The position numbers and the translations under genes were made by a program. A model generated the notes under the pieces. That model was not told where the DNA came from. It did not search any database and was given only the letters and a program-made list of their open reading frames with translations. A stretch of DNA of 64,000 nt from Thermococcus radiotolerans (GTDB lineage: Archaea > Methanobacteriota_B > Thermococci > Thermococcales > Thermococcaceae): the NCBI RefSeq assembly GCF_002214565.1, contig NZ_CP015106.1, forward strand, positions 496,001 to 560,000. The letters are read 5' to 3'. Of this stretch, positions 1 to 64,000 are shown piece by piece. Every line of letters begins with the position of its first letter. Within the stretch, counting starts at the first letter, position 1.

Positions 1-249
1 TATCTCTTTGAAGCCCATCGGCCCCTCGGAAAGCATCTTCAGGATCCTTATCCTGTCCGGGTTGGCGAGGGCCTTGAGGGTTTTCGCAGCTCTCTCCTCG
101 TCTATCTCGGGCAGGCTTCCGCCTTCGAGCTTTCTCCTGAGGCGGGCCTTTATCGAGAGCATGACCTCATCAACGGGGTCAATGCTTTCCTCCAGCACCT
201 CCAGCCTCTTTTTCAGCTCTTCGAGCTGAACCTTCAGGTCGTTCTCCAT
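1..249 (-). CDS. ArsR-like winged-helix regulator, C-terminus cut by window edge
   Basis: The reading frame starts at ATG 249 and runs off the left edge without a stop. The first 35 or so residues are a charged, heptad-like helix (LEELKKRLEVLEESID), followed by a segment that reads as the start of a winged-helix DNA-binding domain (KTLKALANPDRIRILKMLSE), which is typical of ArsR-type archaeal regulators. The recognition helix and wing lie outside the window. The upstream region carries GTAC-containing inverted repeats that could be its own operator. It is divergent from the AEC transporter gene. Family assignment is good; ligand and targets are unknown. Confidence 0.8.
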   Translation of the reverse strand, partial: MENDLKVQLEELKKRLEVLEESIDPVDEVMLSIKARLRRKLEGGSLPEIDEERAAKTLKALANPDRIRILKMLSEGPMGFKEI

Positions 250-320
250 GGTACCACCAGGTACAGATTTTTGTAGTACATTTTTCTGTACCTAACTAGT
301 GCACTAGGTATATAAAAGTT
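250..320. promoter_or_regulatory. Divergent promoter with inverted repeats
   Basis: GTACAG at 261-266 and CTGTAC at 286-291 form an inverted repeat with another GTAC (276-279) between the arms. CTAGTGCACTAG at 296-307 is a perfect 12-bp palindrome directly beside the TATA-like stretch 309-318. The regulator start is at 249, so these sites lie between its TATA element and start codon, as expected for autoregulation. That role is inferred. Confidence 0.5.
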
Positions 321-371
321 TATCGGTTCGGATGCCAAAAACGTTTTAACGCTTAAACCCCAGTCTACTCC

Positions 372-1253
372 ATGAACATCGCCGAGATGCTCGCCCTCAT
401 AGCGGTCGGCTACGTCCTCAAGAGGCTGGTTAAATCGGAGAAACCCTTCAACTACCTCCGAATCCTTGTGAACGACTTTCTCCTCGCCCTGTTCATCTTC
501 GGAAACGTGGCGAGCAAGGACCTGAACTACCTCCTGAGCATAAAGACTGTCTTCCTCTACGTCTTCCTGATAATCTCGATAAGCCTCGGGTTTTCGTACA
601 TCTACGGCCGTGTCGTCCTTAAGAACGACCCCTGGGCCGGTGCGCTGATGGTTCTCTCAGTCTACCCCAACACGGCCGCCCTCGGCTTTCCGATAGCGAG
701 CCTCTTCCTCGACGACATAACGCCGGCCATACTCTACTCCACGACCAACTCGATGATAGTCATCCCAATCGTCACCTTCATAGCGGCCCACTACTCCAGC
801 GGCGGCGCGAGCGTTAAGGACAGCTTCATCAAGGCCCTCAAGTTCCCGCCGACGGTGGCGAACCTCGTCGCTCTTGCACTTGTCATAGCCGGCGTTCATC
901 TTCCTACCCAAATCCTTGAGCCGATAAGAACCGTCGGCTGGCTCAGCATTCCCCTGCTTATCATCTACTTCGGCTCGCGGATAACGCTGAAGAGTTTCGA
1001 CTGGCGCAAGCTCGCAGAGGTCGGGGCCTTCAGGATAGCGATTCCATTCACCTTTGTTTTTCTCACCCTCCGGTGGGCGGCCCCGGGCGTCTTCTACTCG
1101 GTCCTCGTCGAGGCCTCGATGCCCCCGGCCATAGCGGCCAACGCGATTCTAGCCCAGTACTGCCTGAAGGCCGAGGAGGCTATAAGCGTCACCTTCGTGC
1201 TGACCCTGCTCGTCATAGGGCTCTTCATGGTTCTCAGCGCGCTGATGGGCTGA
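372..1253 (+). CDS. AEC (auxin efflux carrier) family transporter
   Basis: This 293-residue protein is almost entirely hydrophobic, with about ten predicted membrane segments in two halves, and lacks a signal peptide. The opening (MNIAEMLALIAVGYVLKRL) and the polar segment around PNTAALGFPIASLF match the AEC permease family, secondary transporters that move organic anions such as malonate in prokaryotes. The length is normal. It stands alone, divergent from the regulator on its left, which may control it. The substrate cannot be read from the sequence. Confidence 0.8.
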   Translation: MNIAEMLALIAVGYVLKRLVKSEKPFNYLRILVNDFLLALFIFGNVASKDLNYLLSIKTVFLYVFLIISISLGFSYIYGRVVLKNDPWAGALMVLSVYPNTAALGFPIASLFLDDITPAILYSTTNSMIVIPIVTFIAAHYSSGGASVKDSFIKALKFPPTVANLVALALVIAGVHLPTQILEPIRTVGWLSIPLLIIYFGSRITLKSFDWRKLAEVGAFRIAIPFTFVFLTLRWAAPGVFYSVLVEASMPPAIAANAILAQYCLKAEEAISVTFVLTLLVIGLFMVLSALMG

Positions 1254-1302
1254 GACCGATGCCCTTTTTAACCCTTCGACCTTTCTTTTAACGGTGGTCA
1301 CG

Positions 1303-2322
1303 ATGGAAAGGATGATTGAGATTCTCAGGGAAATTTTAGAGATACCGTCCCCAACGGGCTACACGAAAGAGGTTATGGCCTACATAGCTGGACTCCTCAA
1401 CGAAAACGGCGTGAAAACCTACTTCACCAACAAGGGTGCCCTGATAGCGGGCAACCATCCGGAGCCGGAGCTCGTCATAGCGGCCCACGTTGACACCCTC
1501 GGCGCGATGGTTAAGGGGATCCTGTCGAACGGGCACCTGAGCTTCACGAGGGTAGGCGGCCTCCACCTTCCTGCCTTCGAGGGCGAGTACTGCACGATAA
1601 TCACCCGCTCGGGGAAGAAGTACCGCGGAACGCTTCTCCTCAAGAACCCCAGCGTCCACGTCAACAAGGAGGCCGGAAAGAAGGAGCGCAAGGAGGAGAA
1701 CATGTACATCCGCCTGGACGAGCTGGTAGAGAAGAAGGAAGACACAGAGAAGCTCGGCATAAGGCCTGGTGACTTCATAGCCTTCGATCCGAAGTTCGAG
1801 TACGTCAACGGCTTCGTTAAAGCTCACTTCCTCGACGACAAGGCGAGCGCCGCGGTGATGATAGACCTGATGCTCGATTTAGGTGCCAAGACCCTTGAAA
1901 AGCTCCCGGTGGCGTTCTTCTTCTCGCCCTACGAGGAGGTCGGGCACGGCGGTTCGGCAGGCTATCCAAGGAGCATGAAGGAGCTCCTCGTCGTCGACAT
2001 GGGCGTCGTCGGCGATGGCGTCGCGGGCAAGGAAACCGCGGTATCGATAGCGGCCAAGGATTCGAGCGGTCCGTACGACTACGAGATGACGACTAAACTC
2101 ATCGAGCTGGCCGAGAAGCACGAGATTCCCCACGTCGTAGACGTCTTCCCCTACTACGGCTCCGACGGCTCGGCAGCGCTCAGGGCAGGCTGGGACGTTC
2201 GCGTGGCTTTGATAGGCCAGGGCGTCCACGCAAGCCACGGCATGGAGAGGACGCACGTCAAGGGTATGCTCGCGACGAAGGACCTCATCAGGGCCTACAT
2301 CGAAGACAGGTTCGGCGTTTGA
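1303..2322 (+). CDS. M42 family metallopeptidase (TET-type aminopeptidase)
   Basis: This is a cytosolic dinuclear-metal aminopeptidase of the M42 family, which usually forms dodecameric TET particles that degrade peptides. Metal and catalytic residues are visible: AHVDTLG (His62, Asp64), FLDDK near 177, the YEEVGHGG pair at 210-211, the Asp of VVDMG and the late His of RTHVKG. ATG 1303 is chosen because GGTGGT lies just upstream of it; an in-frame GTG at 1294 would be inside that ribosome site. HVDTLG instead of HMDEIG separates it from the second M42 enzyme at 57896-58891, suggesting a different substrate preference. Confidence 0.9.
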   Translation: MERMIEILREILEIPSPTGYTKEVMAYIAGLLNENGVKTYFTNKGALIAGNHPEPELVIAAHVDTLGAMVKGILSNGHLSFTRVGGLHLPAFEGEYCTIITRSGKKYRGTLLLKNPSVHVNKEAGKKERKEENMYIRLDELVEKKEDTEKLGIRPGDFIAFDPKFEYVNGFVKAHFLDDKASAAVMIDLMLDLGAKTLEKLPVAFFFSPYEEVGHGGSAGYPRSMKELLVVDMGVVGDGVAGKETAVSIAAKDSSGPYDYEMTTKLIELAEKHEIPHVVDVFPYYGSDGSAALRAGWDVRVALIGQGVHASHGMERTHVKGMLATKDLIRAYIEDRFGV

Positions 2323-2434
2323 CCTCTTCTTTTTCCTCTAACTGGACCCCTAGAGATTCTTCGGAGAACATATACGAGCAGCCGCTCTTGGGTTTGTATG
2401 AGGGTAAAGGGATTAAAAAAAGTGAACGAGAGAG

Positions 2435-2477
2435 CTCACTCAATCTTCGCACCGCAGTTGGGAAAGACGGAACTATG
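2435..2477 (-). pseudogene. Displaced copy of the SPFH gene 3' end
   Basis: Bases 2435-2457 are identical to 3846-3868, the last codons and stop of the SPFH/zinc-ribbon gene. The match resumes at 2468-2477 (CGGAACTATG), corresponding to 3892-3901, after an internal loss of about 13 bases. On the minus strand the fragment is followed by a T-rich stretch (2411-2420) that may be the original terminator. It is not translatable as a gene. It marks the far side of the inserted ATPase gene. Confidence 0.75.
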
Positions 2478-2545
2478 GAGCATTAGAGTTCAAACCACTA
2501 GGGCAAAATGAGCAAAGCCCGAAACCTTTATAACGATTCCTGCAA

Positions 2546-2569
2546 GAATTATTCTCATGAGAATAATTC
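2546..2569. promoter_or_regulatory. Perfect 24-bp palindrome over the ATPase start codon
   Basis: The 24 bases are their own reverse complement, with arms GAATTATTCTCA and TGAGAATAATTC. The ATG at 2557 sits at the exact centre. ATTCCTnnAAGAATT occurs on both flanks (2536-2550 and 2566-2580). A TATA element at 2527-2534 lies about 25 bases before the ATG, so the transcript is probably leaderless and the palindrome covers its 5' end. This looks like a repressor operator. Confidence 0.65.
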
Positions 2570-3834
2570 CTCGAAGAATTGAACGTGCCCTCCTAAAATA
2601 CACCGGCTGGAAGATGCTCTATGGAAGGAGAAAGACGGGCAAGACCTTCCTCGTTGAGCACTTCCTCGACTACGACGAGTTCTTCTTCGTGAACAAGGAC
2701 GGCACTGTCCACGACAGGCTGAGCAACGACAAAATGACCTATCAGGAGTTCATGAGGCTCTTTCCAAGGCTGGTTAAAGAAAAGAGAAGAATCGTCATCG
2801 ACGAGTTCCACCGCCTTCCCGAGGGCTTCCTCGACCTCCTGCATGCCTACTCCACGGAGCAGGACAGTCAGGTGATACTCGTAACCTCAACCATGTGGCT
2901 CGCCCAAAGGCTGCTCTCGATGAGAGAAAGCCCTCTCCTCGGGATAGCTTTCCTCGTGAAAATCGGACTCATAGACGAGCGCGAAATTCTGGTGGAGCTG
3001 TCGAAGGAAGTGAAGGGTAAGGAGCTGATAGAGGCGTCCACCTACCTGAGAGAGCCCATGCTCGTGCCTGCCTACAAACCCCCGCTGAGGGACTTTTTAA
3101 CCGGCTTCTTTTCGTCCTCCGGCTCCTTCGTGAGCGAGCTCGTTGGCGAGACCTTCAATGAAGAAGGCCACGAGCTGACGAGGGTTTACCTCGGGATAAT
3201 GATGGAAGTCGCCAACGGAAAGGGGACGAGCACTGAGCTTTCTTCAGCGTTGTTTTCCCGCGGCCTGCTGAAGAAGGACAACCCCGGGACGCTCCAGAAG
3301 TATCTCACAATCCTCACGAAGATGGGCATCCTGCGCAAGTTCCTGGTTCAGGGCAAGAGACGCAAAAAGTTCGTTTACAGGCACGCCTCACCCCTCCTCG
3401 ACCTGCACTTCTACCTTGAGGGCAAGTACGCCTACACGGAGCTTGAAACGTCTGTGGAGTTCATAAGAAAGGCGGTAGACTACAAGCTCCCGAGGCACGT
3501 TGAGGACTTTATAGCTGACTTACTGGCCAAGGCTTACGGCCTGAGAAGGGTCAGCGTGGAGCTCCCGGAACTTGAGCTTGACGTTGCTTTACAGGGGTTC
3601 AACAGGCTCGAACTGGTTGGAGAGGTCAAGTGGAAGGAGCGGGTGAAGAGGGAAGAGCTGCGGAAGATTGAGGAGAAGCTCTCCCGCTTCGACTGCCGCA
3701 GAGTGCTCGTGGTTCCGAGCGAAGACGTCCTTGAGCGTGAGCCCGAAGGAATAGAGGTTTTAACCCCTGAAGACCTGGTGGAAATCGCGAGGGAGAGCCT
3801 CGAGAAGACGTTAAAATCTGAAGGAGAAGAGTAA
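2557..3834 (+). CDS. Archaeal AAA-type ATPase with DUF234 nuclease-like C-terminus
   Basis: The protein begins with an archaeal ATPase domain: Walker A GRRKTGKT near residue 24 and Walker B RIVIDEFHR near 80. A winged-helix section follows (about 215-290). The C-terminus has the DUF234/PD-(D/E)XK pattern, with an Asp in ELDVAL and EVKWK near 365. Members of this family are patchily distributed in archaea; their biological role is unsettled and accessory or defence roles have been suggested. The start is an ATG inside a perfect palindrome on a probably leaderless mRNA. The gene is flanked by a repeat of its neighbour's 3' end, which points to insertion. Confidence 0.85.
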   Translation: MRIIPRRIERALLKYTGWKMLYGRRKTGKTFLVEHFLDYDEFFFVNKDGTVHDRLSNDKMTYQEFMRLFPRLVKEKRRIVIDEFHRLPEGFLDLLHAYSTEQDSQVILVTSTMWLAQRLLSMRESPLLGIAFLVKIGLIDEREILVELSKEVKGKELIEASTYLREPMLVPAYKPPLRDFLTGFFSSSGSFVSELVGETFNEEGHELTRVYLGIMMEVANGKGTSTELSSALFSRGLLKKDNPGTLQKYLTILTKMGILRKFLVQGKRRKKFVYRHASPLLDLHFYLEGKYAYTELETSVEFIRKAVDYKLPRHVEDFIADLLAKAYGLRRVSVELPELELDVALQGFNRLELVGEVKWKERVKREELRKIEEKLSRFDCRRVLVVPSEDVLEREPEGIEVLTPEDLVEIARESLEKTLKSEGEE

Positions 3835-3846
3835 AAATTAAAACCC

Positions 3847-4857
3847 TCACTCAATCTTCGCACCGCAGACGGGGCAGAACTTCGCCCCTTCCGGAACTAT
3901 GTGCCCGTTGGGGCAGCGCTTTATCTCATGGCCGCAGTAGGGGCAGAACCTCGCCCCCGGTGGAATCGGTTTGCCACAATAAGGACATATCTCCTGTTGC
4001 TGTGCCGCAGGAGCCGCCTGCTGGGCTGGTTGCTGTGGGTTCTGATATCCGGCCGGCGGGACGCCTCCACCGGCGTAGGGCTGGGCCGGCTGTGCGGGCT
4101 GAGCAGGTTGCTGGAGGAGCTGGGGCATTATCACCATTCCCGTGCCGAGGCCGGCGCCTTCGCTCTTTCCAAGCTCAGCGGCAACCTGCTTTGCCGTGTC
4201 CATCTGCATGACAGCCTGAGCGTTGCCGGTCTGCATTATCCAGAAGAGCCTCTGGCGCCACTCGTCGGTGGTGTTGACGCCCTCAATCTTGACATCGACC
4301 AGCTCAAGACCGAGCCTGCGGAAGTCCTCCATGAGTTTGACCTTTACCTGCGTGCTGACCATGTCGAGGTTCTGGAAGAGGTCAACTATCGAGTAAGCGC
4401 TGAGGTGCTTCATCATGCCCTCGTTGAAGTATGCCCTGATGAACTTGGTGACGTCGCTCGTGTCGTAGAGGCTCTGGCCGCCGACGACCTCGGTGATGAA
4501 GAGCACGGGGTCTGCCACTTTAAACCAGTAGACGCCGTAGTACTTGACTGGCGCCAATTCTCTCGTCTGCGTCTCCCCACCGTAGCGCCCCTGGAACTGC
4601 TTCATGCTGACGAAGATTACGGTGGCTTTGAATGGACTGTTTGAACCGCCGACGAGCCTGTAGAGGAGGGGTAGGTTCTGCGTAGTCAGCGTATGCCTTC
4701 CCGGCCCGAGGACATCGTAGATTTTGCCGTCGCGCATGAAGACGGCAACCTCGTACTCATGGACTATCAGCTGGGCACCCCACTTTATGACCTCGTTGGG
4801 GTAGCGCCAGATTATCTCGTCCTCTCCGGGGTTAACCCATTCTATGACCTGAACCAT
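3847..4857 (-). CDS. SPFH-domain protein with two C-terminal zinc ribbons
   Basis: About 215 N-terminal residues form an SPFH (stomatin/flotillin-like) domain of the 'virion core protein' type, with no evident membrane helix. A Gln/Pro/Ala-rich linker (about 240-285) follows, then two zinc ribbons (CPYCGKPIPPGARFCPYCG and CPNGH...CPVCG). SPFH proteins assemble on membranes as scaffolds. ATG 4857 is preceded by GGTG; a GTG at 4866 is also in frame. The start overlaps the end of the previous gene by 26 bases, so this is the last gene of a four-gene operon. Its 3' end is duplicated at 2435-2477. Confidence 0.88.
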   Translation of the reverse strand: MVQVIEWVNPGEDEIIWRYPNEVIKWGAQLIVHEYEVAVFMRDGKIYDVLGPGRHTLTTQNLPLLYRLVGGSNSPFKATVIFVSMKQFQGRYGGETQTRELAPVKYYGVYWFKVADPVLFITEVVGGQSLYDTSDVTKFIRAYFNEGMMKHLSAYSIVDLFQNLDMVSTQVKVKLMEDFRRLGLELVDVKIEGVNTTDEWRQRLFWIMQTGNAQAVMQMDTAKQVAAELGKSEGAGLGTGMVIMPQLLQQPAQPAQPAQPYAGGGVPPAGYQNPQQPAQQAAPAAQQQEICPYCGKPIPPGARFCPYCGHEIKRCPNGHIVPEGAKFCPVCGAKIE

Positions 4858-5353
4858 CCCACTCACCCGCCGCGAAGCTCATCCTCTTGCTCAAAATCTC
4901 CTCGAAGGAGTTGAGCTTGTCATCAAGGTTCAGAACCGCCATGCCGAGGGCCTGAGGGTTCGCTATCTGACCGTTCAGGGCCTTGACCTCGTTGAGTACC
5001 TCCTCCGCCAGCTCTATCATCTTGGCGTCGTACTCCAGGAGCCTGTTTAGCTCCTCCTCCTTGAACTTCACCCTGTCGAAGTAGCCGCGGTAACCGGCTT
5101 CCGCGTGCCTTACCCTGCTCTCAAGGGCCATGAGCTTCTTTCTCAGATTGTCTATGGCAACCATCTGGGCGCAGCCCACCATGGCGCACCTCTGAAGGGC
5201 ACGCTCCATCTCCCTCCTGGCGAGGGCGAGCGTATCTGCCACCTTGCCCCGGACGAGCCTGTCATCCTCCCTTATGAGCTCCTTCTTCTTGTAGCCGTGG
5301 AAGCCGGGAATTACGAGCTCAAGCTTCTCAACTATCGAAGTTTCCTTCCCCAT
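4832..5353 (-). CDS. Coiled-coil protein of the SPFH operon
   Basis: This is a soluble, strongly helical protein of 173 residues with charged heptad stretches (REMERALQRC, LRKKLMALESRVRHAE). I do not recognise a named family. It is third in the operon; its end overlaps the SPFH gene and its start follows the upstream stop with AGGTG as ribosome site, which selects ATG 5353 over the GTG at 5362. Translational coupling with an SPFH scaffold and two membrane zinc-ribbon proteins suggests it is a structural partner in the same complex, which is an inference. Confidence 0.75.
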   Translation of the reverse strand: MGKETSIVEKLELVIPGFHGYKKKELIREDDRLVRGKVADTLALARREMERALQRCAMVGCAQMVAIDNLRKKLMALESRVRHAEAGYRGYFDRVKFKEEELNRLLEYDAKMIELAEEVLNEVKALNGQIANPQALGMAVLNLDDKLNSFEEILSKRMSFAAGEWDGSGHRMG

Positions 5354-5363
5354 AAGCAACACC

Positions 5364-6257
5364 TCACATAGGCTTGAAATACAGGTTGCCCTTGTTGAGC
5401 CTCATAACCTCACTGACCTTTCTCTTCTTGACGGCACCTTTCCGGAATATGCCGAAGGCCCCTGCTCCCCCGGGGATGAGCCCGCCTATGAGCCCCCAGG
5501 CGCTCCCGTATACACCGGCCGCAATTATACCAATTACCAGCCCTGCCGCAAGAACCCCTGCTCCCAGGAGGCTGGCCTTCTTTCTGGCACCGCTCATGAG
5601 GGGATACTCCGCCTGGACAACCCTCCCATCGGTTCCGTCAATGTATCCCGCGAAGCTCTGCCCCCCGTATTCGTAGTGAACCTCCCAGAGGGGGTAGTGC
5701 ACGAGCCCCTGGTACTTCACCTCAATCTCAACGCCGCCGAGGGATTTGTCCTCCTGGCTCGCTTCACTTCTGAGGGCGCTCTCCATGATGCTCCTCGCCA
5801 TCGCTTCGGCCTCCTCTCTGGACATCTTGGGCTCGTAGTACTTGCCCTTTCCGACAACTGCCTCATCGAAGAAGCGCTTGCCCCTTATCGGGAACGGATA
5901 GTCCTTGAGCATCCCCTGGAAGGGTGAGCCTGCGGGGATTCCGACGAAGCGAACCTCCTCTATCGTTGACCAGCGTGTGCTCCTACCGTGGAGGTAGAAG
6001 AAGTAAACCGGCACCCAGTGGAGCTCCTTTTTCGTTATCTTCGCCCCGGTTATGTCCGCCGGAGCGCCGTACTGCCTGGAGAGAAACTTGAGCAGAACCC
6101 CCCCGGCGTCCTTCCTCATCGGCGGGAAGAAGAAGTGTTCGCCTACTTCCTCCCTCGTTTCGAGCTTGAAGGTCGTTCCGCAGTAGGGGCACGTTGCCAC
6201 GCTCACGGTGTCTGGAACCTTAAACTTGGCCGAGCAGGTTGGGCATTGAACCTCCAT
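5364..6257 (-). CDS. Zinc-ribbon membrane protein (SPFH operon)
   Basis: An N-terminal zinc ribbon (CPTCSAKF then CPYCGTTF) is followed by a globular region of about 190 residues, then two glycine/alanine-rich membrane helices (about 225-275) and a short basic tail ending GNLYFKPM. ATG 6257 is chosen because AGAGGTGAT precedes it; GTG 6266 is an alternative. Five bases separate it from the upstream gene. It shares its plan (zinc ribbon, soluble domain, two small-residue helices) with the next protein upstream, suggesting an old duplication. No enzymatic motif is visible. Confidence 0.78.
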   Translation of the reverse strand: MEVQCPTCSAKFKVPDTVSVATCPYCGTTFKLETREEVGEHFFFPPMRKDAGGVLLKFLSRQYGAPADITGAKITKKELHWVPVYFFYLHGRSTRWSTIEEVRFVGIPAGSPFQGMLKDYPFPIRGKRFFDEAVVGKGKYYEPKMSREEAEAMARSIMESALRSEASQEDKSLGGVEIEVKYQGLVHYPLWEVHYEYGGQSFAGYIDGTDGRVVQAEYPLMSGARKKASLLGAGVLAAGLVIGIIAAGVYGSAWGLIGGLIPGGAGAFGIFRKGAVKKRKVSEVMRLNKGNLYFKPM

Positions 6258-6262
6258 GGCGA

Positions 6263-7279
6263 TCACCTCTTAAACGCCCCCGTAAAGTGCCCCATGATGC
6301 CGGTGCTCCTCTCGGTTCTCTGTCCCTCCAGGACCAGCGACCCGAAGTAGCCGCTGGCTCCAGCTCCAAGTATCAGCGAGAGCACCGAAACCAGAGCCGA
6401 GCCGTTTGCACCGCCGTAGGCGGCTCCAGCCGCTCCTATGATGACGCCAAGGACGACGCCGGCCATGTACTGGGCGCGCCTCCAGATGGGCATGGGCTCG
6501 GTGGCGGCAACGTCCCTTCCGTCCCAGCCGGCGAAGACGGCATGGAATATCGAGTTCTCATGCTTGTAATAGACGGTCCACATTGGCAGAAGAATCAGAG
6601 AAACGTTCTGGGGCTCATCGGCGGTTATATCAAAACGCTCTATCCTGTCTGCCTTGGCTGAGTAGCGGTCCCTTATGACGTCTATCGCATCCTCGCGCAT
6701 TATCATCTTCGCTTGAGTCTCGTCTATTTCAGTGTTGAGTATCTCCAGCTTTATCTTTCCCCACTGATCCTCGTCCAGCTCAAGGAGCTTTTTCCCCTTG
6801 GGCTTTGCCCTCGAGTAGTGGACGATGATGTCATCAACGCCGAAGCTCTTAATCTGCCTCCTCGCGGAGCCGATGAGGCTCAAAACCTCGTCAACGTAGT
6901 CGTGGTAGTGCCTCTCGACGGTATGGCAGTGGGTTTCGCCCTCCGAGTCCGTGTGGCACTCCTCCTCGCGCACCATGTACTCGACGTCACCCTCGACGTG
7001 AACGCTGCCCACCCAGTACGGGGCGTAGTGGCCTTCGATGTCAACTATCTCGATTTGCTCCTTCATGCGCTTGAGGTCGAAGTCCCTGTTGACGCGGTCC
7101 CAGAAGGCCTTGGCTATGGCGTTTTTATCGATGGTCGGGACGATATAGATGTTCTCCGTCTTCAGGTTTCCACTCACGTGGTTCGGAAAACCGCAGTACG
7201 GGCAGATGGCCACGATGGTTTCCGGGGATACTTCGAGGGGCGCACCGCACCTCTCACATTTAAATTCAATGGCCTCCAT
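6263..7279 (-). CDS. Zinc-ribbon membrane protein with His/Cys-rich insert (SPFH operon)
   Basis: This is the first gene of the operon. The protein has an N-terminal zinc ribbon (CERCGAPL...CPYCGFPN), a soluble domain containing a metal-ligand-like cluster around residue 105-125 (ECHTDSEGETHCHTVERHYH), and two small-residue membrane helices near 265-315. GGTGATTC precedes ATG 7279. Function is unknown. The cluster of His, Cys and acidic residues suggests metal binding, an inference from composition. It is a likely membrane partner of the SPFH protein. Confidence 0.78.
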   Translation of the reverse strand: MEAIEFKCERCGAPLEVSPETIVAICPYCGFPNHVSGNLKTENIYIVPTIDKNAIAKAFWDRVNRDFDLKRMKEQIEIVDIEGHYAPYWVGSVHVEGDVEYMVREEECHTDSEGETHCHTVERHYHDYVDEVLSLIGSARRQIKSFGVDDIIVHYSRAKPKGKKLLELDEDQWGKIKLEILNTEIDETQAKMIMREDAIDVIRDRYSAKADRIERFDITADEPQNVSLILLPMWTVYYKHENSIFHAVFAGWDGRDVAATEPMPIWRRAQYMAGVVLGVIIGAAGAAYGGANGSALVSVLSLILGAGASGYFGSLVLEGQRTERSTGIMGHFTGAFKR

Positions 7280-7360
7280 GAATCACCACAGTGCACATAA
7301 CTACCTTGGAGTATTTAAGAGTGCCGGAGATTTTTATGAACCGTGGTAATATTGGAGGGC

Positions 7361-8014
7361 CTACAGCATTTTTCTTACCAGCCCCACAAGCTCCCGGAGG
7401 TCACTTACGTAGTAGTCGGCACCCTCGATTTTATCAAAGCGAGTTACGTTAACCACCTTCATGCCGGCGCGCTTTCCAGCGAGCACATCGTGACGGCTGT
7501 CGCCTATCATCAGCGCTTCCCTCGGCTTCAGATTGAGGGCTTTCAGGGCCTTTTCAACGAGATAAGGGCTAGGCTTGACGCCGTCCAGATTTGAATAGTC
7601 CTTTCCGTAAACAACCTCGAAGTGTTTTCTCAGATCGAAGAGGTTCAAAACGAACTCCGTGCATTCCTGGGAGGCGTTGCTCACTGCGGCGAGCCTCAGA
7701 CCCATCGCCTTCAGCTCTCCAAGGGCATCAACGTCTGGGAAGGGCCGTATTTTTCCCCGTTCGGCCATCCACCGGCGGTACTCAAGGTTCACGCCGTCGA
7801 CAATTTTCCAGAACTCCACGTGGTTTATGCCGAAGCTCTCAATGTAGCTCCTCGGCAGCTCGCCGGTTACGGTCTTTCTGTAGGTCTCGTAGTCCAGCTC
7901 GATGCCTCGCTCCCGAAGGGCCGGCATAACCCACTTCTCATACCATTCCCTGTGGTCGTAGCCCTCGTAGTAAACAAGGGTCTCGTCAACGTCGAATATC
8001 AATCCTTTGAGCAT
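7361..8014 (-). CDS. HAD-superfamily hydrolase
   Basis: This is a soluble phosphatase-like protein of 217 residues. The catalytic motif I is DVDET near the N-terminus, motif II falls in AAVSNAS, and motif III/IV is MIGDSRHDVLAGKRAGM near residue 170-186. The helical cap between motifs I and II places it in subclass I, like phosphoglycolate phosphatases. ATG 8014 is chosen because AGGAGG lies just upstream; in-frame codons further upstream belong to an overlapping box C/D sRNA. The substrate is unknown. Confidence 0.88.
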   Translation of the reverse strand: MLKGLIFDVDETLVYYEGYDHREWYEKWVMPALRERGIELDYETYRKTVTGELPRSYIESFGINHVEFWKIVDGVNLEYRRWMAERGKIRPFPDVDALGELKAMGLRLAAVSNASQECTEFVLNLFDLRKHFEVVYGKDYSNLDGVKPSPYLVEKALKALNLKPREALMIGDSRHDVLAGKRAGMKVVNVTRFDKIEGADYYVSDLRELVGLVRKML

Positions 8015-8071
8015 GCCTCGGCCTCCTGGACTGGTCATCATCCTTCAGCCGGTTGATCCTTCGTCATCGGC
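8015..8071 (-). ncRNA. Box C/D guide sRNA; D' guide matches the 16S rRNA 5' end
   Basis: Read on the minus strand, a GCC/GGC closing stem (8069-8071 with 8015-8017) encloses box C ATGACGA (8061-8067), a 12-nt guide (8049-8060), box D' CTGA (8045-8048), a 3-nt spacer, box C' ATGATGA (8035-8041), a 13-nt guide (8022-8034) and box D CCGA (8018-8021). The D' guide AGGATCAACCGG is a perfect complement of CCGGTTGATCCT, the conserved beginning of archaeal 16S rRNA. By the N+5 rule it would methylate the first U of GGUUGA. A TATA-like element at 8092-8100 lies about 25 bases upstream. The D guide contains the AGGAGG ribosome site of the HAD gene. Confidence 0.85.
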
Positions 8072-8102
8072 GTAGAAAGTAGGGAAAAGGAGTTAAAAAC
8101 CT

Positions 8103-8831
8103 TCAGAACAGCTCCTCAAGCTTGACGTCGATCTTGTCCGGGTTGAATGGCAGGACGTGCCTGGTGGTCTTCGGGGAGTAGACCTCGCCGCGCTTGACGA
8201 GCTCCATGACCTCTTCTTTGCTCGGGGCCTTCCTGATGAAGACGTAGTCGATCTCGCCCTTACCCATGTCCTCCCTGGCGTCTTCCTTGAGGCCGTAGTA
8301 GATGAGCTCGATTTTACCCTCGACGCTCATCTCGTCGAGAACCTTGCTGACCTTCTTCTGCTCTTCGAGTCCGCCGGGGATGGAGAAGCTCTTCTCGCCG
8401 ACGAGGGCAAAGGCTATCTCGCCCCTCTCGGCCTTCTCCTCGGCCTCCGGGTCCTCGATGACCTCGAGCCCCTCGGCCTTGAGCCTCTCGAGAACCTCCT
8501 CGAGGCTTCCCTTGAAGGCCGGGTACCAGGTGTAGACCTTGACATCGTCGCTGAAGTAGTCGAGGATGACGGACGGAGCCTTCTTGGCACCGAGCTTCTG
8601 GAGGCCGGCCCAGCGGTGGTGACCGTCAACGATGAGATACATGTCCTCACCGGGAACCTTGGCAAGGAGCATGGGCTTCCAGAAGATTCCACTACCGGTA
8701 ACACTCTCGATGAAGGCCTCAAGCTCCTTCTGAACGAGCTGCTCGTGGGGCTTCATCTTGTCGAGCTCGATAAAAACGTAGTCAACCTTCTTGGTGGGAA
8801 TGTCGTACTTCGGGACCTTTTCAACTCCCAT
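8103..8831 (-). CDS. serK: SerK, free L-serine kinase (ParB/sulfiredoxin fold)
   Basis: The sequence corresponds to the ADP-dependent free serine kinase described from Thermococcus kodakarensis, which phosphorylates L-serine to O-phosphoserine and so links serine to cysteine and 3-phosphoglycerate metabolism. The N-terminal ParB/sulfiredoxin-like domain holds the active-site region IVDGHHRWAGLQKLGAK; the usual DNA-binding part of ParB is absent. The length of 242 residues fits. The second of two close ATGs (8831) is chosen because GGAGGT is six bases upstream of it. A TATA element at about 8875-8884 drives it, divergent from DUF763. Confidence 0.88.
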   Translation of the reverse strand: MGVEKVPKYDIPTKKVDYVFIELDKMKPHEQLVQKELEAFIESVTGSGIFWKPMLLAKVPGEDMYLIVDGHHRWAGLQKLGAKKAPSVILDYFSDDVKVYTWYPAFKGSLEEVLERLKAEGLEVIEDPEAEEKAERGEIAFALVGEKSFSIPGGLEEQKKVSKVLDEMSVEGKIELIYYGLKEDAREDMGKGEIDYVFIRKAPSKEEVMELVKRGEVYSPKTTRHVLPFNPDKIDVKLEELF

Positions 8832-8930
8832 GAGCATACCTCCCGTGGGTTTACGATGAGGGAAACGCGCCAGGGGATAAAAAGGTTGTGCCGGGCAAAG
8901 GTTAAATCGTTTCGAGACCAATAACCAACG

Positions 8931-10076
8931 ATGAGAAACGTAGCGGATTTGCCCCTCCACGGCGGTCACGTTCCGGCGTGGCTGGCCCAGAGGATGAGGA
9001 AGCTCACCCGGTTAGTGCTGATTCTGGCGGTCGAGGAGTACGGAACGAAGGGTCTCCTTGAAAGGCTCTCCGACCCGGTCTGGTTCCAGGCCTTCAACAA
9101 CGTCATCGGAATGGACTGGGACTCCTCGGGTTCAACCACAGTGACGGCTGGCATGATAAAGGACGCCCTCTGGAGGGAGGAGCTGGGGGTTAAAGCTGCA
9201 GGCGGGAAGGGCAAAAAGAGCCGGGCAACACCGGAGGAGCTGAAAACCATAGCCGAAGTTTACGAACTCGATCCAGAACCGTACGTGAGAACCTCGAGGC
9301 TGGTCGCGAAGGTGGACACCGTCGCCCTCCAGACCGGCTACCAGCTCTACCACCATGTCTTCTTCCTCGATGAGGAGGGCAACTGGGCGGTGATACAGCA
9401 GGGCATGAACGAGGCCGAGAGGATGGCAAGGCGCTTCCACTGGTTCGACGCTGAGACCTTCACCCTCGATCCCCACAAGGCCATCTCCGGGCTTAAGAGG
9501 GAGTTCGCCCTCAACACGGTCTCGAAGGAGTCGAGGGAGTACCAGAAGACGCTCCTCGACGTGGTGCAGGAAAAGCCGGGAAAGATAGAGCGTGAGCTGG
9601 AGAGCCTGAAAGCCATAGCCAAAGGCTACCGTCCGCTCGTTTACTACAAGCCCCGCGACGTCGATGAGGTCTCTCTGCTGAAGCGCTACGAGAGCCTCGG
9701 AAGGTTCGAGCTGAACAGAAAAGCCCTGGAATTCGCCCGTGAGCTGAGCGTGAATAACTACGAGGAGTTCCTCCTTCTGAAGGGCCTCGGCCCGAGCACT
9801 TTGAGAGCATTATCGCTCGTCCTTGAGCTGGTCTACGACGTCCACCCGAGCTGGAAGGATCCAGTAACTCACCCGCCAGATCCGTTCAAGTTCACCTACG
9901 CCGTCGGCGGCAAGGACCGCGTTCCCTTCCCGATAGACAAGCCCGCCTACGATGAACTCATCTCCTTCCTCGAGGAGCTCGTCTCAAGACACCCGGAGGA
10001 GAAAGCCCTCGTGAGAAACGTGACGAAGATAACCAAAAACTGGAAGTTCCCGGAGGGGGAGAAGAGGCCAACCTAA
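8931..10076 (+). CDS. DUF763 domain protein
   Basis: This 381-residue soluble protein matches the DUF763 family (opening ADLPLHGGHVPAWLAQRM), found in many archaea and some bacteria. A helix-hairpin-helix-like segment (LLLKGLGPSTLRALSLVLEL) near residue 285 suggests contact with nucleic acid. No catalytic function is established for the family. A TATA-like GTTAAATC at 8901-8908 lies 25-30 bases before the ATG, so the mRNA is probably nearly leaderless. It is divergent from serK. Confidence 0.85.
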   Translation: MRNVADLPLHGGHVPAWLAQRMRKLTRLVLILAVEEYGTKGLLERLSDPVWFQAFNNVIGMDWDSSGSTTVTAGMIKDALWREELGVKAAGGKGKKSRATPEELKTIAEVYELDPEPYVRTSRLVAKVDTVALQTGYQLYHHVFFLDEEGNWAVIQQGMNEAERMARRFHWFDAETFTLDPHKAISGLKREFALNTVSKESREYQKTLLDVVQEKPGKIERELESLKAIAKGYRPLVYYKPRDVDEVSLLKRYESLGRFELNRKALEFARELSVNNYEEFLLLKGLGPSTLRALSLVLELVYDVHPSWKDPVTHPPDPFKFTYAVGGKDRVPFPIDKPAYDELISFLEELVSRHPEEKALVRNVTKITKNWKFPEGEKRPT

Positions 10077-10085
10077 ATCCTTTTA

Positions 10086-10121
10086 ACTATCGGGGTGATA
10101 GTATACTATCGGGGTGGTAGT
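10086..10121. promoter_or_regulatory. Tandem near-palindromic repeats before an ATPase gene
   Basis: ACTATCGGGGTGATAGT (10086-10102) and ACTATCGGGGTGGTAGT (10105-10121) are 17-base direct repeats offset by 19 bases. Each has inverted arms (ACTATC with GATAGT, or with GGTAGT allowing one G-T pair). The second copy contains the GGTGGT ribosome site of the TTG start at 10122. They could be a double operator or two RNA hairpins controlling translation. Confidence 0.5.
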
Positions 10122-11210
10122 TTGTACTTCGATGAGAGACCCAAGGCCAGGAGAGAGGACCTATATGACAGGGAGAGGGAGTTAGAAGAGCTACTGAACT
10201 CCATAAGCTCACGGAAGCCCCTTATACTGCTCAAAGGGATACGCAGGCTTGGGAAGACCTCCCTCCTAAGGGTGGCCCTCAACGAAGCGAAACTCCCTCA
10301 CGTTATAGTTGACCTTAGGGGAGTGAACCCCAACTCAAGGCGCGACCTCTACCTCCGCTTTCAGGCGGCACTCAACGAATACCTCTCGAAAAACGCGCCC
10401 CTCCTCAAAAGATTGAAGGACAAGATAAGGCTCATAGACGGCGTGAGGATCTCCGGTGTGGGAGTCTCGCTCTCGTGGAAAAACCCCGAAACGTTGTATT
10501 CCCTGATTTCTGCCCTTGAAAGCGAGGGGTTTGTAATAGCGTTCGATGAGGTTCAGGAGATTAGAGGGCCGGCTGGAAAGGAGCTGGCTTCATTAATAGC
10601 CCATTTCTATGACTACGGAGAGACGAGCTTCATATTGACCGGGAGTGAGATTGGACTGCTCTATGAATTCATAGGTATTGAGGACCCCACTGCTCCCCTC
10701 TATGGGAGGGTTTTTCACGAGATAGAGCTTTCACGGTTCTCAAGAGAGCAGAGCATCGATTTTCTACGTAAAGGCTTTGAACAGGCAGGGATAGAAGCCC
10801 CCGATGAAATTCTGGAAGATGCAGTCAACAGGCTTGACGGCATAGTTGGATGGCTCGTTAAGTTTGGGATAATCTCCCTCAGAGAAGGACTGGGCAAAAA
10901 AACGGTAGATATAGTTCTTGAAGAGGCTTCAAAGATGGCTTTGGGGGAGCTTGACCGCTTCCTTGAGAAGAGACCCCTCGCAAGAAAGCGATATTTGACG
11001 ATTCTCCATGCAATAGCCCGCGGAAGGAACACTTGGAGCGAGTTGAAGACGGAACTCGAAAAAGCGGAAAAGCGCGAGATAACGGATGCAACCCTTGCAA
11101 GACTCCTCGACGCCCTCCTAAAGGCCTCGTTTATAGAGAAAAATGTCAACGGCAGGAATATTACCTACCACATAGCCGACCCCGTACTTGAATTTGCACT
11201 GCAGAGATAA
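10122..11210 (+). CDS. Archaeal ATPase (Arch_ATPase family)
   Basis: This is an AAA-type ATPase with the family's characteristic opening (YFDERPKARREDLYDRE), Walker A GIRRLGKTS near residue 44, Walker B FVIAFDEVQE near 140, and a C-terminal winged-helix region after about residue 285. The family's usual start directly precedes YFDxRPK, so TTG 10122 with GGTGGT upstream is preferred; GTG 10095 would add nine residues made from the upstream repeats. It belongs to a different subfamily from the ATPase at 2557 because it lacks the DUF234 part. It borders a long non-coding region and tRNA-Val, so it looks accessory. Confidence 0.82.
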   Translation: MYFDERPKARREDLYDRERELEELLNSISSRKPLILLKGIRRLGKTSLLRVALNEAKLPHVIVDLRGVNPNSRRDLYLRFQAALNEYLSKNAPLLKRLKDKIRLIDGVRISGVGVSLSWKNPETLYSLISALESEGFVIAFDEVQEIRGPAGKELASLIAHFYDYGETSFILTGSEIGLLYEFIGIEDPTAPLYGRVFHEIELSRFSREQSIDFLRKGFEQAGIEAPDEILEDAVNRLDGIVGWLVKFGIISLREGLGKKTVDIVLEEASKMALGELDRFLEKRPLARKRYLTILHAIARGRNTWSELKTELEKAEKREITDATLARLLDALLKASFIEKNVNGRNITYHIADPVLEFALQR

Positions 11211-11941
11211 AAACTGGTTATTGTGGAAACTGATTCATTGCGTCAAATCGAGCGAAGTTCAACATCATAAACGTGAAGTTTTCGGGGGAGTGAGGGCGTC
11301 AGCCCCCCAGCAACCTTTGCTTCGCAAAGCTTGACCAAAATGTCTCGGCCATTCAAAAGAGGGACGTGAGAGTCCGCATGCATCTTGATTGAGCATTTTG
11401 GATAGGGTTTACCACACAATCTAACACTTTAGGCGTGTTTTACTCCAAGTCAGCGCCCGAAGGGCGCTAAGAACAAGAAAACACACTCAAAACAGGCAAG
11501 TTAAAGTACAAACCCTCGTTAGAACCCGCCACCACAACAAGGCATGCCAACTTTGATGAAACTTTGCGCAGGCAAAGTTTCCTAACGTGGAGCCAAGCCC
11601 CACTGCGGGGGTTTGAGAGTACAGGAAACTTTGTCCAGCAAAGTTGCCCGATAGAGTTTATCAAAGTTTGTGATTCTTTTCCCCAAAAGTGTAGCTGGAA
11701 ATGGTTTGCACTACCAAACTGCCATTTTAAGCTGGAATTCACATTTCACAAGCCTTAAAACAAGGGTTTAAACTCTTAAAGCGCTCCAACGGAGCGCGGG
11801 GAAAGTAAACCCACTCAAAAAAGCAACTTAAACTGGAATTACCTTATCAAACTCCCATTCAAAAAGGCAAACCCTCTCAAGGAAGCATATTAGAAGGGAA
11901 TCACCGACCTTGATCAAACTTCGCGAAGGCGAAGTTTGTAT
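11211..11941. other. Non-coding, hairpin-rich stretch beside tRNA-Val
   Basis: About 730 bases carry no credible gene and are more AT-rich than the neighbours. They hold several strong hairpins: 11294-11305, 11315-11329 (CTTTGC/GCAAAG), 11452-11468 (AGCGCCC/GGGCGCT), 11558-11581 (ten-pair stem GAAACTTTGC), 11627-11645 (AACTTTG/CAAAGTT), 11781-11797 (GCGCTCC/GGAGCGC) and 11915-11938. Degenerate direct repeats of the form CAYTCAAAAnAGGCAA begin at 11484, 11812 and 11857, and CTGGAATT recurs near 11732 and 11833. It may be a decayed mobile element or an unrecognised RNA. Confidence 0.6.
11915..11938 (-). repeat. Ten-pair hairpin just 3' of tRNA-Val
   Basis: CAAACTTCGC and GCGAAGTTTG pair across a four-base loop. 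The hairpin begins three bases after the tRNA CCA end on the tRNA strand. It could help terminate or process the tRNA transcript, or be one more copy of the hairpin family filling the neighbouring non-coding stretch. Confidence 0.6.
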
Positions 11942-12018
11942 TGGTGGGCCCGCGGGGATTCGAACCCCGGACCTCCACCTTGTAAGGGTGGCGTCATAAC
12001 CATCTAGACCACGGGCCC
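11942..12018 (-). tRNA. tRNA-Val (anticodon TAC), CCA encoded
   Basis: On the minus strand the seven-base acceptor stem GGGCCCG pairs with CGGGCCC. The T arm contains GGGGTTCGAATCCCC, and the anticodon stem CCACC/GGTGG encloses the loop CTTACAA, giving anticodon TAC for valine. The 3' CCA is encoded (11942-11944). No intron is present. It lies just upstream of tgtA on the same strand, and its 3' side faces the hairpin-rich stretch. Confidence 0.97.
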
Positions 12019-12056
12019 GCCCGAAATAGGAGAAGGGGGGGATGTTATAAAATTTT

Positions 12057-13799
12057 CTACTTCCCGACGCCCCTGCGAACCTTCACGGCGAGGCCGCTCT
12101 GGAAGGTCTTCAGCTCCTCGCCGTTGAGGAGAGTCTGACCGGTCGCGAGGAGTTCGTCGTTCTCGTTCACCACCAGAACCTCGTCGTAAGACCGTATAGC
12201 CGGGTCGGCATCGACCACGAACTTGGCGAAGACGTTCTTGCCCTTCCTCGCGAAGGGCTCCGCGTCTTCGTTAACCACAACGCGCATCCTCGGGAACGGC
12301 AGAACCTCGTGGAGCCTTCCGGCACCTTCGATGCCGAGGGTCAGAAGGCCGTCCTCAGCCCTGAAGGTCGCGAGGTGCTTGCCTTTGGCCTTTATCTGCC
12401 TCGGCATGCCAGTCTTCCGGGAAAGCTCGACAAAGGCATCCTTGAACGCTTCTCCGGCACCTTCCCCGAACTGGTACTCCGCTATGGCCATGATGTAGCT
12501 CCTCGCTTCTCCCTTGGCGGGCTTGGTTATGGTGAAGTCCTCCTCGCCCTCGCTCTGGGCGAAGGGATAGCTGAGGCTGAGGTACTTCGGAATCTCTCCG
12601 AAGATTGGGTGGTTTACTCTCTCCGGGAATTTTTGAGCAACACGCTCGGCCCTCTCTTTGGCGCGCTGGACGATCGGCCAGCTCATCGCTTCCTCGCTCA
12701 CCTTGAAGAAGGCACTCGCCTTGGTCACCGGCTCGTTCCTCTCAAGGTAGTCCCTGTACTCCAGCAGTCTTTTGTAGGCGGCGAACATCTTCGGGTGGGA
12801 GCGGGCACGCTCATCGACGAGCTCCCAGAGTGTTCCCTCCTTTATCGCCTGCTTGACCCGGTTGAGCTCCTCGCGGATCACCCAGAGGTTGTGAAGAGCT
12901 AAAAGCCTCGTTCTCTCTTCCTTCGGCATCTCGCGGAGCTCCTGCGGAGTGTAGCGGGAGCAGACCGGGCAGGAGCAGGGAAAGTACTCAAGCTCTTCGA
13001 GCCTCTTGGTGCCCTCGGGCGTCAGGTAGCGGTCGTCCTTTGCGTAGAGGGCATAGCTCGCCGAGTCGAAGAGGTCGATTCCCATCGCGACCGCTAAAGC
13101 GAAGATCATCGGGTGTCCTGCACCGAAGAGGTGAACCGGTCTGTCGGGCCTTAAACCGAGTTTTGAGGCTATTACAACGTCCACCAAATCGCGATAGCGG
13201 TAGCTCTCCATCAGCGGAACGACTGCCCCTACCGGGTGAATCTCGAAGTTCATCTTGCTAAGCTCCCTCGCGGCGTGGGTTCTCAGATCCGGGTACGTTG
13301 AACCCTGAACGGCGGCATTCATCGCGATGTTCTTGACCTCTTCGGCTTCCTTCGCCCTTTCGAGGGTTATCCTAAGGTCTTCCTCTGCTTTCTCCCTCGG
13401 AGCATCCGGTGGAGTCGGAATGTCGAGGAATGTGCCTATGTCAACGCCAATTCTCTCCTGAAACTCGATAATTTCGCGGTTCGTAACGTCCACGCCGCCG
13501 TAGCGCATGAGCTGGAAGGAGCCGGAGTCAACCTCGATTATGCCGTCGTAGTCGAGGAGCCTGTGGATTCCCACATCGAGGGCTTTCTCCCTGAGCTCGG
13601 GCGTCTTGTATATGATGTACGAGTTGGTGATCACCATTCCAAAGCCCATCTCCTTGAGTTCCCTCGGCGTCACTATCAGCTGCTTTGGGTTGATGACCGG
13701 CATTATCGCCGGTGTCTCTATCGTTTTTCCGTTAACGGTCAGCTTTCCTATCCTTCCGGCGGCGTCTCTCGCCTTGACCTCGAACTTAAACTCGACCAT
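12057..13799 (-). CDS. tgtA: Archaeosine tRNA-guanine transglycosylase
   Basis: This enzyme replaces guanine-15 in the D-loop of archaeal tRNAs with preQ0, the first committed step of archaeosine formation. The N-terminal TIM-barrel catalytic region contains the DSGSFQLMRYGG motif and the zinc-binding set in CSCPVCSRYTPQEL near residue 275; the last 75 or so residues form the PUA RNA-binding domain. At 580 residues the length is normal for the archaeal form. A TATA element at about 13831-13840 precedes it. RaSEA at 42615-43589 acts later in the same pathway. Confidence 0.96.
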   Translation of the reverse strand: MVEFKFEVKARDAAGRIGKLTVNGKTIETPAIMPVINPKQLIVTPRELKEMGFGMVITNSYIIYKTPELREKALDVGIHRLLDYDGIIEVDSGSFQLMRYGGVDVTNREIIEFQERIGVDIGTFLDIPTPPDAPREKAEEDLRITLERAKEAEEVKNIAMNAAVQGSTYPDLRTHAARELSKMNFEIHPVGAVVPLMESYRYRDLVDVVIASKLGLRPDRPVHLFGAGHPMIFALAVAMGIDLFDSASYALYAKDDRYLTPEGTKRLEELEYFPCSCPVCSRYTPQELREMPKEERTRLLALHNLWVIREELNRVKQAIKEGTLWELVDERARSHPKMFAAYKRLLEYRDYLERNEPVTKASAFFKVSEEAMSWPIVQRAKERAERVAQKFPERVNHPIFGEIPKYLSLSYPFAQSEGEEDFTITKPAKGEARSYIMAIAEYQFGEGAGEAFKDAFVELSRKTGMPRQIKAKGKHLATFRAEDGLLTLGIEGAGRLHEVLPFPRMRVVVNEDAEPFARKGKNVFAKFVVDADPAIRSYDEVLVVNENDELLATGQTLLNGEELKTFQSGLAVKVRRGVGK

Positions 13800-13840
13800 C
13801 TCTCAACACCGCTAAGCCCTTCGGTGGGGGGTTTAAAAGC

Positions 13841-14758
13841 CTAAGCTAAGAACGTTATGAGAACGTAGGATATCGCACCCGCGAAAACCGGCGCGATTAC
13901 CCAGCCCTTCACGATTCCCACGAGGAGTTTGAGGTTCACGCGCTCGCCCTTGTAGAGGCCCAGACCGCTTATGGCCCCAACTATGGCCTGACCCGAGCTG
14001 ACGGGCAGGCCTATCAGGTTGGCCGCGCTGACGGCCAGAGATGCCCCGAACTGGCTTGAAAAGGCCGAGGTTGGCCCGAGGGGCGAGATGTCCCTTCCAA
14101 CCGTCATCATCACGTCGTAACTGAAGGTCAGCGCTCCCAGGGTTAGGGTAAGCGCCAGGAGGAGCTTAAACGGACCGTCTATTCCGAGGCCTTCCATCAC
14201 TCCGGCCACGTTCGAAAGCTCGTTGGCGCCGAGGTTGAAGGCCGAAAATGCCGCCGCGGTGAAGACGAGCCACTTCTGGGTCAGCTCGAGGTTCCGCAGA
14301 CACTTTATCCTTCTCAGCAGAGGCTTGTAGAGCCTGTAGACCGCCACCGCGAAGAGAGCGGCGACGATCGGTGAGAGAACCCACGCCGATGCTATTCTGC
14401 CAACCGTCCACCAGTCAACTGGCAGTCCGAGGGCGAGGGAAGCTCCGACGAGACCGCCTATTATGGACTGGGTCGTTGAGATCGGCCTTCCCCAGAGGCT
14501 CGCGAGGGTTACTGCAGAGGCGGCGCTGAAAAGGACGAGTCCGACCTCGCCCGCGGACATGCCCTCGGCGAGCCCGGAGACCGTTCCGGAAACGCCGGAA
14601 CCTCCAAGGAAGACCCCTAGAGTGGTGAATATCCCTATGATGAGCACGGCTCTCTTGAAGCCGAGTACGCCTGAGCCAACGGCCGTTCCGACGGCCTTTG
14701 CGCTGTCGTTTGCGCCTATCGCCCACGCCATGAAGAGCGCCGTTATCATCGTCATCAC
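13841..14758 (-). CDS. Inorganic phosphate transporter, PiT family
   Basis: This is a 305-residue integral membrane protein with about ten helices and the two inverted PiT signature regions: GANDSAKAVGTAVGS near residue 16 and GANELSNVAGVMEG in the second half, including the Asp/Asn-rich ion-coupling motifs. PiT carriers take up phosphate, usually with Na+ or H+. The start is GTG 14758 or the adjoining ATG; there is no ribosome site and TATA spacing suggests a leaderless mRNA. Two copies of a nine-base palindrome overlap its promoter and start. Confidence 0.9.
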   Translation of the reverse strand: MMTMITALFMAWAIGANDSAKAVGTAVGSGVLGFKRAVLIIGIFTTLGVFLGGSGVSGTVSGLAEGMSAGEVGLVLFSAASAVTLASLWGRPISTTQSIIGGLVGASLALGLPVDWWTVGRIASAWVLSPIVAALFAVAVYRLYKPLLRRIKCLRNLELTQKWLVFTAAAFSAFNLGANELSNVAGVMEGLGIDGPFKLLLALTLTLGALTFSYDVMMTVGRDISPLGPTSAFSSQFGASLAVSAANLIGLPVSSGQAIVGAISGLGLYKGERVNLKLLVGIVKGWVIAPVFAGAISYVLITFLA

Positions 14759-14796
14759 TATAGTCTATTTGTTGCCCCATAATCTATATAGTCTAT
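14759..14796. promoter_or_regulatory. Paired operator-like repeats at the phosphate transporter start
   Basis: TATAGTCTAT occurs at 14759-14768 and again at 14787-14796, 28 bases apart; its core ATAGTCTAT is a palindrome around a single T. The distal copy overlaps the TATA element and the proximal copy abuts the start codon of the PiT gene. This is the arrangement of a double repressor site, possibly phosphate-responsive. The regulator is unknown. Confidence 0.5.
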
Positions 14797-14842
14797 GTAG
14801 TACGGAAGTGAGCACTTAAAAGGGTTTCGCCCGGTATCCCCC

Positions 14843-15892
14843 TCATACCCTCCGGAGGAGCACCGAGAGATAGCCGTAGACGTGGAGAGTAAGGTAAAAG
14901 GCCGCCCAGAACCAGAGTATAATCGGAAACAGGAGCGCGTTTATCAGCCTTCCGCCCTCGAAGAGAGTCGGTAAAAGCATCGTGAAGGTCTCGAAGAACC
15001 ACCAGAGGGCAAAGAGCTCGAACTGGCCGGTGAGCAGGAGAAGCGGGGGAACTATCACATCGAAAAACGCCACAACATCGGAGAGGAGCAGAAAGGCCAA
15101 ATCCTTCGTGAAGCCTCCCCCGAGGTTTTTCAGGTCGCCGAGAAACCAGCGCTTCCTCTGGCGCCAGAGGACGGCAAGGCTCTTGGGCATCTTCGTCCAT
15201 ACCCTCGCGCGGGGAGCGTAGACAACCTTCCCAAACTCCTTAACGGCCTTCGTCGTGGCATAATCCTCAACGATGTCCTCAACGAAGCCGCCGATTCTCT
15301 CAAGGGCCTCCCTGCGGAAGGCAGCTATCGGTCCAGGGGCGAGGCTCAGATCGTCCAGCTCCTTGGCCCTGCGGAACATCGCTATCCGGAGATGTTCCGC
15401 GTCCTGCGCCATCTCAAGGAAAGAGCCTCCAGCGACGCGAACCTGGCCGCCGACACCGAGGACTTCATCTGAGTAGAAGCGCCTCACAAGCTCCTTAACC
15501 GCATCGGGTTCGAGACGGCTGTCCGCGTCGGTCGTCACTATAACCTCGCCGGAAGCCTTCGAGAGGCCGAAGTTCAAAGCCTTTGCCTTTCCGCCGTGCT
15601 CCACCCTGTAAACCTTCAACCTGGCGTTTGTGACAGATGAAGCGGCCTCAAAGGTGTTGTCCTCGCTCCCGTCATCGACCACTATGACCTCAAAGTCAGG
15701 GTAATCCTGGGCAAGGGCCGATTCTATGGCTCTGAGAACTCGCTCCCCCTCGTTGTAGGCGGGGATTATAATGGACACCTTGGGCTCCCATTCATTAATC
15801 CTGTAATTGCGGAAAAGGCTAATTATGTAATTGAAGAAAAAGTAGCCGTCCCAGAGGAAGATGACGATGAGACCAAGGAGGAGCGGGTTCAT
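14843..15892 (-). CDS. Membrane glycosyltransferase, family 2
   Basis: An N-terminal membrane helix precedes a GT-A catalytic domain: IIPAYNEGER, VVDDGSEDNT, the TTDADS metal-binding motif, and the ED-like FVEDIVEDYA followed by RQRKRWFLGDL, the QxxRW-type motif of processive enzymes. Three or four membrane helices follow (about 260-345). Such enzymes build cell-surface polysaccharides from nucleotide sugars. It stands alone, downstream of no obvious operon partner. Donor and acceptor cannot be inferred. Confidence 0.88.
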   Translation of the reverse strand: MNPLLLGLIVIFLWDGYFFFNYIISLFRNYRINEWEPKVSIIIPAYNEGERVLRAIESALAQDYPDFEVIVVDDGSEDNTFEAASSVTNARLKVYRVEHGGKAKALNFGLSKASGEVIVTTDADSRLEPDAVKELVRRFYSDEVLGVGGQVRVAGGSFLEMAQDAEHLRIAMFRRAKELDDLSLAPGPIAAFRREALERIGGFVEDIVEDYATTKAVKEFGKVVYAPRARVWTKMPKSLAVLWRQRKRWFLGDLKNLGGGFTKDLAFLLLSDVVAFFDVIVPPLLLLTGQFELFALWWFFETFTMLLPTLFEGGRLINALLFPIILWFWAAFYLTLHVYGYLSVLLRRV

Positions 15893-15936
15893 GTTGGGAA
15901 TTCCGGTAGGGAGCTTTTAATCTTTATCCGGGAGTT

Positions 15937-16215
15937 CTAAGGAGAAGGATTCCCAATCCTGTACCTCACTACGTACCTGCCGTGCTCGAACTCGTCTTCC
16001 TCGGCCTCCAAAACCTCCACGGGCTCGATTTCCAGGCCGAAGTCCAAGGCTTCCCACTTGATATCATCGAAGTAGTCATAGAGCCCGCACGTGGCGCAGA
16101 AGGAGCCGGAGAACTCGATGATGACCTCGTCCCCATCAACTCGCAATATCCTTGCTTGAGCCTCGCTTCCGTGAAGCCTGTTGAACTCCTCTATGACGCG
16201 CCTCAGGGATTCCAT
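15937..16215 (-). CDS. Conserved hypothetical protein with CATCG motif
   Basis: This small acidic protein of 92 residues reads as an alpha/beta fold ending in the charged stretch EAEEDEFEHGRYVVRYR. The only distinctive element is GSFCATCGLYDYFDDIKWE near residue 37-55, where two Cys and following acidic residues could bind metal. ATG 16215 is chosen for the GGTGGGAA ribosome site; longer in-frame extensions upstream run through the promoter of the helicase gene and are unlikely. Function is unknown. Confidence 0.7.
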   Translation of the reverse strand: MESLRRVIEEFNRLHGSEAQARILRVDGDEVIIEFSGSFCATCGLYDYFDDIKWEALDFGLEIEPVEVLEAEEDEFEHGRYVVRYRIGNPSP

Positions 16216-16305
16216 GTTCCCACCGATTTTAGTTCTCAATTGGCACTTAAAAAGTTTGTTAAGATAACCGAATAGCTTAAAAATCGAAAACCGAACCAAC
16301 CTTCG

Positions 16306-18906
16306 ATGAGCGAGGAAAGGATACGCTACGCCGAAAGGGAATACACGGATGAAGAGATATTCGAGATCCTTACTGAGCCGGTTAGGGAGTGGTTTAGGCG
16401 GAAGTTTGGAACCTTCACACCGCCGCAGCGCTACGCGGTTATTGAAATTCACAAAGGCGAGAACGTGCTCATCTCATCTCCAACCGGTTCAGGAAAGACG
16501 CTCTCGGCCTTTCTCGCGGCCATAAACGAACTGATACTTTTGGCCAAGGCCGGGAAGCTTGAGGATAAAATCTACGTGCTCTACGTCTCCCCCCTGAGGG
16601 CGCTCAACAACGACATCAAGAGGAACCTTGAGGGCCCCTTGGCCGAGATAAAGGAGGTGGCAAAGGAACTCGGCTACGAGATTCCGGACATAAGGGTGGG
16701 CATAAGGACGAGCGACACATCGAGCTACGAGAAGAGCAAGATGGTGAGGAGGCCGCCGCATATACTAATCACAACCCCCGAGAGCCTTGCCATAGCCCTG
16801 AACGCCCCGAAGTTCCGCGAGAGGCTCAAGACGGTCAAATACCTCATCATAGACGAGGTTCACGCGTTAGCTGAGAATAAGAGGGGAACCCACCTCGCGC
16901 TCAGCGTTGAGAGACTCGCCAGCTGGTCGGAGAACGAGTTCGTGAGGATAGGTCTGAGCGCGACGATACACCCCCTCGAAGAGGTCGCGAAGTTCGTCTT
17001 CGGTTTTGACGACGATGGGAAGCCGAGGCCGGGCCTGATAGTTGACGTCAGCTTCGCCAAGGAGACGAAGATATGGGTCGAGAGCGTGGTTGACGACCTC
17101 GTTTACACGGACGCCGGAACACTCAGCAATGCCCTGTACAGCCGCCTGGCGGAGCTCATCAGGGAGCACAGGACAACGCTCATATTCACAAACACGAGGA
17201 GCGGCGCTGAGAGGGTCGCCTACAATCTGAAAAAGCGCTATCCGGAGTTCGAGGGGTTGATAGAGGCACATCACTCAAGCCTTTCGAGGGAGGTTCGGTT
17301 GGACGTTGAGGAGAAGCTCAAGAGGGGGGAGCTTAAGGCGGTTGTCACCTCGACGAGCCTTGAGCTTGGAATTGACATCGGTACAATTGACCTTGTAATC
17401 CTTATCGGTTCGCCAAAGAGCGTCAACAGGGCTCTGCAGCGCATTGGCAGGGCTGGCCACAGACTCCACGACGTCAGCAAAGGAGTGATCCTCGCCCTCG
17501 ATCGCGACGACCTGGTCGAGGTTATCGTCTTGGCACACAACGCGAGGAACAGAAGGCTCGACCGGATAAGGATTCCCAAGAACCCCCTCGATGTCCTCGT
17601 CCAGCATCTCCTCGGGATGGCGCTCAATCAGGTGTGGAACGTTGAAGACGCATACAGGCTTGTGAGGCGCGCTTATCCGTACCGTGACCTGCCCTTTGAA
17701 GACTTCATGAGCGTTCTCCGCTATCTCGCCGGGGAGTACGCTGGCTTAGAGGAGAGGAAGGTTTACGCCAAGATATGGTTTGAAGACGGCCGCTTCGGAA
17801 GGCGCGGCAAGATGACGAGGGCCATCTACTACATGAACACAGGCACGATACCGGACGAGGCAAAGATCAGGGTTTACACCATGGACAAGCAGATGATCGG
17901 AACCGTAGAGGAAGAGTTTGCCGAAAGGCTGATGCCCGGCGACATCTTCGTCCTGGCGGGCAGAACATATGAATTCGTTAAAAGCAGGGGCAACAAGATT
18001 TACGTGATTCCCCGCGAGGGGGCGAAACCGACAATTCCTGCCTGGTTTTCGGAGATGCTTCCGCTCAGCTTTGACCTTGCCCTCGACGTGCAGCGCTTTA
18101 GGAGAGAGGTTGCCAGCTTAGTGGACAACCGCCGCGCCAAGAGCCTGCTCATGAGGAAGTACGGTATAGACGAGAGGGCCGCTAAGGCGATTTTGACTTA
18201 TTTCCGCGAGCAGGCAAAGTATTCAACGGTTCCGGACGACGAGACGGTTCTCGTTGAGGAAGTCCTCGGGGAGAAGCGCAACCGCTACTTCTTCCACACA
18301 CTCATCGGGAGGCGCGCGAACGACGCCCTGAGCAGGGCCTTCGCCTATCTCGTGAGCAAGTGGAAGAACTGCAACGTTGGGATAGCGATAAACGACAACG
18401 GCTTCGCCCTGCTCCTTCCGCCCGAGAAGAGGTTGAGCGAAGAGGAGATAAAACAGCTTTTCGAGCTTGAAGACCTCCGTGAGACTCTCAAGAGGGCACT
18501 CGACAACACGGAGCTCCTCAAGAGGCGCTTCAGGCACGTCGCCAACCGTGGACTGCTAATACTTAGGAGGTACATTGGAAGGAGCAAGCGCCTCGGCAGA
18601 CAGCAGGTTATGGCAGTTGCACTGCTCAAAGTGCTCAAGGAGAACCACCCGAACTTTCCGCTACTCAAGGAGGTCTACCGCGAGATAATGGAGGACAAGA
18701 TGGATGTTGAGGCTGCCGAACTCTTCCTCGGCTGGGTCCGGGAGGGAAGGATAAGGGTGGTGGTCGAGCACAACGAACTCCCAAGTCCATTCGCCTTCAA
18801 CCTTGAGGTGATAGGCTCAAGCGACGTGGTCCTCATGGAGGACAGAAGGGAGATGATAAAGCAGCTCCACAGAAAGATAATGGCGATGATAGAGGCGTCA
18901 GGGTAG
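16306..18906 (+). CDS. Lhr-type superfamily 2 helicase (aLhr2-like)
   Basis: This 866-residue ATP-dependent nucleic-acid helicase carries motif I SSPTGSGKT, motif II IIDEVHAL, motif III GLSATIHP and motif VI QRIGRAGHR, followed by the winged-helix and long Lhr-core C-terminal region (MYTMDKQMIGTVEEEFAERL and beyond). The length and lack of zinc-finger extensions fit archaeal Lhr2, linked to DNA repair and RNA-DNA hybrid handling. The 3' end overlaps the convergent KaiC-like gene by nine bases. A TATA-like element lies near 16275. Confidence 0.92.
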   Translation: MSEERIRYAEREYTDEEIFEILTEPVREWFRRKFGTFTPPQRYAVIEIHKGENVLISSPTGSGKTLSAFLAAINELILLAKAGKLEDKIYVLYVSPLRALNNDIKRNLEGPLAEIKEVAKELGYEIPDIRVGIRTSDTSSYEKSKMVRRPPHILITTPESLAIALNAPKFRERLKTVKYLIIDEVHALAENKRGTHLALSVERLASWSENEFVRIGLSATIHPLEEVAKFVFGFDDDGKPRPGLIVDVSFAKETKIWVESVVDDLVYTDAGTLSNALYSRLAELIREHRTTLIFTNTRSGAERVAYNLKKRYPEFEGLIEAHHSSLSREVRLDVEEKLKRGELKAVVTSTSLELGIDIGTIDLVILIGSPKSVNRALQRIGRAGHRLHDVSKGVILALDRDDLVEVIVLAHNARNRRLDRIRIPKNPLDVLVQHLLGMALNQVWNVEDAYRLVRRAYPYRDLPFEDFMSVLRYLAGEYAGLEERKVYAKIWFEDGRFGRRGKMTRAIYYMNTGTIPDEAKIRVYTMDKQMIGTVEEEFAERLMPGDIFVLAGRTYEFVKSRGNKIYVIPREGAKPTIPAWFSEMLPLSFDLALDVQRFRREVASLVDNRRAKSLLMRKYGIDERAAKAILTYFREQAKYSTVPDDETVLVEEVLGEKRNRYFFHTLIGRRANDALSRAFAYLVSKWKNCNVGIAINDNGFALLLPPEKRLSEEEIKQLFELEDLRETLKRALDNTELLKRRFRHVANRGLLILRRYIGRSKRLGRQQVMAVALLKVLKENHPNFPLLKEVYREIMEDKMDVEAAELFLGWVREGRIRVVVEHNELPSPFAFNLEVIGSSDVVLMEDRREMIKQLHRKIMAMIEASG

Positions 18907-18917
18907 TGAAATGACGC
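18895..18917. repeat. Inverted repeat across convergent gene ends
   Basis: GCGTCA (18895-18900) and TGACGC (18912-18917) are inverted arms separated by 11 bases. They span the stop codons of both the helicase gene (18904-18906) and the KaiC-like gene (18898-18900). No T-tract follows. The arms may form an RNA hairpin at both mRNA ends. Confidence 0.45.
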
Positions 18918-19602
18918 GATCGTGGTGGACGACTATTCCCCTGTCGGTTATCTCGTAGGGGCGCATGCTGGAATCGAAGCCGCTTCCCCTGAACTTCAGT
19001 ATCTTCAGTCCGCGGTAGAGCGTCCCCTGAATGTCAAACATCCTCAGCTCTATCAGCCCGCTGACAAGGTACTCCTCGATGTCGGTCTTCTGGAGCTCGG
19101 ACGTCATCAGGACGGTGGCCCTCATGCGCATCATTGATTTTATGAACCCCAGGAACGCCTTTCGGTACTCCATCTCGTTGGAGGCGGTGAGCTTCAGCAT
19201 GGTCACGGGGTCGAGCACGACCCTGGTGTAGTGCCTCTCCCTTATCTGCTCCCTTATCGCGTTTGTCATCTTCTCCAGACTGCCTGCGAACGACTCGAAG
19301 AAGTCCTCCACGAGGACGTACCTCTCCGAGGTCGGCGTCGCATCTATCAGAGTGAATCGGCTGTCGTTGATTCTAAAGCCCATCTTGGCCATGTCCGCCC
19401 TAAGGTTCTCGGCCGGCTCTTCGAGCGTCACGTAGAGAACGTTCTCACCGTTGGCGATTCCCGCCATTGCGAAGTGCATTGCGAGCGTTGTTTTACCCGT
19501 GCCGGGAGCACCTTTTATCAGGTACGTCCTTCCGGGTATTAAACCGCCCCTGAGCATGACATCGAGTCCTGGGATACCCGTTGATATCCTTTTGCCGTAC
19601 AT
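18898..19602 (-). CDS. KaiC-like RecA-superfamily ATPase
   Basis: This is a single-domain 234-residue ATPase. Walker A is KGAPGTGKTTLAM near residue 30, the catalytic Glu pair is in LYVTLEEPAE, and Walker B lies in RVVLDPVTML near 130. Single-domain KaiC homologues of this size are numerous in Thermococcales and lack clock functions; roles in signalling have been proposed. A TATA-like TTATATC upstream (about 19634-19641) is its likely promoter. It overlaps the Lhr gene tail to tail. Confidence 0.88.
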   Translation of the reverse strand: MYGKRISTGIPGLDVMLRGGLIPGRTYLIKGAPGTGKTTLAMHFAMAGIANGENVLYVTLEEPAENLRADMAKMGFRINDSRFTLIDATPTSERYVLVEDFFESFAGSLEKMTNAIREQIRERHYTRVVLDPVTMLKLTASNEMEYRKAFLGFIKSMMRMRATVLMTSELQKTDIEEYLVSGLIELRMFDIQGTLYRGLKILKFRGSGFDSSMRPYEITDRGIVVHHDRVISLP

Positions 19603-19686
19603 GATTCCGCCCCTAGTTTATTACTCTCATTCCTAGATATAAGAACTTTTCGAGCTTCACGGAACAAAATGGAAATGGTTGGGATA

Positions 19687-21531
19687 TCAAACCGTCCTGA
19701 TGACGAAGGCCACGAGGTCGGTCAGCTCCCTCGCCCTCGTTTCGGGTGAGGCACCCATGTGGCCGCTCTTGGTCTCGACGCGGAGGTAGACGGGAGCGCC
19801 TACCTCCTTCATCATCATGAAGAACTTGAGCGCGTGCGCAGGGTGAACGCGGTCGTCGTGGAGACCGGTATAGATGAGCGTCGGCGGATACTTGCCGGGC
19901 TTTACGTTGTGGTACGGGCTGTACTTAAGCAGGAACTCCCTGTCCTTCGGGTCGTCGGGGTTTCCGTATTCGGGAACCCACACGCTGCCAATGTAGAGCT
20001 TGTGGAACCGAAGCATGTCGATGACGGGGTAGCCTATCAGCGCAGCGTCCATGACGTCCGGCCTCTGGGTGAGCGTTGCCGAGACCAAAAGTCCGCCGTT
20101 GCTCCTGCCCCACGCGGCAACCCTATAACCTTCGGCCTTGAGCTTGCCGAGAACCGCTATGAAGTCGTCGAAGACGTTCTGCTTGTTCTCCCTCATTCCG
20201 GCGCGATGCCACTCCTCACCGTACTCGGAACCGCCGCGGAGGTTGGCCATCGCAAACGTTCCGCCGCGCTTTATGAAGGGTATCGCCTGTGGGAAGAACC
20301 TCGGGGTTAGGGCTATGTTGAAACCGCCGTAGCCGAAGACCCACGCCTTCTTCTCGTCCCTCTCACCCTTCACGAGGAAGTAGTGAACCCTCGTCCCGTC
20401 CTTTGAGACCACAAAGTCCTCCTCGACTTTGAAGTCCCCTTCAACCTCCTGCCCCTCTACGAGTTTAAGCTTCCCATCGAACTCGTAGAGCCTGTACGGA
20501 ACCGTGAAGCTCTCGTATCTTATGAGCGCCTTCTTTCCATCGGTATCGAGGGGATGGGCGCTTCCCGGAAGGTCGAACTTCACTTCATCCAGCTTTTCAC
20601 CGTCCAAGGAATAGATCTCAAGGCGGTAGCTCGCGTGGACGAGCCTGCCGGCGAGTATTTTCCCGTCCACGATGATTGCCCACTCTAGCGGGAATTCACC
20701 TTCAGGAATAATCTCGGTAACTTCGCCGTCTCGGACTGCCACGACCTTTCCGAGGCCTTTCCCCTCCCTCGTGAGGACGTAGAGCTTTCCGTCGATTACA
20801 TCGATCGGCTCGGCGGGCACCTCCGCTGAATATGCCTTCTCCCACCTATCCGGCTCCCCTACCGGCCCGACGTATATCTCCGCCCTGTTCCAGCCGAAGG
20901 TCACAGTTACCATCGCCGTTTCCCCGTCGGCGCTCTTCCTCAGCGAGATGAAGTAGCCGGAGCCGAGCCCCTCGCCGAAGACCATCCTCTCCCCACTGCC
21001 GTCCTTCCAGAAGAGCCTCACAGCAGGGGCCTTAACCCCGTCAGGCGTTTCACCGTGCCGATAGAAGCGGGAGAAGTAGTAGCCGTCCCCAAGGAAGGTC
21101 ACGTTCCAGACTGAGGGCTTCATCTCGTCGATGAGCTTTCCGGTTTTGAGGTCTATGATTCGGGTTATCCCCTCGTCGGCGCCGCCTATCGAGAAGCTGT
21201 AGGCGAGAAACCTTCCCTTCCCGTCGGCGGTGAAGCCCTGGAGCAGAATCTCGTCGTTGAGCTCCTCCTCAAGGGCTTTGGAGTCAACTATGACATCGCC
21301 ACCGAGCCATCTGATGAGCTGTCTTTCCCTCTCCTTGTACATCGCTATGATGCCCTTCTCGGTGAGCTTCGCACCGTAGAGCGTCGGCATTGAATAGTAC
21401 TCCCAGACCTCCGGAAACAGTTCGTCGCTCAGCTCTCCAATGAACTCCCTAAAGCGCTCGTTCTCTTCCTCAACGAGCCTGAGAACCCGCTCATCTTCGA
21501 GGTTTTCCATCCAGGCGTAGGGGTCTTTCAT
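19687..21531 (-). CDS. Prolyl oligopeptidase (S9A)
   Basis: This serine peptidase cleaves short peptides after proline. The N-terminal part is a beta-propeller (about 50-350) that gates the active site, and the alpha/beta hydrolase domain follows. The nucleophile is in GRSNGG near residue 470, the Asp probably in GLHDDRVHP, and the His in KSGHMGAS. The length of 614 residues matches the Pyrococcus furiosus enzyme. ATG 21531 follows GGTGAT; the upstream start at 21543 would include that ribosome site. No signal peptide is present, so it is cytosolic. Confidence 0.93.
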   Translation of the reverse strand: MKDPYAWMENLEDERVLRLVEEENERFREFIGELSDELFPEVWEYYSMPTLYGAKLTEKGIIAMYKERERQLIRWLGGDVIVDSKALEEELNDEILLQGFTADGKGRFLAYSFSIGGADEGITRIIDLKTGKLIDEMKPSVWNVTFLGDGYYFSRFYRHGETPDGVKAPAVRLFWKDGSGERMVFGEGLGSGYFISLRKSADGETAMVTVTFGWNRAEIYVGPVGEPDRWEKAYSAEVPAEPIDVIDGKLYVLTREGKGLGKVVAVRDGEVTEIIPEGEFPLEWAIIVDGKILAGRLVHASYRLEIYSLDGEKLDEVKFDLPGSAHPLDTDGKKALIRYESFTVPYRLYEFDGKLKLVEGQEVEGDFKVEEDFVVSKDGTRVHYFLVKGERDEKKAWVFGYGGFNIALTPRFFPQAIPFIKRGGTFAMANLRGGSEYGEEWHRAGMRENKQNVFDDFIAVLGKLKAEGYRVAAWGRSNGGLLVSATLTQRPDVMDAALIGYPVIDMLRFHKLYIGSVWVPEYGNPDDPKDREFLLKYSPYHNVKPGKYPPTLIYTGLHDDRVHPAHALKFFMMMKEVGAPVYLRVETKSGHMGASPETRARELTDLVAFVIRTV

Positions 21532-21585
21532 GAAAATCACCATTAAGATGGTAGCCTTAACGCTAATAAGGGTATCGGTGGGAAT

Positions 21586-22659
21586 TCACAGCCCTACCTT
21601 TTTCACCACCTCCCACGGAGAGGTTCCGAATACCTGTTCTCCATCGTGAATCAGCAGACACCTGAACTCTGACCGTTCCAGCATTCTCCGGAGCAAAATG
21701 CCGGCGATGTCCTCCGGAGCGCCGAAGGTTATTTCTCCGTTCCTCAGAACGGCAATGTTTTCCCCCTCGGCACCGTAGGGCAGTGGGAGTGCGCAGACAA
21801 GAACCGCGTTCTCAGCGCCGCTTAGGGCATTCCTCACCGAGTTCAGCTCCTCGTAAACCTTCCATTTCAAAGCGGGAACGTCCCTCCACGCGTTCTGGTT
21901 TACCGGGCAGTGTCCGCGGCCGAGGCTCACCCCGTACCTGATGCCCATCGTGATGAACCTCTTAGCTTCCCCAACGGCCTCCTCCAGGGGTTTTCCCTTG
22001 GCGAGGTTTGCCGCTATTGCAGCCGAGAAGGAGCAGCCGGTTCCGTGGGTGCACCCCTTCACGAACTCCGCCCGGTACTCCCTGAATCTGCCATCGTAAT
22101 ACAGCACGTCAACGGCCTCACCGAGCTTCAGGTGGCCGCCTTTGACCACCGCCGCCCCCGCTCCGAGCTCCTCCACGATAAGCTTGGCCGCCCTTTTAGC
22201 GTCCTCGAGTGTTTTTATCTTGATCCCCGTCAGACGCTCCGCCTCTGGAACGTTGGGGGTTACAACGGTGGCGAGGGGAATTATCCGGCTCACGAGGGCA
22301 TCGATTGCATCCTCCCTGAGCAGAACCGCGCCGCTCTTGGCTATCATCACCGGGTCGACGACGAGCGGAAAGCCGTACCTTTTGACGGTCTTTGCCACGG
22401 CCTTTATTATTCCCGCGTTGCTCAACATTCCAGTTTTTGCCGCATCGACCCCGATGTCGTCTGCGACGGCCTCTATCTGGCTCACCACCACCTCGGGCGG
22501 GATATCGTGGATCGCCCGCACCTCAAGGGTGTTCTGGGCGGTTACCGATGTTACCGCCACGAGCCCGTGGACACCGAAGGAGGCGAAGGTTTTGAGGTCC
22601 GCCTCTATCCCGGCACCTCCTCCGCTGTCGCTTCCGGCTATCGTGAGAGCGGTTCTCAT
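21586..22659 (-). CDS. thiD: HMP / HMP-phosphate kinase ThiD with C-terminal extension
   Basis: ThiD phosphorylates hydroxymethylpyrimidine twice to give the pyrimidine half of thiamine. Family motifs are visible: TIAGSDSGGGAGIEADLKTF at the start, VDPVMIAKSGA, and GCTHGTGCSFSAAIAANLA near residue 205. Normal ThiD ends near residue 265; about 90 further residues (from WKVYEELNSV) follow. Many Thermococcales carry a ThiD-ThiN fusion, and parts of this tail (FGAPEDIAGILLRRMLE) resemble a shortened ThiN, but this is not certain. It is the last gene of the thiamine salvage operon. Confidence 0.92.
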   Translation of the reverse strand: MRTALTIAGSDSGGGAGIEADLKTFASFGVHGLVAVTSVTAQNTLEVRAIHDIPPEVVVSQIEAVADDIGVDAAKTGMLSNAGIIKAVAKTVKRYGFPLVVDPVMIAKSGAVLLREDAIDALVSRIIPLATVVTPNVPEAERLTGIKIKTLEDAKRAAKLIVEELGAGAAVVKGGHLKLGEAVDVLYYDGRFREYRAEFVKGCTHGTGCSFSAAIAANLAKGKPLEEAVGEAKRFITMGIRYGVSLGRGHCPVNQNAWRDVPALKWKVYEELNSVRNALSGAENAVLVCALPLPYGAEGENIAVLRNGEITFGAPEDIAGILLRRMLERSEFRCLLIHDGEQVFGTSPWEVVKKVGL

Positions 22660-22663
22660 ACCA

Positions 22664-23287
22664 TCACCCCAAATATTCGTCTATTATCCTCCTCATCTCA
22701 AGGGTGGCGCGCTTAACGTCGGGGGCCCCAACTATGGCTGAGATAACCGCTATCCCATCAACCCCGAGCCTCAAAACCTCCCGGACGTTTTCATGGTTTA
22801 TTCCCCCTATCGCCACCACGGGGATTTTTACGGTCTCCAAGACTTCCCTAAGGCCATCGAGACCGAGATAGCGTGCGTCCGCCTTTGTCTTCGTTGGGAA
22901 CACGGCCCCGACACCCAGATAGTCTGCCCCATCTCTCTCGGCTTTCATCGCTTCCTCAAGGCTGTAGACTGACGCTCCTATCAGCAGGTTTGGGGCGATT
23001 TCCCTCACCAACTGGACGGGCATGTCGTCCGGCCCCACCTGAACGCCGTCTGCATTCACCGCGAGGGCAACGTCCACCCTGTCGTCCACGAAGAAGAGGG
23101 CGCCGTACTCGTCGGTGAGCTTCCTCAGCCGTTTTCCGATCTCGACCATTTCCCTGGTCGGGGCGTCCTTTATGCGCATCTGTATCGCCGTTGCTCCACC
23201 TTCCAGAGCAGCCTGCACCGTCGATACCTCATCCCTGAACCGTCTGTCGGTTATGACGTAGAGCCTGAGCCTTTCCCTAAGGCTCAA
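22664..23287 (-). CDS. thiE: Thiamine-phosphate synthase
   Basis: ThiE joins HMP pyrophosphate with thiazole phosphate to form thiamine monophosphate. The TIM-barrel sequence shows AIQMRIKDAPTREM, FFVDDRVDVALAVNADGVQVG, a pyrophosphate-binding region YLGVGAVFPTKTK, and VAIGGINHENV. The length of 207 residues is typical. It overlaps the thiM end by 11 bases and is followed after four bases by thiD, so the three are translated as a unit. It makes a ThiN activity redundant here. Confidence 0.95.
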   Translation of the reverse strand: MSLRERLRLYVITDRRFRDEVSTVQAALEGGATAIQMRIKDAPTREMVEIGKRLRKLTDEYGALFFVDDRVDVALAVNADGVQVGPDDMPVQLVREIAPNLLIGASVYSLEEAMKAERDGADYLGVGAVFPTKTKADARYLGLDGLREVLETVKIPVVAIGGINHENVREVLRLGVDGIAVISAIVGAPDVKRATLEMRRIIDEYLG

Positions 23288-24077
23288 CTTGCCTCACCCT
23301 GGCCACTTTTTTCACCAGTTCCCCGTCGATCCGGTAGAGCCAGTCGTAGAGCTTCACGTGGAAGGTTCCGGGATAGGGGGCTTCATCGTAAGCCTTTTCG
23401 GCGGCAACTCCGAAGACCACGAGGGCAGATACGGCGGCTCTAAGGGGCTCCTCAACAGCTGCAAAGGCGCCGGTGATGGCCGTCACCATGCATCCCGTCC
23501 CGGTAACTCTTCCGAGCATTTCGTGCCCGTTTTCAACGGCGTAGGTTTTTTCTCCGTCGCTCACGTAGTCGACGGGTCCCGTCACGGCAACCACCGTGCC
23601 GAATTCCCTTGAGGCCTCGATGGCAAGTTCTCTCGCCTCATCCGGGCTGTACGCCGCGCTGTCAACACCTCTGGTCTTCCCGTGCTCCCCGAGAAGTGCG
23701 GCTATCTCCCCGAAGTTGCCCCTCAGAACCGCTATCTCTCCCTCCTCAAGAAGCTGCAACGCCGTCTCGGTTCTGAGCCTCGTCGCACCTGCCCCAACGG
23801 GATCGAGAACGACGGGCTTTTTCAGTCTCTTTGCGGTTCTGACGGCTTCCATCATCGAGGCGATCCAGTGCTCGTCAAGCGTGCCGATGTTGACCACCAG
23901 TGCATCCGCTATCCCGAGCATCTCCTCAAGCTCTCCCCTAGCGTGGGCCATTACGGGCGAAGCCCCAAGGGCGAGGAGCGCGTTAGCTGTGGTGTTCATC
24001 ACGACGAAGTTGGTTATGTTCTGCACCAGCGGGCGTTTTTTGCGCATCCTATCCAGACTTTCGGCTATCCACTCCAT
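23277..24077 (-). CDS. thiM: Hydroxyethylthiazole kinase
   Basis: ThiM phosphorylates the thiazole alcohol salvaged from thiamine breakdown. Ribokinase-like features include the substrate-binding PLVQNITNFVVMNTTANALL at the start, VLDPVGAGATRLR, and the anion-hole motif VTGTGCMVTAITGAF near residue 190. The length of 266 residues is normal. It lies between the permease gene (four bases upstream) and thiE (overlapping), consistent with a salvage operon fed by imported precursors. Confidence 0.95.
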   Translation of the reverse strand: MEWIAESLDRMRKKRPLVQNITNFVVMNTTANALLALGASPVMAHARGELEEMLGIADALVVNIGTLDEHWIASMMEAVRTAKRLKKPVVLDPVGAGATRLRTETALQLLEEGEIAVLRGNFGEIAALLGEHGKTRGVDSAAYSPDEARELAIEASREFGTVVAVTGPVDYVSDGEKTYAVENGHEMLGRVTGTGCMVTAITGAFAAVEEPLRAAVSALVVFGVAAEKAYDEAPYPGTFHVKLYDWLYRIDGELVKKVARVRQVEP

Positions 24078-24081
24078 AGGA

Positions 24082-25365
24082 TCACCTCCTCTCCACCAGG
24101 TAGTAAAGCAGGGAGACGAGAAGGAAGGTCGGAATGCTCGAGCCGAGTGCAGAGCCGATTCCGCTCAAGATCGGCACGTGGATTCCTAGCAGCCCCTCAA
24201 CGGCGAGTCCGATGTAGAATGCAAAACCCAGACCCCAGACGGAGAGGGCCCTCCATCTGTAGCCCGCCAAGGGGCCGCTTTCGTCCAGGAGCTCCTCCGG
24301 GTCGTAGCCCTTCCTCACCACGAAGTAGTCCGTCAGCATTATGGCCGTGAGGGAAACGAAGGCTCCGCCGATGAGGATTAGGAACCCCTCATACCTGTCG
24401 ACCGGGAAGACAAGAGCCAGGAGCGTTCCCAAGGCGCCAACCAGGAGCACCTGCTTTTTGGCATCCGCCCTGGGCGAGATGTTCTTGTAGGTTATTGCCG
24501 CCGAATAAACGTCCAGGAACGTGGTGGTCAGCGTTGAGAGTATGATTATCAGCATTGCGGGGATTCCAAGGCCGTAGGCGAGGATTATTCCTATGGGATC
24601 GCTCTCCCCAACGGCAACGTTGGTGAGGGCACCGACGAAGTAGAAGAGGCTCGATGCTATGAAGTAGCCGAGGTACGTTCCCCAGAATGCCCCTTTCTTG
24701 GTCTTCGCAAACCTTGAGTAGTCCGCCACAAGGGGTGCCCACGAAAGGGGCATTGCTATGACGAGGTCGAGCGCAAGCATGACCCCGACTCCTCCGGTTC
24801 CCGGCCTGCTCAGGAGCTCTCCAATGGGGAACTTCTTCACCGTCACGTATGTCAGCCACAGGCTCAGAATGAGGAGCAGAAGCGCCGAGATCTTCTCCAG
24901 CGCCTCCCACCTGCGGGGCCCCACGTAAGTCCACAGGGTGACGAGGGTTCCGAGGAGGATTATCCACAGGGGATAACCCTCGAAGCCAAAAGTTGCCGAG
25001 AGGGCGTTCATGGCGTTTGCACCGACGATGAGCATGACCGCGGTCCAGCCTATGAGCTGGAGATAGTTGAGAGCCGATGGCAGAATGGAGCCCTTTATTC
25101 CGAGAGCCCCTCTCGACAGCACCATCGTTGGAAGCCCCATTTCGTAGCCTTCCACCGCTATCAGGCCCATTACCGCGTTGCCGATGATGTGTCCAACGAT
25201 TATCACACCCACCGCCGCCCACAGGGAGAGAGCCGGAGTCAGCAGTGCCCCGGCCCAGAATTCGGCGATGCTTATCCCGGCGCCGAACCACACCGCGAAC
25301 AGCATCAGGAGTGAGAACTTCCGCCTTTCCTTCGCAACGGGAGTTATTTCATACCCCTCCTCCAT
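24082..25365 (-). CDS. NCS1-type permease, probable thiamine-precursor importer
   Basis: This is a membrane protein of 427 residues with about twelve helices and the NCS1/cytosine permease pattern (FGAGISIAEFWAGALLTP, AMPLSWAPLVADYSRFAKT). NCS1 proteins move nucleobases and related rings with Na+ or H+. Its place as first gene of a thiD-thiE-thiM operon suggests hydroxymethylpyrimidine or a thiazole as substrate (CytX-like), which is an inference. ATG 25365 is preferred over 25374 because GGTGGGA precedes it. Confidence 0.86.
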   Translation of the reverse strand: MEEGYEITPVAKERRKFSLLMLFAVWFGAGISIAEFWAGALLTPALSLWAAVGVIIVGHIIGNAVMGLIAVEGYEMGLPTMVLSRGALGIKGSILPSALNYLQLIGWTAVMLIVGANAMNALSATFGFEGYPLWIILLGTLVTLWTYVGPRRWEALEKISALLLLILSLWLTYVTVKKFPIGELLSRPGTGGVGVMLALDLVIAMPLSWAPLVADYSRFAKTKKGAFWGTYLGYFIASSLFYFVGALTNVAVGESDPIGIILAYGLGIPAMLIIILSTLTTTFLDVYSAAITYKNISPRADAKKQVLLVGALGTLLALVFPVDRYEGFLILIGGAFVSLTAIMLTDYFVVRKGYDPEELLDESGPLAGYRWRALSVWGLGFAFYIGLAVEGLLGIHVPILSGIGSALGSSIPTFLLVSLLYYLVERR

Positions 25366-25394
25366 GGCTCCCACCGGGGGAGGTTCCGTTCAAG

Positions 25395-25454
25395 CTTTTA
25401 TAACTCTTTTGTTGAATTCCATAACTCAGTTATTAACGGGCTAACGTTATAACC
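25395..25454. promoter_or_regulatory. Divergent promoter of the thiamine operon and the ABC/GNAT gene
   Basis: TTTTATAAC at 25397-25405 is a TATA element for the leftward thiamine operon, and GTTATAACC at 25446-25454 for the rightward gene. ATAACTCAGTTAT (25421-25433) has six-base inverted arms around one C, and TAACGTTA (25442-25449) is a palindrome. The sites are placed where a thiamine-responsive regulator could act. No THI-box riboswitch core is visible. Confidence 0.5.
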
Positions 25455-25484
25455 TTTCGCGACGAATTCATGGAGGTGGTTCTC

Positions 25485-27404
25485 ATGATGATACGCGGGA
25501 AAGTTGTCGGAAGCGAAATCCCGCGCTTCAAACACCGCTGGTTTGGAATCCTTGAGGTCGAGAGCGGTGGGGAAAGGCTCAGGCTCTACATGACCGGCAC
25601 CGTGGCCCAGTGGTTTTTGACGGGCGACGAGGTGGAGGTAGAGGTTCTCAACGAGCCGAAGGAGAGAAACGGGGTCAAAGTCCTTGACTTCGATGATTAC
25701 CGGCTCTGGAAGTTCTACGAGGGCGATAAGATTCCGGTCTGGCCCCTCTGGGAGAAGGAGCTTGAGGCAAAGCGCTACTCACCGCTCACCGGAGAGCTCC
25801 TCTACACCTACAGGCTCAGGGCGAGGGAGGCAAAGTACGAGAGCGATTTTGAAGCCATAGCGGAGCTTGAGCAGTATCACTACGCCAGCCAGAAAGAGAA
25901 GGTCGCCCTATGGCGCTGCGAGAACGGGCACATCTTCGAGGCGAACACGAGGGAAGCCTGTCCCGTCTGCGGAAGCGAGGAAGTGCACATACTCGAGATA
26001 AAGGGATCGACTCCTGCTTCGAGGTTTCTCATAATCGAACTGGTGGAGAGGGAAGAATATGAGCCGAGGATTCTGAGCTACGTCCGCATTGATCCCCCAA
26101 TACCCCTCATGCACCGCAGACTGCCCAACGGTGACCTCGAAAGAAACATCCGTGAAAAGGTATTTCCGGAGGACTGGTTCCATCCGGCCTTCTGGCCCGA
26201 GAAGATAATGGAAGAGCTCTACGATGAGCTCAAACGGAAGTACAAAAGGAAAATCGCCCGCTCGTACCTCTGGGAAGAGGCCAAATGGAGGGCTTTAGCC
26301 GAGACCAACACCTCTGGAGCGAGGATTGCGAGGGTTGTAGTTCACCCAGACTACCGCTCCGACGGCCTCGGTCAGCTGAGCGTTAAATCCGCCCTTGACT
26401 GGGTCGCCGAGAGGAGAATCCCCGAGATGAGGAAGAGAAAGCACCTCGTCGAGACCATAGCCCAGATGGCCCGCTACAACCCCTTCTTCGAGAAGGTCGG
26501 CTTTAAGTTCCTCTGGGAGACCGCCAGTGGAAGGCCGGTTCTCTTCTATCCGCTGACCGAGGAAGCGAGGGAATACATCGAGAGGTTTCTGAGGGAGGAC
26601 GCCTACGCGCCGGAGGACGGAAGGCTCTGGAGGCCAAGCTACGGGAAGGTTGAGCCCCTGACCGGGCCGATAAGGTTCATCAACGTGAGCAAGGTCTTCG
26701 AGAGCGAGCTCGACATTAAAGGATTGCCTGAGGAGATTCAGGAACTTCTGAAGGCCTTTGGAGTTAGGCATCGCGTCATTCAGAGACCCGTCCTGAGGAA
26801 CCTCAACTTCGAGATAGAGCCCGGGGAGCTGATAGCGGTCGTAGGTGCAAGCGGTGCAGGAAAGACGACGCTCCTGAGGCTGATCCTCGGAGCGGCCAAC
26901 GGGTGGTGGGAGGAGAGGTTCCGGCCCACCGGCGGGGAGATAGAGGTTCCAGAGAATGTAAAAGCCTCAGTTCTGATACCCGGCGAGTTCGAGCCTAACT
27001 TCGGCTCCGAGAGCATACTGGAGCACGTTTATCGGAAGATTAGGGACATAAACGCCGCGGTGGAGATACTCAACAGGGCTGGCCTGAGCGATGCTGTGCT
27101 GTATCGGGCCAAGTTCTCGGAGCTGAGCACCGGACAGAAGGAGAGGGCAAAGATAGCCTCGCTTTTGGCCGAGAAGCCCAACCTCCTTCTGATGGACGAG
27201 TTCGCGGCCCACCTAGATACGCTCACTGCAATGAGGGTGGCCAAGAAGGTTGCGGAGATAATAAGGGAAGCGGGCATAACTGCTCTCATAATCACCCACA
27301 GGCCTGAGGTTCTAAAAGCGTTGGACCCGGACAAGGTGCTCTTCGTCGGCTACGGGACGGCGAGGATATCTAAACCGGAAGGCCGGGAAGGGGACCGTAA
27401 ATGA
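25485..27404 (+). CDS. ABC-type ATPase fused to a GNAT acetyltransferase domain
   Basis: This soluble protein of 639 residues has three parts. A zinc ribbon (CENGHIFEANTREACPVCG) lies near residue 144. A GNAT-like domain spans about 260-380 (RIARVVVHPDYRSDGLGQLS is the acetyl-CoA motif region). An ABC ATPase occupies the last 210 residues: Walker A VVGASGAGKTTLL, signature LSTGQKERAKIA, Walker B NLLLMDEFAAHLD. The combination corresponds to COG2401, a conserved archaeal fusion of unknown role. No membrane partner is nearby, so it is not a transporter subunit. ATG 25485 follows GGAGGTGG. Confidence 0.88.
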   Translation: MMIRGKVVGSEIPRFKHRWFGILEVESGGERLRLYMTGTVAQWFLTGDEVEVEVLNEPKERNGVKVLDFDDYRLWKFYEGDKIPVWPLWEKELEAKRYSPLTGELLYTYRLRAREAKYESDFEAIAELEQYHYASQKEKVALWRCENGHIFEANTREACPVCGSEEVHILEIKGSTPASRFLIIELVEREEYEPRILSYVRIDPPIPLMHRRLPNGDLERNIREKVFPEDWFHPAFWPEKIMEELYDELKRKYKRKIARSYLWEEAKWRALAETNTSGARIARVVVHPDYRSDGLGQLSVKSALDWVAERRIPEMRKRKHLVETIAQMARYNPFFEKVGFKFLWETASGRPVLFYPLTEEAREYIERFLREDAYAPEDGRLWRPSYGKVEPLTGPIRFINVSKVFESELDIKGLPEEIQELLKAFGVRHRVIQRPVLRNLNFEIEPGELIAVVGASGAGKTTLLRLILGAANGWWEERFRPTGGEIEVPENVKASVLIPGEFEPNFGSESILEHVYRKIRDINAAVEILNRAGLSDAVLYRAKFSELSTGQKERAKIASLLAEKPNLLLMDEFAAHLDTLTAMRVAKKVAEIIREAGITALIITHRPEVLKALDPDKVLFVGYGTARISKPEGREGDRK

Positions 27405-28116
27405 GCCTGAGCAGACCCACGAGGATCGGCTGGTGAACCACGTAAATTAAGAGGGTGTGCCTCCCGGCGAAGGCAACGAAGTGAACCAGCGGATTCGATG
27501 AAAGGGCTATCTCCTTTTTTCTCCTCCCGTCCGGATAGAAAACGCTCCCCGCAGTCATCCCGAGGAGGAAGACCCCGAACCAGGGAAATATCGGGAAGTA
27601 ATCGGGAGCGAAGTAGTTCTCCGGCATGATTCCAATCGGCAGAAGCCAGAGTCCATCGTGGAAGTTTCTAAGGACGAGGTATCCAAGGATAAAGAACGCC
27701 GCCCAGAGTGCGTTGAGACGTCCAAACCTGTAAAAAAGCATCCCGAGGAGCGTCGCAAGGCCAAGGAGATGGAGGATTCCAAAATGTATGGTCATTCCCA
27801 GTGAATACGTGGTGGCCGTAATCAGCAGGCCTAGCCCAAAGAGCTTGAAAAAGCGCCTGAGGTACTTCCCGTACGGCCTCTGAGTTTTCTCCAGCGTTCT
27901 GGAGTAGCTTATCCACATTGAGAGGCCCGAGGCGAAGACGAATACCGTGGCTGTGGTGACGGCAAACGCCATCCAGAAAGTCCGGTGGGAGGAATATCCC
28001 AGAAAGAGCTGAAGGTCCGTGACGAAGTTGGAGACCACCATCATCGTTATTCCGACGCCACGGAGCAGGTCTATCTCCCAGTAGCGGCGGTCGGTGTACA
28101 CCTCGGAGCCGAACAT
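27370..28116 (-). CDS. DUF1624 / heparan-alpha-glucosaminide acetyltransferase-like membrane protein
   Basis: This is an integral membrane protein with about seven helices. The segment YWEIDLLRGVGITMMVVSNF and the following FASGLSMWISYSR match the DUF1624/HGSNAT-like catalytic domain, which in eukaryotes acetylates lysosomal glucosamine across the membrane. An archaeal role in acetylating surface sugars is possible but unproven. Its 3' end overlaps the ABC/GNAT gene tail to tail by 35 bases. The start is uncertain: ATG 28116 or GTG 28131. Confidence 0.82.
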   Translation of the reverse strand: MFGSEVYTDRRYWEIDLLRGVGITMMVVSNFVTDLQLFLGYSSHRTFWMAFAVTTATVFVFASGLSMWISYSRTLEKTQRPYGKYLRRFFKLFGLGLLITATTYSLGMTIHFGILHLLGLATLLGMLFYRFGRLNALWAAFFILGYLVLRNFHDGLWLLPIGIMPENYFAPDYFPIFPWFGVFLLGMTAGSVFYPDGRRKKEIALSSNPLVHFVAFAGRHTLLIYVVHQPILVGLLRLIYGPLPGLPV

Positions 28117-28154
28117 AGGATGGGTTTCCACCTCCTACTAAATAGGGCTTTCGC

Positions 28155-28757
28155 TCAGAGGAGAACGCAGAGCAGGTCGAAGAGAACCGACCCGAACCAG
28201 TGGAGTAGAAAACTGGGGAGGAAGCTCTCGCTCTTGAGGTCGAGCTTGGCGAAGATTATCCCCGCCACGAACGAGTATGGAACCTCTATTCCCGGCTTGC
28301 CGATGTGCACGAGCGCGTAGGGGATATCCTGTGCTAGTATGCCGAGCCACTCGTTCTTCCTGGCTAGCGGAAAGAGAATAATCCCGCGGTAGAACGCCTC
28401 GTGGGAGAACATTATCACCCCAACGGCCAGCTCCTTGAGGAAGAAATCGCCCCAGCCGGAGTACTCGAATATCGGGTAGTACTCCTTCATCGAGGGTACG
28501 TTTGCGCCGTAGAGGCTCAGGGGAATCGTCAGCAGAAACAGTATCAGCGCCCATTTGTAGCCATCTTTCTTTCCAATCCTAATCCCTAGTTCGGAGGGTT
28601 TAAATCCAAAGAGCCTCGCGAAGAGCAGGGGCGCAGCGAAGTAGAAGAGGAAGTTGTAGCCTGCCCACCGGAAAATTCCGCCCCCACTGTAGCGGACGAT
28701 GAGGATGAAGGGCATCAATGCAACGTACAGAATCCAGGGGTTCCTCTTGAGCCTCAT
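28155..28757 (-). CDS. CPBP-family intramembrane protease-like protein
   Basis: This 200-residue membrane protein with about six helices resembles CAAX protease/bacteriocin-processing (CPBP) proteins. Motif 1 reads SHEAFYRGI instead of the canonical EExxxR, so one of two Glu is replaced by His. Motif 2 is ALVHIGKPG and a later helix (FVAGIIFAKL) matches the family. Prenyl-protein processing is the eukaryotic role; archaeal substrates are unknown. The altered first motif leaves catalytic activity open. It may be co-transcribed with the acetyltransferase gene 23 bases downstream. Confidence 0.8.
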   Translation of the reverse strand: MRLKRNPWILYVALMPFILIVRYSGGGIFRWAGYNFLFYFAAPLLFARLFGFKPSELGIRIGKKDGYKWALILFLLTIPLSLYGANVPSMKEYYPIFEYSGWGDFFLKELAVGVIMFSHEAFYRGIILFPLARKNEWLGILAQDIPYALVHIGKPGIEVPYSFVAGIIFAKLDLKSESFLPSFLLHWFGSVLFDLLCVLL

Positions 28758-28790
28758 GGAGAAAAGTTGGGGGAGGAGAATAAAAGCCTT

Positions 28791-29846
28791 TCACTCCTCC
28801 TTCTTCTCACCGGCTTCTTCGGCCGCCTTGGCCTTCTTCTTGCTGGTGGTTTTCTTGGTCGTCGTTCTCCTGGTCTTCCTGCCCTTGGTGCTCTTCCTGG
28901 TGGTCTTCCTCTTGGGCTTCTTCTCCTTCTCAGCCTCTTCTGTCTCCTTGGTCTCCTTCGGTTCTTCGGTCTTCTCCTCGGTGACTTCTTCCGGCTTCTC
29001 CTCGACCTTCTCGGCCTTGGGCTCTTCTTTGACCTCTTCAGGCTTCTCCTCGGTCTCCTCCTTCTCCTCAGCCTTCTCCACGAGGGGCTCGCTGACCTCT
29101 TCCTCGAGCTCCACGACCTCCTTCTCCTCCTCGGGCGGCTTGAGGAGCTCGTCAACGGAGGGCTTGAAGGTAACCTCCTCGTAGCCTATGAACTTAAGGT
29201 CGCTCTCGAGGAGTATCTCGCCGAGGACGAGGGTGTTCTTGTCGACCTCGTTGAGGAGCTGGCCGAAGTCAACGGTAACGTCCTTCTCGCCGACCTCAAT
29301 GATGACCTTCTCGGTGTCGACCATCGGCATGCGGAGCTCTATGAGGGCCTTGACCTTCTCGATCGGGTCTTCGATCTTCTCGACTATCTCGACCTCGTAG
29401 ACGAGGTGCTTGCCCGCGTAGGGGTGGTTGAAGTCAACCCTTACTCTACCTCCGCTGACGGTCATGACCTTGCCCTTGAGCTTCCTTCCACTCTCGGTCT
29501 CTATCTCAACCGGCATTCCAGGGAACGGGTAGATGCCCTGCCTCCTGAACTGTCCGAGGGTGAAGGTCTTTATGAGCTTGGGGTCGCGCTTTCCGAAGCC
29601 CTTCTCGGGCGGGACTATTATCTCGTACTTCTCCCCGACCTCGAGTCCCTCGAGCTGCTCGTCGAGGCCCCCGAGGACGTGGCCCGCTCCAACGGCTATC
29701 GGAACCGGACCGTAGATTCCCTTCTCTGAGTATATGCCCGCTTCCTTGGCGACATCCTCAAAGGTGGTGTCGAATATCTCACCGGTCTCCTTGACCTTTC
29801 CGGTGTAGTGGAGCCTTATGACGTCTCCCTTCTGAACCTTCATCAT
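28791..29846 (-). CDS. FKBP-type peptidyl-prolyl isomerase with long charged tail
   Basis: Residues 1-160 or so form an FKBP domain with an inserted flap (VIRLHYTGKVKETGEIFDTT, GLEVGEKYEIIVPPEKGFG), the SlyD-like archaeal long form that catalyses proline isomerisation and holds unfolded proteins. A second alpha/beta region runs to about 230. From there to residue 351 the chain is low complexity: first Glu/Lys repeats (EEKEETEEKPEEVKEE) and then a Lys/Arg/Thr-rich block (KRKTTRKSTKGRKTRR) ending acidic. The AGGAGG ribosome site is strong. The tail is unusual for the family. Confidence 0.92.
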   Translation of the reverse strand: MMKVQKGDVIRLHYTGKVKETGEIFDTTFEDVAKEAGIYSEKGIYGPVPIAVGAGHVLGGLDEQLEGLEVGEKYEIIVPPEKGFGKRDPKLIKTFTLGQFRRQGIYPFPGMPVEIETESGRKLKGKVMTVSGGRVRVDFNHPYAGKHLVYEVEIVEKIEDPIEKVKALIELRMPMVDTEKVIIEVGEKDVTVDFGQLLNEVDKNTLVLGEILLESDLKFIGYEEVTFKPSVDELLKPPEEEKEVVELEEEVSEPLVEKAEEKEETEEKPEEVKEEPKAEKVEEKPEEVTEEKTEEPKETKETEEAEKEKKPKRKTTRKSTKGRKTRRTTTKKTTSKKKAKAAEEAGEKKEE

Positions 29847-30021
29847 CGTAACCTCCTTTCACTGCTCTAACCCCGATTGAAGGGGTCGGTTTTTAAGCTT
29901 TTGCCGAGGCGCGGGGGCGGCAAAGGGTTCGGAAACAATCGAAAGCCATGCCCAAATCTGCCCAGAGCGAAGGCGATAACCTAATAAAAGGGCTTTGCAA
30001 AGTTCCCCCGGTGGTGAGAAG

Positions 30022-31452
30022 ATGGCCATAAGAGTGTACAACACCCTAACGAAGCAGAAGGAGGAGTTCAGGCCCATTAGAGAAGGCGAGGTCAGGATGT
30101 ACGTCTGTGGGCCGACGGTTTACGATTACACTCATCTCGGTCACGCCAGGACATACATAGCCTTCGACGTTATCCGGAGATACCTGGAGCACCGCGGCTA
30201 TACAGTTCTCATGGTCATGAACTTCACGGACATAGACGACAAGATAATCCGGAGAGCCAACGAGACCGGTGAGGACCCGAAGGAGCTGGCCGAGAGGTTC
30301 CTCCGCTACTTCCTCGAAGACATGAAAGCTCTCAAGGTCAAGCCGGCCGACATATACCCCCGCGTTACCGAGCACATCGAGGACATCATAGACTTCGTGA
30401 GGAAGCTCCAGGAGAAGGGTTACGCCTACGAGGGAAGCGACGGCGTTTACTTCGAGGTCCAGAGGTTTAAGGACTACGGAAAGCTGAGCGGGATAAAGCT
30501 CGAGGAACTCAGGAAAGGCGCCCGCGTTGAGCCAGGTGAGGGCAAGAAGAACCCAGAAGACTTCGCCCTCTGGAAGAAGGCCAAGCCAGGAGAGCCAAAA
30601 TGGGAAAGCCCGTGGGGCGAGGGAAGACCGGGCTGGCACATAGAGTGCTCCACGATGAGCACCAAGTACCTCGGCGAGACCTTTGACATCCACGGGGGCG
30701 GCAACGACCTGATATTCCCGCACCACGAGAACGAGATAGCCCAGACGGAGGCATGCACTGGACAGCAGTGGGTTCGCTACTGGCTCCACACCGGCTTCCT
30801 GATGGTGAACGGCGAGAAGATGAGCAAGAGCCTCGGCAACTTCGTGACGATAAGGGAGATGCTCGAACGCTACGACCCGGAGGTTATCAGGCTCTTCGTC
30901 CTCCAGAGGCACTACCGCTCACCGCTCGACTACACGGAGGAGGGCATGGAACACGCCAAGAACAACCTCGAGAGGCTCTACAACACCCTCGAGAACATCC
31001 GCGTGGCCATGGAGAGGGCAGAGATTTCCTTCAAGTGGGATCAGGAGGAGTTCGACGCCTACGAAGCGATAAGGAACGCGAGGGAGAAGTTCTACGAGGC
31101 GATGGACGACGACTTCAATACCGCTGAAGCCATGAAGGCAGTCTTCGAGGCCAGCAATGCCGTCAACAGATATCTGACGAAGGTTGAGAAGCCGAAGGAG
31201 AGCATCCTCCGCAAGGCGATGGAGTTCTTCAGGATAGTCAGCGAGGTCTTCGGCATCTTCGAGGACTACTTCAGGGAGCAGAGGGCCGGCGAGGAGGAGG
31301 CGCTCATCAGACTGCTCATCGACGTCCGCGCCCAGCTCAGAAAGCAGCGCAACTTTACTCTGGCCGACAAGATAAGGGCCGAGCTTAGAGAGATGGGCAT
31401 CCAGCTCGAGGACACGCCCCAGGGAACGATATGGAAGCGGGCCAGGCTCTGA
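30022..31452 (+). CDS. cysS: Cysteinyl-tRNA synthetase
   Basis: This class I synthetase charges tRNA-Cys. The HIGH-type motif is in CGPTVYDYTHLGHART (whose first Cys is a zinc ligand), further zinc ligands are in WHIECSTMS and HHENEIAQTE, and the KMSKS loop is GEKMSKSLGN. The 476-residue length is normal. ATG 30022 follows GGTGGTGA; the open frame upstream to 29995 lies in the leader. A TATA-like element is at 29981-29990. Confidence 0.96.
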   Translation: MAIRVYNTLTKQKEEFRPIREGEVRMYVCGPTVYDYTHLGHARTYIAFDVIRRYLEHRGYTVLMVMNFTDIDDKIIRRANETGEDPKELAERFLRYFLEDMKALKVKPADIYPRVTEHIEDIIDFVRKLQEKGYAYEGSDGVYFEVQRFKDYGKLSGIKLEELRKGARVEPGEGKKNPEDFALWKKAKPGEPKWESPWGEGRPGWHIECSTMSTKYLGETFDIHGGGNDLIFPHHENEIAQTEACTGQQWVRYWLHTGFLMVNGEKMSKSLGNFVTIREMLERYDPEVIRLFVLQRHYRSPLDYTEEGMEHAKNNLERLYNTLENIRVAMERAEISFKWDQEEFDAYEAIRNAREKFYEAMDDDFNTAEAMKAVFEASNAVNRYLTKVEKPKESILRKAMEFFRIVSEVFGIFEDYFREQRAGEEEALIRLLIDVRAQLRKQRNFTLADKIRAELREMGIQLEDTPQGTIWKRARL

Positions 31453-31542
31453 TTTTCCCACTCTCTTTTGTCATCTTCCAGTCAAATCCCAGAGCGTAAC
31501 GCTTAAATATAACCTTCCCTTTGCTCCGTTAAGGGAAATGCA

Positions 31543-32190
31543 ATGAAGAAGTTTCCGGCTTATCTCGCTTCTTGGGACGACATAGAAAGATGGGCAAAGG
31601 AAGGTGCCTGGAAGGTTCTGGAGGACGGATGGAGGCCGGACGTTATAGTCGGCCTCGCGAGGGGCGGCTGGATTGCTGCAAGGCTCTACTGCGACTACCT
31701 GGGAGTCAAAGACCTCGTCAGCCTCAAGGTCGAGCACTGGGGCGTTACGGCGACCCCTGACGGAAAGGCCAGGCTCAAGTACGGAAGCAACTACGACCTG
31801 GGCGGCAAGAAGGTTCTCATAGTGGACGACATCAGCGACACCGGCGAGAGCCTAACGCTCGCGAAGAACTACGTCGAGGGACAGAAGCCGGCGGAGATAA
31901 AGGTCGCGACGCTCCTCACCATAAAGGGCTCGCGCTTCAAACCGGACTATTACGGCGAGGAAATCGACTGGGCCTGGATAGTCTTCCCGTGGAACTTCGT
32001 CGAGGACATGATAAACCTCGTTGGCAACCTCTTCGAGGAGAAGGATGCTTTAACCACGGATGAAATCATCGAGCTCTTCAAGGAGCTCCATGGGATGGAA
32101 GTCCCGAAGGGCAAGCTCGAGGAAGCCCTCCGCATGGCTGAAAGAAGGAAGGTTTTTAAATTCCGGGAGGGTGCCTGGCGCAGGGCATGA
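31543..32190 (+). CDS. Phosphoribosyltransferase, purine salvage type
   Basis: The first 150 residues form a type I phosphoribosyltransferase domain: VGLARGGWIAARLYCDYLG and the PRPP-binding loop VLIVDDISDTGESL. This resembles archaeal xanthine/guanine or hypoxanthine phosphoribosyltransferases, which convert free purines to nucleotides with PRPP. About 65 extra C-terminal residues look like a small winged helix (TTDEIIELFKELHGMEVPKG...AERRKVFKF), so a regulatory role is possible. TATA GCTTAAATAT is at 31501-31510. Confidence 0.85.
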   Translation: MKKFPAYLASWDDIERWAKEGAWKVLEDGWRPDVIVGLARGGWIAARLYCDYLGVKDLVSLKVEHWGVTATPDGKARLKYGSNYDLGGKKVLIVDDISDTGESLTLAKNYVEGQKPAEIKVATLLTIKGSRFKPDYYGEEIDWAWIVFPWNFVEDMINLVGNLFEEKDALTTDEIIELFKELHGMEVPKGKLEEALRMAERRKVFKFREGAWRRA

Positions 32191-32211
32191 TGAAGTCCGG
32201 GAAGTGATAGT

Positions 32212-32529
32212 TTGAATAAGGAGAAAAAGGTCGAGGAGATCAAGAATCACAGCATTTACGCTAGGGAAATCTACGACATGCACAGCGACAGCATAGACAG
32301 GGTTCTCGAAGACTACGACGACCTCAAGGAGGACTACCTGAACGACCACTCGCGGGCGAGGATAGTGCGCATAGTCTTCAACGAGGACAACGGCCTTCCG
32401 CTGGCGATAGAGTTCAACAGAAAGGACGACAGCTTCAAGGGGTTCACGATAGCCATCGGCAAGCCCCACATCAAGAGCAACGGGAACGGAAAAGAAGAAA
32501 ACTCCCCTCATGGGGATGCCAGCGGCTGA
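32212..32529 (+). CDS. Small conserved-type hypothetical protein
   Basis: This is a charged 105-residue protein without recognised domains. It is acidic, predicted alpha/beta, with a beta-rich middle (ARIVRIVFNEDNGLPLAIEF) and a polar tail. The start is a TTG preceded by GTGATAG, 21 bases after the phosphoribosyltransferase stop, so it is probably co-transcribed with that gene. Its last 22 bases overlap the convergent protease gene. Coding is supported by position and composition only. Confidence 0.6.
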   Translation: MNKEKKVEEIKNHSIYAREIYDMHSDSIDRVLEDYDDLKEDYLNDHSRARIVRIVFNEDNGLPLAIEFNRKDDSFKGFTIAIGKPHIKSNGNGKEENSPHGDASG

Positions 32530-34316
32530 ACATAAAAGCCCATCTCCATCTCTTTTCCTGTAAATATTTCGTAGCTTGACAGGTAGTAGGTCGGATTTCT
32601 GAAGAGCCTCGTACCGTAGCGGTCCGCCCCTGCTATCCAAACGATGTAATTCTCGGGGTTGTTGGGGTTTCTCACCGCAAGCAGGAGCGCGGCGGTGAGG
32701 TCATCGGACAGATCAAGCTGCCCTTTCAGCACTGGGTCGCTCTCGTTCTCCGTTATTATGAACGAATCGACGCTCCAATTGATGTTGTGGTCAATCACCC
32801 AGTAGTCCCCTTCCTTCACAAAGTGCAGCGGAAAGTGCTCCTGCATTTCAGCGACAACCGAGTTCGCCGCCGGACCTCCAACAAGAACAAGGTTCTCCCC
32901 AAGCTCATCCTCCGTTACATTCACGTCGGCCTTAACGACTATCTCCACGCTCCCGTTCCACTGGGAGTAGAAGATCTTTAGGTTGTCGGCTATGAGTTCA
33001 GCGGTTTCTCTGTCGTATTCCTTTCCCTTCGGGTCGGGATTTTGCGTTCCGTAGACCACCACGACTTTTCCAGTAACGGCGCCCCTGTCAAACGTCCTCA
33101 GCGGGGTTACAGGAACGCGCTGCTGGTAGAGAATGGAGGCGTTTTCCTCAGGGATTCTTTCCTTAAGCTCCTCAGCAATATTCTGGATGTACATCCGGAT
33201 ATCCCTGTTGTTCTGAGCTGACTCGTTGGCATATTTTTCGTAGAGCTCTATCATATCATCGATCCAGAACTCCCCCCAGCCCCTCTGCATCCACATAGCG
33301 AGTTCGGCGTATTCTGGATCAACGTTCATAATCGCGAAATCCTCCCAACCATCGGCAAAACCCTCGTATATCATCCCGTAGTCGCCCCAGAAGTGAATGT
33401 CGTAAACGGCCAGATAGGGCATGTCATCCTCAATGGTGCTCTCAAGGTAGCTGAGCTCCCTCGGAAGGTAATCGTAAAAGTTAAGCGTGGGATTGGATAT
33501 GTCGTGACCCAGCTCGTGGTAAACCATTCCCAAATAGTTGAGCCTGTCCAGTCCGGGGTTATCGAGGTAGTCCTTGTTGAGGGAGAGTCCAAACATCGTG
33601 TCCCTCGCGGTTCTGTAGCTCCACAGCGTTCTCTGGGGAACACGCCTCACAAGAGGTTGAATCCCTGCGAGGCCATAAACACCCCTCGGCCTGTATGCGT
33701 GGGCATGAAAAGCGACGAGGTACGAGTGAACGAACCTGAATTCAATCTCCGTTAAGTCCATGTACCTGTCCATGAAATCCTTGGGAGGCAGCAATTCCAG
33801 GGCATCCGCATAGAGCTCTATATCTTCTTGGTAGAACTCCTTGTGGGAGTTATAGAATTCCATGAAGTCCGTTTTCTCCGCAAAGTCCTTCAGGGCGGTG
33901 AGAAACTCGGACATCCATCCGACGTCGACATCAAGGAAACGGGCAAGGGCCTCAACTTGAGATTGAGAAACGCCCACCTGCATGCCAGCGGGCAAAGAGA
34001 GGGCAACCTGATCCAAGTAAAGGAGCTTGTAGTCCCTCTCAGATATTGAATTCGCATCGGCTAAGTATTCCTTCAGCATCTCAACGGCTTTGTGGTTCTG
34101 GTATTGACCAAACCACGATTCGACATCATGCAGATACTGACCCCTGTAGATTATAAACGGGTCCTGGGAGCCGTAGGCGAGGTAGTAGAGAACTCCGAGC
34201 AACTCGTAGTTGGAGTGCACCACAACGGTGGTCTTTGAATCAATGTCGTAGGAGCTGGCCGGAACTGCCGTACTTACGAGAAAGACCAAAATTATCAATG
34301 CCGTCAGTCTCCTCAT
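32508..34316 (-). CDS. Secreted HExxH metalloprotease-like protein (DUF4932)
   Basis: A signal peptide (MRRLTALIILVFLVSTAVPA) directs export. The catalytic zinc motif HELGH is at residues 267-271, and Glu318 in YEGFADGWED may be the third ligand; this matches DUF4932-type proteins. The last 170 residues form a separate domain (VVVYGTQNPDPKG, ENLVLVGGPAANSVV) similar in style to archaeal surface-protein modules that bind or resemble S-layer regions. No membrane anchor is seen. It probably digests external protein. An inverted repeat covers its transcription start. Confidence 0.8.
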   Translation of the reverse strand: MRRLTALIILVFLVSTAVPASSYDIDSKTTVVVHSNYELLGVLYYLAYGSQDPFIIYRGQYLHDVESWFGQYQNHKAVEMLKEYLADANSISERDYKLLYLDQVALSLPAGMQVGVSQSQVEALARFLDVDVGWMSEFLTALKDFAEKTDFMEFYNSHKEFYQEDIELYADALELLPPKDFMDRYMDLTEIEFRFVHSYLVAFHAHAYRPRGVYGLAGIQPLVRRVPQRTLWSYRTARDTMFGLSLNKDYLDNPGLDRLNYLGMVYHELGHDISNPTLNFYDYLPRELSYLESTIEDDMPYLAVYDIHFWGDYGMIYEGFADGWEDFAIMNVDPEYAELAMWMQRGWGEFWIDDMIELYEKYANESAQNNRDIRMYIQNIAEELKERIPEENASILYQQRVPVTPLRTFDRGAVTGKVVVVYGTQNPDPKGKEYDRETAELIADNLKIFYSQWNGSVEIVVKADVNVTEDELGENLVLVGGPAANSVVAEMQEHFPLHFVKEGDYWVIDHNINWSVDSFIITENESDPVLKGQLDLSDDLTAALLLAVRNPNNPENYIVWIAGADRYGTRLFRNPTYYLSSYEIFTGKEMEMGFYVQPLASP

Positions 34317-34328
34317 GACGACACCCAG

Positions 34329-34358
34329 GAGTGTTAAGTTTTACACTCTTATAAATCT
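34329..34358 (-). promoter_or_regulatory. Protease promoter with inverted-repeat operator
   Basis: On the minus strand the TATA element GATTTATAAG (34349-34358) is followed by an inverted repeat with arms GAGTGT and ACACTC around eight bases (34329-34348). The repeat fills the space between TATA and the start codon at 34316, so a protein bound there would block RNA polymerase. Confidence 0.55.
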
Positions 34359-34368
34359 TCCGACAACC

Positions 34369-34398
34369 TTTAAAGGCTGCCATCCTAACCAGATTAGG
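34369..34398 (+). promoter_or_regulatory. znuA promoter with inverted repeat
   Basis: TATA-like TTTAAAG at 34369-34375 is followed by CCTAA (34384-34388) and TTAGG (34394-34398), inverted arms around CCAGA. The site lies between TATA and the ATG at 34409 and overlaps the GGTGA ribosome-site region. It may bind a metal-dependent repressor; this is inferred from the gene it controls. Confidence 0.45.
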
Positions 34399-34408
34399 GT
34401 GACCGAAA

Positions 34409-35389
34409 ATGAAGAGGTTCCTAATCATCGTGATTATCCTGATTGGGACGTTGACACCCCTCACCAGCGCCGCTGAAGAAAAGCCGCTGGTTGTGGCCAG
34501 CATCGCACCTCTGGCGGCAATAGTTCAGGATGCGTTCGGTGATTCGGTGAATGTGGTCTACCTGATCCCGCCCGGTGCTGACCCTCACGAGTACCAGCTC
34601 ACGGCGAGTCAGATAGAGCTCCTGAGGAAGGCAAGCGTCATCGTGACGACTGGCGGCCATCTCCCGGTGGAGAAGAAGATAGCCGAGCTGAAGGCGGAGG
34701 GCACCATAACGGGTGAGACGCTCTTTCTTGAGGATTACAAACGCGAGGGCTTCAGGTATCTCCCGGAGTACTGGTACGGGAACAAGGACAATCCCCACGG
34801 CGTCTGGCTTGACCCCACGAACGCGCTGGCGATCGCAAGGGCCACCGAAAAAGCCCTGGAGAAAGCAGACCCCCTCAACGCCGAGACGTATCTGGCAGGA
34901 TACGAAGACTTCGAGGTGAGGGTGAGGACGATAATGGAGGCGTATCGCGTCCTCGTTGATGGGAACCACACCGCGGTGATCCAGATGCCCCCTGACCAGT
35001 ACGCTCTGGAATGGCTCGGAATCAAGGCAATCGCCTCGATAAAGCCGGAGGAAGAGGTGCCTGCCATAGGCGTGGATGAGCTCGTTCCCACCGCGGCCAA
35101 GGCGGACGTTGTGGTCTACGCCGTGGACAGCCCCGACCAGCTCAAAGACGCGGCGAGGGAGCTGTCCTCCAAGAGTGGGAAGCCGTCCGCCGAGATAAGG
35201 GTCTTCTGGAAGGACGAGCCGTACACCGAAGTTCTCAGGGAGAACAGCGCCGCGATAATCCGAGCCCTCGGAGGGAAGGCACCTGAGGAGGGGCCTGCGA
35301 CGAAGACCGATGTGAGCCGCTACGTTGCGGTCTCCCTCGTGGTTGGAATCGTTCTGGGGACGGCGTTGGGCGTAGTTCTCAAGAAGTGA
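34409..35389 (+). CDS. Metal ABC transporter substrate-binding protein (ZnuA-like)
   Basis: An N-terminal signal sequence precedes a cluster A-I metal-binding protein fold: VVASIAPLAAIVQD, the ligand motif GADPHEYQLT near residue 60, and HGVWLDPTNAL near 130. These proteins capture Zn2+ or Mn2+ for an ABC importer. The last 20 or so residues form a membrane helix (VAVSLVVGIVLGTALGVVLKK), so it is probably anchored at its C-terminus rather than by a lipid. No permease or ATPase gene is adjacent. The long His-rich loop of ZnuA is absent. Confidence 0.86.
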   Translation: MKRFLIIVIILIGTLTPLTSAAEEKPLVVASIAPLAAIVQDAFGDSVNVVYLIPPGADPHEYQLTASQIELLRKASVIVTTGGHLPVEKKIAELKAEGTITGETLFLEDYKREGFRYLPEYWYGNKDNPHGVWLDPTNALAIARATEKALEKADPLNAETYLAGYEDFEVRVRTIMEAYRVLVDGNHTAVIQMPPDQYALEWLGIKAIASIKPEEEVPAIGVDELVPTAAKADVVVYAVDSPDQLKDAARELSSKSGKPSAEIRVFWKDEPYTEVLRENSAAIIRALGGKAPEEGPATKTDVSRYVAVSLVVGIVLGTALGVVLKK

Positions 35390-35391
35390 CG

Positions 35392-35420
35392 CTTTTCTTT
35401 TTTGCAAAATTCAAAAGGGG
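35392..35420. terminator. Bidirectional T-rich terminator region
   Basis: A T-rich run (35393-35403) follows the znuA stop on the plus strand, and the opposite strand reads CCCCTTTTGAATTTTGC just after the convergent permease gene. Archaeal RNA polymerase terminates at such U-rich stretches. Confidence 0.5.
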
Positions 35421-35430
35421 AAAAGGGAGA

Positions 35431-36324
35431 TCACTCCCTCTTGTAGGGCCTTCCGTCCCACTTCGGCGGCCTGGCCTTGCCGATGATTCCCGCCACGATG
35501 ATGATGGTCATTATGTAGGGCAGCATGAGGATGAACTGCCCGGGGATTATGTGCTTCGGTGCCAGCCATGTGGCGAGGGCGTCGAAGAATCCGAAGAGCC
35601 AGCCACCTATCAGTGAGACTAGTGGGTTCCAGCCGCTGAAGACCATGTTGGCCAGCGCTATGAAACCCCTGCCTCCGGACATCGTCTTGTGAACCAGCCC
35701 GAGCCAGTCAACGCTCATGAAGGCTCCGCCGAGTCCCGCTAGGGCGTGTCCGTAGACCGTTGACCAGAACCTGTACTTCTCGACGTTTATACCCAGCGCA
35801 TCGGCGGCCTCCGGGTTCTCACCGACGGAGCGGACGCGCAGACCGAGCGGGGTCTTGAAGAGCACCCACCAGGTTACGATGGCTATCACGATGGTCACGA
35901 AGACCATCGGGCTCAGCTCGCCGTAGGGGGTCCTGATGTGCCACATCTGCGCATCGTCCGGGAGCTGGTGCTGCCCGGCGGTTCCCCAGTAGGCCAGTAT
36001 ACCGAAGGGAACCACACCAAGGGCCAGGAGGTTGATGCCTATACCCGGGATGACGTGGTCGCCCTTGAGGTAGACGGTGAGGGCGCCGTGGAGCATTCCG
36101 AGCAGGACGCCTACGAGTATTCCGCCAATGAGGCCAACGACGGCGTTGTGTGCAAGCTCAGCGAATATCGCGCCGAAGAATGCGCTCATCAGGAGAACGC
36201 CCTCGTAGCCGATGCTGACCACACCGGCGCGCTCGCTCCAGGCGGCCCCAACGCTGGTGAGCACTATCGGCACCATGGCCATGAGGGAGGTGAACAGTAT
36301 AGTGAGGACGTCACCAACGTTCAT
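35431..36324 (-). CDS. BMP-family ABC transporter permease 2 (nucleoside importer)
   Basis: This 297-residue permease with eight to ten helices matches the BPD_transp_2 family as found in nucleoside importers (NupQ-like): GVVSIGYEGVLLMSAFFGA and VRSVGENPEAADALGINV are diagnostic. It is the last gene of the operon and overlaps the other permease by four bases (ATGA), a translational coupling. With that partner it forms the membrane channel of the importer. Confidence 0.9.
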   Translation of the reverse strand: MNVGDVLTILFTSLMAMVPIVLTSVGAAWSERAGVVSIGYEGVLLMSAFFGAIFAELAHNAVVGLIGGILVGVLLGMLHGALTVYLKGDHVIPGIGINLLALGVVPFGILAYWGTAGQHQLPDDAQMWHIRTPYGELSPMVFVTIVIAIVTWWVLFKTPLGLRVRSVGENPEAADALGINVEKYRFWSTVYGHALAGLGGAFMSVDWLGLVHKTMSGGRGFIALANMVFSGWNPLVSLIGGWLFGFFDALATWLAPKHIIPGQFILMLPYIMTIIIVAGIIGKARPPKWDGRPYKRE

Positions 36325-37373
36325 TGGGCAGCCCCCCTGTGGATGGCTTTTCTAATCAGGTCGTACAGGCTCGGGATGGCAACGGTTATGACTATGATTC
36401 CCTGTATGACCTTGATGATTTCGAGCGGAACCTGTGCCTGTGCCTGCATCAGCGCCGTTCCAGCACGGAGCATTCCGAAGAATATTGCCGCGAGGATGAT
36501 TCCGAGCGGATGGTTCCTGCCGACCAAGGCGACACCGATACCGTCGAAACCGAAGCCGTAGATGTTCGCCCCTCCCTGGCTGATGGCATAGGTTGGACCC
36601 TCACCCATTATCTTCATGGCACCGCCCAGTCCGCTGAGCAGGCCACCGATGAGGAACGACCACATGACGGCCATCTTCGGGTTCATTCCGGCGTAGCGTG
36701 CGGCTTTCTCGTTCATTCCGCTGGCGCGCATTCCAAATCCCATGGTCGTGTGCCAGAGCAGGAAGTACGTCAGCAGTGCGGCGATTACCGCAATTATGAT
36801 GGCTATTGAAAGGCCGTAGCCGATTTCGGGGAGTCTAGCTGCCACCGGGATTCTGATGGTCTTGTTGGGGTCGTTGGGGTTGGCGTACGGCCCGACTATG
36901 AGCCAGAGCACGAAGAACCAGCCTATCCAGTTGAGCATTATCGTGGATATGACCTCGTGGACGCCGCGGTAGACCTTGAGAACCGCCGCTGGAAGCGCCC
37001 AGAGTGCTCCGAGGAGCATGCCCATGACGAGGCCGAAGAGCATATTGTCCCAGATGTTGGTGAATATCACCGCCGCTATGGCGCCGAAGTAGAAGGAGCC
37101 CTCAGCACCTATGTTGAATATTCCCGTCCTGGTGCCTATCGCGAAGGTCAGTGCCGTGAGCATTATCGGGGTTGCGTATCTGAGGGTCGAGGCTATTCCG
37201 TAGGTGCTTCCGAGGGCGCCCTGGAAGAGCCAGTAGTAGGCCTCGAAGGGGTTGTAGCCGAAAGCCAGGAGGACTATTGCACCTATGAGGAAACCGACGA
37301 ATATGGCTATAAGGCTCTCGATGAACGGACGGACGTTCAAGGATTTGATGAGCTCACTTCCTGATTTCTTCAT
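36321..37373 (-). CDS. BMP-family ABC transporter permease 1 (nucleoside importer)
   Basis: This 350-residue permease (NupP-like) has about ten membrane helices and the conserved GTRTGIFNIGAEGSFYFGAIAA and MRASGMNEKAARYAGMN regions typical of BPD_transp_2 permeases in nucleoside or ribose importers. Its start overlaps the end of the ATPase gene by 20 bases, and GGAGGTATCC is its ribosome site. It pairs with the shorter permease downstream. Confidence 0.9.
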   Translation of the reverse strand: MKKSGSELIKSLNVRPFIESLIAIFVGFLIGAIVLLAFGYNPFEAYYWLFQGALGSTYGIASTLRYATPIMLTALTFAIGTRTGIFNIGAEGSFYFGAIAAVIFTNIWDNMLFGLVMGMLLGALWALPAAVLKVYRGVHEVISTIMLNWIGWFFVLWLIVGPYANPNDPNKTIRIPVAARLPEIGYGLSIAIIIAVIAALLTYFLLWHTTMGFGMRASGMNEKAARYAGMNPKMAVMWSFLIGGLLSGLGGAMKIMGEGPTYAISQGGANIYGFGFDGIGVALVGRNHPLGIILAAIFFGMLRAGTALMQAQAQVPLEIIKVIQGIIVITVAIPSLYDLIRKAIHRGAAQ

Positions 37374-38892
37374 AGCGGATACCTCCCATCATCATACCGA
37401 TCTCTTCCGTGGTGACCTCTTCGGGCTTCACAATGCCCATGAACTCGCCCTCGTAGATTATTCCCATCCTGTCGCTGAGCTGGACAACCTCGTCGAGGTC
37501 TGCCGAGACGAGGAGAACGGCTTTGCCTTCGTTTCTGAGCTTCACGAGGTAGTTCCTGATGTATTCGGTTGAGGCGACGTCAACACCCCTCGTGGGCTGG
37601 GAAGCCACTATGAGCACGGGCTTCTTGCTGACCTCCCTGGCAACGATGAGCTTCTGCTGGTTGCCGCCGCTGAGGCTCTTGACCGGGGCGTCAACACCGG
37701 GGGCGACTATCTCGAACTCCTCTATGAGCCGTCCGGTGTGCTCTCTGGCCTTGTTCCAGTCTATCGTTCCCTTCCAGCGCTGGAACTCTTTCATCCACTG
37801 GAGACCGAGTATCGCGTTCTCCGTGACGGTCATGTTGAGTATCAGTCCCATGCGGGTTCTGTCCTCGGGGATGTGAGCCATTCCCGCCTCGTAGAGTTCC
37901 TTCGGGCTTCTACCAGTTATCTCCGCCCCATTCAAAATCACATGGCCTTTCTCAGGCCTCCTCAGTCCGGTTATGGCCTCGATGAGTTCCGTCTGACCGT
38001 TGCCCTCGACGCCGGCTATTCCGAATATCTCGCCGGCCCTTACCTCGAAGGACAGCCCCCTAACGGCGTCCTCGCCCCTGTCACCCTTGACCCAGAGGTC
38101 TTTGATCTCAAGTATAGGCTCCCCTGGCTCCTTGGGCGGCTTCTGTATCCTGAGAACCACATCCCTTCCAACCATCATCCTCGCGAGTAGCTGCGGCGTT
38201 GCCTCACTCGTGTTGACGGTTCCTATGACTTCGCCCTTCCTGATGACGGTGACACGATCGGTGAGCTCCATGACCTCGTTGAGCTTGTGGCTGATGAAGA
38301 TTATCGTCTTCCCCTCGGCCTTCAGCTTCTTGAGAACGGCGAAGAGCTCCTCGACCTCGAGGGGCGTCAGTACCGCCGTCGGCTCGTCGAGTATGAGGAC
38401 GTCAACGTCCCTGAAGAGCATCTTGAGGATTTCAATCCTCTGCTGGACTCCAACGGGCAGGTCCTCCACCGGGACGTCCAGGGGGACCTTGAAGTTCAGG
38501 TCCTCCATGAGCTTCTGAAGCTTCTCGGTGGCCCTATCAACATCAATCTTTGAAAACAGTCCGTGGCCCTCCATGCCAAGGATTATGTTGTGGAGGGCAT
38601 CGAAAACCTCAACGAGCGTGAAATGCTGATGAACCATACCGATGCCGTGAGCGATGGCATCGGAGGGGCTCTTGAACCTGACCTCCTCGCCCCTTATGAA
38701 GATTTTACCCGAGGTCGGATGGAGCATGCCGAAAAGGACCTTCATGAGGGTGGTCTTTCCGGCGCCGTTCTCACCGAGGAGACCCAAAATCTCGCCTTTA
38801 TACACGGTAAGGTCAACGCCCTTGAGGGCCTTAGTGCCGTCCGGATACACCTTGACGATTCCCTTCATCTCGATTATTGGCGTCCTCTCCAT
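37354..38892 (-). CDS. Nucleoside ABC importer ATP-binding protein (tandem)
   Basis: This 512-residue protein contains two ABC modules. The first has Walker A GLLGENGAGKTTLMK, Walker B VLILDEPTAVL and signature-region sequence LPVGVQQRIEI; the second has the degenerate Walker A GIAGVEGNGQTELIE and signature LSGGNQQKLIVARE. Such tandem proteins with one weak site are typical of sugar and nucleoside importers (NupO/RbsA type). It lies between the binding protein and two permeases, so it energises nucleoside uptake. Confidence 0.92.
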   Translation of the reverse strand: MERTPIIEMKGIVKVYPDGTKALKGVDLTVYKGEILGLLGENGAGKTTLMKVLFGMLHPTSGKIFIRGEEVRFKSPSDAIAHGIGMVHQHFTLVEVFDALHNIILGMEGHGLFSKIDVDRATEKLQKLMEDLNFKVPLDVPVEDLPVGVQQRIEILKMLFRDVDVLILDEPTAVLTPLEVEELFAVLKKLKAEGKTIIFISHKLNEVMELTDRVTVIRKGEVIGTVNTSEATPQLLARMMVGRDVVLRIQKPPKEPGEPILEIKDLWVKGDRGEDAVRGLSFEVRAGEIFGIAGVEGNGQTELIEAITGLRRPEKGHVILNGAEITGRSPKELYEAGMAHIPEDRTRMGLILNMTVTENAILGLQWMKEFQRWKGTIDWNKAREHTGRLIEEFEIVAPGVDAPVKSLSGGNQQKLIVAREVSKKPVLIVASQPTRGVDVASTEYIRNYLVKLRNEGKAVLLVSADLDEVVQLSDRMGIIYEGEFMGIVKPEEVTTEEIGMMMGGIRYEEIRK

Positions 38893-38936
38893 TGCAGCAC
38901 CCCCTTTTAAGTGGAGAAAAGAAAGGGGTTAAGAGC

Positions 38937-40166
38937 TCACTTGGCGAGCTCCATCATTTCCTGCCAGGTCTTGGCGGCGCGGACCTTCTCTATGCCTTCC
39001 TTGTCCATCGGAGCTGGGACCTTGATCACACCGGTGGTGATCTTGCCCTGAAGCTCCTTGACCGCGTCCCAGATCCAGTCGGGAACCTGGGCCCTGGTGT
39101 CCTCGAGGTACTTCTTGAGTTCGTCCTTGCTGTTGAAGCCGAGGTCCTTGAGCTTCTGCTTCTGGGTGTCCTCCGGGAGCGAGTCGAACATGGCCATAAC
39201 GTCGTCAACGCTGCTTATGCCGACACCGCCCTCCTTGAGGCCGAGCTCGACGATACCGCCCTTGAAGTTGCCCTCAACGGCATCCTTAACTGCGGTGTAG
39301 ACACCGACGTCAACACGCTTCATCATGCTGGCTATGATAACGCCTGGTTTGATCCAGTCCTGGGCGGAGTCAACACCGATGGCGAAGGGCGGACCCATCT
39401 TCTTGCCCTGGGAGTCAAGGACCTCTGAAACGGCGTCGAAGACACCGAGACCGGTTCCACCGGCGACCTGGTAGATGACCCACGCGCCCTGGGCGAGCTG
39501 GGCCCTGGCGGCCGCCTTACCCTTGGCGGCGTCGTTGAAGGTTCCGGTGTACTGGTAGATGACGTCTATGCTGACGTCCTTGCCCTCGTGCTTCTTGTAG
39601 TAGTCCTCGGCCCACTTGACACCGAAGCGGTAGCCGGCCTCGAACTTGTAGAGAACCGGTATCTCCATACCGAGAACAATGCCGACCTTGTCCTTGCCGC
39701 TGTTGGCCGCTATAAGGCCAGCGAGAGCACCGGCAAGGGCAGAACCTTCGTTCTCCTTGAAGAGGATGCTCATGACGTTGTCCTTGTCAGGGATGTAACC
39801 GTCGATGATGGCGAACTTCTGGTCCGGGTACTCGTCGGCAACCTGCTTGACGGCATCGGTCATCATGAAGCCGACGGCTATGATAACGAGGTACTTCTTC
39901 TGGCTTGCGAGGGTCTCAAGGTTCTTGACGTAGTCGTCCTCGCTGTTGCTCTGAAGTTCAACTAGGTCCAGGTTGAAGTCCTTCGCGGCCTTGGAAGCTC
40001 CGAGGTAGGCCATGTCGTTGAAGCTCAGGTCACCCCTGCCACCAACGTCGTAAACGATGGCAATGGCGCCCTTGGTGGATTCGTTCTCACCTGGAGAAAT
40101 GCAGCCGCTGGCCACTACACCGAGAGCCAAGAGGCCAATTAAAAACAAGCTAAACAGCTTCTTCAT
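38937..40166 (-). CDS. BMP-family substrate-binding lipoprotein
   Basis: A lipoprotein-like signal (FLIGLLALGVVASGC) with a likely lipid-modified Cys near residue 22 is followed by a BMP/Med domain: AIVYDVGGRGDLSFNDMAYLG, VGFMMTDAVKQVADEYPDQKFAIIDG and VGVYTAVKDAVEGNFKGG. BMP proteins bind purine or pyrimidine nucleosides. It is the first gene of the importer operon, separated by 44 bases from the ATPase. About 50 residues at the C-terminus exceed the usual family length. The TATA element is at 40209-40218. Confidence 0.92.
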   Translation of the reverse strand: MKKLFSLFLIGLLALGVVASGCISPGENESTKGAIAIVYDVGGRGDLSFNDMAYLGASKAAKDFNLDLVELQSNSEDDYVKNLETLASQKKYLVIIAVGFMMTDAVKQVADEYPDQKFAIIDGYIPDKDNVMSILFKENEGSALAGALAGLIAANSGKDKVGIVLGMEIPVLYKFEAGYRFGVKWAEDYYKKHEGKDVSIDVIYQYTGTFNDAAKGKAAARAQLAQGAWVIYQVAGGTGLGVFDAVSEVLDSQGKKMGPPFAIGVDSAQDWIKPGVIIASMMKRVDVGVYTAVKDAVEGNFKGGIVELGLKEGGVGISSVDDVMAMFDSLPEDTQKQKLKDLGFNSKDELKKYLEDTRAQVPDWIWDAVKELQGKITTGVIKVPAPMDKEGIEKVRAAKTWQEMMELAK

Positions 40167-40208
40167 GCTAACACCCCGCGAGTTTTCAAAGTTATACCCG
40201 TAAAGCGC

Positions 40209-40218
40209 AATATATACT
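40209..40218 (-). promoter_or_regulatory. TATA element of the nucleoside importer operon
   Basis: AGTATATATT on the minus strand lies about 43 bases upstream of the ATG at 40166, which has a GGGGTG ribosome site. The spacing predicts a leader of roughly 15-20 bases. Confidence 0.6.
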
Positions 40219-40289
40219 TTATGGTTCTCTGAAAGCCGAAAATTTGAGAAAGAATTTTAACCTTGGAGTAAAAGTTTTTTGTGATGACC

Positions 40290-40739
40290 ATGCTGAAGAA
40301 AATAGCCGAATTAAATTCGGGAGCGGTTTTAATTACCGGCGACGGGAAGAGACTTGCGAGAATATACCTGAACGCATGGGGAAAAGCAGGGAGGCGCATA
40401 CTTGCTGAGTATCTGCCGTTCCAGGTCGACGGTGACGTTTACATAGGCTCCCCCTTCGAGAGCGACGACTTCGAGGTGTACCTCATAGTCAACCCGCTCT
40501 CACGCTCCAAGGCGGAGAGGGAAAAGCTGAAGGACTGGCTGGGGGAGCACAGGGACAAGCTCGTTCTGCTCTATGAGCACAAGTACGTGAAGGACTCCAT
40601 AACCCGCTATGGGATAAGGGAATTCATCGATTATCTAATCGCTTACAAGAGGGAAACCGTTGGCTTCGAAAGGCTGGACGTCATGCGCCTTGAGAACGGG
40701 AGGGTAGTGGAGAGCAAGACCTACGTCCGGAGGTACTGA
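40290..40739 (+). CDS. Hypothetical protein, Thermococcales type
   Basis: This 149-residue soluble protein is alpha/beta in character. I do not recognise a family. It opens LKKIAELNSGAVLITGDGKRLARIYLNAWGKAGRR, where GDGKRLAR is basic and glycine-rich, and a later stretch (SRSKAEREKLKDWLGEHRDKLVLLYE) is a charged helix. ATG 40290 follows GTGATG at suitable spacing; GTG 40281 is an alternative. It is divergent from the nucleoside importer and precedes an sRNA and ftsY, with no functional hint from neighbours. Confidence 0.7.
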   Translation: MLKKIAELNSGAVLITGDGKRLARIYLNAWGKAGRRILAEYLPFQVDGDVYIGSPFESDDFEVYLIVNPLSRSKAEREKLKDWLGEHRDKLVLLYEHKYVKDSITRYGIREFIDYLIAYKRETVGFERLDVMRLENGRVVESKTYVRRY

Positions 40740-40769
40740 GTTTATAAGAGATAGAGCGGAGTTAAACCC

Positions 40770-40827
40770 GCCCGATGACGAGCGGTTTCGGGTCTGAGGT
40801 GTGATGACACCAGCTATCGCCGAGGGC
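40770..40827 (+). ncRNA. Box C/D guide sRNA
   Basis: A GCCC/GGGC closing stem (40770-40773 with 40824-40827) encloses box C ATGACGA (40775-40781), a 12-nt guide (40782-40793), box D' CTGA (40794-40797), a 3-nt spacer, box C' GTGATGA (40801-40807), a 12-nt guide (40808-40819) and box D CCGA (40820-40823). A TATA element TTTATAA lies at 40741-40747, about 25 bases upstream. The D guide CACCAGCTATCG is complementary to CGATAGCTGG, a conserved element of 23S rRNA; the D' guide GCGGTTTCGGGT fits a conserved GAAACCG-containing region. Exact targets need alignment to this organism's rRNA. Confidence 0.82.
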
Positions 40828-40837
40828 ACTTCATAAT

Positions 40838-40847
40838 TATTATATAG
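40838..40847 (+). promoter_or_regulatory. TATA element of ftsY
   Basis: ATTATTATATAGG (about 40836-40848) begins nine bases after the sRNA and lies about 35 bases before the ftsY ATG, so ftsY has its own promoter rather than relying on the sRNA transcript. Confidence 0.6.
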
Positions 40848-40878
40848 GCATAAGTCGCTCGCTCATGGGGTGGTAAAG

Positions 40879-41784
40879 ATGCTGGGAAAACTCAAGGAGA
40901 AGTTAGGCTCATTCGTGGACAAGGTCTCGCAGACTGAAATAAGCGAGAAGGACGTTGAAAACGCTCTCTGGGATCTGGAGATAGAGCTCCTCGAGGCTGA
41001 TGTCGCCCTCGAAACCGTTGAGGAACTCAAGGAGAGGATAAAGGAGAAGCTCGTCGGCCAGAAGGTCAAGATAGGAACGAACAAGAAGGCCCTGGTTGAG
41101 GAGGCCGTCCGTGAGGCCGTTCTTGAGGTCCTGACACCCGAGAAGAAAATAGACCTCCTTGAGCTGATAAAGTCCAAGGAGGAGAAGCCCTTCGTCATAG
41201 CCTTTGTGGGCTTCAACGGCTCCGGAAAGACGACCACCATAGCCAAGCTCGCCCACTGGCTCAAGAAGAACGGTCTCGGCGTCGTTATAGCTGCCAGCGA
41301 CACATTCCGCGCAGGGGCGATAGAGCAGGTCGAGGAGCACGCAAAGCGCGTCGGCGTCAAGGTCATCAAGCACTCCTACGGTGCCGATCCGGCTGCGGTT
41401 GCCTACGACGCGATCCAGCACGCCAAGGCCAGGGGACTTGATGTCGTCCTCATAGACACCGCCGGGAGGAACGAGCTGAACAGGAACCTCATGGACGAGA
41501 TGAAGAAGATAGCGCGCGTAACCAAGCCCGATCTGGTGATATTCGTCGGCGACAGTTTAGCCGGCAACTCCGTCGTCGAGCAGGCGAAGCAGTTCAACGA
41601 GGCGGTGAAGATCGACGGCGTAATCCTCACCAAGCTGGATGCGGACGCAAGGGGCGGCGCCGCTCTGAGCATAAGCCACGCCATCGGCGCGCCGATACTC
41701 TTCGTCGGCGTCGGTCAGGGCTACGACGATCTCAAGCCCTTCGACGAGAAGTGGTTCGTGAAGAGTATCTTTGGAGAGGCTTAG
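40879..41784 (+). CDS. ftsY: Signal recognition particle receptor FtsY
   Basis: FtsY receives the ribosome-SRP complex at the membrane and, with SRP54, hydrolyses GTP to hand nascent chains to the Sec channel. The N domain (1-95) is helical; the G domain shows [31 protein letters not shown] and [10 protein letters not shown]. The long acidic A domain of bacterial FtsY is absent, as usual in archaea. ATG 40879 follows GGGTGGT. The stop overlaps the convergent surE stop by four bases. Confidence 0.96.
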
Positions 41785-42554
41785 AACAGCCTCTCAACTT
41801 CCCTTAAATCTACCCTCGCGGTCATGTCTATGTTTATCGGGGTCACACTGACTTTTCTCTCCACCTTCAGGGCGTAGGCATCCGTCCCGGGCTCGAACTC
41901 CCTGCATTTTCTGCCGACTATCCAGTAGTACGGGTTGCCCTTGGGGTCTATGCGCTCCTCGATCGTCGGCCGGTACATCCTGTGGGCAAGCCTCGTGACT
42001 GCTATCCCAGTCTCCTCGGTGGCATCGTCCGGAACGTTCACGTTGAGCATGTCGACGCCTTCGGGAAGACCATCCCTCAGAACGGCCCGCGCCACCTTCC
42101 TCAGGAAGTGAGAGGCTGTGGAGAAGTCAACCTCGCTTCCCTCGCCGAATTTGTACTTCTCCCGGCTGACCTCAAGGCTTATCGCTATGCTCGGAATCCC
42201 GTTGGTCGCCGCCTCTATGGCCGCTGAAGCAGTTCCCGAAACGGTTATCTCGGTGCTTAGGTTTTCTCCAAGGTTGATGCCGCTTATGGCCAGATTAAAG
42301 TCGGTGAAACGGGCCAGGGCGAATATTACACAGTCAGTTGGCGTTCCATCTATGCCATACGCTACCTTCGCCCCGGGAACGTCAACGAGCTTGGCCCTGA
42401 GGGGACGGTGAAGGGTCATGGCCCTTCCGCTGGCACTCCTCTGGAAGAGCGGCGCGACCACGTAAACCTCACCAAGGTCTTTCACGGCCTCGACAGCGGC
42501 TCGCAGCCCTTTGGAATAAATCCCGTCATCGTTCGTGATGAGTATCCTCGGCAT
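41781..42554 (-). CDS. surE: 5'/3'-nucleotidase SurE
   Basis: SurE is a metal-dependent phosphatase that removes phosphate from nucleoside monophosphates. Its metal site is visible as [12 protein letters not shown] at the N-terminus, with further ligands in [13 protein letters not shown] and [23 protein letters not shown]. The 257-residue length matches archaeal members. It is convergent with ftsY and overlaps it by four bases, and divergent from the RaSEA gene. Confidence 0.95.
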
Positions 42555-42614
42555 GGTTCTGGTTAATCCCTCACCTTTAAAAACCCTAACTTCCAGCGAG
42601 GCTTAGGTGAGAGA

Positions 42615-43589
42615 ATGACATACTGGACGAGCGAGGACAACGTCGCCGGGGAGCCCGGAACGGCACTTTTCATAATCCTGCCCACGATAGGCTGCTACCG
42701 CTTCAGGATCAATCAGGCCTGCTACATGTGCGCCTACCCAACGGCCGCGCCAAAGGTGAAGTGGAGCCAGGACGCCATAGTGAACTACGTCAAAGAGGCC
42801 CTCAAGAAAATCGAAGGCAAAAAGGGACCCTTCGCGGTCAGAATGTTCACCTCGGGCTCTTTCCTTGACAACGGAGAGCTTAAGCCCGAGACGAGGAGGA
42901 GAATCTTTGAGATTCTGGCCGCTCTGGATGAGGTCAGGGAGATAGTCATCGAGAGCCGGAGCGAGCTGGTCCGCTACGATGCCGTTAGAGAGCTGGCCGA
43001 GATAGTCCCGGACAAGCACTTCGAGGTCGCCATCGGCCTTGAGACGGCAAACGACGACATCGCCGATGTCTCAATCAACAAGGGCAACACCTTCGAGGAC
43101 TTCGTTAGGGCCGCGGAGATAACCCATGAAGCCGGAGCTAAGGTCAAAACCTACCTCCTGCTCAAGCCAATCTTCCTGAGCGAGAGGGACGGGATAAGGG
43201 ATGCGAAGGAGAGCATAATAAAGGCCGAGCCTTATACCGACACATTCTCGATCAACATAACCGATATTCAGAAGGGGACACTCTATGAGCGGCTCTGGGA
43301 GAAAAAGGAGTACCGCCCGCCGTGGCTCTGGAGCGCTGTTGAGGTTCTAATCTGGGCGAAGAAGCGCTTCCCGAACAAGAGGATCCTGAGCGACCCAGTT
43401 GGAGCGGGTTCAAAGCGCGGGCCACACAACTGCCTGACCGACTACGACCGGATCATAGGAAGGGCGATAAAGAAGTTCTCGGCGACTCAGGACATCAGTC
43501 ACATCGAGAACCTCAAGCCCGAGTGCCGTGAGAGGTGGGAGTACATAGTTGAGAACGGCCTCCTCGACTGGCAGCTGGTGACGTGGTGA
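42615..43589 (+). CDS. Archaeosine synthase partner RaSEA (radical SAM)
   Basis: RaSEA acts with ArcS to convert lysine-modified preQ0 at position 15 of tRNA into archaeosine through radical SAM chemistry. Cys27, Cys36 and Cys39 (GCYRFRINQACYMCAYP) form the unusual spaced cluster motif of this family. A TIM-barrel-like core follows (FTSGSFLDNGEL, EIVIESRSE, AIGLETANDDIADVSINKG). At 324 residues the length is normal. tgtA in the same window performs the earlier base exchange, but the two genes are about 29 kb apart. Confidence 0.9.
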   Translation: MTYWTSEDNVAGEPGTALFIILPTIGCYRFRINQACYMCAYPTAAPKVKWSQDAIVNYVKEALKKIEGKKGPFAVRMFTSGSFLDNGELKPETRRRIFEILAALDEVREIVIESRSELVRYDAVRELAEIVPDKHFEVAIGLETANDDIADVSINKGNTFEDFVRAAEITHEAGAKVKTYLLLKPIFLSERDGIRDAKESIIKAEPYTDTFSINITDIQKGTLYERLWEKKEYRPPWLWSAVEVLIWAKKRFPNKRILSDPVGAGSKRGPHNCLTDYDRIIGRAIKKFSATQDISHIENLKPECRERWEYIVENGLLDWQLVTW

Positions 43590-43688
43590 AGTTATTTCGC
43601 TTTTGAAAGAATTTTCATGCTTTCTTTTCGCCGGCCTTATAACGCCTCTCGTGATTCTTTGATGCTCATTTATGGGCCCTCACGAAAG

Positions 43689-43696
43689 CTTTAAAT
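43689..43696 (+). promoter_or_regulatory. TATA element of the 2-oxoacid oxidoreductase cluster
   Basis: CTTTAAAT lies about 50 bases before the ATG at 43740. All seven downstream genes touch or overlap, so this single promoter probably serves the whole cluster. Confidence 0.6.
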
Positions 43697-43739
43697 GTTG
43701 ACAAACGTAAAAGGGCTTAGCAAATCGCGGGTGATGCTT

Positions 43740-44012
43740 ATGGCAGATGTCGAAGGGAAAACCGTGGTCGAAAGGTCTGACTACCTCGTTACCGGCAAGG
43801 CGGAAGGAATCGTTGAAATTGACGTGGACACTTTTCTGTGCAAGGGCTGTGGCATTTGCGTCGAGATGTGCCCGAGAAAAGTCTTTGAATGGAGCAAGGA
43901 GCTCAGCGAGAAGGGTGTCCACTACCCCGTCCCGGTTCACGCCGAGAAGTGCGTCAAGTGTAAGCTCTGCGAGCTTCTCTGCCCGGACTTCGCCATAGCC
44001 ATAAGGTGGTGA
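43740..44012 (+). CDS. korD: 2-oxoglutarate:ferredoxin oxidoreductase, delta (ferredoxin-like) subunit
   Basis: This 90-residue protein has two [4Fe-4S] motifs, CKGCGICVEMCP and CVKCKLCELLCP, and passes electrons from the catalytic subunits to ferredoxin. ATG 43740 follows GGGTGATG. It begins a seven-gene cluster ordered delta-alpha-beta-gamma-alpha-beta-gamma, as in Pyrococcus furiosus. It is the only delta subunit in the cluster, so the second module may share it. Confidence 0.9.
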   Translation: MADVEGKTVVERSDYLVTGKAEGIVEIDVDTFLCKGCGICVEMCPRKVFEWSKELSEKGVHYPVPVHAEKCVKCKLCELLCPDFAIAIRW

Positions 44013-44014
44013 CC

Positions 44015-45205
44015 ATGATTATTCGTGGAAACGAGCCTGAACAGCTCAGGCTCCTTAGAAAGCTCTACAAACCGGGCAACTACTTCATGCAGGGCAACGA
44101 GGCGGTAGCCTACGGCGCGCTCTTCGCCGGGTGCCGCTTCTACGCGGGTTATCCGATAACCCCTTCCAGCGAGATAGCGGAGACGATGGCTCGCGAACTG
44201 CCGAAGCTCGGCGGCTACTACCTCCAGATGGAGGATGAGATTGGGAGCATAGCCGCGATGGTCGGCGCCTCATGGACCGGGTTCAAGGTTATGACCGCCA
44301 CTGCCGGACCCGGGTTCAGCCTTATGCAGGAGAACCTAGGCTACGCCGTGATGACCGAGACCCCTCTCGTTCTGGTCGACGTCCAGAGGAGCGGCCCCTC
44401 AACGGGACAGGCCACGAAGGGAGCGCAGGGCGACTTCTTCCAGGCCAGGTGGGGAACGCACGGAGACCATCCGATCGTTGCCGTTTCTCCGACGAGCGGG
44501 CAGGACGCCTTCTGGGAGACCATAAGGGCCTTTAACATCGCCGAAAAGCTGAGAACCCCCGTTGTGGTGCTCTTCGATGGAGTGCTCGCCCACACTAGGG
44601 AGCAGATAAAGATTCCGGACGTTTCGGAAGTCGAGATAACCTACCGCAAGCTTCCGGAGAATGAGGAAGAGGCAAGACTCCCCTTCGGCGACCCCCACGG
44701 GGACGGCGTTCCGCCGATGCCGCTCTTCGGTCACGGCTACTTCACCCACGTCACCGGTTCGACTCACAAGGAGACCGGCCTGAGGGACGTTTACACCCCT
44801 GAGGTTCACGATAGGCTTGTGAGGAGAATCCACCGCAAGATTGAGAAGAACCGCGAAGTTTACGAGAAGTACGAGGAGCACTTCACGGACGACGCCGAGA
44901 TACTCGTCGTCAGCTGGGGCGTTACCGCGAGACCGGCCCTCGGAGCAGTTCTCAGGGCCAGGGAGGAGGGAATAAAGGTCGGCCTCTTCGTGCCGAAGAC
45001 CGTCCACCCGTTCCCGGCCGAGAGAATGAGGGAGCTTGGAAAGCGCGTTAGAACGATACTCGTCGCCGAGATGAACCTCGGCCAGATGATAATCGAGGTC
45101 GAGCGCTACGTTAACGACGACGTCCTCCTCAAGGGCGTGAACAAAATCGGCGGAGTGCCTCTGACCGTTGAGGAGATCCTCCGCGAGATAAGGGGTGTTG
45201 CCTGA
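44015..45205 (+). CDS. korA: 2-oxoglutarate:ferredoxin oxidoreductase, alpha subunit
   Basis: This is the alpha subunit with the pyrimidine-binding domain of the thiamine-pyrophosphate enzyme, which oxidises 2-oxoglutarate (from glutamate) to succinyl-CoA. Visible hallmarks are GCRFYAGYPITPSSEIAE, LQMEDEIGSIAAM and ATAGPGFSLMQENLGYA. The 396-residue length fits. ATG 44015 follows GGTGGTGACC and lies two bases after the delta stop. Substrate assignment rests on cluster order, not on residues. Confidence 0.9.
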   Translation: MIIRGNEPEQLRLLRKLYKPGNYFMQGNEAVAYGALFAGCRFYAGYPITPSSEIAETMARELPKLGGYYLQMEDEIGSIAAMVGASWTGFKVMTATAGPGFSLMQENLGYAVMTETPLVLVDVQRSGPSTGQATKGAQGDFFQARWGTHGDHPIVAVSPTSGQDAFWETIRAFNIAEKLRTPVVVLFDGVLAHTREQIKIPDVSEVEITYRKLPENEEEARLPFGDPHGDGVPPMPLFGHGYFTHVTGSTHKETGLRDVYTPEVHDRLVRRIHRKIEKNREVYEKYEEHFTDDAEILVVSWGVTARPALGAVLRAREEGIKVGLFVPKTVHPFPAERMRELGKRVRTILVAEMNLGQMIIEVERYVNDDVLLKGVNKIGGVPLTVEEILREIRGVA

Positions 45206-46059
45206 TGGCGAAGAAGATATACTCCACCTATCCGATGGTTAAGTACCTCCGCAAGGAGGCCCTACCCACAGCCCTCTGTCCCGGCTGTGGCGGCGGAACC
45301 GTCCTCAACGCCTTCGCGAACGCGATCGACGGCCTCAAGATTGACCCTAAGGACCTCGTCGTCGTCAGCGGTATAGGCTGCTCCGCCTGGATAGCCTCAC
45401 CGTACTTCCTCGCGGACACGCTCCACACGACCCATGGGAGGGCGATAGCCTTCGCCACCGGTGTCAAGGTGGGCCTCCCCGACAAGAAGGTCGTCGTCAT
45501 AAGCGGTGACGGTGATCTGGCGAGCATAGGCGGTAACCACCTGCTCCACGCCGCGAGGAGGAACATAGACATAACCGTAATCCTCGTTAACAACTTCATC
45601 TACGGAATGACCGGCGGACAGGTCGCCCCCACGACACCTTTCGGCGCTAAAACCACCACCAGCCCGTACAGGAATATAGAGCACCCGCTCCAGATTTCCG
45701 AGACTGTTGCCGCCGCCGGAGCAAGCTACGTTGCCAGGTGGACCACCGCTCACGTCTACCAGCTCATCGAGAGCATAAAGAAAGCCCTCCAGGTTAAGGG
45801 CTTCTCGCTCGTTGAGGTCATCTCCCAGTGCCCGGTCCAGTTCGGAAGGAGGAACAGGATGAAGGAGCCGGCCGAGATGCTCAGATGGTTCCTCAAGAAC
45901 TCAGTCCCGGTCAGCAGGGCGAGAAACATGAGCCCGGAGGAGCTTGAGGGCAAGTTCGTCATAGGGGAGTTCGTAAACAGAGAGAGGCCGGAGTTCACCA
46001 CGGAGCTTAACAAGCTCATAGACGAGGTTCAGGAGCATTTCGGCCTCAAGGAGGAGTGA
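45205..46059 (+). CDS. korB: 2-oxoglutarate:ferredoxin oxidoreductase, beta (TPP-binding) subunit
   Basis: This 284-residue subunit binds thiamine pyrophosphate and a [4Fe-4S] cluster. CPGCGGG and GIGCSAW supply cluster Cys residues; the TPP motif is SGDGDLASIGGNH...VNNFIYGMTGG. Its ATG overlaps the alpha stop (TGATG), which couples translation. It forms the catalytic core with the alpha subunit. Confidence 0.92.
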   Translation: MAKKIYSTYPMVKYLRKEALPTALCPGCGGGTVLNAFANAIDGLKIDPKDLVVVSGIGCSAWIASPYFLADTLHTTHGRAIAFATGVKVGLPDKKVVVISGDGDLASIGGNHLLHAARRNIDITVILVNNFIYGMTGGQVAPTTPFGAKTTTSPYRNIEHPLQISETVAAAGASYVARWTTAHVYQLIESIKKALQVKGFSLVEVISQCPVQFGRRNRMKEPAEMLRWFLKNSVPVSRARNMSPEELEGKFVIGEFVNRERPEFTTELNKLIDEVQEHFGLKEE

Positions 46060-46064
46060 GAGCC

Positions 46065-46577
46065 ATGCAGGTTAGGTTCGCAGGCATAGGAGGCCAGGGC
46101 GTTGTCCTGGCCGGTGTCATACTCGGCGAGGCCGCCGCCATAGAGGGGCTGAACGTCGTCCAGACCCAGGATTACAGCTCCGCGAGCAGGGGCGGTCATT
46201 CCATAGCGGACGTGATAATATCCAAGGAGCCGATTTACGACGTCATAGTCACCGAGGCGGACGTTCTCGTCGCACTCGCCCAGCTCGGCTACGACACCGT
46301 CAAGGACGAGCTGAGGGAGGATGGACTGCTGATCGTAGACACCGATCTGGTTAAGCCAGATAGGGATTACATAGGCGCCCCGTTCACGCGCCTGGCGGAG
46401 GAGAGCACCGGTCTGGCGCTCACCGTTAACATGGTCGCCCTCGGCTACCTCGTGGCGAAAACCGGCGTTGTGAAGAAGGAAAACGTCGAGGAGGCCATAA
46501 GGAGGAGGGTTCCCAAGGGAACCGAGGATATAAACATCAAAGCCTTCAGGGTCGGTTACGAGGAGGGATGCAGATGA
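46065..46577 (+). CDS. 2-oxoglutarate:ferredoxin oxidoreductase, gamma subunit
   Basis: This 170-residue subunit belongs to the catalytic gamma domain family and helps bind CoA. The opening RFAGIGGQGVVLAGVILGEAA and QTQDYSSASRGGHSIADV are the family hallmarks. ATG 46065 is chosen since GGAGTGAGA precedes it. The stop overlaps the next alpha subunit start (ATGA). It closes the first module of the cluster. Confidence 0.9.
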   Translation: MQVRFAGIGGQGVVLAGVILGEAAAIEGLNVVQTQDYSSASRGGHSIADVIISKEPIYDVIVTEADVLVALAQLGYDTVKDELREDGLLIVDTDLVKPDRDYIGAPFTRLAEESTGLALTVNMVALGYLVAKTGVVKKENVEEAIRRRVPKGTEDINIKAFRVGYEEGCR

Positions 46578-47722
46578 GATACCCTTTTCCGGTCGGTAAG
46601 AGCGATTTCATTCAGGGTGATGAGGCGATAGCAAGGGCGGCGATCCTCGCGGGATGCCGCTTCTACGCGGGTTATCCAATCACGCCCGCGAGCGAGATAT
46701 TCGAGGCCATGGCCCTCTACATGCCGCTGGTGGACGGTGTAAGTATACAGATGGAAGACGAGCTGGCGAGCATGGCGGCGATAATAGGGGCTTCATGGGC
46801 CGGGGCCAAGGCCATGACCGCAACGAGCGGCCCGGGATTCAGCCTCATGCAGGAGAACCTAGGCTACGCGATAATGACGGAAACTCCGGTCGTTGTCGTG
46901 GACGTTCAGCGCGGCGGCCCATCAACGGGCCAGCCGACCCTCGCGGCCCAGGGAGACATAATGCAGGCCATCTGGGGAACCCACGGCGACCATTCGCTCA
47001 TAGTTCTCAGTCCCTCAACCGTCCAGGAGGCCTTTGACTTCACCATAAGGGCCTTCAACCTGGCCGAGAAGTACAGGACGCCGGTGGTTCTTCTCACCGA
47101 CGCGGAAATAGCCCACATGCGCGAGCGCGTTTACGTCCCCCTACCGGAGGAGATCGAGATAATCAACCGCAAGCTTCCGGCCAACGAGGAGGAGGCGAAG
47201 TTCCCGTTCGGCGACATACACGGCGACGGCGTTCCTCCGATGCCGATATTCGGCAGGGGGTACAGGACCTACGTCACAGGCCTTACCCACGACGAGCGCG
47301 GAAGGCCGAGGACGGTTGAAGCGGAGGTCCATGAAAAGCTCATACGGAGGATAATCGAGAAGCTGGAGCGCAACAGGGAGGACATAATCTCCTACGACGC
47401 CTTTGAGCTCGACGACGCTGAAGTAGCGATAGTGAGCACTGGCATAGTCTCCCGCTCGGCGGTAAGGGCCGTTAAGATACTCCGCGAGAGGGGCGTTAAG
47501 GCCGGCCTTCTCAAGCTCAACACGATATGGCCCTTCGACTTCGACATGATCGAGGAGCTCGCCGAGCGCGTGAGGAAGATATACGTCCCGGAGATGAACC
47601 TCGGACAGCTCTACCACCTCGTCAAAGAGGGCGCCAACGGAAAGGCGGAGGTCGAGCTGATAGCGAAGATAGGCGGCGAGGTTCACACTCCGATGGAGAT
47701 AGTCGAGAGGGTGGTGGGCTGA
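46574..47722 (+). CDS. 2-oxoacid:ferredoxin oxidoreductase, alpha subunit (second module)
   Basis: This is a paralogue of the first alpha subunit, with matching blocks (AGCRFYAGYPITPASEIFEA, TSGPGFSLMQENLGYA, QRGGPSTGQPT). It begins the second alpha-beta-gamma set, equivalent in position to the module called XOR in Pyrococcus furiosus, whose 2-oxoacid substrate is not settled. ATG 46574 overlaps the previous stop by four bases; ATG 46568 is too near GGAGGG. Confidence 0.88.
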   Translation: MRYPFPVGKSDFIQGDEAIARAAILAGCRFYAGYPITPASEIFEAMALYMPLVDGVSIQMEDELASMAAIIGASWAGAKAMTATSGPGFSLMQENLGYAIMTETPVVVVDVQRGGPSTGQPTLAAQGDIMQAIWGTHGDHSLIVLSPSTVQEAFDFTIRAFNLAEKYRTPVVLLTDAEIAHMRERVYVPLPEEIEIINRKLPANEEEAKFPFGDIHGDGVPPMPIFGRGYRTYVTGLTHDERGRPRTVEAEVHEKLIRRIIEKLERNREDIISYDAFELDDAEVAIVSTGIVSRSAVRAVKILRERGVKAGLLKLNTIWPFDFDMIEELAERVRKIYVPEMNLGQLYHLVKEGANGKAEVELIAKIGGEVHTPMEIVERVVG

Positions 47723-48568
47723 ATGTACCTGAAATCCGCTTACGAGATTCGCGACAAGTACCTGAGAAAGGACATGCTCCCGACGATATTCTGTCCGGGC
47801 TGTGGAATAGGCTCGGCGCTCCAGTACACGCTCCGCGCGATAGACGACCTCGGCCTCAACCAAGACGAGATAGTCTGGGTCAGCGGAATAGGCTGTTCCT
47901 CCCGTGTTCCGGGCTTCGTCAACTTCGACGGCCTCCACACGACCCACGGAAGGGCTTTAGCCTTCGCCACCGGTATAAAGCTCGCCAATCCGGACCTCAA
48001 GATAATCGCCTTCATGGGCGACGGAGATGCCGCGGCCATAGGAGGAAACCACCTCATCCATGCCATCAGGAGGAACCTCGACATAACTGTGATACTCATC
48101 AACAACTTCACCTACGGAATGACCGGCGGCCAGGTCGCGCCGACCGCCCTGAAGGGCCTGCGCGGAACTACCGCTCCCTACGGTCAGTTCGAGAACCCCT
48201 TCGATATAGCCGACCTCGCGGTTTCGGCTGGAGCCAACTACGTGGCAAGGTGGAGCGTCTTCAACTACCTCCAGGGAATCAACAGCATCAAGAAGGCCCT
48301 CAACAAGGAAGGATTTACCCTCGTTGAGTTCCTCTCGCCGTGCCCGATAAGCTTCGGAAGGAGGAACAGGATGAAGACCGCTCCGGAACTGCTCCGCTGG
48401 TATCAGAAGATAACCGTCCCGCTCGCGAAGGCCAAGAAGATGCCGCCGGAGGAGCTCGAGGGCAAGATAGTCATCGGAGAGTTTGCCGACAGGGACAGGC
48501 CGGGTCTCGTGAGGGAGTACGAGGCGTACAAGAAGCGCGCCAAGAAGATGATGGGGTGGGAGGAATGA
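47723..48568 (+). CDS. 2-oxoacid:ferredoxin oxidoreductase, beta subunit (second module)
   Basis: This 281-residue TPP-binding subunit has CPGCGIG and GIGCSSRVPG for the iron-sulphur cluster and MGDGDAAAIGGNH...INNFTYGMTGGQ for TPP. It parallels the first beta subunit in length and motifs. Its ATG follows directly on the alpha stop, and its stop overlaps the gamma start. Confidence 0.9.
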   Translation: MYLKSAYEIRDKYLRKDMLPTIFCPGCGIGSALQYTLRAIDDLGLNQDEIVWVSGIGCSSRVPGFVNFDGLHTTHGRALAFATGIKLANPDLKIIAFMGDGDAAAIGGNHLIHAIRRNLDITVILINNFTYGMTGGQVAPTALKGLRGTTAPYGQFENPFDIADLAVSAGANYVARWSVFNYLQGINSIKKALNKEGFTLVEFLSPCPISFGRRNRMKTAPELLRWYQKITVPLAKAKKMPPEELEGKIVIGEFADRDRPGLVREYEAYKKRAKKMMGWEE

Positions 48569-49125
48569 GGAAGGAGATACTCTTCAGCGGCTTCGGCGGT
48601 CAGGGAGTCATCCTGGCGAGCGTCATCCTCGGGAGGGCCGCGGCGGTCTACGAGGGACTCTACGCCGTTCAGACACAGGCCTACGGGCCGGAGTCTAGAG
48701 GTGGAGCGAGCAAGGCAGAGGTGGTCATAAGCGACGAGCCCATAGACTACCCCAAGACCCTCAATCCCGACTGTGCCGTCTTCTTCTCCCAGGAGGCCTA
48801 CAACAAGTACCTCCAGACTGTGAAGAGGGGGGCACGGATAATAGTCGAGGAGGAGCTCGTTCCGCACAGGGACACCGAGTTCGAGAGGGGGCTTGAGGTG
48901 GTCTCGCTGCCGCTCACGGAGATAGCCGAGGAAACCACCGGGCTGAGCCTCACCATGAACATCCTCACCCTCGGAATCCTGACGGCGTGGACCAGTGTCG
49001 TGAGCAGGGAGGCCATAGAGAAGGCCGTTCTGGATGCGGTCCCCAAAGGCACCGAGGAGATAAACCTCAAGGCGCTTCACAAGGGCTTCGAGCTCGGGGA
49101 GAAGGCAAAGGCCGGAGACCTCTAA
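48565..49125 (+). CDS. 2-oxoacid:ferredoxin oxidoreductase, gamma subunit (second module)
   Basis: This 186-residue gamma subunit opens [20 protein letters not shown] and has [18 protein letters not shown], close to the first gamma subunit. ATG 48565 overlaps the beta stop and follows GGGTGGGAGG. It ends the cluster; a T-rich stretch (about 49128-49140) follows. No delta subunit is present in this module. Confidence 0.9.
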
Positions 49126-49174
49126 TTCCCTTTCTTTCCCAAAAACTTATCAACTTGCATTTCTATTTCTTACC

Positions 49175-49648
49175 ATGCTCGTCAACGAGACCAAGGAGAG
49201 AACATGGCACGGGCATGTGAAGCTGGCGGACAGCTTCTTTAAGCGCTTCAGGGGATTAATGCTGGTTAGAAACGTCAACTATGCCATGGTCTTCGTTCTT
49301 CCGGCGGAAACCAAGGCCAACGCGTCAATTCACATGTTCTTCATGCTGAGCGATATAGACGTAATCTGGCTGGACTCCGCGAGACGAGTGGTGGACTTTA
49401 AAACTGCCCGGAAATGGCGGTTCTACGCTCCGAAAGAGCCAGCCAAGTACATAATAGAAGGGCCGGTGGGCCTGATAAAAACGCTCGACGTTGAGGAGGG
49501 CGATTTGATAAGCTGGACCCCAAGCGAGGAGAAGGAAAGGGCCGTGCCGGTGAAGGTGTCGCTGCCCGATGGTCTCTCCTTCGAGAAGGGAACCAACGGA
49601 ATGGCGCTCACAGAGAGCGTGAGGGAAGTTAAGGTGAAGGGGAACTAA
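49175..49648 (+). CDS. DUF192 protein
   Basis: This 157-residue protein carries a DUF192 domain ([53 protein letters not shown]). The family occurs widely in archaea and bacteria without a settled function. No signal peptide is seen here. A TATA-like AACTTATC at about 49143-49150 lies 25 bases before the ATG and no ribosome site is present, so the mRNA is probably leaderless. The stop overlaps the convergent HepT gene by four bases. Confidence 0.85.
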
Positions 49649-49974
49649 AGGAGGGTCTCCAGCTTCTTTTTCAGCTGTGGAATGTCCTCGTTGAGGGTTC
49701 GCCATACAACCCGGAGATCAACTCCAAAATACGCGTGTATAAGTTTATCCCTCATTCTTGCCATCTCTTTCCAGGGCACTTCCGGGTGTTTCTCCTTGAA
49801 CTCCTCTGGAATGGCCTTGGCGGCTTCGCCAATTATCTCCAGAGCCCGGATAACTGCAAACTGGGTTTTCTTGTCTCGCTCGAATTCCTCAAATTCCATG
49901 TTGGCGGTGAACTCCTCTATCAGCGCTATTGCTTCGATGATATCGTTGATGTAGTCTTCATGCGCTCGCTTCAT
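49645..49974 (-). CDS. HepT-like ribonuclease toxin (DUF86)
   Basis: This 109-residue helical HEPN protein has the active-site motif [10 protein letters not shown] (Rx4HxY) near residue 75-84, characteristic of HepT. HepT toxins cleave RNA and are neutralised by the paired nucleotidyltransferase, which adds AMP to the Tyr of this motif. Its start overlaps the stop of the antitoxin gene by four bases, so the two are translated together. Confidence 0.9.
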
Positions 49975-50270
49975 ACGTAGATGACCTCCCTCATCACATA
50001 TTCGGAAATTTTGGGCTTCAAAGCAGACTTTAGAACAAGGTCAACCCTTACACCGAGGAGTTCCTCGAGATACTCCTCGAGCTCTATGAACCTGAACAGG
50101 GAAGGAACCTCGTAGAAGTCGACCAGAATGTCAATATCGCTCGTTTCTTTGGCCTCTCCGCGGACGTAGGAACCGAATATCCCAATCTCCTTTACTCCAA
50201 ATCTCTCCTTCAGCTCATTTTTGTGGGCCTTCAGGATGGTTTCTATATCCTCCAGGGTCTTCATGGCCAT
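49971..50270 (-). CDS. MntA-like nucleotidyltransferase antitoxin
   Basis: This minimal nucleotidyltransferase has GIFGSYVRGEAKETSDIDILVDF, the GSx10DxD active site, and precedes the HepT gene. It probably AMPylates and so inactivates the toxin. ATG 50270 or 50264 is the likely start because the family begins near KTLEDIETILKAHK; an open frame extends further upstream but reads as leader. No ribosome site is evident. Confidence 0.88.
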   Translation of the reverse strand: MAMKTLEDIETILKAHKNELKERFGVKEIGIFGSYVRGEAKETSDIDILVDFYEVPSLFRFIELEEYLEELLGVRVDLVLKSALKPKISEYVMREVIYV

Positions 50271-50328
50271 CGATAGTAATAGACAACAAGACGAAAAAAG
50301 TCTTGCGGTTTGCAGGGACAATACGTCC

Positions 50329-50676
50329 TCAGAACTCAAACTCCACCCCGTTCTCTTCTCCTTCCCAGAGGATCACTCTTTTAAGCCTGACGTCACCAGG
50401 CAGTTTTTTTCCGACCTCTTCCGCAATCCACAGGGCCACATTCTCGGTCGTCGGGTTCTCGAAGAGCGTGTTTAGGTTTCTGTGGTCGAGCTTCTCAATG
50501 ATTTCGTTCACGATTCTCCTCAGCTCGAGGAAGTCCATTACGTAGCCGTTCTCCAGGGGGCCTTCAACGGCCACTTCAAGCCTGAACGTGTGGCCGTGTA
50601 TCTCCTCGGGCTCTCCGTTGATCAGAACGGCATGGGCCGCCTCGAATTTGAAGCGCTCGATGATTCTGGCTTTCAT
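50329..50676 (-). CDS. 6-pyruvoyl-tetrahydropterin synthase / QueD family enzyme
   Basis: This 115-residue T-fold protein has metal ligands in FEAAHAVLI and EEIHGHTFRLEV and a late substrate-binding Glu in ENPTTENVALW. The catalytic Cys of QueD (CxxxHGH) is absent; the ExxHGH arrangement resembles the PTPS-III type used in folate or other pterin pathways. Role in preQ0 synthesis for archaeosine is therefore doubtful. ATG 50676 follows GGTGACCC. Exact substrate is open. Confidence 0.85.
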   Translation of the reverse strand: MKARIIERFKFEAAHAVLINGEPEEIHGHTFRLEVAVEGPLENGYVMDFLELRRIVNEIIEKLDHRNLNTLFENPTTENVALWIAEEVGKKLPGDVRLKRVILWEGEENGVEFEF

Positions 50677-50796
50677 GAGGGTCACCACAGTCCATGGATG
50701 CCATCCAAACTAAAACCTTTGGGCAGGGATTATGCATAACTCAACATATTTTGGCCATTTAAAAATAACCCACCGTAATGCTTAAAACCCGCAGGT

Positions 50797-50804
50797 CTTA
50801 TAAG
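50797..50804 (+). promoter_or_regulatory. TATA element of metG
   Basis: CTTATAAG lies about 33-40 bases before ATG 50837, leaving a leader of about ten bases with the GGTGGT ribosome site. The element is itself palindromic. Confidence 0.6.
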
Positions 50805-50836
50805 GCTCTAAACCCATTGCCGGGACGGTGGTTAAA

Positions 50837-53071
50837 ATGGTCAGGTACATGGTAACATCCGCTCTTCCTTACGCTAATGGTCCGATTCACGCGGGACACC
50901 TGGCAGGAGCGTACCTTCCAGCGGACATCTTCGTGCGCTACCTTAGACTTAGGGGCGAGGAAGTCTTGTTCATCTGCGGAACCGACGAGCACGGGACGCC
51001 GATAACCTTCCGCGCGCTGAAGGAGGGAAGAAGCCCGAGGGAGATAGTTGACGAGTTCCACGAGCACATAAAGACGACCTTCGAGAGGGCCAAGATAAGC
51101 TTCGACTACTTCGGTAGAACCGAGCTTCCGGTTCACTACCGCATAAGCCAGGAGTTCTTCCTCAAGGCGCTTGAGAACGGCCACCTAGTCAAGAAGGTCA
51201 CCAAACAGGCCTACTGCGAGCACGACAAGATGTTTCTGCCCGACCGATACGTCATAGGCACCTGCCCCTACTGCGGCGCCGAGAACCAGCGCGGTGACCA
51301 GTGTGAGGTCTGCGGTCATCCACTGACGCCGGAGAAGCTCATCAACCCGCGCTGTAACATCTGCGGCAACCCGATAACCTTCAAGGACTCGGCCCACTAC
51401 TACATCCGCATGCAGGACTTCGAGGAGCGGCTGAAGGAGTGGGTTCTCGGCCAGGAGCACTGGAAACCGAACGTCAGGAACACCGTCCTCGGCTGGATTA
51501 ACGAGGGCCTCGAAGAGAGGGCCATGACGAGGGACCTCAACTGGGGAATACCCGTCCCCCTCGACGACGAGGACGTTAAAGGAAAGGTGCTCTACGTCTG
51601 GTTCGAGGCCCCAATAGGCTACATCTCAATCACAATCGAGCACCTGAAGAGGGAGGGGAGGGAAAACGAGTGGAAGAAGTTCTGGCTCAACCTCGACGGC
51701 GAGACCAAGGTCATCCACTTCATCGGCAAGGACAACGTGCCCTTCCACGCCATATTCTGGCCGGCCTTCCTGATGGCCTACGGAAAGTACAGGGATGAGG
51801 AAGTTGAGGCCGAGTGGAACCTGCCCTACGACATTCCCGCCAACGAGTACCTCAACCTCGAAGGCAAGAAGTTCTCCACCAGCAGGAACTGGGCCATCTG
51901 GGTCCACGAGTTCCTCGACGCCTTCCCTGCAGATTACCTGCGCTACTACCTCACCGCCATAATGCCCGAAACTCGCGATAGCGACTTCAGCTTCGCCGAC
52001 TTCAAGAGCAAGATAAACGAGGAGCTCGTCAACAACCTCGGAAACTTCGTCCACAGGGCGATGACCTTCGCCAACCGCTACTTCGACGGTGTCGTTCCGG
52101 AGAGGGGCGAGCTGGACGACCTCGACAGACAGGCCTTCGAGGAAATCGAGAAGGCCTTCGAGGAGACCGGGGAGCTGATAGCCCGCTACAAGTTCAAGGA
52201 CGCGTTAAAGCGGGTCATGGAGCTCGCCATCTTCGGCAACCGCTACTTCGACTACCAGAAGCCGTGGAAGACCGCCAAAACCGACCGGGCAAGGACGGCA
52301 ACCACCGTAAACATCTCTCTCCAGATAGTCAAGGCCCTCGGAATCCTGCTGGAGCCGTTCCTCCCCGATGCCAGCGAGAAGATATGGCACCTCCTCAACC
52401 TCGAGGAGCTGAAGAGCTGGGAGTTCACCGAGATTCCGGCCGGGCACAGGGTTAGGAAGGCCAGCCCAATGTTCAAGAAGGTAACCGACGAGGACATAAT
52501 CTACTTCATTGTGAACTACATAGCACGGGGCAACCCCAAGAGCGCCAGGCTGCTCCTCGATAAGTATTACAAGCGGGACGATGTGATGAAGGTTGCCCTC
52601 GAGCGCTTCGGGGAGGCCAAACGGGAAGAGGCCATGGCAATCCTTAAGAGCATCTACGGGGATGAAATCGGAGTTAAATCTGAAAAGTCCGGAAAATCCC
52701 CGAAGAAGGAGAAGGTGAAGAAAAAAGAGGAAGGTGGTGAAAGCGTGGAGTACATAAGCTTTGATGACTTCCTGAAGCTCGACCTCCGCGTTGGAAAGAT
52801 AATCGAGGTCAAGGATCACCCGAACGCCGACAGGCTCTACGTGGTCAAGGTTGACCTCGGAGACGAGGTCAGACAGCTCGTTGCCGGGCTGAAGAAGTAC
52901 TACAAGCCGGAAGAGCTGCTCAACCACTACGTCGTCATCATAGCAAACCTCGAGCCCAAGAAGCTCAGGGGAGTAGAGAGCCAGGGAATGCTCTTAGCGG
53001 CTGACGACGGCGAGAACGTGGCTTTGCTCATGCCAGATAAGGAGATAAAACTGGGAGCAGGGATAAGGTGA
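50837..53071 (+). CDS. metG: Methionyl-tRNA synthetase with C-terminal tRNA-binding domain
   Basis: This 744-residue class I synthetase has the HIGH-type motif PYANGPIHAGHLAG, zinc knuckles CPYC...CEVCG and CNICG (about 140-185), and the KMSKS loop written KFSTSRN near 350. A Lys-rich linker (KSGKSPKKEKVKKKEEGGE) joins a C-terminal OB-fold tRNA-binding domain (DLRVGKIIEVKDHPNADRLYV). An internal GGTGGTGA (52733-52740) precedes an in-frame GTG at 52745, exactly at the start of the tRNA-binding domain, so a separate 108-residue product could be made. Confidence 0.96.
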   Translation: MVRYMVTSALPYANGPIHAGHLAGAYLPADIFVRYLRLRGEEVLFICGTDEHGTPITFRALKEGRSPREIVDEFHEHIKTTFERAKISFDYFGRTELPVHYRISQEFFLKALENGHLVKKVTKQAYCEHDKMFLPDRYVIGTCPYCGAENQRGDQCEVCGHPLTPEKLINPRCNICGNPITFKDSAHYYIRMQDFEERLKEWVLGQEHWKPNVRNTVLGWINEGLEERAMTRDLNWGIPVPLDDEDVKGKVLYVWFEAPIGYISITIEHLKREGRENEWKKFWLNLDGETKVIHFIGKDNVPFHAIFWPAFLMAYGKYRDEEVEAEWNLPYDIPANEYLNLEGKKFSTSRNWAIWVHEFLDAFPADYLRYYLTAIMPETRDSDFSFADFKSKINEELVNNLGNFVHRAMTFANRYFDGVVPERGELDDLDRQAFEEIEKAFEETGELIARYKFKDALKRVMELAIFGNRYFDYQKPWKTAKTDRARTATTVNISLQIVKALGILLEPFLPDASEKIWHLLNLEELKSWEFTEIPAGHRVRKASPMFKKVTDEDIIYFIVNYIARGNPKSARLLLDKYYKRDDVMKVALERFGEAKREEAMAILKSIYGDEIGVKSEKSGKSPKKEKVKKKEEGGESVEYISFDDFLKLDLRVGKIIEVKDHPNADRLYVVKVDLGDEVRQLVAGLKKYYKPEELLNHYVVIIANLEPKKLRGVESQGMLLAADDGENVALLMPDKEIKLGAGIR

Positions 53072-53082
53072 CTAAGGGGAGC

Positions 53083-53922
53083 TCAGAACCTGAGCTCCAC
53101 CCAGTTTTCCTTTCTGCCCTTCAGAACCTTCACAAGACCCTTCCTCTCGAGGCGCTTGAACATCCTCCAGGCGGTGGTCTTCGGCAGACCTATCGCCTCC
53201 CTAACCTCGGCCTGGCTGGCCTTCCCGCCTTTGTCGAAGATGTAGAGCAGCGCACGCTTCTCCTCCTCGTTGAGGTCGAGGTTCTCAAGCCTGGCCTGGA
53301 ACTCCTCGCGGGTCGGCATTGAGCTCTGACCCCTTTTCTTTCTCCATAGGGCATAGGCGGAGCCTCCGACTACCGCAAGACCTCCCAAGAGGGCGAGATA
53401 CGGCAAACTGCCCGCCCCGCTCTCCCCTCCGACCCCTCTGCCGTTGAGCGTGTAGGAAACGCTCTGGTTTCCAGGGGGCATGGTTATCGAGTTCCCCGCT
53501 ATCTCAAGCGGTATGTCGCTCAGGTCAACCACTATGGCGTTTTCGGGCAGCACAACTGTGAAGGAATCGTTGGTCGCAACGTGAAGCGTCCACACCATGC
53601 CCTCCTTCGCGGTCAGGTCAGGGGTGTAGTAGGAGACCTTGACTATCCCGGCATCCCCGGAATAGATGAGGAGACTTCCGTTCTCAAGCAGGAAGTTCAA
53701 GGGATTTCCGTCCTCGTCCTCAACGATGACGTTTTCGTAATGGTCTCCTATGAGAGGAAGTTCAATCTGGGAGGCGTACTCCGCGGGCAGGATTTCATAT
53801 TCAACCTTGACGTAGCCGTCATCGTAAACCGTCAAAACCAGAGACGAGACGGTATACGCACTAACCCAAGGCAGAAGGATGAGCGTTGCCATCAGGAAGA
53901 CTGCAACTTGCCTGAGTCTCAT
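53083..53922 (-). CDS. Membrane-anchored winged-helix regulator
   Basis: A signal sequence (VAVFLMATLILLPWVSA) is followed by a beta-rich extracellular domain (about 22-165), one membrane helix (LPYLALLGGLAVVGGSAYAL) and a cytosolic winged helix (ALLYIFDKGGKASQAEVREAIGLPKTTAWRMFKRLERKGLV). This layout is a one-protein membrane sensor/regulator of a kind seen in Thermococcales. It sits 32 bases downstream of a secreted helical protein on the same strand, suggesting a pair. Ligand and targets are unknown. Confidence 0.82.
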   Translation of the reverse strand: MRLRQVAVFLMATLILLPWVSAYTVSSLVLTVYDDGYVKVEYEILPAEYASQIELPLIGDHYENVIVEDEDGNPLNFLLENGSLLIYSGDAGIVKVSYYTPDLTAKEGMVWTLHVATNDSFTVVLPENAIVVDLSDIPLEIAGNSITMPPGNQSVSYTLNGRGVGGESGAGSLPYLALLGGLAVVGGSAYALWRKKRGQSSMPTREEFQARLENLDLNEEEKRALLYIFDKGGKASQAEVREAIGLPKTTAWRMFKRLERKGLVKVLKGRKENWVELRF

Positions 53923-53954
53923 TTAAGCATCCCTCCGTAATGAAAAAGGAAAGG

Positions 53955-55163
53955 TCAAGAGTGGGCGAGTATGAACTCGTCTACCCGGTGGAGCATCTCT
54001 AGGGCTATCGCGAAGTGGGCCTTGGCCTGTAGGGGCTTCTTTGCCCTGAGAAGCCCGACGCCTATCCTGAGCTCTTGGACGGCAATCTTTAGCTGAACCT
54101 CCGCCCTGGTGGTGTCGACGCCCCTGCTCTTAAGCTCGCGGAGCGCCTTTGAGTCCTTCTGAATCCTGTCGTTCATCTCCCTGAGGAAAGCGCGGATGTC
54201 CTTCAGCTTTTCCTCGAGCTCCCTCTCGTGAACTTTTCTCAGTATAAACTCAACGGCATTGTGGAACTCAACTATGGTTTCCCTGTTATCCTTCATGACG
54301 GTCAGAGCGTCCTCCCACTTGCCCTCGTCCGCGAGAGCCTTGACCTGATCGTAAACCTCCGAGAAAGCATCGAGCCTCTCCTGGAGCTCCGTCACGTTGT
54401 AACCGTTCTGCTCCCCGACTTCGATTGCCTTCTGAGCTATCTCCATTCCCTTCTCGCCCTTGATCAGGAAGTCCTTGACGATCTTGTCGGCGTTTGCATA
54501 GGCGAGCTCCTCGCGGACCTTTCTCAGCTCCTCGTCGAGGAGAGCTTTCTTCTCCTTGGCGGCGTCATAGTCTGCCTTCGCCTTTTCGTAGTCCCCGGCC
54601 TTAAGGTCATCCAGTACAACCTTGTAGGCATCTCTGGTCTCGTTGTAGAGTGCGGTGAGGTTGCTCACGTCTATCCCTTGGTTCTGGGCGATGTTTATTG
54701 TCTTCTCAACGAACCTGAAGTACTCCGTCATGCGCTCGATTTCCATTTTGATGTGTTCCCTTACATCCTGGACCTTCTCCTTGGCCTCCTTAAGCGCTGA
54801 GAGTGCAACCTTGTAGTGGTGCATGGCAGTGAGGCTGTCCAGTATCGAGTTGTAGTAGTCGCCGGCCTCGTATTCACTCATCGCCTTTTCCTTGTAGTCC
54901 TCTGCGAGCTCGTAGTGGGTTAATATCGTCGAGTTCTCGGGCAGCTTGTCCTTTATGGGTTCTATCTTGTCCTCGGCGAACTTGCTCAGCCTCTGAAGCT
55001 GGTCAATCAGCTGACCCGCTATCACCATCTCCCTGGTGCTGTTGTCCATTGCCACTCCAGTGTACGATTCGGTGGTGTTGTTGCCCTCCGCAAGACCGAG
55101 GGGCAGTATACTCCCAACCAGCAATATTGCCAGGGCCAGTGCAAAGCCCTTCATTCCCTTCAT
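53955..55163 (-). CDS. Secreted helical-repeat protein
   Basis: A signal peptide (MKGFALALAILLVGSILPLGLA) precedes about 375 residues of almost pure alpha helix with many Lys/Glu heptads and TPR-like spacing (SEYEAGDYYNSILDSLTAMHHYKVALSALKEA, AGDYEKAKADYDAAKEKKALL). No membrane anchor is visible. Several N-x-S/T sites fit a glycosylated exterior protein. ATG 55163 follows GGTGATG. It lies directly upstream of the membrane regulator gene, which may sense it. No known family name can be given. Confidence 0.75.
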   Translation of the reverse strand: MKGMKGFALALAILLVGSILPLGLAEGNNTTESYTGVAMDNSTREMVIAGQLIDQLQRLSKFAEDKIEPIKDKLPENSTILTHYELAEDYKEKAMSEYEAGDYYNSILDSLTAMHHYKVALSALKEAKEKVQDVREHIKMEIERMTEYFRFVEKTINIAQNQGIDVSNLTALYNETRDAYKVVLDDLKAGDYEKAKADYDAAKEKKALLDEELRKVREELAYANADKIVKDFLIKGEKGMEIAQKAIEVGEQNGYNVTELQERLDAFSEVYDQVKALADEGKWEDALTVMKDNRETIVEFHNAVEFILRKVHERELEEKLKDIRAFLREMNDRIQKDSKALRELKSRGVDTTRAEVQLKIAVQELRIGVGLLRAKKPLQAKAHFAIALEMLHRVDEFILAHS

Positions 55164-55224
55164 GGGCATCACCGATGAAGGCTAGGCGCCCAACCTATTT
55201 GAGGACTCCGACGGAACGAACGTT

Positions 55225-55506
55225 TCAGAGCGTTCCATTCTTCTCAAGTTCCCTTATATGGAGCGCTGTAACACATATTCCCTCCATCACGTTCGTAAAA
55301 TGCGGAATCTCCCCGAACTGGGCGTACAGGCTTCCGTAGTTCGGGTGCCACGCATCGACCTGCTCGCGTCCCCTAGCGGTGATGATGTACACCACCCACC
55401 CCCTATCCTTGAGGGTCTCAACGAGCTTCCATGCGTTCGTCATGTCGTTTTCATCCTCTATCTCGACTCCGTACTCGGCCTTGATTTTCTCGAACACTTC
55501 TTTCAT
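55225..55506 (-). CDS. Small conserved hypothetical protein
   Basis: This 93-residue soluble protein has a charged helical N-terminus and a beta-strand segment (WVVYIITARGREQVDAWHPNYG). The ITARGREQ part resembles motif II of HAD phosphatases, but the catalytic Asp region is missing, so this is no more than a resemblance. GGGGGAGA precedes the ATG. It is 30 bases downstream of a TauE/SafE gene on the same strand. Function is unknown. Confidence 0.7.
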   Translation of the reverse strand: MKEVFEKIKAEYGVEIEDENDMTNAWKLVETLKDRGWVVYIITARGREQVDAWHPNYGSLYAQFGEIPHFTNVMEGICVTALHIRELEKNGTL

Positions 55507-55536
55507 GTTCTCCCCCAGAGGAACTAGTCAAGGAGA

Positions 55537-56289
55537 TTAAAAACCTTTGAGTGACTTGAGGAGGAGCCTCACCGCGACCATTATCAGAAGCACCGAGAAC
55601 AGTATCTTAAACCGCCTTGGATGAAGCTTCGGAACCAGCCTGGCCCCCACGGCAGCCCCTATTATGAGACCCGGGGACAGCAGGAGCGCCGTTTGAAGGT
55701 CCACCTGCCCGAGTCCGATGTGGGTGGCCGTTCCCACCAGGGCCGTGAAGAACAGGGCGAGGCTGGACGTTCCAACAGCGTAGTTCACGGGGAGACCCGC
55801 GAGGGTGTGGAAGAGGGGGACGTTCAATACCCCTCCACTGACCCCCAGGAGTCCGGAAGTCAGGCCGGAGAGGGCACCGATCAGCGGAACCTTCCGATAA
55901 TTTATCCTCAGTGCCTCCCCGCGGTTTCTTACATCGTTTCGTTTGACGAAGACGTAGGCAACGTAGATTAGGAGAAGGCCGAATACCACCTCCAGGACGT
56001 TTGAGTTCAGCATTCCCGAGAGGTACGCGCCTATAACCGCGGCAGGGATTGAAAAGACCTCCTTCAGAAAAGCCACCCGGTAGAGAACCCTGCCTGCCCG
56101 GATGTGGGCGTATGCGGAGGAGAGTGAGCTTATCGTTATGCACGCGAGGCTGGTTCCGATAGCCATGTGAATGGGCAGTCCAAGGAACACCAGCGAGGGA
56201 ACTATGAGGAACCCGCCTCCGACTCCAAACAGACCCGCTATAGTGCCTATGAGGGTACCGATTAAAACGGCCATCGCAGGGTTAAGCAT
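55537..56289 (-). CDS. TauE/SafE-family membrane transporter 1
   Basis: This 250-residue protein has about eight helices in two inverted halves, each with the glycine-rich motif of sulfite/sulfonate exporters (GLFGVGGGFLIVPSLVFLG near 20; SGLLGVSGGVLNVPLFHTLAG near 140). It probably exports an organic or inorganic sulphur anion. A second homologue lies at 56891-57658. The leader contains TATA-like TTATATAA at about 56318-56325. Confidence 0.87.
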   Translation of the reverse strand: MLNPAMAVLIGTLIGTIAGLFGVGGGFLIVPSLVFLGLPIHMAIGTSLACITISSLSSAYAHIRAGRVLYRVAFLKEVFSIPAAVIGAYLSGMLNSNVLEVVFGLLLIYVAYVFVKRNDVRNRGEALRINYRKVPLIGALSGLTSGLLGVSGGVLNVPLFHTLAGLPVNYAVGTSSLALFFTALVGTATHIGLGQVDLQTALLLSPGLIIGAAVGARLVPKLHPRRFKILFSVLLIMVAVRLLLKSLKGF

Positions 56290-56388
56290 TCCGCATCGGC
56301 CCGGTATCCCCGGGAAGGTTTATATAATTTAGCCGGATGATTACACTTCGGCCAAAAATTTTTGAACTTTGGAGCCTTAGGAATCTAG

Positions 56389-56949
56389 ATGGAAATGGGG
56401 TGGAAAAAGTACTGGCTGATGGTGCTTCTCGTCTTTGTGATAACCCAGCCGGGCTCGATAACCTTCGCCAACTGGGACGCACCCTACGGCTTTTACAAGG
56501 ACCTCTCGGTCTGGCTCGGCTCCGCCGCTGGGGGATTGCTGCTGGTGCTCACCTACGACCTGTACGAGTGGAGGAATGGAAAGCTGAGCTCCGTGAATCT
56601 TCTTCTGGTTGGGGTTATCCTCGTCCTAACGGCCATAATCGGCTATCGCGCTGAGCTTGCGCTCGGAGGTGAGATGGGCTACGGAAGCGGGAACATAGTG
56701 CTTTTTGTTATTGGGGGGCTCATTGGGTTCACATTGTCCGTAATGCTGCTTATAGTCTCTCTACTGCACATCCTGACGGGAGAGCTCTATTATCCCTATG
56801 ATAGGCCTCTGGTGATTGCGTGGCTGGTCATGATGGTTACAACGCTCCTCCTTGGGGCGGCTTATCTGAAGGAAAGAAGGAGAGGAGAACTCACGGAACA
56901 GGAAGGCCGAGACCCTTCAGAATCATCCTCAGAGCCAAGAGGGCCATGA
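56389..56949 (+). CDS. Hypothetical membrane protein between two TauE genes
   Basis: This 186-residue protein has four or five hydrophobic segments (KYWLMVLLVFVITQPGS, GSAAGGLLLVLTYDLYEW, LLLVGVILVLTAIIGY, IVLFVIGGLIGFTLSVML, LVMMVTTLLLGAAYL) and a short charged cytosolic tail. I recognise no family. It is oriented opposite to both flanking TauE/SafE genes and its 3' end overlaps the second by 59 bases tail to tail. A role beside the exporters is only a neighbourhood guess. Confidence 0.7.
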   Translation: MEMGWKKYWLMVLLVFVITQPGSITFANWDAPYGFYKDLSVWLGSAAGGLLLVLTYDLYEWRNGKLSSVNLLLVGVILVLTAIIGYRAELALGGEMGYGSGNIVLFVIGGLIGFTLSVMLLIVSLLHILTGELYYPYDRPLVIAWLVMMVTTLLLGAAYLKERRRGELTEQEGRDPSESSSEPRGP

Positions 56950-57658
56950 CGACCGCGAAGGCCTTCTTAAGACTGTCCGCCCTCGTTCTCTTCGCTATTC
57001 TCGCACCGAGCTGGGCGCCTATGATGAGGCCTGGCACGAGGAGAACCAGCCACTGGGTCTCCACATTGCCCATGGCGTAGTGCTTGAGAGCTCCAGCCGT
57101 TGCCGTGAAGACTATCGCAAAGCTTGAAGTTGCCACCGCGTAGTGTATCGGCAGGCCGAGGTAAGTCAGGAAGGGCACGTTGATTATGCCCCCACCTACG
57201 CCGAGGAGGCCGCTGGCTATCCCCGCGAAGAAGCCTCCAAGTGGAACCAGCTTGTAGTTAACCTCAACGTCCTCGAGCCTGACTTCACTCGGTTCGGCCG
57301 TTTTCTTGCGGTATATCCTCACCGCGACCATAATCAGCGCGAGACCGAAGATTACCTTCAGCTGGGCAGCACTTATAAAAGAAGTCAGCCACGCGCCGAT
57401 GTAGGCACCGATTACGGCCGTTGAGGCCAGCAGAAGGCCGGCCTTGTAATGTATCCTCCTCTGCCTTGAGTACGCTACCGCCGAGCTGAGGGATGTAAAG
57501 ACGACAGCCGCGCTCGATGTGCCCACCGCGTGGTGTATCTCGACGCCGAGGAAGTTCAGCGTCGGAACTATCAGGAACCCACCCCCGAGGCCAAAGAGCG
57601 CCGCGAGTATGCCGATGAATATCCCAACTGCGAAGTAGCCGACGTATTTTAGCACCAA
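56891..57658 (-). CDS. TauE/SafE-family membrane transporter 2
   Basis: This 255-residue paralogue of the first TauE/SafE protein repeats both signatures (ALFGLGGGFLIVPTLNFLG, SGLLGVGGGIINVPFLTYLG), and has about eight helices. The start is a GTG at 57658 preceded by GGGGGTGAT. Two close paralogues within 2 kb suggest duplication with divergence in substrate. The gene follows a short unexplained stretch (57660-57895) that carries a hairpin also seen near tRNA-Val. Confidence 0.87.
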   Translation of the reverse strand: MVLKYVGYFAVGIFIGILAALFGLGGGFLIVPTLNFLGVEIHHAVGTSSAAVVFTSLSSAVAYSRQRRIHYKAGLLLASTAVIGAYIGAWLTSFISAAQLKVIFGLALIMVAVRIYRKKTAEPSEVRLEDVEVNYKLVPLGGFFAGIASGLLGVGGGIINVPFLTYLGLPIHYAVATSSFAIVFTATAGALKHYAMGNVETQWLVLLVPGLIIGAQLGARIAKRTRADSLKKAFAVVMALLALRMILKGLGLPVP

Positions 57659-57659
57659 A

Positions 57660-57895
57660 TCACCCCCAGAGCCCTTTGCTACGCAAAGCGCTCGCGGAAA
57701 GTCTTTTAACTGTCAGACCTTGATTTCTCCTGAGATAGGGTGCTTCTTCATCTGTAACTCTCCCATTGTTCGCTCCATTTAGCATGCCCAACGGCGAATG
57801 AGTGCGAACCTCCCCAAAGGTACTCATCTCTTGGACACCCTCCCTAAGAGGCTTCTTAGGGTTCTCTTGTCGTTCCTGGCGAGAACCCCTGACCC
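57660..57895 (-). other. Unexplained stretch with hairpin, possible element relic
   Basis: This 236-base gap lies between the M42 stop and the TauE start. It has a CTTTGC/GCAAAG hairpin (57674-57688) whose stem is the same as one at 11315-11329. A minus-strand open frame runs through it (residues such as EMSTFGEVRTHSPLG and EEAPYLRRNQG); in style its end recalls C-termini of IS200/IS605 TnpB proteins, but I cannot show homology. It may be a decayed mobile-element end or noise. Confidence 0.35.
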
Positions 57896-58891
57896 TCAAA
57901 GTTCAAACGCTATCGCCTCTATGAGTTTTATCAGGGCCTCGAGGTCGGCCAGATGAAGGGTCTCGACCTCGCTGTGGAGGTACCTTATCGGAACGCTCAA
58001 AGCGAGAACCTCGCTCTTATGCTGGAAGGCCGATGCATCCGTTCCGCCGCCTGTGACACCTATCTGAAGGGGAACCTCGTTCCTCGACGCTATCTCGGCA
58101 ACCTTTCTGGCGAGCTCCCTCGTGTAAATCGCGGAGTTATCAACAGCCCTTATCACCGCTCCCCCGCCGAGCTTCACATCACCGGTCAGGTCACCGCAGC
58201 AGGCAAAGGAGTCTACAGCAAAGGCGTACTTTGGAGTGTAATGCTCGGCCAGGAACTTTGCTCCTTTGAGGCCAATCTCCTCCTGCACGGTGAAGGCAAA
58301 AATCCACCTTCCGTCCAAATCGTGGTCCACCAGGTCCTTTATTGCCTCAATTAAAGCGACGACGCCGAAGCGGTCATCCAGCGAGCGGGTTGAAACGTAG
58401 CGGTGGTTGAGAACCGCAAAATGCTTCTTGAAGACCGCGTAATCAAGCGCCTTGACCCCAAGGGCTTCCGCCTCCCTCTTGCTCTCGGCACCGATGTCTA
58501 TGACCAGCTCCCTCCAGGGAACCGTGTCGAACTTTCTTTCGAGGTTGAGGTGCACCGGAAGGGCACCTATGACGCCGTCGAGCTTTCCGTTCTCGGTTAT
58601 AACATCAAAATGCCTCCCGTAGAGAAGCCTGTCGTCTATTCCTCCGATTTTCCTGAAGGTGAGCTTTCCGTCCGGCCTTATTCCAGTGATTAGAAGGCCT
58701 ATCTCGTCCATGTGGGCCATGAAGATGCCCTTAAGTTCGCCCTCGCCGAGCTCGACTATGAGATTCCCAATGGTATCAACCGCATAGTCGGCGTAGGGTT
58801 CAATCCATTCCTTTATCTTCTCCCTCACCCTCTCCTCGTAGCCCGAAATTCCGGGAATCTGCGTTATCTCCCTCAGCTCTTCAACGAGCAT
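57896..58891 (-). CDS. M42 family metallopeptidase
   Basis: This 331-residue enzyme is the second M42 aminopeptidase of the window. Metal and catalytic residues appear as MAHMDEIGLL near residue 58, SLDDRFG near 170, VQEEIGLKGA near 205, DSFACCGDLTGD and the late His in RYLHSEVETLH. It has the typical HMDEIG form, unlike the HVDTLG of the first copy. It is expected to form a large cytosolic TET complex and trim peptides. Confidence 0.92.
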   Translation of the reverse strand: MLVEELREITQIPGISGYEERVREKIKEWIEPYADYAVDTIGNLIVELGEGELKGIFMAHMDEIGLLITGIRPDGKLTFRKIGGIDDRLLYGRHFDVITENGKLDGVIGALPVHLNLERKFDTVPWRELVIDIGAESKREAEALGVKALDYAVFKKHFAVLNHRYVSTRSLDDRFGVVALIEAIKDLVDHDLDGRWIFAFTVQEEIGLKGAKFLAEHYTPKYAFAVDSFACCGDLTGDVKLGGGAVIRAVDNSAIYTRELARKVAEIASRNEVPLQIGVTGGGTDASAFQHKSEVLALSVPIRYLHSEVETLHLADLEALIKLIEAIAFEL

Positions 58892-58900
58892 GATATCACC

Positions 58901-59902
58901 TCAGAGCATCCTCACCTTCTCCGGCGGACAGATTTCGACCACTTCACGGTTCACCAGGGTGTCCGGAACCTCGCCGCGGAGAATCGCGAGGAGATTCTTA
59001 ACCGCCTGGAATCCCATATCCTCCATGGCCTCCTTTGAGAGACCTGCGTAGTGGGGCGTTAGGACGGTCTCCCACTCGTGCTTGAACAGCTCGTGCTCCT
59101 GAATCGGCTCGTTCTCGAAGACGTCGCTCGCGTAGCCCTTCAGCTTTCCTTCCTCGATGGCCTCCACGAGGGCCTTCTCGTCCACGAGGGTTCCGCGTCC
59201 GATGTTGACGAGGTACTTGCCTTCGAGGAGCTTTAGTCTCTCCGCGTTGATTATGTGGTAGGTCTCTGGAAGGGCGGGAAGGGCCAAAATCACGATATCG
59301 CTCTCCCTCAGGACGTCGTCGAGGGGAAGGTATCTCGCGTTTACTTCTTCCTCTATATCGGGCTTCCGAGAGCGGGACCAGTAGAGTATCTCCGTCCCCA
59401 TCGCCTTCATTCTTCGTGCTATGGCCTTTCCTATGGCGCCCATCCCGAGGATTCCAACCTTTTTCCCATAAACGGTCTCTATACCCTTGAAGCCGCCCCA
59501 TATCGTCCGGTGGGAGTCCCACTTGCCGGCGCGGATGAACCTGTCGGAGTAGGCTATCTTCCTGAGGAGTGCTATGGTCAGGCCAACGGCGAACTCAGCG
59601 ACGGCCTCGCTCAGAACACCGGAAACCTTGGTGACGTATATTCCCCTTTCGGTTGCAGCTTTAACGTCAACGTGGTCGTAACCGGCGGAATGGCAGCTTA
59701 TCACCCTCAGCCTGTCGGCCCTCTCGATAACCTCACGGGGGAACGGGTTCAGTGGAGAGAGTATCACCGCGTCGAATTCTCCTATTCGCTCCTTCAGTTC
59801 ATCAACGTCGGGATACAGGATGAACTCGACGTCCGCGTATTTCCTGAGTTCCTCAACGGGTTTGCTCTTCATCTTAAAGAGAACGGCCACCTTTGGCCTC
59901 AT
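58901..59902 (-). CDS. D-isomer-specific 2-hydroxyacid dehydrogenase
   Basis: This NAD(P)-dependent oxidoreductase of 333 residues has the dinucleotide motif KVGILGMGAIGKAIARRM near residue 150 and the catalytic triad in NIGRGTLVD (Arg), FENEP (Glu) and LTPHYAG (His). Related enzymes reduce glyoxylate or hydroxypyruvate or oxidise phosphoglycerate; the sequence does not settle which. It lies nine bases upstream of the M42 gene on the same strand, so they are probably co-transcribed. Confidence 0.88.
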   Translation of the reverse strand: MRPKVAVLFKMKSKPVEELRKYADVEFILYPDVDELKERIGEFDAVILSPLNPFPREVIERADRLRVISCHSAGYDHVDVKAATERGIYVTKVSGVLSEAVAEFAVGLTIALLRKIAYSDRFIRAGKWDSHRTIWGGFKGIETVYGKKVGILGMGAIGKAIARRMKAMGTEILYWSRSRKPDIEEEVNARYLPLDDVLRESDIVILALPALPETYHIINAERLKLLEGKYLVNIGRGTLVDEKALVEAIEEGKLKGYASDVFENEPIQEHELFKHEWETVLTPHYAGLSKEAMEDMGFQAVKNLLAILRGEVPDTLVNREVVEICPPEKVRML

Positions 59903-60026
59903 AGTATCACCTTAAGATGCTTATCGAAACGAGCCTAAAAGGTTTTTGCATGGAATTCCTCAAAATTCCGGCCCGGCACCGGGAAAACTTAAAAACTTTT
60001 CCGGTTTCTCCCTTTAGGTGGTGTAG

Positions 60027-61475
60027 ATGGGTAAGGTGGAGAGGAAGAAGTGGAGCGAGGAGTTCAGCGAGTGGTACAACGAGCTGATTGAAACGGCCGG
60101 AATCCAGGACAAGCGCTATCCGGTCAAGGGGATGAACATCTGGCTCCCGTACGGGCTGAAAATCATGAGGAACATTGAGAGGTTCATACACTCCGAGATG
60201 GAGAGGACCGGGCACGATGAGGTTCTGTTCCCGGCGCTCATCCCTGAAACCGAGTTCCAGAAGGAGGCCGAGCACATAGCCGGCTTCGAGGGCGAGGTAT
60301 TCTGGGTCACCCATGCCGGTCACGACCCCCTCGACGTTAGGCTCATCCTTCGCCCGACGAGTGAAACCGCTATGTACTCGATGTTTTCCCTGTGGATCCG
60401 CTCCCACGCGGATCTGCCCTTCAAAATCTACCAGATAGTTAACGTTTACCGCTACGAGACCAAGCACACGAGGCCATTAATCCGCGTCAGGGAGATAAGC
60501 CGCTTTTTCGAGTCGCACACCGCCCACGACAGCTTTGAGGACGCGGAGAGGCAGATAAAGGAGGACCTCGAGATATTCGACAGGCTTGCAAGGTTCCTAG
60601 CCCTGCCCTACATAGTCTCCAAGAGGCCCGACTGGGACAAGTTCCCCGGTGCCTACTACTCCCTCGGGGCAGAGGTCATGATGCCCGACGGCAGGACTCT
60701 CCAGATCGGAACCATGCACAACTACCGCCAGAACTTCGCGAAGGCCTACAACATCCAGTACGAGACGGAGAGTGGAGACCACGAGTACGTCCACCAGACC
60801 ACCTTCGGAATGAGCGAGCGCCTTCTCGCGGCTGTCATAGCCATACACGGCGACGACAGGGGAATGGTTCTGCCTCCGACGGTGGCCCCGATACAGGTCG
60901 TGATCGTGCCGATTCCTAAGAAGGACGCCGAGGCCGACGTCTTCGCCTACGCCCGCGAGATAGCGGAGGAGCTTAGGACGGGGGGTCTCAGAGTCCACGT
61001 TGACGAGCGTGACATAAGGCCGGGAAGGAAGTTCTACGATTGGGAGCTCAAGGGAGTCCCCCTCCGTGTGGAGGTCGGTCCGAGGGACGTTGCGGGCAGA
61101 AAAGCCGTTATAGCCAGGCGCGACACCCTTGAGAAGGTCACGGTTGAGCGCGATACCATCGTTGATGAGGTTAGGAAAACCCTCGATGCGATTCATGAGA
61201 ACCTGTACGTCCGTGCCAGGGAGTTCCTTGAGAGCCACATAAAGCGCGTCGAGACCATAGAGGAAGCCAAGGCCGTCTTCGAGGACAGGCGCGGAATAGT
61301 GGAGATAGCATGGTGCGGCGAGGAGAGCTGTGGACTTGAGATGGAGGAGATACTCGACGCCAAGATGCTTGGAACGCCCTACCCCGAGGAGAAGGCCAAA
61401 GCTCCAGAGGGCAAGAAGTGCCCGGTCTGTGGCAGGGAGGCAAAATTTGTGGCGAGGTTCGCAAGAACCTACTGA
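60027..61475 (+). CDS. proS: Prolyl-tRNA synthetase
   Basis: This 482-residue class II synthetase of the archaeal/eukaryotic type charges tRNA-Pro. Motif 2 lies around [19 protein letters not shown] and the following [18 protein letters not shown]; the anticodon-binding domain follows after about residue 290, and a C-terminal domain has zinc-binding Cys (WCGEESCG...CPVCGR). ATG 60027 follows GGTGGTG. The TATA-like ACTTAAAAAC lies at 59988-59997. Confidence 0.96.
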
Positions 61476-61498
61476 TCTCTTTTTTCAGCTTTACTTTT
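61476..61498 (+). terminator. T-rich terminator after proS
   Basis: TCTCTTTTTTC (61476-61486) and a second pyrimidine run (to 61498) follow the proS stop. No stem precedes them, in keeping with archaeal U-rich termination. Confidence 0.5.
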
Positions 61499-61525
61499 GA
61501 CGTTCAAAGGAATAAAGAAGAGGAA

Positions 61526-61921
61526 TCAGGCGGTCTGATTCTCAAGGGAGGCGAGCGCCTCTTCGAGGACCTCAACGGCCTGGCTCATGTAGAGGTAGGC
61601 CTTCCTTATGTGGACGCTGAAGACGACCCAGCTGAGGGTGCGGCTTCCCTGGGGGATGCCGTAGGTGAGGGCCTGGTTGTACTCGGCGCTCGCGTTGTTG
61701 TAAAGCTCCATGGCAAGGGAAAGGGTCTCGTTGCTGACGTTCATCTGAGCGCTGAGGTTGTAGAGCTCGTTGAACTTGTGCTCATCGCTCTGGTACAGGT
61801 AGTACCAGGCCATTGACTGCTTGATGAAGCTCTCATAGCTCCACGTTGCAGCGCTCACCGCCCCGGCGAAGGGGACGAGCACCAGGAGGAAAAGGGCCAG
61901 GATTGCAGCAACCTTCTTCAT
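61526..61921 (-). CDS. Small secreted hypothetical protein
   Basis: A clear signal peptide (KKVAAILALFLLVLVPFAGAVSA) is followed by about 105 residues of amphipathic helix rich in Tyr, Ser and Asn, with N-x-S/T sites. No family is recognised. It resembles, in style only, the secreted helical protein at 53955-55163. It lies alone, convergent with proS. A TATA-like element may be at about 61958 on the minus strand (AAATTTAAAAATCC). Confidence 0.72.
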   Translation of the reverse strand: MKKVAAILALFLLVLVPFAGAVSAATWSYESFIKQSMAWYYLYQSDEHKFNELYNLSAQMNVSNETLSLAMELYNNASAEYNQALTYGIPQGSRTLSWVVFSVHIRKAYLYMSQAVEVLEEALASLENQTA

Positions 61922-62010
61922 GGTTTCACCTCCAATACCTATTAATCCGTCCGGATTTTTAAATTCTTCCCTTCCCCAACGTTTAAAAAAGGGAGGTGGA
62001 ATGCACCACC

Positions 62011-63621
62011 ATGATTCTGGGAATCCACGACGGTCACGACGCGGGTGCGGCGCTCATTGACAGGGGTAGGGTATTCGCCGTCAACGAGGAGAGGCTCAAC
62101 AGGGTCAAGAAGTACAGGGGCTTTCCGGTCCTGAGCGTGCGGAAAGTCCTGGAGATGGCGGGAGCTGGTCCAGAAGACGTTGAAATCATAGCCGTTGCGG
62201 GCATATTCCGGAAGCAGAAACGACTTCTTGAGCTTGAGGGGAACCTCCGCGCACTCTTCGGGCCCGAGTTTAAACGGAAGATCCTTTTCGTTGAGCATCA
62301 CCTAGCCCATTCGGCATCGGCCTACTACACCTCTGGCTGGAGAGATGCTCTCGCCGTAAGCATTGATGCCGCTGGAGACGGACTGAGCTCCTCGATTTAC
62401 GTCGCGAGAGATGGGGAGATGGTCAGGATAGCCCAGAGCACCTACCTCGACTCCCTGGGGGATTTCTACGCCTCCGTTACCGAGCTTCTGGGCTTCAAAC
62501 CGATGCGCCACGAGGGCAAGGTAATGAGTCTCGCCGCCTACGGGAGGCCAACCTACGATTTAAGCTCGATCATAGAGCTCAACGGGCTAAGCTTCGACAA
62601 TCATCTCGGGCTCATCGGGATCGAAGCAACGAGGAAGCTCGCCGAGTTCTTTGGCTATCCCCTTTCGAAGGCAAAGGAAACTGCCATGGAAATGAAGCGC
62701 GGAAAGCTTGAGGGTAAGCTCCAGAAAAAGGCCATGGAGATAGCGGCAAGCGCTCAGGCCCATCTGGAGAGGCTGATTGAGGAGCTGGGAGTTAAACTAA
62801 CGGATAGAGGCCTTCCCATTGCCTACGCTGGGGGAGTTGCCCAGAACGTCAAGGCGAACGCGGTTCTGAGGAAAATCTTTGGAGACGATAACCTCTGGGT
62901 CTTCCCGGCGATGGACGACGGAGGCCTGGCCTTCGGAGCGGCGGTTTTTGCGAAGGCACAGATGGATAGGCTTGACGGAAGATGGAGACCGTTCAGGCTG
63001 GAGCACGTTTACCTCGGCCCGGATTATTCCAGCGAACAGGTTGAGGAATTCCTGAGGAACGGGGGCGTTGAGTTCGAGGAGGTTGACGTTTCCGGTTTCG
63101 TGTCGGACGCCTTGGCCGAGGGCAAGCTGGTCGGTTTCTTCCAGGGCAGTATGGAGTTCGGGCCGAGGGCTTTGGGAAACCGCTCGATTTTAGCCGACCC
63201 GAGGGATGAGACCGTTAAGGAGAGGCTCAACGTTGCCCTGAAGCGCGACGTCTTCCAGCCATTCGCGCCTTCGCTGCTGTGGGAGAAGGCTGAGGAGTAC
63301 CTCGAAGACCTCAACGGAAGGCCCAACGAGTTCATGACCATGAGCTACACCGCGAGCGAAAGCTTCAGGGAGCTCGCTCCAGCCGTCGTTCACGTGGACG
63401 GCACAACGAGGCCGCAGGCTGTGAGAGAGGAAATCAACCCGACTTACTACGGGATAATCAAAGCCTTCGAGCGGAAGACCGGCATGGGCGCGGTGCTGAA
63501 CACAAGCTTCAACATGCACGGAGAGCCCATAGTCTGCTCGCCGGAGGACGCGCTGAGAACGTTCAGGAACGCGGGACTCGATGTGCTGGTCATCGAGGGC
63601 TTCGCCGTCCATGGGCGCTGA
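62011..63621 (+). CDS. Carbamoyltransferase, NodU/TobZ family
   Basis: This 536-residue enzyme transfers a carbamoyl group from carbamoyl phosphate, via carbamoyl-AMP, to an acceptor hydroxyl. The N-terminal ASKHA-fold part shows GIHDGHDAGAALI, EERLNRVKK and EHHLAHSASAYYTSGW; the C-terminal YrdC-like part shows MEFGPRALGNRSILADPRD and VLNTSFNMHGEPIV. The acceptor is unknown. A TATA-like TTTAAAAAA at 61982-61990 is about 25 bases before ATG 62011, so the mRNA may be leaderless; the GGTGGaatgcaCCACC hairpin (61995-62010) lies just before the start. Confidence 0.9.
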   Translation: MILGIHDGHDAGAALIDRGRVFAVNEERLNRVKKYRGFPVLSVRKVLEMAGAGPEDVEIIAVAGIFRKQKRLLELEGNLRALFGPEFKRKILFVEHHLAHSASAYYTSGWRDALAVSIDAAGDGLSSSIYVARDGEMVRIAQSTYLDSLGDFYASVTELLGFKPMRHEGKVMSLAAYGRPTYDLSSIIELNGLSFDNHLGLIGIEATRKLAEFFGYPLSKAKETAMEMKRGKLEGKLQKKAMEIAASAQAHLERLIEELGVKLTDRGLPIAYAGGVAQNVKANAVLRKIFGDDNLWVFPAMDDGGLAFGAAVFAKAQMDRLDGRWRPFRLEHVYLGPDYSSEQVEEFLRNGGVEFEEVDVSGFVSDALAEGKLVGFFQGSMEFGPRALGNRSILADPRDETVKERLNVALKRDVFQPFAPSLLWEKAEEYLEDLNGRPNEFMTMSYTASESFRELAPAVVHVDGTTRPQAVREEINPTYYGIIKAFERKTGMGAVLNTSFNMHGEPIVCSPEDALRTFRNAGLDVLVIEGFAVHGR

Positions 63622-63622
63622 G

Positions 63623-64000
63623 TTAGAGCAGTGCCCTAAGGAAGGCTAGGGACAGCCTCACCATCTGCAGCTTGCCCCTCACCTCAATGTTTTTCAGGCC
63701 GAAGATTGTCGGATTGGCCTTGAACCCCATCACCATGACTTCCTGCCCCTGGTACATGAGGAACACAGTTTTCCCTTCCTCGTCCAGCCTGTTCGCCACC
63801 TCCTCAAGGCCCTTCAGCTGCTTCAGAACCTCCAGCTTCCCGGTGATGCCCCCTTCCCCTTCCCTCATCTTCATGAGTGGGGAGGCCACCTCGAGCAACT
63901 TCCCGGCGTCGATTATGTCGACCACCACGTCATCCCTGGTGATCCGAATGAGAACCCCCTCTGCCGAAACCTCGAGCGAACCGCTGACTATAAGGTTCTG
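63623..64000 (-). CDS. Hypothetical protein, N-terminus cut by window edge
   Basis: The frame is open to the right edge (reading QNLIVSGSLEVSAEGVLIRITRDD inward) and ends at 63623. The visible 125 residues are predominantly beta at first and then helical (ASPLMKMREGEGG, GLEEVANRLDEEGKTVFLMYQGQEVMV). No family is recognised from this part. It is convergent with the carbamoyltransferase gene, one base apart. Confidence 0.65.
   Translation of the reverse strand, partial: QNLIVSGSLEVSAEGVLIRITRDDVVVDIIDAGKLLEVASPLMKMREGEGGITGKLEVLKQLKGLEEVANRLDEEGKTVFLMYQGQEVMVMGFKANPTIFGLKNIEVRGKLQMVRLSLAFLRALL

Follow-up and report, generated by a model that had tools for sequence, protein, structure and literature searches.

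In a Thermococcus clade, one half of a guide RNA conserved across the Thermococcaceae also serves the following gene as its ribosome-binding site

Can one short RNA be both a guide for ribosomal RNA and the leader of the gene that follows it? This question is raised by a 57-nt stretch (8015–8071, minus strand) of the window, by which we mean the whole stretch of Thermococcus radiotolerans DNA that was analysed (64,000 nucleotides). Two genes flank it on the same strand: upstream lies serK, encoding ADP-dependent L-serine kinase (8103–8855; NF053625, 406.9 bits against a cut-off of 380), and downstream lies a gene for a HAD-family hydrolase (7361–8014; PF13419, 7.8e-27) that is predicted to be translated from the sRNA leader. 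A sequence-only reading of this DNA had proposed a box C/D sRNA here with boxes, spacers and a closing stem, a D′ guide against the 5′ end of 16S rRNA, and a 3′ half that contains the Shine-Dalgarno (SD) site of the HAD gene and ends at its ATG. The RNA class, the 16S-end guide and the SD overlap all held up in our analysis. What that reading missed is that the RNA belongs to the sR14 family, that an orthologue is already known and that the SD overlap is restricted to one clade.

Read directly on the minus strand from 8071 to 8015, the RNA is GCC / AUGACGA / AGGAUCAACCGG / CUGA / AGG / AUGAUGA / CCAGUCCAGGAGG / CCGA / GGC. All elements of an archaeal box C/D RNA are present, with boxes in the order C, D′, C′ and D, guides of 12 and 13 nt, a 3-nt spacer and a 3-bp terminal stem formed by GCC (8069–8071) and GGC (8015–8017). 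Box C (AUGACGA, 8061–8067) differs at one base from RUGAUGA and reads AUGAUGA in Pyrococcus copies; it is followed by the D′ guide (8049–8060), box D′ (CUGA, 8045–8048), the AGG spacer (8042–8044), box C′ (AUGAUGA, 8035–8041), the D guide (8022–8034) and box D (CCGA, 8018–8021), which carries one change from CUGA. The off-consensus bases of boxes C and D both lie at the k-turn pair that adjoins the tandem G-A pairs. Within the D guide, AGGAGG (8022–8027) is the SD of the HAD gene, 7 nt before the ATG (8012–8014), which directly follows the GGC of the terminal stem. CCGAUGA was also considered as box C and rejected, since comparison with Pyrococcus puts the box at AUGACGA and gives a 12-nt guide and a 3-bp stem. 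Folded in isolation, the 57-mer is not unusually stable (z −1.25), which is expected of a protein-dependent k-turn and lends the assignment no support either.

An Rfam scan at a relaxed threshold identified the window copy as sR14 (RF01145) with 33.1 bits (E 2.2e-7), short of the gathering cut-off of 38 bits. Orthologues from Pyrococcus and several Thermococcus that carry the same D′ guide scored 41–62 bits; the window copy is thus a diverged sR14. Its low score appears to reflect the D half, which is Pyrococcus-like in the RF01145 model and differs in the window. The wider sR14 orthologous group, recognised by the D′ guide GGAUYAACCGG-CYGA with box C′ 2–6 nt further on, includes the window copy.

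The sR14 copy of T. kodakarensis KOD1 lies at 316134–316188 on the minus strand, and both of its ends agree within 4 nt with those of a published circular RNA, sR15/Tko-sR16 (316130–316191, transcription start at 316202; PMC9014305). Small-RNA sequencing gave 1,629,229 aligned reads for that RNA; its circular reads, 698 in number, were almost gone in an RNA-ligase knock-out (PMC9014305). The orthologue is a real and abundant RNA that also occurs in circular form, and the sRNA itself was already known. Another T. kodakarensis circle, from TK0058 (“HAD superfamily hydrolase”), was rejected as an orthologue, since in that genome the HAD orthologue (21 kb) is far from sR14 (316 kb). The D′ guide GGAUCAACCGG, the box order and the spacing are common to the window copy, the Pyrococcus sR14 of RF01145 and sR15/Tko-sR16, and the place downstream of serK is shared with KOD1 and many other Thermococcus. 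Unlike RF01145 and sR15, the window copy has AUGACGA as box C, CCGA as box D, a different D guide, an internal SD and an abutting HAD start. The window locus is a member of the known sR14 family; its SD overlap is clade-specific, and overlaps of this type have been described in a small share of archaeal C/D genes.

A search with a sequence-only model built from 15 orthologues found sR14 in 79 of the 94 Thermococcaceae genomes. A pattern of guide, box D′ and box C′, which by design leaves out a clade with a hairpin in the D′-C′ spacer (19–21 nt), occurred in 68 of the 94 and in none of 21 genomes from other families of the class; the reversed control pattern had no occurrences. Most loci have GGAUCAACCGG as their D′ guide, and GGAUYAACCGG is kept across divergent ones. 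One set of lineages carries GGAUUAACCGG, a C-to-U change by which the pair with 16S G10 becomes G-U and is retained, and the remaining changes in this guide mostly adjoin box D′.

Several variants of the family were seen in the same comparison. In the hairpin clade, a group of Thermococcus with sR14 upstream of the HAD gene (L012, L016, L020, L023, L024 and L031), a GC-rich hairpin such as ACCGCGCUUCGCGGU stands between boxes D′ and C′, and the D′ guide and SD are unaltered. Genomes G047 and G057 (L119 and L128) carry two sR14-like copies close together: in the HAD-side copy the D′ guide ends in CCCA and the D guide is complementary to 16S 44–55, and the nearby copy has GGAUUAACCGG. This looks like a duplication with a change of guide. 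At the k-turn pair adjoining the G-A pairs (boxes C and D, window 8061–8067 / 8018–8021), Pyrococcus has U-U, the window clade C-C and the hairpin clade A-U; as a k-turn with C at 3b is reported to fold in metal ions alone (PMC4382518), k-turn folding may differ between the clades. In Pyrococcus (L114, L115, L116, L135 and L149), sR22 lies about 50–100 nt from sR14 on the opposite strand, and the window itself holds another C/D sRNA, Rfam sR28, at 40771–40825 on the plus strand (58.3 bits, cut-off 39).

The D half, unlike the strongly conserved D′ guide, changes between clades. It reads AGUCCGCAUCAC-CUGA in Pyrococcus and CAUCGGUCUUGU-CUGA in KOD1 and its relatives, where it can form 12 pairs, wobbles included, with 16S 448–459 (9 of 150 shuffles were as good). 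In the HAD-linked copies of G047 and G057 it reads CGCAUGGCUUAU, with 11 contiguous pairs to 16S 44–55 (2 of 150 shuffles). For the D half of the window, CAGUCCAGGAGG-CCGA, the best rRNA site was matched by 83 of 150 shuffles. We therefore rejected the window D guide as an rRNA guide, its best site being no better than that of shuffles, and also as a tRNA guide, for which the 30 of 44 tRNAs covered held no convincing site. The 10-nt core of the sequence that this D guide would target, TCCTGGACTG, is present at one more position of the genome, 1183895 (L164), which lies in none of the 16S, 23S and tRNA genes.

The rRNA-complementary guide of this RNA is the one directly upstream of box D′. The genome’s own 16S rRNA begins AUUCCGGUUGAUCCUGCC / AUUCCGGUUGAUCCU; counting its A as nt 1, the D′ guide pairs with 16S nt 4–15 at 12 of 12 positions (duplex energy −20.9 kcal/mol), as the sequence-only reading had supposed for the start of the molecule. 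None of 150 shuffled guides reached its score on 16S and 23S rRNA, and these two rRNAs held no other site nearly as good. By an arithmetic estimate, a random 12-mer would have a perfect rRNA complement with a chance of about 3e-4. By analogy with E. coli, we take nt 4–15 to cover the 5′ side of two helices, CCGG in helix 1 and UCC in helix 2; this UCC faces GGA at about 863–865 of 16S (helix 2 / central pseudoknot).

In C/D guides, the methylation target is set by the fifth base from box D or D′. By this rule, applied from box D′, A8053 stands opposite U8 of 16S, and the D′ guide would direct 2′-O-methylation of U8. For the P. abyssi 30S subunit, tables based on 3.2 Å cryo-EM and mass spectrometry give only Am373, Cm1376 and ac4Cm250 as 2′-O-methylated and do not list a ribose methyl at the 16S 5′ end (PMC7005279). 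The missing entry is weak evidence at 3.2 Å, a resolution at which a map may miss such a methyl. RiboMeth-seq would be a weak test of U8, because fragments shorter than 20 nt are lost and coverage within 20 nt of the 5′ end of an RNA thus comes from one side only (PMC7758197).

Pairing over nt 4–15 would have two outcomes: methylation of U8 and a temporary block of the central pseudoknot. The second is what U3 does in eukaryotes, where its box A on helix 1 temporarily blocks the pseudoknot; according to reviews, no RNA is known to take this role in archaea, and one is awaited (PMC8339473, PMC3879963). The sRNA could be mainly a folding chaperone like U3 box A, one that keeps the 16S 5′ end occupied and so delays formation of helix 1 and the central pseudoknot, with methylation secondary or absent. 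Such a role would suit a guide that spans both CCGG of helix 1 and UCC of helix 2 on their 5′ sides, the ribose methyl that goes unlisted in P. abyssi and the vacancy that the reviews describe. However, the guide stands at exactly the distance from box D′ that methylation needs, and a methylating guide sequesters its target too. A mainly chaperoning role is a tentative possibility on the unlikely side, and we rank it second, behind a plain methylation guide that also chaperones. In either case the likeness to U3 is functional only. The window RNA pairs with the 5′ end of small-subunit rRNA in the manner of U3 box A, but it shows neither the pairing of U3 with the 5′ ETS and helix 27 nor its long 3′ domain. 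U3 also guides no methylation and sits in a large complex; none of these traits is seen for the window sRNA. At 57 nt, and with a second guide that does no better than shuffles on rRNA, it is not a U3 homologue.

Exactly GGC (3 nt) separates box D from the HAD ATG in 23 genomes, and in every one of them the D guide ends with the six bases AGGAGG. These genomes include the hairpin clade and copies in which box D is CUGA, CCGG or CGGA. Where the same CAGUCCAGGA guide occurs with no adjacent ATG, GGAGG is kept in only 3 of 10 cases, the others reading GGAGA, GGAAA, GGAAU or GGAUA. The difference is significant by Fisher’s test (p=2.8e-5), with the reservation that the genomes share ancestry and are not independent. 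The pattern of retention fits selection on the SD and not on a guide. A HAD start at the in-frame ATG in box C′ (8041) was excluded for the hairpin clade, in which that frame reaches TGA before the HAD ATG.

Some relatives have a gene between the sRNA and HAD, presumably DUF835-like. In genera g5 and g6, HAD lies 10–20 nt 3′ of the sRNA, and the g6 gene seems to have a separate SD beyond box D. Judged from these arrangements, the sRNA and HAD appear to be long-standing neighbours, and capture of the SD belongs to one part of the genus. Where the DUF835-like gene follows (L160, L152, L108 and L156), a recurring GCACCUACAUANNNANCUUACAAAAAA-like stretch is seen 3′ of the sRNA, perhaps a terminator or other conserved element. 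Used as a query in the named genomes, the HAD protein itself returned mostly distant bacterial HADs.

Overlap with the 5′ end of a gene is seen for 7% of archaeal C/D genes and reduces expression of the downstream gene (PMC7994747); T. kodakarensis has 11 C/D sRNAs in 5′ UTRs (PMC4247193). Like these, the window sRNA would come from the leader of the downstream gene, and the overlap has shaped its second guide, which is an orphan. Unlike them, the overlap in the window clade is the SD itself, kept across 23 genomes.

How the two functions might share one transcript is suggested by the upstream sequence. A TATA-like box, TTTTTAA (8093–8099, minus strand), lies immediately after the serK stop and is centred 25 nt before G8071, the sRNA 5′ end; a TTTTAA-like element is centred 25–28 nt upstream of the RNA in 43 of the 68 distinct family loci. 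At this distance the box would place the transcription start at or near the first sRNA base, so that the sRNA would be the whole HAD 5′ leader and one transcript would be both sRNA precursor and HAD leader. In T. kodakarensis the HAD gene is elsewhere and transcription starts 11 nt upstream of the circle end, so regulation through a shared transcript is unreadable from those data.

From such a transcript two fates would follow. In the first, L7Ae would bind the C/D and C′/D′ k-turns, followed by Nop5 and fibrillarin, the proteins expected from the family. The sRNP would shield a body of 57–62 nt, which would be trimmed and partly circularised, circles being known for the T. kodakarensis orthologue only. 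Its D′ guide, complementary to 16S nt 4–15, would methylate U8 by the D+5 rule and, while the subunit assembles, keep both helix 1 and the central pseudoknot open on their 5′ sides. The D half, which in the window clade has no visible rRNA constraint, would bear the HAD SD; the sRNP would conceal this SD and trimming would remove it. In the second fate, initiating ribosomes would cover box C′ to box D and block packing of the sRNP. It is plausible that sRNA processing and HAD translation exclude each other in this way. As a packed transcript could not be translated and a translated one could not be packed, an ample supply of free L7Ae and sRNP proteins would lower HAD output. There is a precedent in Sulfolobus, where L7Ae masks the SD beside a k-turn in its own leader and translation is repressed (PMC5539422). 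The 5′ UTR of the l7ae mRNA and the putative HAD leader share a k-turn that lies at the SD or close to it, but L7Ae-regulated leaders of this type are single k-turns and not guide RNAs (PMC5539422).

Another reading is that these 57 nt now serve mainly to regulate the HAD mRNA in cis, as a k-turn leader and L7Ae switch, and that this clade makes no free sRNA. The SD inside the element, the known L7Ae-bound leaders with a masked SD and the TATA-like box 25 nt upstream all agree with it, and some T. kodakarensis “snoRNAs” near 5′ ends have been proposed as cis elements. Yet such a leader needs no 12-nt guide complementary to 16S at exact spacing, and the guide is kept in many genomes in which HAD lies elsewhere or a DUF835-like gene intervenes; we judge this reading quite improbable. 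Chance likeness of an ordinary 5′ leader to a C/D RNA, to which the one non-consensus base in each of boxes C and D and the Rfam score under the cut-off might point, is next to impossible and is refuted by the comparative data (79 of 94 genomes, orthologues above the cut-off, and a sequenced and circular RNA in T. kodakarensis). It is probable that the locus is, as a whole, a Thermococcus orthologue of sR14 that would guide methylation of U8, open the pseudoknot and share the HAD leader with mutual exclusion.

The 16S target makes sR14 more interesting than an ordinary guide. The RNA faces the same rRNA end as U3, is kept through the Thermococcaceae and is abundant in T. kodakarensis. That sR14 is the functional counterpart of U3 box A, and that the clade’s supply of sR14 is tied to HAD translation through one either/or transcript, is a combined proposal that we consider doubtful as it stands; since T. 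kodakarensis has genetics, the question of a U3 counterpart is directly testable there. The window clade offers a natural example of a guide RNA with one half captured as a ribosome-binding site and the other held by rRNA.
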